18,130 nt of DNA from Mycoplasmataceae bacterium (lineage in GTDB: Bacteria > Bacillota_I > Bacilli_A > Mycoplasmatales > Mycoplasmoidaceae): the NCBI GenBank assembly GCA_031278855.1, contig JAITJR010000045.1, positions 1 through 18,130 of the forward strand, read 5' to 3'. The notes under the pieces were generated by a model that searched no databases, was not told where the DNA came from, and worked only from the letters and a program-made list of their open reading frames with translations. The position numbers and the translations under genes are program-made. This document shows positions 1-18,130 of the stretch, one piece after another. Each line of letters begins with the position of its first letter. Position 1 is the stretch's first letter.

Positions 1-3
1 ATT

Positions 4-77
4 TGGCGGGGGTTATAGGAATTGAACCCATATCAGTGGTTTTGGAGACCATTATTCTACCATTGAACTAAACCCCC
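4..77 (-). tRNA. tRNA-Trp (anticodon CCA)
   Basis: On the minus strand the cloverleaf reads acceptor GGGGGUU pairing with AACCCCC, discriminator G and an encoded CCA (4-6). The T arm has loop UUCAAUU. The anticodon loop is CUCCAAA, giving anticodon CCA. This tRNA reads UGG only. In a code-4 organism a second tRNA-Trp(UCA) must exist elsewhere to read the very common UGA codons, and UGG is rare but present here (for example twice near the end of the surface protein at 11177-13123). It lies 11 nt behind the ymdB-like gene, so it is probably processed from the same transcript. Confidence 0.93.
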
Positions 78-88
78 CCCAAAAAAAA

Positions 89-877
89 TTATTTTTCGTA
101 AATGAAGATACGTTCAATAGATTTTACCACATTGGTTTGATCATCAAATGATAATAAAACGGCGTTAAATTGATATTTACTATGAGACGGAGATAGACGA
201 AAACGTTCGGCTGTTCCCATGAATACTTGAAGAATAGAATCAGGTTCAGCTCCAATGATTCCTAATGACCCGCCAGTCATACCAACATCAGTAATGTACG
301 CTGTATTTTGGTAGATTTTTTCATCAGCCGATTGAACGTGAGTATGAGTTCCTAAGATGGCGCTAACTTTACCAGCAAAAGTTAAGAAAAAAGCATTTTT
401 TTCGCTTGTAGTTTCAGTGTGGAGATCGACAATGTGAATATCAGCAGAATTTTGCTGTAAAAAATTAGTAAAAAAAGGGAATGGATTAGTTTGGATTTTG
501 TGACAATCAACAGTATTTCCTAATAAATTTGTGAGTCGGATAGTTTTATCCTTAATTTTAAAAGCAATTGAACCTTGACCAAGAGCTGCTTCAGGTAAAT
601 CAGGATATAAATTTAGAGGGCGAACAGTATTAGGTTGAGCTAATACATTTTTAATCTCATCTAAATGTCATGTATGGTTTCCAAAAGTAAAATAATTGAC
701 ACCACTTTGCATTAGTTCTTGGTAATGTTTTAAAGATAAAGACCGACCGTGGGTAACATTTTCGGCATTAGCAATCACACAATCAATTTCTCTAGTTTTA
801 ACTAGATTAGGCAATTCGTTTTTGATAGCTCTACGTCCAGCCTTACCAAAAATATCACCAATGAATAAGATTTTCAT
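89..877 (-). CDS. ymdB: YmdB-family metallophosphoesterase (2',3'-cyclic-nucleotide 2'-phosphodiesterase)
   Basis: 262 residues, close to the roughly 264 of Bacillus YmdB. These are binuclear-metal phosphodiesterases acting on 2',3'-cyclic nucleotides and affecting RNA turnover (family knowledge). Visible motifs: GDIFG with Asp8, NAENV with Glu39 and Asn40, GNHTW with Asn67 and His68, then VDLHTETTSEK and GTHTHVQSADE, which supply the later metal-ligand histidines, and GMTG near the C-terminus. Trp70 is encoded by UGA, so the gene is continuous only under code 4. The start ATG lies 2 nt downstream of the cyclo-ligase stop with no Shine-Dalgarno sequence, indicating translation from a shared mRNA. 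tRNA-Trp follows 11 nt after the stop. A cyclo-ligase/YmdB neighbourhood is also known in Mycoplasma genitalium (from memory). Confidence 0.93.
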
Positions 878-879
878 AA

Positions 880-1419
880 TTAGTTAGTTATGATTAAGTC
901 TAACACTTTATCATAATTATTGGTGACAAAGTCATCATTTTTTTGAAAAGAGTAGGCCAAACCGATAGTGTGGATTTTACCATAATAATGTAAGTAATTA
1001 TTATAGTGGTTGAAACCATAGCCTAATCGGTACTTGGCTGTATTAAAACCAATTAACGGAATAATCATTAAACCTATTTCGTTCCCTTTCACAGTCGGGG
1101 CAGAGACTGGCTGTCGCATATTTTTTCAATATTCGTATTCAAAATGTACACTAGTAATTGATTTGAAAATTATTTTATCTTTATGTATACATGGCAAGCA
1201 CAATTTGTATTGTTTTTCTAACAATGTATGAATTAAGGCTATCGTGTCTACTTCGTTCTCCATTGGTCAATAAAAAGCGATGTACTTTTGTTTGCTTCAA
1301 GTCGAAATTTTTTGTAATACTTTTAAATAAATTTGATGGTCATAATGAGTTTTAACACTCGGTTGTAAACCTCACCTTTCTTTTAAAATATTTAAACGGA
1401 TAATTTTGTTTTTATGCAT
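880..1419 (-). CDS. 5-formyltetrahydrofolate cyclo-ligase (MTHFS family)
   Basis: 179 residues under code 4. The family converts 5-formyl-THF to 5,10-methenyl-THF using ATP and Mg2+, feeding one-carbon metabolism in the cytoplasm. Seen: a basic N-terminal helix, the core motif YWPMENEVDT, a CLPC strand, and the C-terminal block GLMIIPLIGFNTAKYRLGYG followed by FNHYNNYL. That block matches the family's nucleotide/substrate loop pattern (D/N-x-x-G-x-RLGYG-G-Y-D-x-x-L), although the usual GGGYYD is here GFNHYN. Four or more Trp codons are UGA. ATG 1419 is the first possible start, because an in-frame stop lies 3 nt before it, and it has no ribosome binding site. A TACAAT box 6 nt upstream suggests a leaderless transcript. 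First gene of a unit with ymdB and tRNA-Trp. Confidence 0.85.
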
Positions 1420-1425
1420 GTTTTA

Positions 1426-1431
1426 ATTGTA
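1426..1431 (-). promoter_or_regulatory. Candidate -10 box for the cyclo-ligase/ymdB/tRNA-Trp unit
   Basis: TACAAT on the minus strand ends 6 nt before the start ATG at 1419, so transcription would begin at or next to the A of ATG. No convincing -35 was seen. Divergent from the promoter at 1523. Confidence 0.5.
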
Positions 1432-1522
1432 AGTGCCTATTTTAAGTTTCTCACAGAAATTTAGGAACGATTCACCACGTGACCTAGTTGTTAATTCTAT
1501 CCTTTGATTAATTGATGCTTAC

Positions 1523-1528
1523 TATAAT
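1523..1528 (+). promoter_or_regulatory. Candidate -10 box (TATAAT) for the trmH-like gene
   Basis: A perfect TATAAT sits 5 nt before ATG 1534, too close for an mRNA leader with a Shine-Dalgarno site. This argues for ATG 1534 rather than the in-frame TTG at 1528, which overlaps the box itself. No good -35 was found. Confidence 0.55.
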
Positions 1529-1533
1529 TGAGT

Positions 1534-2316
1534 ATGGTAAAAATTATCTCAAAAGATAACAAATTAATTAAATCTGTTAAAAGACTAACAACCGATAAAA
1601 AATATCGAGACTTAACTAATTTATTTGTAGCAGAATCGTTTCGAGTTATCAACACACTTATTAAAAATAAGGTTCAAATTCGTAATTTATTAGTTGCAAG
1701 TGAGTCAAAATATTTTCAAGTGGCTAAAGATTATCAAAAAGCAGGTATTGATGTGGTTATTTTGCCTAATAGTATTTTTAATACTTTAACTTCACTTGCA
1801 ACTTCAGATGGATTAATTGGTGTATTCCACAAACTTAAAAATAACTTCAATTTTGTCAAAGATGGTAAATATGTTATTTTGAATCAAATTCAAAATCCTG
1901 GTAATTTAGGATCGATTATTCGTACAGCTGTTGGATTTGATGTGAACGGGTTGATTATTTCGAATGATAGTGTGGATCTATATCATCCAGCTATTATTCG
2001 TGCAACCATGGGAAGTTGTTTTAGCATTCCGATTAAATTTATCACTAGCTTGACTGACATAATTCATCAATTTCATCAACAAGGTTTTAAAATCTACGGT
2101 ACTGCCATATCACCAAGTGCTCAAAAATTAAGCGATACAACTTTTAACAATAGTAATGCCGTGGCAATTATTTTTGGCAATGAAGGTAATGGTTTAAAGG
2201 ATAGCATTCTCAAAGAATGCGATGAAACTATTTATATCTCTGTAAATGATAAAATTGATTCATTGAATGTTTCGGTAGCTGTAGGAATAATTCTTTATCA
2301 ATTATGCAAACGATAA
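1534..2316 (+). CDS. TrmH/SpoU-family RNA 2'-O-methyltransferase
   Basis: 260 residues. The family transfers methyl from SAM to a ribose 2'-OH of rRNA or tRNA through a trefoil-knot (SPOUT) domain. The N-terminal about 95 residues form the substrate-binding part (FVAESFRVINTLIKN). The knot motifs follow: motif 1 LNQIQNPGNLGSIIRTA, motif 2 IIFGNEGNGL, motif 3 DSLNVSVAVGIILYQL. The exact target (23S rRNA G2251, another position, or a tRNA) cannot be decided from sequence. I chose ATG 1534 because of the promoter spacing. It overlaps the downstream pseudouridine synthase by 13 nt, so the two RNA-modification genes are translationally coupled. In M. genitalium/M. pneumoniae a homologue lies beside glyS; here glyS is about 14 kb away. 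Confidence 0.92.
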   Translation: MVKIISKDNKLIKSVKRLTTDKKYRDLTNLFVAESFRVINTLIKNKVQIRNLLVASESKYFQVAKDYQKAGIDVVILPNSIFNTLTSLATSDGLIGVFHKLKNNFNFVKDGKYVILNQIQNPGNLGSIIRTAVGFDVNGLIISNDSVDLYHPAIIRATMGSCFSIPIKFITSLTDIIHQFHQQGFKIYGTAISPSAQKLSDTTFNNSNAVAIIFGNEGNGLKDSILKECDETIYISVNDKIDSLNVSVAVGIILYQLCKR

Positions 2317-3227
2317 TAATTAATAAAAATGATGCTGGACAGAGAATTGATAATTTTTTAAAAAAAGCTTACCCTAAAATAACAAGCAGTCTCATCTACC
2401 GTTATTTACGTACCAAACGTATTAAACTAAATGATAAAAAAATCGCCCCAAGTTATCATTTACAAACCAATGATAAATTGACCCTATATATTAATGATGA
2501 GTTATTATCTAAAAGGCAATCAGCCAGTGATTTTTTACTAGCCCCGCATACATTAAATGTAGTTTATGAAGATGAAAATATTTTGCTTGTTAATAAACCA
2601 GCTGGCTTAATTGTTCATGGAGATAAATCCAACAAAGTAGATACACTTATTAATCGAATTCATCATTATTTATTTAAAAATAAATCATGAGACCATACCA
2701 AAGAAAATAGCTTTATCCCATCGTTAGTGCACCGAATTGATCGAAATACTAGTGGGTTAGTATTAGCAGCTAAAAATGCAGAAAGCTTACGAATTCTAAA
2801 TGAAAAAATTAAATTGCATGAAATTGATAAATATTATCTTTGTCATGTACATGGCATCATTGATCCTAAAAGCGGTATTTTACATGATTATTTAACCCGT
2901 AATTTAAAAACTAAAATTGTAACTGTCACCAATAAACCAATTAGCAAAGACTCGCAATCAATTATTACCGCATACCAGACTATTTCTCACGACAAGGATA
3001 CTAGTTTATTAGAAATAAAATTAGTAACTGGTAAAACGCATCAAATTCGTGCTCATATGGCCTTTATTAATCATCCATTGGTTGGTGAGCAAAAATATAC
3101 ATCCAAACAATACTCACAAATTAGTGCTCAACGTTATCAAGATTTAGTGGCCTATAAAATTGTTTTTAATTTTAAAGGAAATAATGGTATTTTAAATTAT
3201 CTTAACCATAAAGTATTCAAAATATAA
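2304..3227 (+). CDS. RluA-family 23S rRNA pseudouridine synthase with S4 domain
   Basis: 307 residues. Isomerises uridine to pseudouridine in rRNA. The N-terminal S4 RNA-binding domain occupies about residues 1-60 (AGQRIDNFLKK, then KRIKLNDKKI). The catalytic domain starts with YEDENILLVNKPAGLIVHG and carries HRIDRNTSG with catalytic Asp146, then LVTGKTHQIRAHM and HPLVGEQKY. The layout fits RluC/RluD-type enzymes; which uridines are modified is undecided. A UGA-encoded Trp at 2688-2690 would split the gene under the standard code. The start ATG lies inside the 3' end of the trmH-like gene. The gene ends 113 nt before trmK, which has its own promoter; I see no terminator hairpin between them. 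Confidence 0.92.
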
Positions 3228-3302
3228 ATAGGTGATGTGTATCAAAGCAGAACTTAAGAATCTCACTTATTTTGTGTTCTTTGGTAGGTTTTTCGGATTA
3301 AT

Positions 3303-3332
3303 TTGACAAGCGTAGTTTGAATTTAATATAAT
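3303..3332 (+). promoter_or_regulatory. Consensus promoter TTGACA-18-TATAAT for trmK/NIF3
   Basis: TTGACA at 3303-3308 and TATAAT at 3327-3332, with an 18-bp spacer. This is the only promoter in the window that matches consensus at both boxes. The -10 ends 8 nt before the GTG start at 3341, so the mRNA should be leaderless or nearly so. Confidence 0.75.
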
Positions 3333-3340
3333 GAACAACC

Positions 3341-4000
3341 GTGAAAAAAGATCGGATTAGTTGTATTATCAATCAAATTAGAACAAAATCCGTCGTAGTT
3401 GATGTTGGTAGCGATCATGCACAATTGGCAATTAAGTTGTTAAAAGCTAACAAAGCTACTCATGTTTATAATGTTGAATTAAACAAGCAACCTTATTTAA
3501 CCACAATTACTAATCTTCAAAAAAACGGTTTGTTAGCTAAAACTACTAATTTTCTTGCTAATGGGTTACAAATAACTGAAGTTATGAAACCAGTCGATTA
3601 TTGTGTAATCGCTGGCATGGGTTCAAAAAATATTGTTGACATATTACAATGTCGTAATAAGGAAATAAAAATTAAAACTTTTATTTTTGTTCCTAATAAT
3701 CTGCCAAATATTCTAAGAAAATATTTGGAACAAAATGGTTATAAAATTTCATACGAAGAAATTGTCAAAGACGGTCAATATTATTATCCTTTAATGGTGG
3801 TATCACAAGACCAAGGACTAGTTATCAAAGATAAATATGAAATTTACTTTGGTCCCTACAACTTAAAGCATCCGTCGTTATTATTTCGTCAAATGTACCA
3901 ACAACGATTCGCTTATATTCAAGCTAACCAGCTTCATTTACGTAACCATTACATTGCCCAAGAATTTAATTTATTGAAAGAACATAAAATATGAAAATAA
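3341..4000 (+). CDS. trmK: tRNA (adenine(22)-N1)-methyltransferase TrmK
   Basis: 219 residues with a GTG start set by the promoter at 3303-3332. TrmK (COG2384) methylates N1 of A22 in bacterial tRNAs using SAM. The Rossmann-fold SAM site is at about residues 18-30 (VVVDVGSDHAQLAI), the acidic strand end is NVELN, and the catalytic-face motif is VDYCVIAGMGSKNIVDIL. The C-terminal half is a helical region of the kind typical of the family. UGA at 3992-3994 is not a stop here: the frame reads Trp-Lys and ends at the TAA at 3998-4000. This gives a 10-nt overlap with the NIF3 gene and translational coupling. TrmK next to a NIF3 protein is a conserved pair in Firmicutes (yqfN-yqfO), which supports both calls. 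Confidence 0.9.
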
Positions 4001-4752
4001 CCGAAATAGATAAACTTATTACTAATAAATATCCTTTAAAACGACAGGAAACTTGAGACGAATCAGGCCTTTGTTACTTAGTTGATCCTTCAACTATAGT
4101 CAGTGGGGTGTTTATTTGTTTAGATCTAACCAAAGAAATTATTGATTTGGCCATTAAGAGCGAAATTAATTTTATTATTAGTCACCATCCAATTTTTCTA
4201 AAAAATAAGGAAATAAAACCAACTAAATACGAACTGGAAATGTTAAAAATGTTGAAGGATCACAAAATAAGCTTTGCTAGTTATCATACTAATATTGATA
4301 ATGCTCCAAATGGCATTAATATGTTTATTGCTGAACAGTTAAACTTACATCAAATTAAAAATATTGTTGGTACAGGGATTGTAACGGGCAAAATTAATTT
4401 TGCTTATCGTCCTAAAGTATTTGCTTCTACTTTAAAAAATACTTTTAATTTAGAAAGAATTATTTATGCTAGCGAAAAATTAGTGAAAACTATTGCAATT
4501 TATGCAGGTACTGGTTTTAATATTTTGCGAGAAAATTTACCAAAATTAAAAGACGTTGATTTATTAGTTACAGGTGATGTAAAATGACATGATTGACAAT
4601 TTGCCAAATTACACGAAATTGATGTTATGGATGCTGGTCATGATCTCGAAAATACTTTCATTGAATTAATTACTAAATTAATTAGTGAGAATGTTAAATT
4701 ATTAAAAATTCAAACTGCTCCTAGTAGACAAGAAATTAAAATTGTAATTTAA
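3991..4752 (+). CDS. NIF3-family dinuclear metal protein (GTP cyclohydrolase 1 type 2 homolog)
   Basis: 253 residues, the short NIF3 form without the central inserted domain. The family is a toroidal hexamer with a dimetal site; its physiological substrate is unsettled. Metal-ligand motifs are visible: ISHHPIF with His65 and His66, SYHTNID with His99 and Asp103, and near the C-terminus DAGHDLEN with His217 and Glu220. GTGIVTGKI is the mid-protein loop. Trp codons at 4054 (QETWDES) and about 4585-4596 (VKWHDW) are UGA; without code 4 the protein would lose both ends. ATG 3991 lies inside the trmK 3' end. The gene is followed by about 200 nt with no recognisable feature, then by the convergent PAP2 gene. 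Confidence 0.9.
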
Positions 4753-4954
4753 GCATATAGATTGTTTCATACTTGATGATATTATGGGCATTTACACTAA
4801 ACAATAACTCTTACTATAGTTTTAATAGATTGTGATTCGAGGTTGTGTAAATCAGTGGCAATTAAATAACGATACCATACACCTGTCCCATCAATCTTAG
4901 ACAATTATCTTCTCTTTGTGTTCATAAAGTTTAGATTAAAAATACGCAATATGA

Positions 4955-5875
4955 TTAATTTGATCACAAATCGTTAAGACCAAATTGTCATAAGCATTGG
5001 AACGGATCACCAGTAAGAGTTGAAACGGCACTAAAATATAACATACCACCAAGTAATGCCATGAAGCATATGGTGAGTAAAATTATTACCAGGATTTGTT
5101 TATGATGCTTTTGGGATTTCCTGTTAGTTGACATTCAATGCATCTTAATCATTCACGATTCATTAAATTTTTGAAAAAATCCTTCTCATTTTCAAATTCG
5201 TATGATTAAATAAGCGATTCCAGCAACTAAACATGCACTAAATATGTCAACGACATAATGTTGTCTAACAAACAAAGTTGATAATGCTACCAATACAAAC
5301 GCTACTCCAGATCCAAAAATCATTCCCATGTTGTGTTTGTTTTTATGACTACGGTTACAACATGCCATAAATGGTAACAGTGTGCATAGTGTATGGAAAG
5401 ACGGAGCCAAATTATCAGGTAAATCATTTTGATATACCATTTTATCCATCAAACCATAAAATGGATCATCGGCATAATTGCTACGGTTTAAATAATCAGT
5501 GTGTGACATTTTTGCGGGTAGAATAATTAATCATAAAAATCCGATGAATTCCGCCAAAAAAGTTAATGCGACAAAACGATAAAATACTTTTTTACCCATT
5601 ACTCCATAAATAACGAACGGAAAGATGAGTCAATATATAAAAGCACCAATATATGGAATAACGAAGAAACCTACAAACGGAATCTCGTGATCAATAGGAA
5701 TATCCCAAACAAAGAAACCGCTACCATCTTTAAAAGTTACATGGGTAATTAATCGAGCTAGCAAGTATCAAAAACGGTTAAAGCATAATAATAAAGCAGG
5801 TAATAGAATTATGATGATGTGGTTTTTAAATCAAGTGAAGAAATTTGGTCTGGACTTGTGAAAAACTTTACTCAT
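4955..5875 (-). CDS. PAP2-superfamily membrane phosphatase/phosphotransferase
   Basis: 306 residues under code 4. The PAP2 family dephosphorylates lipid phosphates, or transfers phospho-head-groups, at the membrane. An N-terminal hydrophobic segment (HIIIILLPALLLCF) is followed by further membrane stretches (GFFVIPYIGAFIYWLIFPF; LAEFIGFLWLIIL). The catalytic motifs are NLAPSFHTL (Pro158-Ser159-Phe160-His161) and VRQHYVVD (Arg204, His206, Asp210). Motif order and the RQHYVVD form resemble the PAP2_3/inositolphosphotransferase-like branch, but the substrate is unknown. The C-terminus continues past the catalytic helix through several UGA Trp codons to a final membrane segment (QILVIILLTICFMALLGG) and stops at the TAA at 4955-4957. 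A TATAAT overlaps an earlier in-frame ATG (5887), so ATG 5875 is preferred. Confidence 0.82.
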
Positions 5876-5885
5876 AATGCTCGGC

Positions 5886-5891
5886 ATTATA
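5886..5891 (-). promoter_or_regulatory. Candidate -10 box for the PAP2 gene
   Basis: TATAAT on the minus strand, 10 nt before ATG 5875 and just after the stop of the upstream MBL-fold gene (5894). No Shine-Dalgarno sequence lies between. It implies a 5' leader of only a few nucleotides and separate transcription of the PAP2 gene. Confidence 0.5.
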
Positions 5892-5893
5892 CA

Positions 5894-6514
5894 TTATTTA
5901 AAATAAGGATTATGTATTTTTATTTCAGCTCATTGTCCGTTGGGACCATGTCCTGGCAATATTCAATCGGTATCGTTGCAATATTTATAAAATAATTTTA
6001 GCGATGCCTCCATTTGTTTAGGATCGCCTAGCATTAAATCAGTACGACCAACGGAATCATAAAAAACGGTGTCGCCACTAAATAGATAGTTGTGGTAACG
6101 CAAAATGATACCACCAGGTGTATGGCCTTTTAGCAATAGAATTGAAAAAACAAATTTCCCGATTGTCAAAGTAACATCCTGAAAATATTGGATAAAATTA
6201 AAATCAATATCAATGGGTAGATTTAATTCTTTTGCAAAATTGTGTCTTTCAACTACAAGTTTTTCATCTTGATGAAGATAAACTTGAACTTGGTATTTTC
6301 TAGCTAAATCAAAGGTATTACCAATGTGATCATAGTGCCCATGTGTCAAGATAATTCCAACCAGAATTAAATGGTTAGCTTGGATAAATGATTCGATGGC
6401 TTTGGCATTTAAACCTGGGTCAATTAATACACAAGTTTTTTCAATGGTTAACAAATAAGAATTCACTAAAAAGCGACGGTCTACAAAAATCTTTAAGTCA
6501 TTCCCTATTTTCAT
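5894..6514 (-). CDS. MBL-fold metallohydrolase (YcbL/glyoxalase II-like)
   Basis: 206 residues. Metallo-beta-lactamase-fold hydrolase with a complete binuclear metal site: LTHGHYDHIGN (His58, His60, Asp62, His63), KGHTPGG (His131), FSGDTVF (Asp148) and LPGHGP (His189). GRTDLMLGD and the spacing match hydroxyacylglutathione hydrolase-like proteins without the C-terminal glutathione-binding domain. The substrate is unknown; thioester hydrolysis or methylglyoxal detoxification is possible. The last 23 codons, including the LPGHGP motif, follow a UGA Trp at 5963-5965 and would be lost under the standard code. Divergent from the hydrogenase operon with adjacent -10 boxes, so the two could share regulation, but nothing ties this protein to H2 metabolism directly. 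Confidence 0.88.
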
Positions 6515-6520
6515 ATATTT

Positions 6521-6526
6521 ATCATA
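6521..6526 (-). promoter_or_regulatory. Candidate -10 box for the MBL-fold gene
   Basis: TATGAT on the minus strand, 6 nt before ATG 6514. There is no ribosome binding site between the box and the start, so a leaderless start is likely. It lies 3 nt from the divergent hydrogenase -10 box. Confidence 0.45.
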
Positions 6527-6529
6527 GTA

Positions 6530-6535
6530 TATAAT
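6530..6535 (+). promoter_or_regulatory. Candidate -10 box (TATAAT) of the hydrogenase operon
   Basis: TATAAT on the plus strand. Transcription would start near 6542 and give a leader of about 22 nt containing CGGAG (6551-6555), a ribosome binding site before ATG 6564. No clear -35. The box nearly abuts the divergent promoter of the MBL-fold gene. Confidence 0.5.
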
Positions 6536-6563
6536 ACGATGATATTAAATCGGAGTTTAAATT

Positions 6564-7070
6564 ATGATGGAAAATAAGGGCGAATCATTAGCCTGTAATG
6601 CTTGTAACACAAACGATGCTTTTGATGCGTTTGCTGAAACAGTAAGAACTATTAAAGCCAAGCACGGAACTAAATTAATGGCTTTACAAGAAGCTCAAGT
6701 AAAATTCGGTTACCTAGATAAAGATGCCATGAATATTATTGCGGATGTGTTTGATACTACCACTAGCGAAATCTATGCAATTGCGTCTTTTTATGCCCAA
6801 TTTAAATTTGTGAAACAGGGTAAATATCGGATTGCCCTTTGTTTAGGGACAGCATGCTACGTTAGAGGAGCGGCCAAAATTCAGCAAAAATTGGAAGAAG
6901 TATTACAAATGAAAATGGGCGATACTAGTCAAGATGGAAAATTTACTTTGGGTAGCGCGCGTTGTGTGGGTTGTTGTGGTTTAGCTCCAGTAATGTTAAT
7001 TAATGAAAAAGTATATCCAGCCGTTAAACCTGAACAAGTACCTGAGATTATTAACGAATATAAAGACTAA
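6564..7070 (+). CDS. hydC: [FeFe]-hydrogenase NuoE-like subunit (HydC/HndA type)
   Basis: 168 residues. Thioredoxin-fold [2Fe-2S] subunit of the NAD-linked multimeric hydrogenase, homologous to complex I NuoE. Helical N-terminal half (residues 20-80, with VKFGYLDKDAMNIIADVF and IYAIASFYAQF typical of NuoE). Cluster ligands are Cys93 and Cys98 in CLGTACYVRG, and Cys134 and Cys138 in CVGCCG. An additional CNAC motif at residues 11-14 is not part of the usual cluster. Preceded by a ribosome binding site (GGAG at 6552-6555); ATG ATG offers two adjacent starts. It lies 11 nt before hydB, in one operon. It would pass electrons between the NuoF-like FMN subunit and the other clusters. HydC and HndA are alternative names for the same subunit type. 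Confidence 0.93.
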   Translation: MMENKGESLACNACNTNDAFDAFAETVRTIKAKHGTKLMALQEAQVKFGYLDKDAMNIIADVFDTTTSEIYAIASFYAQFKFVKQGKYRIALCLGTACYVRGAAKIQQKLEEVLQMKMGDTSQDGKFTLGSARCVGCCGLAPVMLINEKVYPAVKPEQVPEIINEYKD

Positions 7071-7081
7071 GGGAAATGATT

Positions 7082-8962
7082 ATGAGCAAAATGACCATTG
7101 AGCAATTAAATATAATTAAAGATAAATTTGTACGCAACATTGAGCAACGCCAAATTCATCAAGAAGCTAGTTATCAAGGCAAATTTCAAGTTTTAGTTTG
7201 TGCATCCACTGGGTGTATTTCTAACAAGTCACTACTAGTATTAGAACGATTTGTGAAAAAAGTGAAAGAGATTGGTTTACAAGATCAGGTGGACGTCGTC
7301 CAAACTGGTTGTCATGGTTTATGTGAAATGGGGCCTGTAGTAATCGTGTATCCGCAAGGTGCTTTCTATGCAAAAGTAACTGTTGCTGATGTTGATAAGA
7401 TTGTTGAACAACATTTAAAAAATAATCAAATCGTGAAAGAGAAGTTGTTTTGAGAGTCTTTTCAAAATGACCAATTAGTACCGCTAAACCAAACGGGATT
7501 TTATAAGAAGCAAATTCGAATTGCTTTGCGAAATTCAGGACTTATTAATCCTGAACGAATTGAAGAATACATTGCTACCGACGGTTACCAGGCATTATGA
7601 AAAGTCTTAAACATGAGTCGTGAAGATGTTATTAAGATTGTTAAAGACTCAGGATTAAGAGGACGTGGTGGTGGTGGTTTTCCAACTGGAACAAAGTGAG
7701 ATTTAGCCTCCAAAGCGGTTGGTAAGAAGAAGTATGTTTGTTGTAATGGTGATGAAGGTGATCCAGGGGCTTTTATGGATCGTTCTATCTTGGAAGCTGA
7801 TCCGCATTCAATCATTGAAGCGATGTCAATTGCTGCTTATGCGATTGGAGCTGATGAAGGTTATATTTATGTAAGAGCTGAATATCCAGTGGCTGTAAAA
7901 CGATTAGAAATTGCGATTAAACAAGCTAAGAAGATCGGATTATTAGGACAAAATATTTTTGGTAAGAATTTTAATTTTAAACTTACCATTCGTTTAGGTA
8001 GTGGAGCATTTGTTTGTGGGGAAGAAACTGCTTTAATGACTTCAGTTGAGGGTAATCGTGGTGAACCAAGACCAAGACCACCATATCCTGCTAACCAAGG
8101 TTTATATAAGTGTCCAACGATTTTAAATAACGTCGAGACTTATGCTAATATTCCGCCTATTATTAACAAAGGAGCAGCATGATTTAGTGCGATTGGTACC
8201 GCTAAATCCAAGGGTACCAAAGTATTTGCTTTGGGTGGTAAAATTAAAAACACTGGTTTAATCGAAGTGCCAATGGGAATTACCTTAAAAGAAATTATTT
8301 ATGAAATTGGTGGTGGTATTTTAGATAACGGCAAATTTAAAGCTGCTCAAACTGGCGGGCCTAGTGGTGGGTGTATTCCAAGTGAATTGATTGATACCCC
8401 AATTGATTATGATAATCTAATCGCCATCGGTTCCATGATGGGTTCAGGTGGATTGATCGTAATGGATGCATCATCGTGCATGGTAGATATCTGTAAATTT
8501 TACATGGAATTTTGTGCGGATGAGTCGTGCGGTAAATGTGTTCCTTGTCGTATTGGTAACAAACGATTATTAGAAATGCTAACCGATATTACCGAAGGTC
8601 GTGGTAAAGCAGGCGATATCGAAAGGCTGGAAACACTTTGTCAACACATCAAAGCAACATCTTTGTGTGGTTTAGGACAAACTGCTCCCAACCCAATTTT
8701 ATCGACGATGCGTTATTTTCGTAGTGAATATGATGCCCACGTTTTGGAACATCGTTGTCCAGCTGGTGTTTGTAGTAAGTTATTACAATTTCGTATTATT
8801 TCCGATATTTGTAAAAAATGTTCGTTATGCGCTCGCGTTTGTCCAGTTAAAGCTATTAGTGGTGAAGTTGGCAAAACCCCATATGTAATTGATCAAAGTA
8901 AATGCATAAAATGTGGTGCATGTATTGGTGCATGTAAATTTAAAGCGATCGAAAGAAATTAA
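7082..8962 (+). CDS. hydB: [FeFe]-hydrogenase NuoF-like NADH-binding subunit (HydB/HndC type)
   Basis: 626 residues under code 4. All four Trp codons (7451, 7598, 7697, 8180) are UGA. Domains in order: thioredoxin-like [2Fe-2S] domain with Cys40, Cys45, Cys77, Cys81; FMN/NADH domain with [11 protein letters not shown] (193-203), [11 protein letters not shown] (221-231) and [23 protein letters not shown] region; [4Fe-4S] N3-type site SCGKCVPCR with Cys483, Cys486, Cys489 plus Cys529; C-terminal double [4Fe-4S] ferredoxin with Cys577/580/583/587 and Cys608/611/614/618. This is the fused architecture of bifurcating-type HydB. It oxidises or reduces NAD(H) and links it to HydA. ATG 7082 is preferred over ATG 7076 because GGGA at 7071-7074 is correctly spaced from it. 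The stop lies 9 nt before hydA. Confidence 0.94.
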
Positions 8963-8971
8963 GGAGACTTT

Positions 8972-10714
8972 ATGGAGAAGATGATAAATTTAAAAATTGA
9001 TGGTATCCAGGTTAGTGTCCCTATCGGAGCCACAATTTTAGATGCAGCAAACATTGCCAATGTTCGTATTCCAACGTTATGTTATTTGAAAAAGATTAAT
9101 GCGATTGGAGCTTGTCGAATATGTTTGGTTGAAGTTAAAAACATGCGTCCACTAGTTGCAGCATGTGTGTATCCAGCTAGCGAAGGGATGGAAGTATTTA
9201 CACATACCGAAAGAGTTAATCAAGCCCGTAAAATTAATTTAGAATTAATTTTATCAGCTCATGTAAAAAATTGTTTATCATGTGCTAAGTCGATGACTTG
9301 TGAATTACAAAAACTTTCACTAGAGTATGGATGTAACGAGAATCATTTTAAAGGGGCGATGCCCAAACGTACCGTTGATAATTCTTCGCCTTGTTTAATT
9401 CGTGATTCGCAAAAATGCATCTTGTGTAAGCGATGTAAAGCGGCTTGTTACGAAACCCAAGCTGTTAAAGTAATTGCGGTTAATAATCGTGGATTTGAAA
9501 GTTATTTAGGTTGTGCTTATGGTGCCGATATAAATGATACGGCCTGCGTTGGTTGCGGTCAGTGTACTTTAGTTTGTCCAACTGGGGCATTGATGGTTAA
9601 AAGTGATATTGATCGAGTTTTACAAGCTTTAAGTAATCCAGAATTGACAACAATAGTAGCTCCAGCTCCATCAGTACGAGTGGGAATTGCTGAAGAATTT
9701 GGCGAACCAGTTGGTACCAATGCCGAAGGTCGATTAGTGACAGCTCTACGAATGTTAGGATTCAATAAAGTTTTTGACATTGATTTTGCTGCTGATTTAA
9801 CCATTATGGAAGAAGCGAATGAATTGGTAGAACGAATTCAAAATAAAGGTGTTTTACCCATGATGACTTCTTGCTCTCCAGGTTGAGTGCATTTTTTAAC
9901 TGCTTACCATCCTGATATGATCCCCCATTTATCTAGTGCCAAATCACCTCAAGGAATGTTTGGTGCAACCGTAAAAACTTATTGATGTGAAAAAAATAAA
10001 GTTGATCCAGCTAAAACATTTGTAGTCACAATTATGCCTTGCACAGCTAAGAAGCACGAAATCTTGCGTAAAAAAGATATGCATAATCATACCCCAGATA
10101 TTGATGCTGTGTTGACGGTACGTGAATTAGGATTATTGTTAAAACGCCAAGGAATTAATTTTGCTAAATTAACCAAAGGAACATTCGACGATCCGTTGGG
10201 TGAATCCACTGGAGCTGGAGTAATCTTTGGAGTAACGGGTGGGGTGATGGAAGCTGCTTTAAGAACAGCAGCTGACACTTTAACTGGTCAATCTTTAACA
10301 AGCATTGATTACAAGAAAGTCCGTGGTACGAAAGGCATTAAAGAAGCAACAGTGAACATTAACGGAATGAAAATTAATGTTTGTGCGGCAAGTGGATTAG
10401 CTAATGCTCAAAAAGTATTAGCGGATGTGAAAAGTGGTAAAAAACAATATCATTTCATTGAAATTATGGCATGTCCTGGTGGATGTGTTAATGGTGGTGG
10501 CATGCCAATCCACGATCCAAATGTAGTTTCGTTTACCGAGCGAGCGAAACTTCGTGCTAAATCTATTTATAAAGAGGATGAACGTAAGACCATTCGTAAA
10601 TCGCATGAGAACACACAAATTATCCAATTGTATAAAGAGTACTTTGGCAAACCAGGTAGTCACAAAGCACACGAAGTGTTGCATACTACTCACGACAAGC
10701 GAAGATTTATCTAA
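8972..10714 (+). CDS. hydA: [FeFe]-hydrogenase catalytic subunit HydA
   Basis: 580 residues, the size of a CpI-type enzyme. Catalyses 2H+ + 2e- to H2 at the H-cluster. Domains: [2Fe-2S] ferredoxin (Cys37, Cys48, Cys51, Cys65); His97-x3-Cys101-x2-Cys104-x5-Cys110 [4Fe-4S] site; two [4Fe-4S] sites (Cys149/152/155/159 and Cys192/195/198/202); H-cluster domain with L1 TSCSPGW (Cys301), L2 MPCTAKKHE (Cys357) and L3 MACPGGCVNGGGMP (Cys501, Cys505); small-subunit-like tail ending YKEYFGKPGSHKAHEVLH. All four H-cluster cysteines are present. L3 ends GGGMP where GGGQP is usual. Both Trp codons (9884, 9983) are UGA. AAGGAG (8961-8966) is a strong ribosome binding site. Maturases HydE/F/G are needed and are not in the window. 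Confidence 0.96.
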
Positions 10715-10791
10715 TTATTTTTCTTATAAAATTTTCCGATACCATGTTTTTAGAAACAACGGTTTTGTCATCAACCATTATGTCTCCATTG

Positions 10792-11001
10792 AATGTGATG
10801 TAACTATTCACCGTAGGAATAATATTCTTATATTTACTTTGTAAATATCAATCATTTTTAGCATTTATAGGAACTAACAAAAACGAATAATTTGTCCTTT
10901 AAAAATCTTATAGCACATCCGATACATGATTTTTATTTAGCTTTGCTAAATATGATCGCATGTATGCACACGTATGCGTCGGTGAATAGTTACAATGTGA
11001 T
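10792..11001. repeat. 8-bp target-site duplication flanking the miniature element
   Basis: AATGTGAT occurs at 10792-10799 and again at 10994-11001, immediately outside the inverted termini of the element at 10800-10993. A perfect direct duplication at exact terminal boundaries is the footprint of transposition. The 8-bp size constrains the transposase family. Confidence 0.88.
10800..10993. mobile_element. Miniature inverted-repeat transposable element, copy 1 (194 bp)
   Basis: The left end reads GTAACTATTCACCG (10800-10813) and the right end is its exact reverse complement CGGTGAATAGTTAC (10980-10993), a 14-bp perfect terminal inverted repeat. It is flanked by a perfect 8-bp target duplication. 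The interior is AT-rich, has no coding frame of useful length, and contains a perfect 8-bp hairpin at 10934-10952 (TATTTAGC, TTT, GCTAAATA). It is non-autonomous, so a transposase must act in trans. GTAA termini with an 8-bp duplication recall the IS66 group, but this assignment is weak. A second copy with the same termini lies at 17756-17943. The intact duplication argues for recent insertion. Confidence 0.85.
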
Positions 11002-11176
11002 AGAATCGACAAAATTTATATTCGAATCAATGTAGTTTAACCAATAGGTATGTTAATGATTCAAATGGTGTCATATGATACGTTGGGAATAGATAAAGTT
11101 TTATAACTAATCTCGAGTTTATTCTATAGAACACTAAAATATCCAAAAAATCTCGCACTTTTAATCACTACCGTGC

Positions 11177-13123
11177 CTAAGCTTCTTCCACCGTCCAATC
11201 GCTTAAACCATTAAAAAAATCCTTAAACCACTCAGCGACCGTCTTACTGCCCTCATCATAATAATAAATCTTCCCATTAGTCCCAGACGCATCGAAGGCA
11301 TTGTAATTATTATCTCCACCTGGTTGAGCCACCGCTCCAGCTGGAATAAAAATTTCCTTTAGATTAGTCATGGCTCGAAAAGTCCCTGATTTGATAGCAG
11401 TAGTATTTTCGTTAGCAAACATAGCACTTGAAAACTTTATGGTGCTGGCGCTGCTGCACGCAGCGAAGGCACAATCGCCGATGCTGGTGAGATTGTAGCA
11501 GGAGGAGAAATCAATAGTGGCAGCGGAATTACACTGCGCGAAAGCATAAGCACCGATGGTTTCGAGGGAAGACGGAAGGGTGATATTGATCATGTATTCA
11601 CAATGACTGAAGGCATACTTTCCGACGGTTTTAAGCGAATCCTGAAAGGGAACATCGGTAAACTCACATCACTCAAATGCATAGTTCCCAATGGTGATGG
11701 CTGGTGGGGCAGAGGGAAAATCGATGGTGAATTTTAGAGTATCATTTGCGAAGGCACAATCGCCGATGTAAAAACTATTGAGATCACTTGGGATTTCAAC
11801 AAACCTAATACTCGTAGTGAAGTTTTCTAACATCCTACAACGCTGGAAGACCCCAGTTTCTTCGTCATAATTCCCATCGGCGATAGACCTCACCCCTTCG
11901 AATAAAATAGCGGTGGTTTTAAAATTTCCCAAACCACTGAGATAATTTTCGAATTTTGTTTGGACTTCATATTCTTCTCAATTCTGGATTTGGTTCAACA
12001 CCCCATCCGCATCAATCCGAAGATTGCAAGCATCGCGCAGTGCTGGATCACTAGCTAATTTAATACTGCTAATGACTAGTGTATTCGAAATATTGAACAC
12101 CATCCCAGCAGTAGCCACTAAATTCTTGCCACCTTCTGTATAATTCGCGGTAATAGTAGCAGTAGTTCCATTTGCGGTTGGTCCAGTCGGAGTCCCGCTA
12201 ATAATCCCCGTATCTTTATCAATGCTTAAGCCTTTAGGCAGACTGGAAGCACTATAAGAAACACCGCTTTCAACAACTGTACCATTTACCGAGCACGATA
12301 ATTCATCCGTGGTGAGCTCATATAAAGCATTGCCTGTAATAGGCTCTGTCGGAACATTGATTGTAAAACTTTCCACAATTTGACTATCAATCTTAAAAGC
12401 TCTTGAAACCGAACCAGTCAAACCATCAGCAGTCGTAGTAATGGTATAAAGCCCAAATCCTTCATCATTTGGCGCCCCACTAATGATTCCAGTCTCTTTA
12501 TCAATTTCCAAACCATTTGGCAAACCATCAGCTTCATAGACAACACCTGAAACTTCATCACCTGTATCAGTTTTACATGAAAGCTGATCGGTGGCTGCAA
12601 TCTGGGTTTGAGCATTCCCTTCAATATTTTTAGCACCACTAATATCTAATGATTTCGGTATTTGATCCCCGATCGTGAGCTTGATGGTAGTATTACCAGC
12701 TAAATTCGAATAAGCTTGACTAGACACTTTTATTGGTATTTGATATTCCCCTAAGCTACCATCAGGCGGAGTTCCTGTAATTTCACCTGTTGCAGAATCG
12801 ATCGCTAATCAGTCTGGCATTGAAGCCAAAGTATCAAAAGAGTATTGACCATCGCTCACGACGATATCAGTGTCGGTGGAACAATACAGCCTCGGCGAAC
12901 TAAGCGGAGAATTGATATTGCCACTGATACTCGCGGCGGCCCCGATGATTTTAAGCGAACTCGGAAGAGCATTATTATTGTTGGCATTCCTGGTGTATCA
13001 AATCGCGTAGCCGATGCCAATGCCACCGCCTAGTCCAGCGACGATTGTGCTAGTGGCGAGAGCAGCTTTGATTTTGCGATCTTTATTGTGGGATTCTTGT
13101 GTTTTAGTTTTGTTGTTTTTCAT
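11177..13123 (-). CDS. Membrane-anchored surface protein with Ig-like repeats and BspA-type leucine-rich repeats
   Basis: 648 residues. Lys/Asn-rich N-terminus (MKNNKTKTQ), then a hydrophobic Gly/Ala-rich anchor at about residues 19-42 (AALATSTIVAGLGGGIGIGY); no lipobox cysteine. Next come three putative-Ig (He_PIG-like) repeats recognised by MPDWLAIDSATGEITGTP, LPNGLEIDKETGIISGAP and LPKGLSIDKDTGIISGTP. The C-terminal third has LRR_5/BspA repeats (TIGNYAFEWCEF, TVGKYAFSHCEY, TIGAYAFAQCNS, SIGDCAFAACSS). Such proteins are exported adhesins or host-binding proteins. A fragment LPSSLKIIGA just after the anchor resembles the LRR unit LPSSLETIGA far downstream, hinting at domain shuffling. Visibly more GC-rich than neighbouring genes. 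Strong ribosome binding site AAGGAG at 13130-13135. The leader contains a G8 tract and a hairpin (separate entries). Confidence 0.88.
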
Positions 13124-13150
13124 GATTGACTCCTTGGTTAGCAATAGTGA

Positions 13151-13185
13151 AAACAAGCTTTACCCAAAATGGCTAAAGCTTGTTT
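13151..13185 (-). terminator. Perfect 12-bp hairpin in the leader of the surface-protein gene
   Basis: AAACAAGCTTTA and TAAAGCTTGTTT form a perfect 12-bp stem around an 11-nt loop. In the minus-strand transcript the stem is followed by a short U run (UUUUC). It could end the glyS-dnaG-deoD transcript, whose last stop is at 13274. It could also act as an attenuator, since the candidate promoter at 13263-13268 lies upstream and the AUG at 13123 lies 27 nt downstream. Confidence 0.7.
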
Positions 13186-13210
13186 GGTGAGAAAGAGCAA
13201 AACTAAACTT

Positions 13211-13225
13211 AGCGCTTATCGCACT
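13211..13225 (-). promoter_or_regulatory. Short 5-bp stem-loop in the surface-gene leader
   Basis: On the minus strand AGTGC-GATAA-GCGCT forms a 5-bp stem (one G-U pair) with a 5-nt loop, between the G8 tract and the long hairpin. A stem of the same size and position occurs at 18002-18016 ahead of the gene starting at 18111. Weak alone; its value is in the comparison. Confidence 0.35.
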
Positions 13226-13235
13226 AGCAGACTTG

Positions 13236-13243
13236 CCCCCCCC
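13236..13243 (-). repeat. G8 homopolymer tract in the surface-gene leader
   Basis: Eight C on the plus strand (G8 in the transcript sense), located 19 nt downstream of the candidate -10 box of the surface-protein gene and 112 nt before its ATG. Homopolymer G/C tracts of this length are prone to slippage and unusual in such AT-rich DNA, so this is a candidate phase-variation site. Confidence 0.6.
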
Positions 13244-13262
13244 TATGAAATTGCATGGGAGA

Positions 13263-13268
13263 ATTATA
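13263..13268 (-). promoter_or_regulatory. Candidate -10 box (TATAAT) of the surface-protein gene
   Basis: TATAAT on the minus strand, 5 nt downstream of the deoD stop. It would give a leader of about 130 nt containing the G8 tract, the short stem, the long hairpin and the ribosome binding site. No good -35 was seen in the end of deoD. Confidence 0.45.
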
Positions 13269-13273
13269 GTTGA

Positions 13274-13987
13274 TTAGAGCTTAATTGCAGTAGCTAATGC
13301 TAATTCAATCATATCTCTAAAACTAGTTTGACGTTTTTCGGGAGACATCGATTCTTTGGAAACATATGAATCACTAACGGTTAACAAACAAAGAGCATGC
13401 TTGTTAGTCTTAACCGCATTTGCATATAATGCAAAAGCTTCCATTTCTACTGCAATAAGATCGGCCGATAGTTTCATTCTTTTTTGTCAAGGAACGGATG
13501 AATAAAAAGCATCTTCGCACAACACTTTGCCTACATGTGGTTTTAATTGTAATGCTTCCGCAGTTTGCAAGCACACTTGTAGCGTTTTCTTAGTGGCATT
13601 TAAAATATTAGTAGATGGTACTTTAACACCAATGTCTTTAGCATAAATCGATTCACTATATGCGGTTGCTGCTACAACCACATCACCTAAGTGTAAATCT
13701 TTAGTAAAACCACCAGCCGAACCCACACGAATGATGGTATCAACATCATAAAATTTAAAAAGCTCGTAGGAATATATGCCAATTGATGGCATACCCATAC
13801 CGTGTGCCATCACGGTGATGCGTTTATTCTTATAGAAACCAGTATAAGCGAACATCCCTCTGACGTCGTTAACTAATTGGTATTTTTTCAAATAAGTTTC
13901 GGCAATTCAGGTGGCACGTAACGGATCACCAGGCATTAGTACTACTTTTGCAATTTGGTTTAACTTAGCTTTATTATGAGGGGTCAT
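13274..13987 (-). CDS. deoD: Purine-nucleoside phosphorylase, DeoD type
   Basis: 237 residues, the usual length for the hexameric bacterial enzyme. It splits purine (deoxy)nucleosides with phosphate into base plus (deoxy)ribose-1-phosphate, a salvage step mollicutes rely on. Motifs: TPHN at the N-terminus, VVLMPGDPLRA (Gly20 and Arg24 bind phosphate), AHGMGMPSIGIYSYEL, IIRVGSAGG, VEMEAFALY, and LLTVSDSYV carrying the catalytic Asp. The Trp of SSVPWQKR is UGA (about 13484), so the standard code would cut the gene in two. The ATG at 13985-13987 shares its A with the dnaG stop (TAATG), so it is translationally coupled. Last gene of the glyS-dnaG-deoD unit; a hairpin follows 89 nt downstream. Confidence 0.95.
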
Positions 13988-16035
13988 TATTTTTTCTTCT
14001 TTCTTTGGTGGATGTGAACTCATTGATTTAGCATTTGTCTTGTATCAATTAATTCTTTATTTAGTTTATCAATTTTAATTAAATCTGCGGGATTATTTTG
14101 TTTTTTTAATTTTCAAATTTTTAATACAAGTTTATAAATCATAAATTCATAATTAATTAATTGAATGCGATTAATTAATTCATCAATACGTTGTTCACGA
14201 TTTTTGGACAGATGTTCTCGAAAATATGATTGATAAATGGGGTCATTTACTTGATCGATAAAAAATTCATAAGCACTACGGTAATGTTTGGCCGTGATGC
14301 TATCACCAGTGCCATGTTCTTTCAAAAACTTAGTGAGTGAAAGTTCGTTTAATGCCATTTCTTTATTGAGAATGTATTGAATGCTTTTAAAAATAAATTT
14401 ATGTTGTTCTAGTGGAAAATCAGCTAAATTAATGTTAATTGCTTCATCGACTTTTTTAAAGCCCTCAGGGTAATGGAGTACAGATAAAATTAAATGGTTA
14501 AACCCATTATTTAATTTTGTCTGTACGGCCTGGTATTGATTTTCTAGTTGGACAATATTATCGTTTGCTTCCGCTTGTTCAACTTCTTTTAGTTCTGCTT
14601 CACTTGGCTCAATAAATTTCGGATTTAAACCAACTTCATTATTTGGGTTATTTGCATTAAATTGATACCTTTGTTTACCTTTAACGCCACTCGTTTTAGC
14701 ATAATCATAATCATATTTAGATTTTAAGTCTTCAAAGGCTAGTCCAGATTTATCCGCTAATAATTTCAAATGTTGTTGTCGTAATAATAACGAATTATCG
14801 GCAAAGTCAATTAAGTGGGCAATAATCGTATTAGTAGATTTTTGAATTTCGTCAATGGGCTTTTTACTTTGAAATTCGTTATTAATTAAAAAAGAGATGT
14901 AATCGACACGTTCATTTAGGATTTCGTCAATGGCATCTTTACCAACCGTATTCATTAATTCATCAGCATCTTTAATATTTTTACTATAAGACCCAACTAC
15001 ATAGGTATTAAAGCCGTTTTCCATTAGTTTTTGTCCGTTAGCAATTGTAGCCATAGCTCCAGCGTCGTCGTTATCAAACGATAAAATTACTGTAGTTAAT
15101 TTAGTTAACGTATGTAGAGCATTAATGTGTTCATTAGTAAGTGCCACCCCCATAGTGGCGACAACGTTGGCATAACCAGCTCGACTGTAAGCGATCGCAT
15201 CCATGAATCCTTCCACAATGATAATTTTTTCAATATTTTGATTTTTTACCCTATGAAAGTTAAATAAAACGTTGGCTTTTGAAAATAATGTGGTAGTGGG
15301 TGTATTGAGATATTTTGATTCAGCTTTAGTAGTGCTACGCCCACTAAAAGCAACTAAATAACCATTATTATCATAGATCGGTATCGTGATTCTAGCATTG
15401 AAAAAATCAAAAACCTTACCTTCTTGATTAATAACGATTAACCCTGCATCTAGTAATTCTTTTTCGTTTCAAATCAATTCCTTGTTTCGCGAGGTGCCAA
15501 ACATATTTTGATCATTTGATGCCATCCGATAAATTAGATCTTTAGCATGTGGCGCGTAACCAAATTCAAATGTTTTGATAACTTCATCATTTAAACCACG
15601 TTGGTGCAAATACGCTAGTTGATCTTGATTTTCAGGGTTATGTAATAAACCTTGGAATCAATCATTAACTTGCACATTTAAATCAATTAATCTTTTGGTA
15701 GCTGGATTTAAATATGTATTGTGGGTTTGAAAATTCAAGTGACTTTCATCATAACCAATCATTTTAGCTACTATTTTTACCGCTTCTAAATATGAAACTT
15801 TTTGATATTGTTGTATAAAACCAAAAACATTTCCCTTGGCACCACAAACAAAACACTTAAAGATTTTCTTTTGTGGTGAAACCACTAATGAAGGGTTTTT
15901 ATCAGCATGGAACGGGCAAAGGCCGATGTAATTGTTACCTTTACGAGTTAATTTAATCAAACTAGAAATAACAGCTACAATATCTGCTTTTTCTTGAATT
16001 TCCTTAATAATACCAAAGTTAACTTGATTAGGCAT
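13987..16035 (-). CDS. dnaG: DNA primase DnaG
   Basis: 682 residues under code 4. Synthesises RNA primers at the replication fork with the DnaB helicase. The CHC2 zinc finger is at residues 40-64 (Cys40, His43, Cys61, Cys64). The RNA-polymerase-like core follows, then the TOPRIM domain with EGFMDA (Glu275, Asp279) and LSFDNDDAGA (Asp321, Asp323). The C-terminal about 200 residues are a helical Lys/Gln/Asn-rich region expected to hold the helicase-binding domain; it is poorly conserved and ends in a basic tail. Several UGA Trp codons interrupt standard-code reading. I checked codons across 15181-15660 and found no TAA or TAG. The start overlaps glyS by 8 nt, without a Shine-Dalgarno sequence, and the stop overlaps the deoD start. 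In many mycoplasmas rpoD/sigA follows dnaG; here deoD does. Confidence 0.95.
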
Positions 16036-17419
16036 GATTAATATTTTTGTTTAAAAATGCCTGAATTTCACTAATGGAGATACGTTCTTGCTTCATCGAG
16101 TCACGATAACGTATCGTCACTGTTTGTTTTTCTTTTGATTCAAAATCATAGGTACAACAGTAAGGTGTCCCGATGGCATCTTGACGACGATAACGTTTAC
16201 CAATGGAACCACTAGCATCAAAAATAGCTTCGATCCCACTAGTTCTTAATTCTTGATAAATGGTAAAAGCCAAATCGTTGAGCTCTTTGGTTAGCGGTAG
16301 TACGGCTAACTTGTAAGGAGCTAAAGCATAAGGTAATTTCAATAACTCACGTGTTTCACCGTCTTTTAATGATTCAATTTCATATTTATCAACGATTAAA
16401 GCGTAGAACAATCGTTCAACACCAACTGATGGTTCAATGACATAAGGAATAATCTTTTCGTTGGTGACAGAGTTTAGGTAAAAAAGGTTGGCTTTGGAAT
16501 GAGTCATGTGAGATTTTAAGTCGTAATCAGTTCGGTTGGCAATACCTCATAATTCTTTTCATCCGTGTGGAAAACAATACTCAATGTCAATGGTTCGAGT
16601 GGAGTAGTGTGATAATTCATCTTTGTGATGTTCTCGTAATCGGATATTGGCTTGGTTTATTGTCAAGGTATTGCGTAAAAAACTATTAATTTTCGCTAAT
16701 TGTTCATTGAATATTTGATCAGCATCATTGGGAAAAACAAAATATTCCAATTCCATTTGCTCAAATTCACGTGTGCGAAAGATAAAATTTCCAGGCGTAA
16801 TTTCATTCCGAAAGGATTTACCTATCTGTCCTACGGCAAACGGGAGTTTTAGTCTTAAACTACGTTGAATGTTAATAAAGTTAACAAAAATGCCTTGGGC
16901 GGTTTCGGGTCTTAAATAATTAATGGCAGTGTCGTTTTCCAAAACGCCTTGGTGAACTTTAAACATCAAATTAAATTGATTGATTCCAGTTCAATTATTC
17001 TTACCACAAGTTGGACATTTAATTTTATTACTTGAAATAATTTGATCGAATTCTTCAAAGCTAGTTTTTTCGCTAACATGCACATCAGGCAAATGATCTT
17101 CTACTAATTTGTCAGCCCGAAAACGATTATGACAATTTTTACATTCAATTAACGGATCACTAAAATTACTAATATGTCCACTTGCATTTCATACAAGTGG
17201 ATTAGTGATAATTGCTGTATCTAGCCCTACCGCATTGGAGTTTTTAACGATAAATTCATTTCACCATAGTTTCTTTATGTTCTGTTTTAACAAAGCTCCT
17301 AGTGGCCCAAAATCTCAGGTATTAGCTAACCCGCCATAAATTTCAGAACTTGCAAATACAAATCCATAATTTTTAAGGAAATTTACAATATTTTCTTGTG
17401 TTTTTTTAGGAGTACTCAT
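16028..17419 (-). CDS. glyS: Glycyl-tRNA synthetase (single-chain alpha2 type)
   Basis: 463 residues, typical of mycoplasmal GlyRS. Class II synthetase charging tRNA-Gly. The N-terminus has [20 protein letters not shown] (motif 1 region). A zinc-ribbon-like insert carries CKNC and CPTC. Then [32 protein letters not shown] (motif 2), [21 protein letters not shown] (motif 3) and a C-terminal anticodon-binding domain ([11 protein letters not shown], then [17 protein letters not shown]). Trp codons are mixed UGA and UGG, including an adjacent UGG-UGA pair. ATG 17419 was chosen because protein similarity begins there ([19 protein letters not shown]) and a TATAAT lies 7 nt upstream. The frame stays open upstream for about 59 codons, which is discussed as a possible broken gene. 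Overlaps dnaG by 8 nt. Confidence 0.94.
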
Positions 17420-17573
17420 GGTAGTGATTATATTACGAAGCCAGCAAAGAAAAAGCACGGGATCTTTTTTTAATTCTGGTTGTAATAATTTAAACAAATT
17501 AGAAAGCGATATGATTATGATATATAGTGCATATTCAAAAGGATGCAATATATTAACTGTAGAACCATATTTA
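17420..17573 (-). pseudogene. Open frame between the 44-codon ORF and glyS; candidate remnant of the same gene
   Basis: From a TAG near 17603 the frame is free of TAA/TAG for about 59 codons and joins glyS in-frame. It contains INKYGSTVNILHPFEYALY, a hydrophobic segment, then LQPELKKDPVLFLCWLRN. It has its own ATG at 17546-17548 but no ribosome binding site. It reads more like protein than random AT-rich sequence, yet the glyS promoter sits inside it. No family recognised. Confidence 0.25.
17427..17432 (-). promoter_or_regulatory. Candidate -10 box (TATAAT) of the glyS-dnaG-deoD operon
   Basis: A perfect TATAAT on the minus strand ends 7 nt before ATG 17419, with no Shine-Dalgarno sequence between, so a leaderless start is expected. 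The -35 region is not convincing. Confidence 0.55.
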
Positions 17574-17708
17574 TTAATCTTGAGATAATAACTTACAAAG
17601 TTTTTCTAAGTCTTTATCTAATGGTTGTTCAATAATACTCTCAACTCTTTTTGTGTCAAGTTGAGTAGGTTTTTCATTAAATTCTCATAGTCCTTTAATT
17701 TCATTCAT
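17574..17708 (-). CDS. Possible small protein (44 residues), perhaps the 5' part of a frameshifted gene
   Basis: I do not recognise this product. The frame begins MNEIKGLWEFNEKPTQLD and ends KLCKLLSQD; its Trp is UGA. It is charged, hydrophilic and probably helical. A perfect TATAAT (17718-17723) lies 9 nt before the ATG, the same arrangement as other genes here, which favours expression. A one-nucleotide shift near the stop would continue into an open frame with a hydrophobic stretch (EYALYIIIISLSNLF) that runs in-frame up to glyS. So this may be one gene disrupted by a single-base indel, or a genuinely short protein. Confidence 0.4.
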
Positions 17709-17717
17709 GATAGTATG

Positions 17718-17743
17718 ATTATACAAGCGTTTAAAACACTTGT
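17718..17743 (-). promoter_or_regulatory. -10 box overlapped by a 21-bp imperfect palindrome (candidate operator)
   Basis: TATAAT (17718-17723, minus) serves the 44-codon ORF. Directly upstream, 17723-17743 is a palindrome with arms ACAAGCGTTT and AAACACTTGT around a central A, with one mismatched pair. It covers the spacer where polymerase would sit, the position expected for a repressor operator. A cruciform or RNA hairpin is the alternative. Confidence 0.4.
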
Positions 17744-17755
17744 ATCCTTTCTCCA

Positions 17756-17943
17756 GTAACTATTCACCGAAGATTAATTAAATTTGAAATCGTTAACTCA
17801 GATTTGATTTATCGCCGTCCACAAATTAATACGTCTTTTTGAGCAAGTCTTAAAAAACTATCGGTTTAATTGGCCTTGGTACATGCACTAGAAAAATTTA
17901 GATACAACATTCACGATGATTCTTCGGTTCGGTGAGTAGTTAC
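17756..17943. mobile_element. Miniature inverted-repeat element, copy 2 (188 bp)
   Basis: The left end GTAACTATTCACCGAA (17756-17771) and right end TTCGGTGAGTAGTTAC (17928-17943) are inverted repeats of 16 bp with one mismatch. The outer 14 bp of the left end are identical to those of the element at 10800-10993. Length is nearly the same (188 versus 194 bp) but the interiors show no clear similarity by eye. No target duplication is visible at these boundaries, and the right terminus carries a substitution, so this copy may be older or rearranged. It ends 24 nt before the (AG)18 tract and could influence the promoter of the gene at 18111. Confidence 0.72.
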
Positions 17944-17965
17944 GTAAAAAACATGAGCCTTCAAT

Positions 17966-18016
<51 letters not shown>

Positions 18017-18034
18017 AACACTTTAACTCTTCTT

Positions 18035-18068
18035 AAAGCAAGAATTAGCATTCGCTAGTTCTTGCTTT
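18035..18068 (+). terminator. Terminator-like hairpin in the leader of the gene at 18111
   Basis: AAAGCAAGAA...TTCTTGCTTT extends through a T-G pair and TAGC/GCTA to a 15-bp stem with loop ATTC, followed by a U run (18066-18070). It has the form of an intrinsic terminator. It lies 42 nt before the start codon, and no gene ends nearby on this strand. Read-through control (attenuation) of the downstream gene is therefore the natural reading. Confidence 0.72.
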
Positions 18069-18110
18069 TTATTTCTCGGTTCATCAGAAAAGGAAAAGAT
18101 AGGGAGAATT

Positions 18111-18130
18111 ATGAAAAATAAAAATCAAAC
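18111..18130 (+). CDS. Start of a gene cut by the window end; possible surface protein
   Basis: ATG at 18111 is preceded by GGGAG (18102-18106) at good spacing, and the first codons give M-K-N-K-N-Q. Only six codons are present, so no function can be assigned. The Lys/Asn-rich start resembles MKNNKTKTQ of the anchored surface protein at 11177-13123, and both genes share the same unusual leader layout. I infer, weakly, a second member of a surface-protein family under phase-variable control. Confidence 0.5.

Follow-up and report, generated by a model that had tools for sequence, protein, structure and literature searches.

A group A6 [FeFe]-hydrogenase operon in a mycoplasma genus with no maturase genes over model cut-offs

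The window, i.e. the whole stretch of 18,130 nucleotides that was analysed, is one contig (C110) of a Mycoplasmataceae assembly of 895 kb, which is 78.9% complete and divided into 111 contigs. Read in code 4, it contains the genes hydC, hydB and hydA in this order on one strand (positions 6564-10714; Table 1). The genes are separated by 5 bases (hydC/hydB) and 9 bases (hydB/hydA), and a short G-rich stretch lies ahead of each of the three start codons. A first-pass annotation had described three adjacent genes for NuoE-like, NuoF-like and H-cluster subunits here, and the co-directional arrangement, the coordinates and the Pfam domains all agree with this description. A promoter-like site was identified 5' of hydC; taken as a whole, the promoter scan was at chance level, with 20 sites against 19.2 (sd 4.4) in shuffled sequences. 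The gene divergent from hydC encodes a metallo-beta-lactamase (MBL) fold, and the MBL-hydCBA junction recurs at L058, L059, L061 and L067, where the MBL gene was judged by its reading frame. Other genes lie beside hydC at L060 and L070, and only 123 bases are available there at L062.

Table 1. Features of the hydCBA locus, with positions in the window
Feature	Position	Strand	Description
Metallo-beta-lactamase-fold gene, divergent from hydC	5894..6514	-	PF00753, 86.2 bits (cut-off 22.7)
Promoter-like site 5' of hydC	6508..6535	+	TTTTCA, 16, TATAAT; 10/12 matches
hydC	6564..7070	+	NuoE-like [2Fe-2S] subunit, 168 aa; PF01257, 150.7 bits (cut-off 24.8)
hydB	7076..8962	+	NuoF-like FMN/NADH subunit, 628 aa; N-terminal [2Fe-2S] and C-terminal 2x[4Fe-4S] domains; 4 UGA Trp codons
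hydA	8972..10714	+	H-cluster subunit, group A6, 580 aa; 2 UGA Trp codons

HydA scored over the cut-offs of both NF040763 (FeFe_hydrog_A6; 812 versus 765 bits) and TIGR02512 (495.5 versus 405.95), and its Pfam domains Fe_hyd_lg_C, Fe_hyd_SSU and Fer2_4 include the H domain and the small-subunit tail. HydB carries Complex1_51K, NADH_4Fe-4S and Fer4 domains, with a thioredoxin-like domain at its N-terminus and ferredoxin domains at its C-terminus. With the NuoE and NuoF models, HydC and HydB scored under cut-off. Membership in group A6 is given by the passed NF040763 cut-off together with the HydB and HydC partners in the same operon. The best-matching solved chains were 7q4v_A for HydA (630.5 bits) and 7q4v_B for HydB (875.9 bits), from an entry that we take, like 8a5e, to be the HydABC complex of Acetobacterium woodii. 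That complex likewise has three subunits with the same domains, the TSCSPGW motif and the HydB C-terminal cluster cysteines; what differs here is the mycoplasma host, code 4 and a genus without maturase genes over cut-off. The HydABC-type operon of Moorella thermoacetica (L124) shares an ITSCSPGW motif and an A6-like HydA, and its genome (G124), unlike the one studied here, passes the cut-offs for HydE, HydF and HydG. Alignment to 7q4v_B verified that the cysteines of the two C-terminal [4Fe-4S] clusters of HydB are present. According to PMC9499530, no characterised bifurcating enzyme lacks these cysteines, and HydB agrees with this criterion for an electron-bifurcating HydABC. The family scores thus support the predicted trimeric NAD-linked [FeFe]-hydrogenase type, group A6, and bear out the type proposed at first pass.

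Cys301, Cys357, Cys501 and Cys505 of HydA had initially been listed as an intact set of cluster ligands. HydA was aligned to CpI at a constant offset of 2, which places Cys301 at CpI Cys299 and Ser302 at CpI Cys300. We take CpI Cys299 to be the proton relay and CpI Cys300, 355, 499 and 503 to be the ligands of [4Fe-4S]H. On these assignments three cube-ligand positions do hold a cysteine, whereas Cys301 is the proton-relay cysteine and the fourth position is occupied by Ser302, which speaks against a set of four cysteine ligands. Serine at the fourth position is also found in 7q4v_A, in 8/8 other hydA carriers with all three maturases and in 6/6 carriers with none. The 13 mycoplasma A6 HydAs have Ser (10) or Cys (3) there, and the Cys-bearing proteins (G011, G029 and G032) form one branch of the tree described below; the G011 hydA is adjoined by neither hydB nor hydC and has a gene for pyruvate:ferredoxin oxidoreductase (PFOR) near by. 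Twelve positions (P233, E281, E284, C301, S321, M355, C357, K360, F419, M499, C501 and C505), presumably H-cluster pocket or proton-path residues acting in [2Fe] binding and proton transfer, show no variation among the 13 proteins, against a whole-HydA background of 198 invariant columns among 580. The six sequences from other carriers without maturases, and the eight from carriers with all three, have the same residues there. CPNGC replaces CPGGC in one of the 13, and position 355 is Met in one of seven mycoplasma HydAs of other kinds.

All Trp codons of the operon are in-frame TGA (6 TGA, 0 TGG), the 12 other genes of the window have 38 TGA and 5 TGG, and a tRNA-Trp(CCA) gene is present in the window. 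At HydA codon 305 the TGA stands at a conserved Trp, which is found in 71 of 71 non-mycoplasma homologues. The operon is therefore written in code 4 and is not contamination from a standard-code bacterium, as had already been argued from its six UGA codons. UGA at Trp305 and the shared MBL-hydCBA junction also make a misassembly unlikely. The operon does lie on a single MAG contig, which would suit a misassembly, a contaminant or a dying relic; with these two observations, the open reading frames and the low dN/dS values given below, such an origin is highly improbable.

A HydA tree with Firmicutes sequences, as suggested by the first-pass annotation, was obtained by a quick LG+G4 search; its 91 rows were 19 of the genus and 72 of 80 named loci (the best 80 of 121). 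The omitted loci were L058-L062, L067 and L070, as probable duplicates, and L074, a second Bittarella. As L014-L018 and L019/L020 were joined by long branches, only the A6 clade was relied on. The 12 A6 HydAs of the genus and that of Ca. Hennigella equi form a single clade (SH-aLRT 100), whose sister group consists of 39 sequences from Lachnospiraceae, Oscillospiraceae and other Bacillota (96), inside wider Clostridia. One transfer followed by descent best fits this single mycoplasma A6 clade beside gut Clostridia, and the donor was probably Clostridia-like. The hydCBA genes of Ca. Hennigella equi (L066), a horse-gut mycoplasma, have the same C-B-A order, and HydG, HydE and HydF are not found over cut-off there; its HydA identity of 58% and its other neighbour genes set it apart. 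HydA dN/dS was 0.035-0.114 against seven genus orthologues, values that are rough because their dS of 1.2-2.1 is near saturation. For the more distant copies of Hennigella, G029 and G011, whose dS is saturated, it was 0.22-0.34. The records of relatives read Mycoplasmataceae bacterium with an isolate code, for example Cc175, Po218 or Gx481; these isolates presumably come from a survey of termite and cockroach guts. Mycoplasmas did not turn up in a term search of PMC9137090; Mycoplasmatales are named among the established protist endosymbionts represented in termite assemblies (PMC11257099).

The same genome encodes a second [FeFe]-hydrogenase, B1 (516 bits, cut-off 450), which belongs to a shorter kind found in eight genomes. 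Five genomes of the genus encode a further kind of 446-450 aa, and two long proteins represent yet another. [FeFe]-hydrogenases were detected in 20 of the 36 genus genomes and in 21 of the 99 genomes searched, including one in another genus of the family. The conservation of catalytic residues in several hydrogenase kinds argues that H2 chemistry is in use. Both partners sought in the rest of the genome were found, a 2[4Fe-4S] ferredoxin on C76 and PFOR on C108 (1628 bits); PflA is also present, and this set would suit a HydABC that draws on both NADH and ferredoxin. PFOR was over cut-off in 17 of 20 genus genomes with hydA and in 8 of 16 without it, a weak association (Fisher p 0.034, which ignores kinship).

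The maturases were searched with the models TIGR03955 (HydG), TIGR03956 (HydE) and TIGR03918 (HydF) in 60 genomes, including this one and all 36 of the genus set. HydG gave no match at E <= 0.001 in any of the 60 genomes. For HydE none reached the cut-off of 254.6, with weak matches in 8/60 (best 27.8 bits), and for HydF none reached 325.55, with partial matches to the N-terminal half in 60/60 (best 100.8 bits). These sub-cut-off matches were taken for other radical-SAM proteins and GTPases; six radical-SAM proteins of the genome are over cut-off, namely HemW-like, MiaB, MtaB, PflA, RlmN and NrdG. The control genome of Thermotoga maritima was likely the one genome over each maturase cut-off, and it was the sole control named over cut-off in the HydF search of hydA carriers and in the [FeFe]-hydrogenase search. 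The 20 hydrogenase-bearing genomes of the genus thus stand beside 0/36 with a maturase over cut-off. The first-pass annotation had looked to hydE, hydF and hydG elsewhere in the genome and had named the absence of both maturases and ferredoxin as evidence against its reading. No maturase reached a cut-off and the ferredoxin is present, so that half of this negative picture holds and half fails; with HydE, HydF and HydG all missing over cut-off, it is not safe to assume that the enzyme is active.

A further HydG search took in 28 genomes identified by their hydA loci (nine of mycoplasmas and 19 others), and no HydG was found in the nine mycoplasmas. L058-L062, L067 and L070 are very probably the same genomes as G027, G033, G005, G021, G019, G024 and G001, and their HydG absence therefore adds nothing to the 0/36. 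The HydF and HydE searches covered 26 genomes, the 19 and seven mycoplasmas (G101, G102 and G103 omitted, G011 added). HydG was over cut-off in 8/19 of the non-mycoplasma carriers, HydF in 13/19 and HydE in 11/19; eight of them have all three maturases, among them Haloplasma (Mycoplasmatota), five have a part and six none (G113, G114, G118, G120, G121 and G125). Sub-threshold HydE-like matches were seen in G113 (127 bits) and in G115 (157 bits), where only HydF is over cut-off. Most of these carriers are MAGs; G114 (Bittarella strain GD6) and G125 (a complete-genome record) are less open to incompleteness. The six genomes rule out maturase absence as a mycoplasma peculiarity, as other bacteria, too, carry this type of hydA with no maturase over cut-off. 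A survey of Clostridium acetogens reports hydE and hydF in every one and hydG in only three species (PMC9431212).

The best explanation, to which we give about an even chance on these genomic comparisons, is a horizontally acquired and selected enzyme that would oxidise NADH and ferredoxin and evolve H2, and whose [2Fe] unit would be imported into the cell or reach it by an unrecognised route. It is built on the gene content, the family, code 4, the one clade, the invariant pocket, PFOR, ferredoxin and the HydE, HydF and HydG absence; the direction of the reaction, both electron donors, the activity and the source of the [2Fe] unit are what we infer beyond this. The nearest solved chains, the HydB C-terminal cysteines and the low HydA dN/dS against the seven genus orthologues also count in its favour. 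The genes would have passed from Clostridia-like bacteria into an ancestor of the lineage and then been kept by selection. In the predicted soluble heterotrimeric HydABC of group A6, NADH would be oxidised at the HydB FMN and reduced ferredoxin at the HydB C-terminal [4Fe-4S] clusters, and the iron-sulfur chain of HydA would carry the electrons to the H-cluster, which would turn protons into H2. Glycolysis would regain its NAD+ in this way, and PFOR its oxidised ferredoxin. The maturase absence speaks against synthesis of the [2Fe] unit by the known route inside the cell. HydABC made in E. coli is reported to lack the [2Fe] unit and to have been reconstituted with a synthetic precursor (PMC9499530), so that the protein could accept a unit that is already complete. 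The living neighbours that supply it may be co-resident bacteria or a protist, or it may arise through an unrecognised pathway; H2 may be exchanged with the protist or the gut community. Against this explanation stand the absence of HydE, HydF and HydG over cut-off in 60/60 genomes, the need of the E. coli-made complex for added precursor, a dS near saturation and the higher dN/dS of the more distant copies.

The main rival is an apo-complex that never obtains the [2Fe] unit and evolves no H2; it would work as a ferredoxin:NAD+ oxidoreductase or diaphorase, with HydA as its iron-sulfur scaffold. The missing maturases and the single CPNGC variant speak for it, as does the report that apo-HydABC from E. 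coli is stable and retains its other clusters (PMC9499530). Yet residues with presumed [2Fe]-binding and proton-transfer roles are invariant in 13/13 proteins, and the genus keeps several [FeFe]-hydrogenase kinds, including the G011 hydA without hydB or hydC alongside, for which such a role makes little sense; we regard it as rather unlikely. Still less probable is that maturases are present but were missed, either because their sequences have diverged beyond the reach of the models or because they lie on plasmids or on contigs that were not binned into the MAGs. All genus genomes are MAGs, the one studied here is incomplete and fragmented, and radical-SAM proteins were named singly only in this genome (six) and in G011 (three of six). 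However, none was found in 36 genus genomes, several of which are >90% complete in <=10 contigs, the same search finds PFOR with up to 9 UGA codons, and the control likely passed all three cut-offs. The absence of one gene from all 20 hydA-bearing genomes would have a P of about 1e-17 if gaps were random and independent, which is a rough figure.

[FeFe]-hydrogenases are known from other Tenericutes, RFN20 and RF39 (PMC7301438). No description of a hydrogenase in Mycoplasmatales was found in the titles and abstract openings of the matches listed in the open-access literature; a 92% identical copy is already auto-annotated publicly as '[FeFe] hydrogenase, group A'. Ca. Mycoplasma girerdii of Trichomonas vaginalis is reported to have PFOR, PFL and ferredoxins, and its authors could not identify hydrogenase genes (PMC5476646); the operon would bring H2 metabolism into Mycoplasmatales. 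HydE, HydF and HydG are held necessary for an active [FeFe]-hydrogenase, which raises the question of how organisms that lack them get by, e.g. the eukaryotes Giardia and Entamoeba, whose draft genomes were reported in 2008 to have the enzyme without maturases (PMC2148110). A bacterial lineage whose genomes measure about 0.5-1.3 Mb, with several hydrogenases and no maturase over cut-off, would make this question testable with few candidate genes. It is possible, if somewhat doubtful, that the whole mycoplasma lineage runs several working [FeFe]-hydrogenases without its own HydE, HydF and HydG, being supplied by neighbouring cells or by a protist host with the [2Fe] unit or a precursor of it, or else relying on a so far undescribed pathway, and the same may hold for some gut Clostridia that have this enzyme.

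The ligand position of HydA (Ser302 of the window protein, aligned to Cys300 of CpI) is occupied by serine in most related proteins and by cysteine in the HydA type shared by the loci L195, L008 and L009. In genome G011, the hydA gene of L195 is not accompanied by hydB or hydC and lies close to a gene for pyruvate:ferredoxin oxidoreductase; this enzyme has apparently switched from a trimeric to a stand-alone form. Just past the 3' end of the gene (G011:C1:153696-153869), two weak Fer4 matches were found in small frames, perhaps representing a broken or short ferredoxin.

The usual CxGGC motif of HydA is replaced by CPNGC in L013 (G003) and by CKNGC in L020 (G013). Genome profile searches of two A6-like hydA carriers outside the mycoplasmas, Bittarella (L073/G114) and Fermentithermobacillus (L131/G125), yielded no HydE, HydF or HydG match over the cut-off. 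Upstream of the group B1 hydrogenase in the window's own genome, a ClpB-like ATPase frame was observed.

Coordinates of two hydrogenase genes on other contigs and of two window features
Feature	Location	Strand	Remark
hydA, A6-clade-derived	L195 (G011:C1:146000-165500) 7938-9683		same HydA type in L008, L009
[FeFe]-hydrogenase, group B1	L201 (G000:C73) 5158-6576		second in own genome
Ig-like, long Rib and BspA-type leucine-rich repeat domain protein	window 11177-13156	-	domain matches
tRNA-Trp, CCA anticodon	window 4-77	-	at contig edge

The tRNA-Trp may have a partner with a UCA anticodon past the contig edge. The repeat-domain gene has a GC content of ~0.42, compared with ~0.3 across much of the window, and its product is possibly a surface protein.
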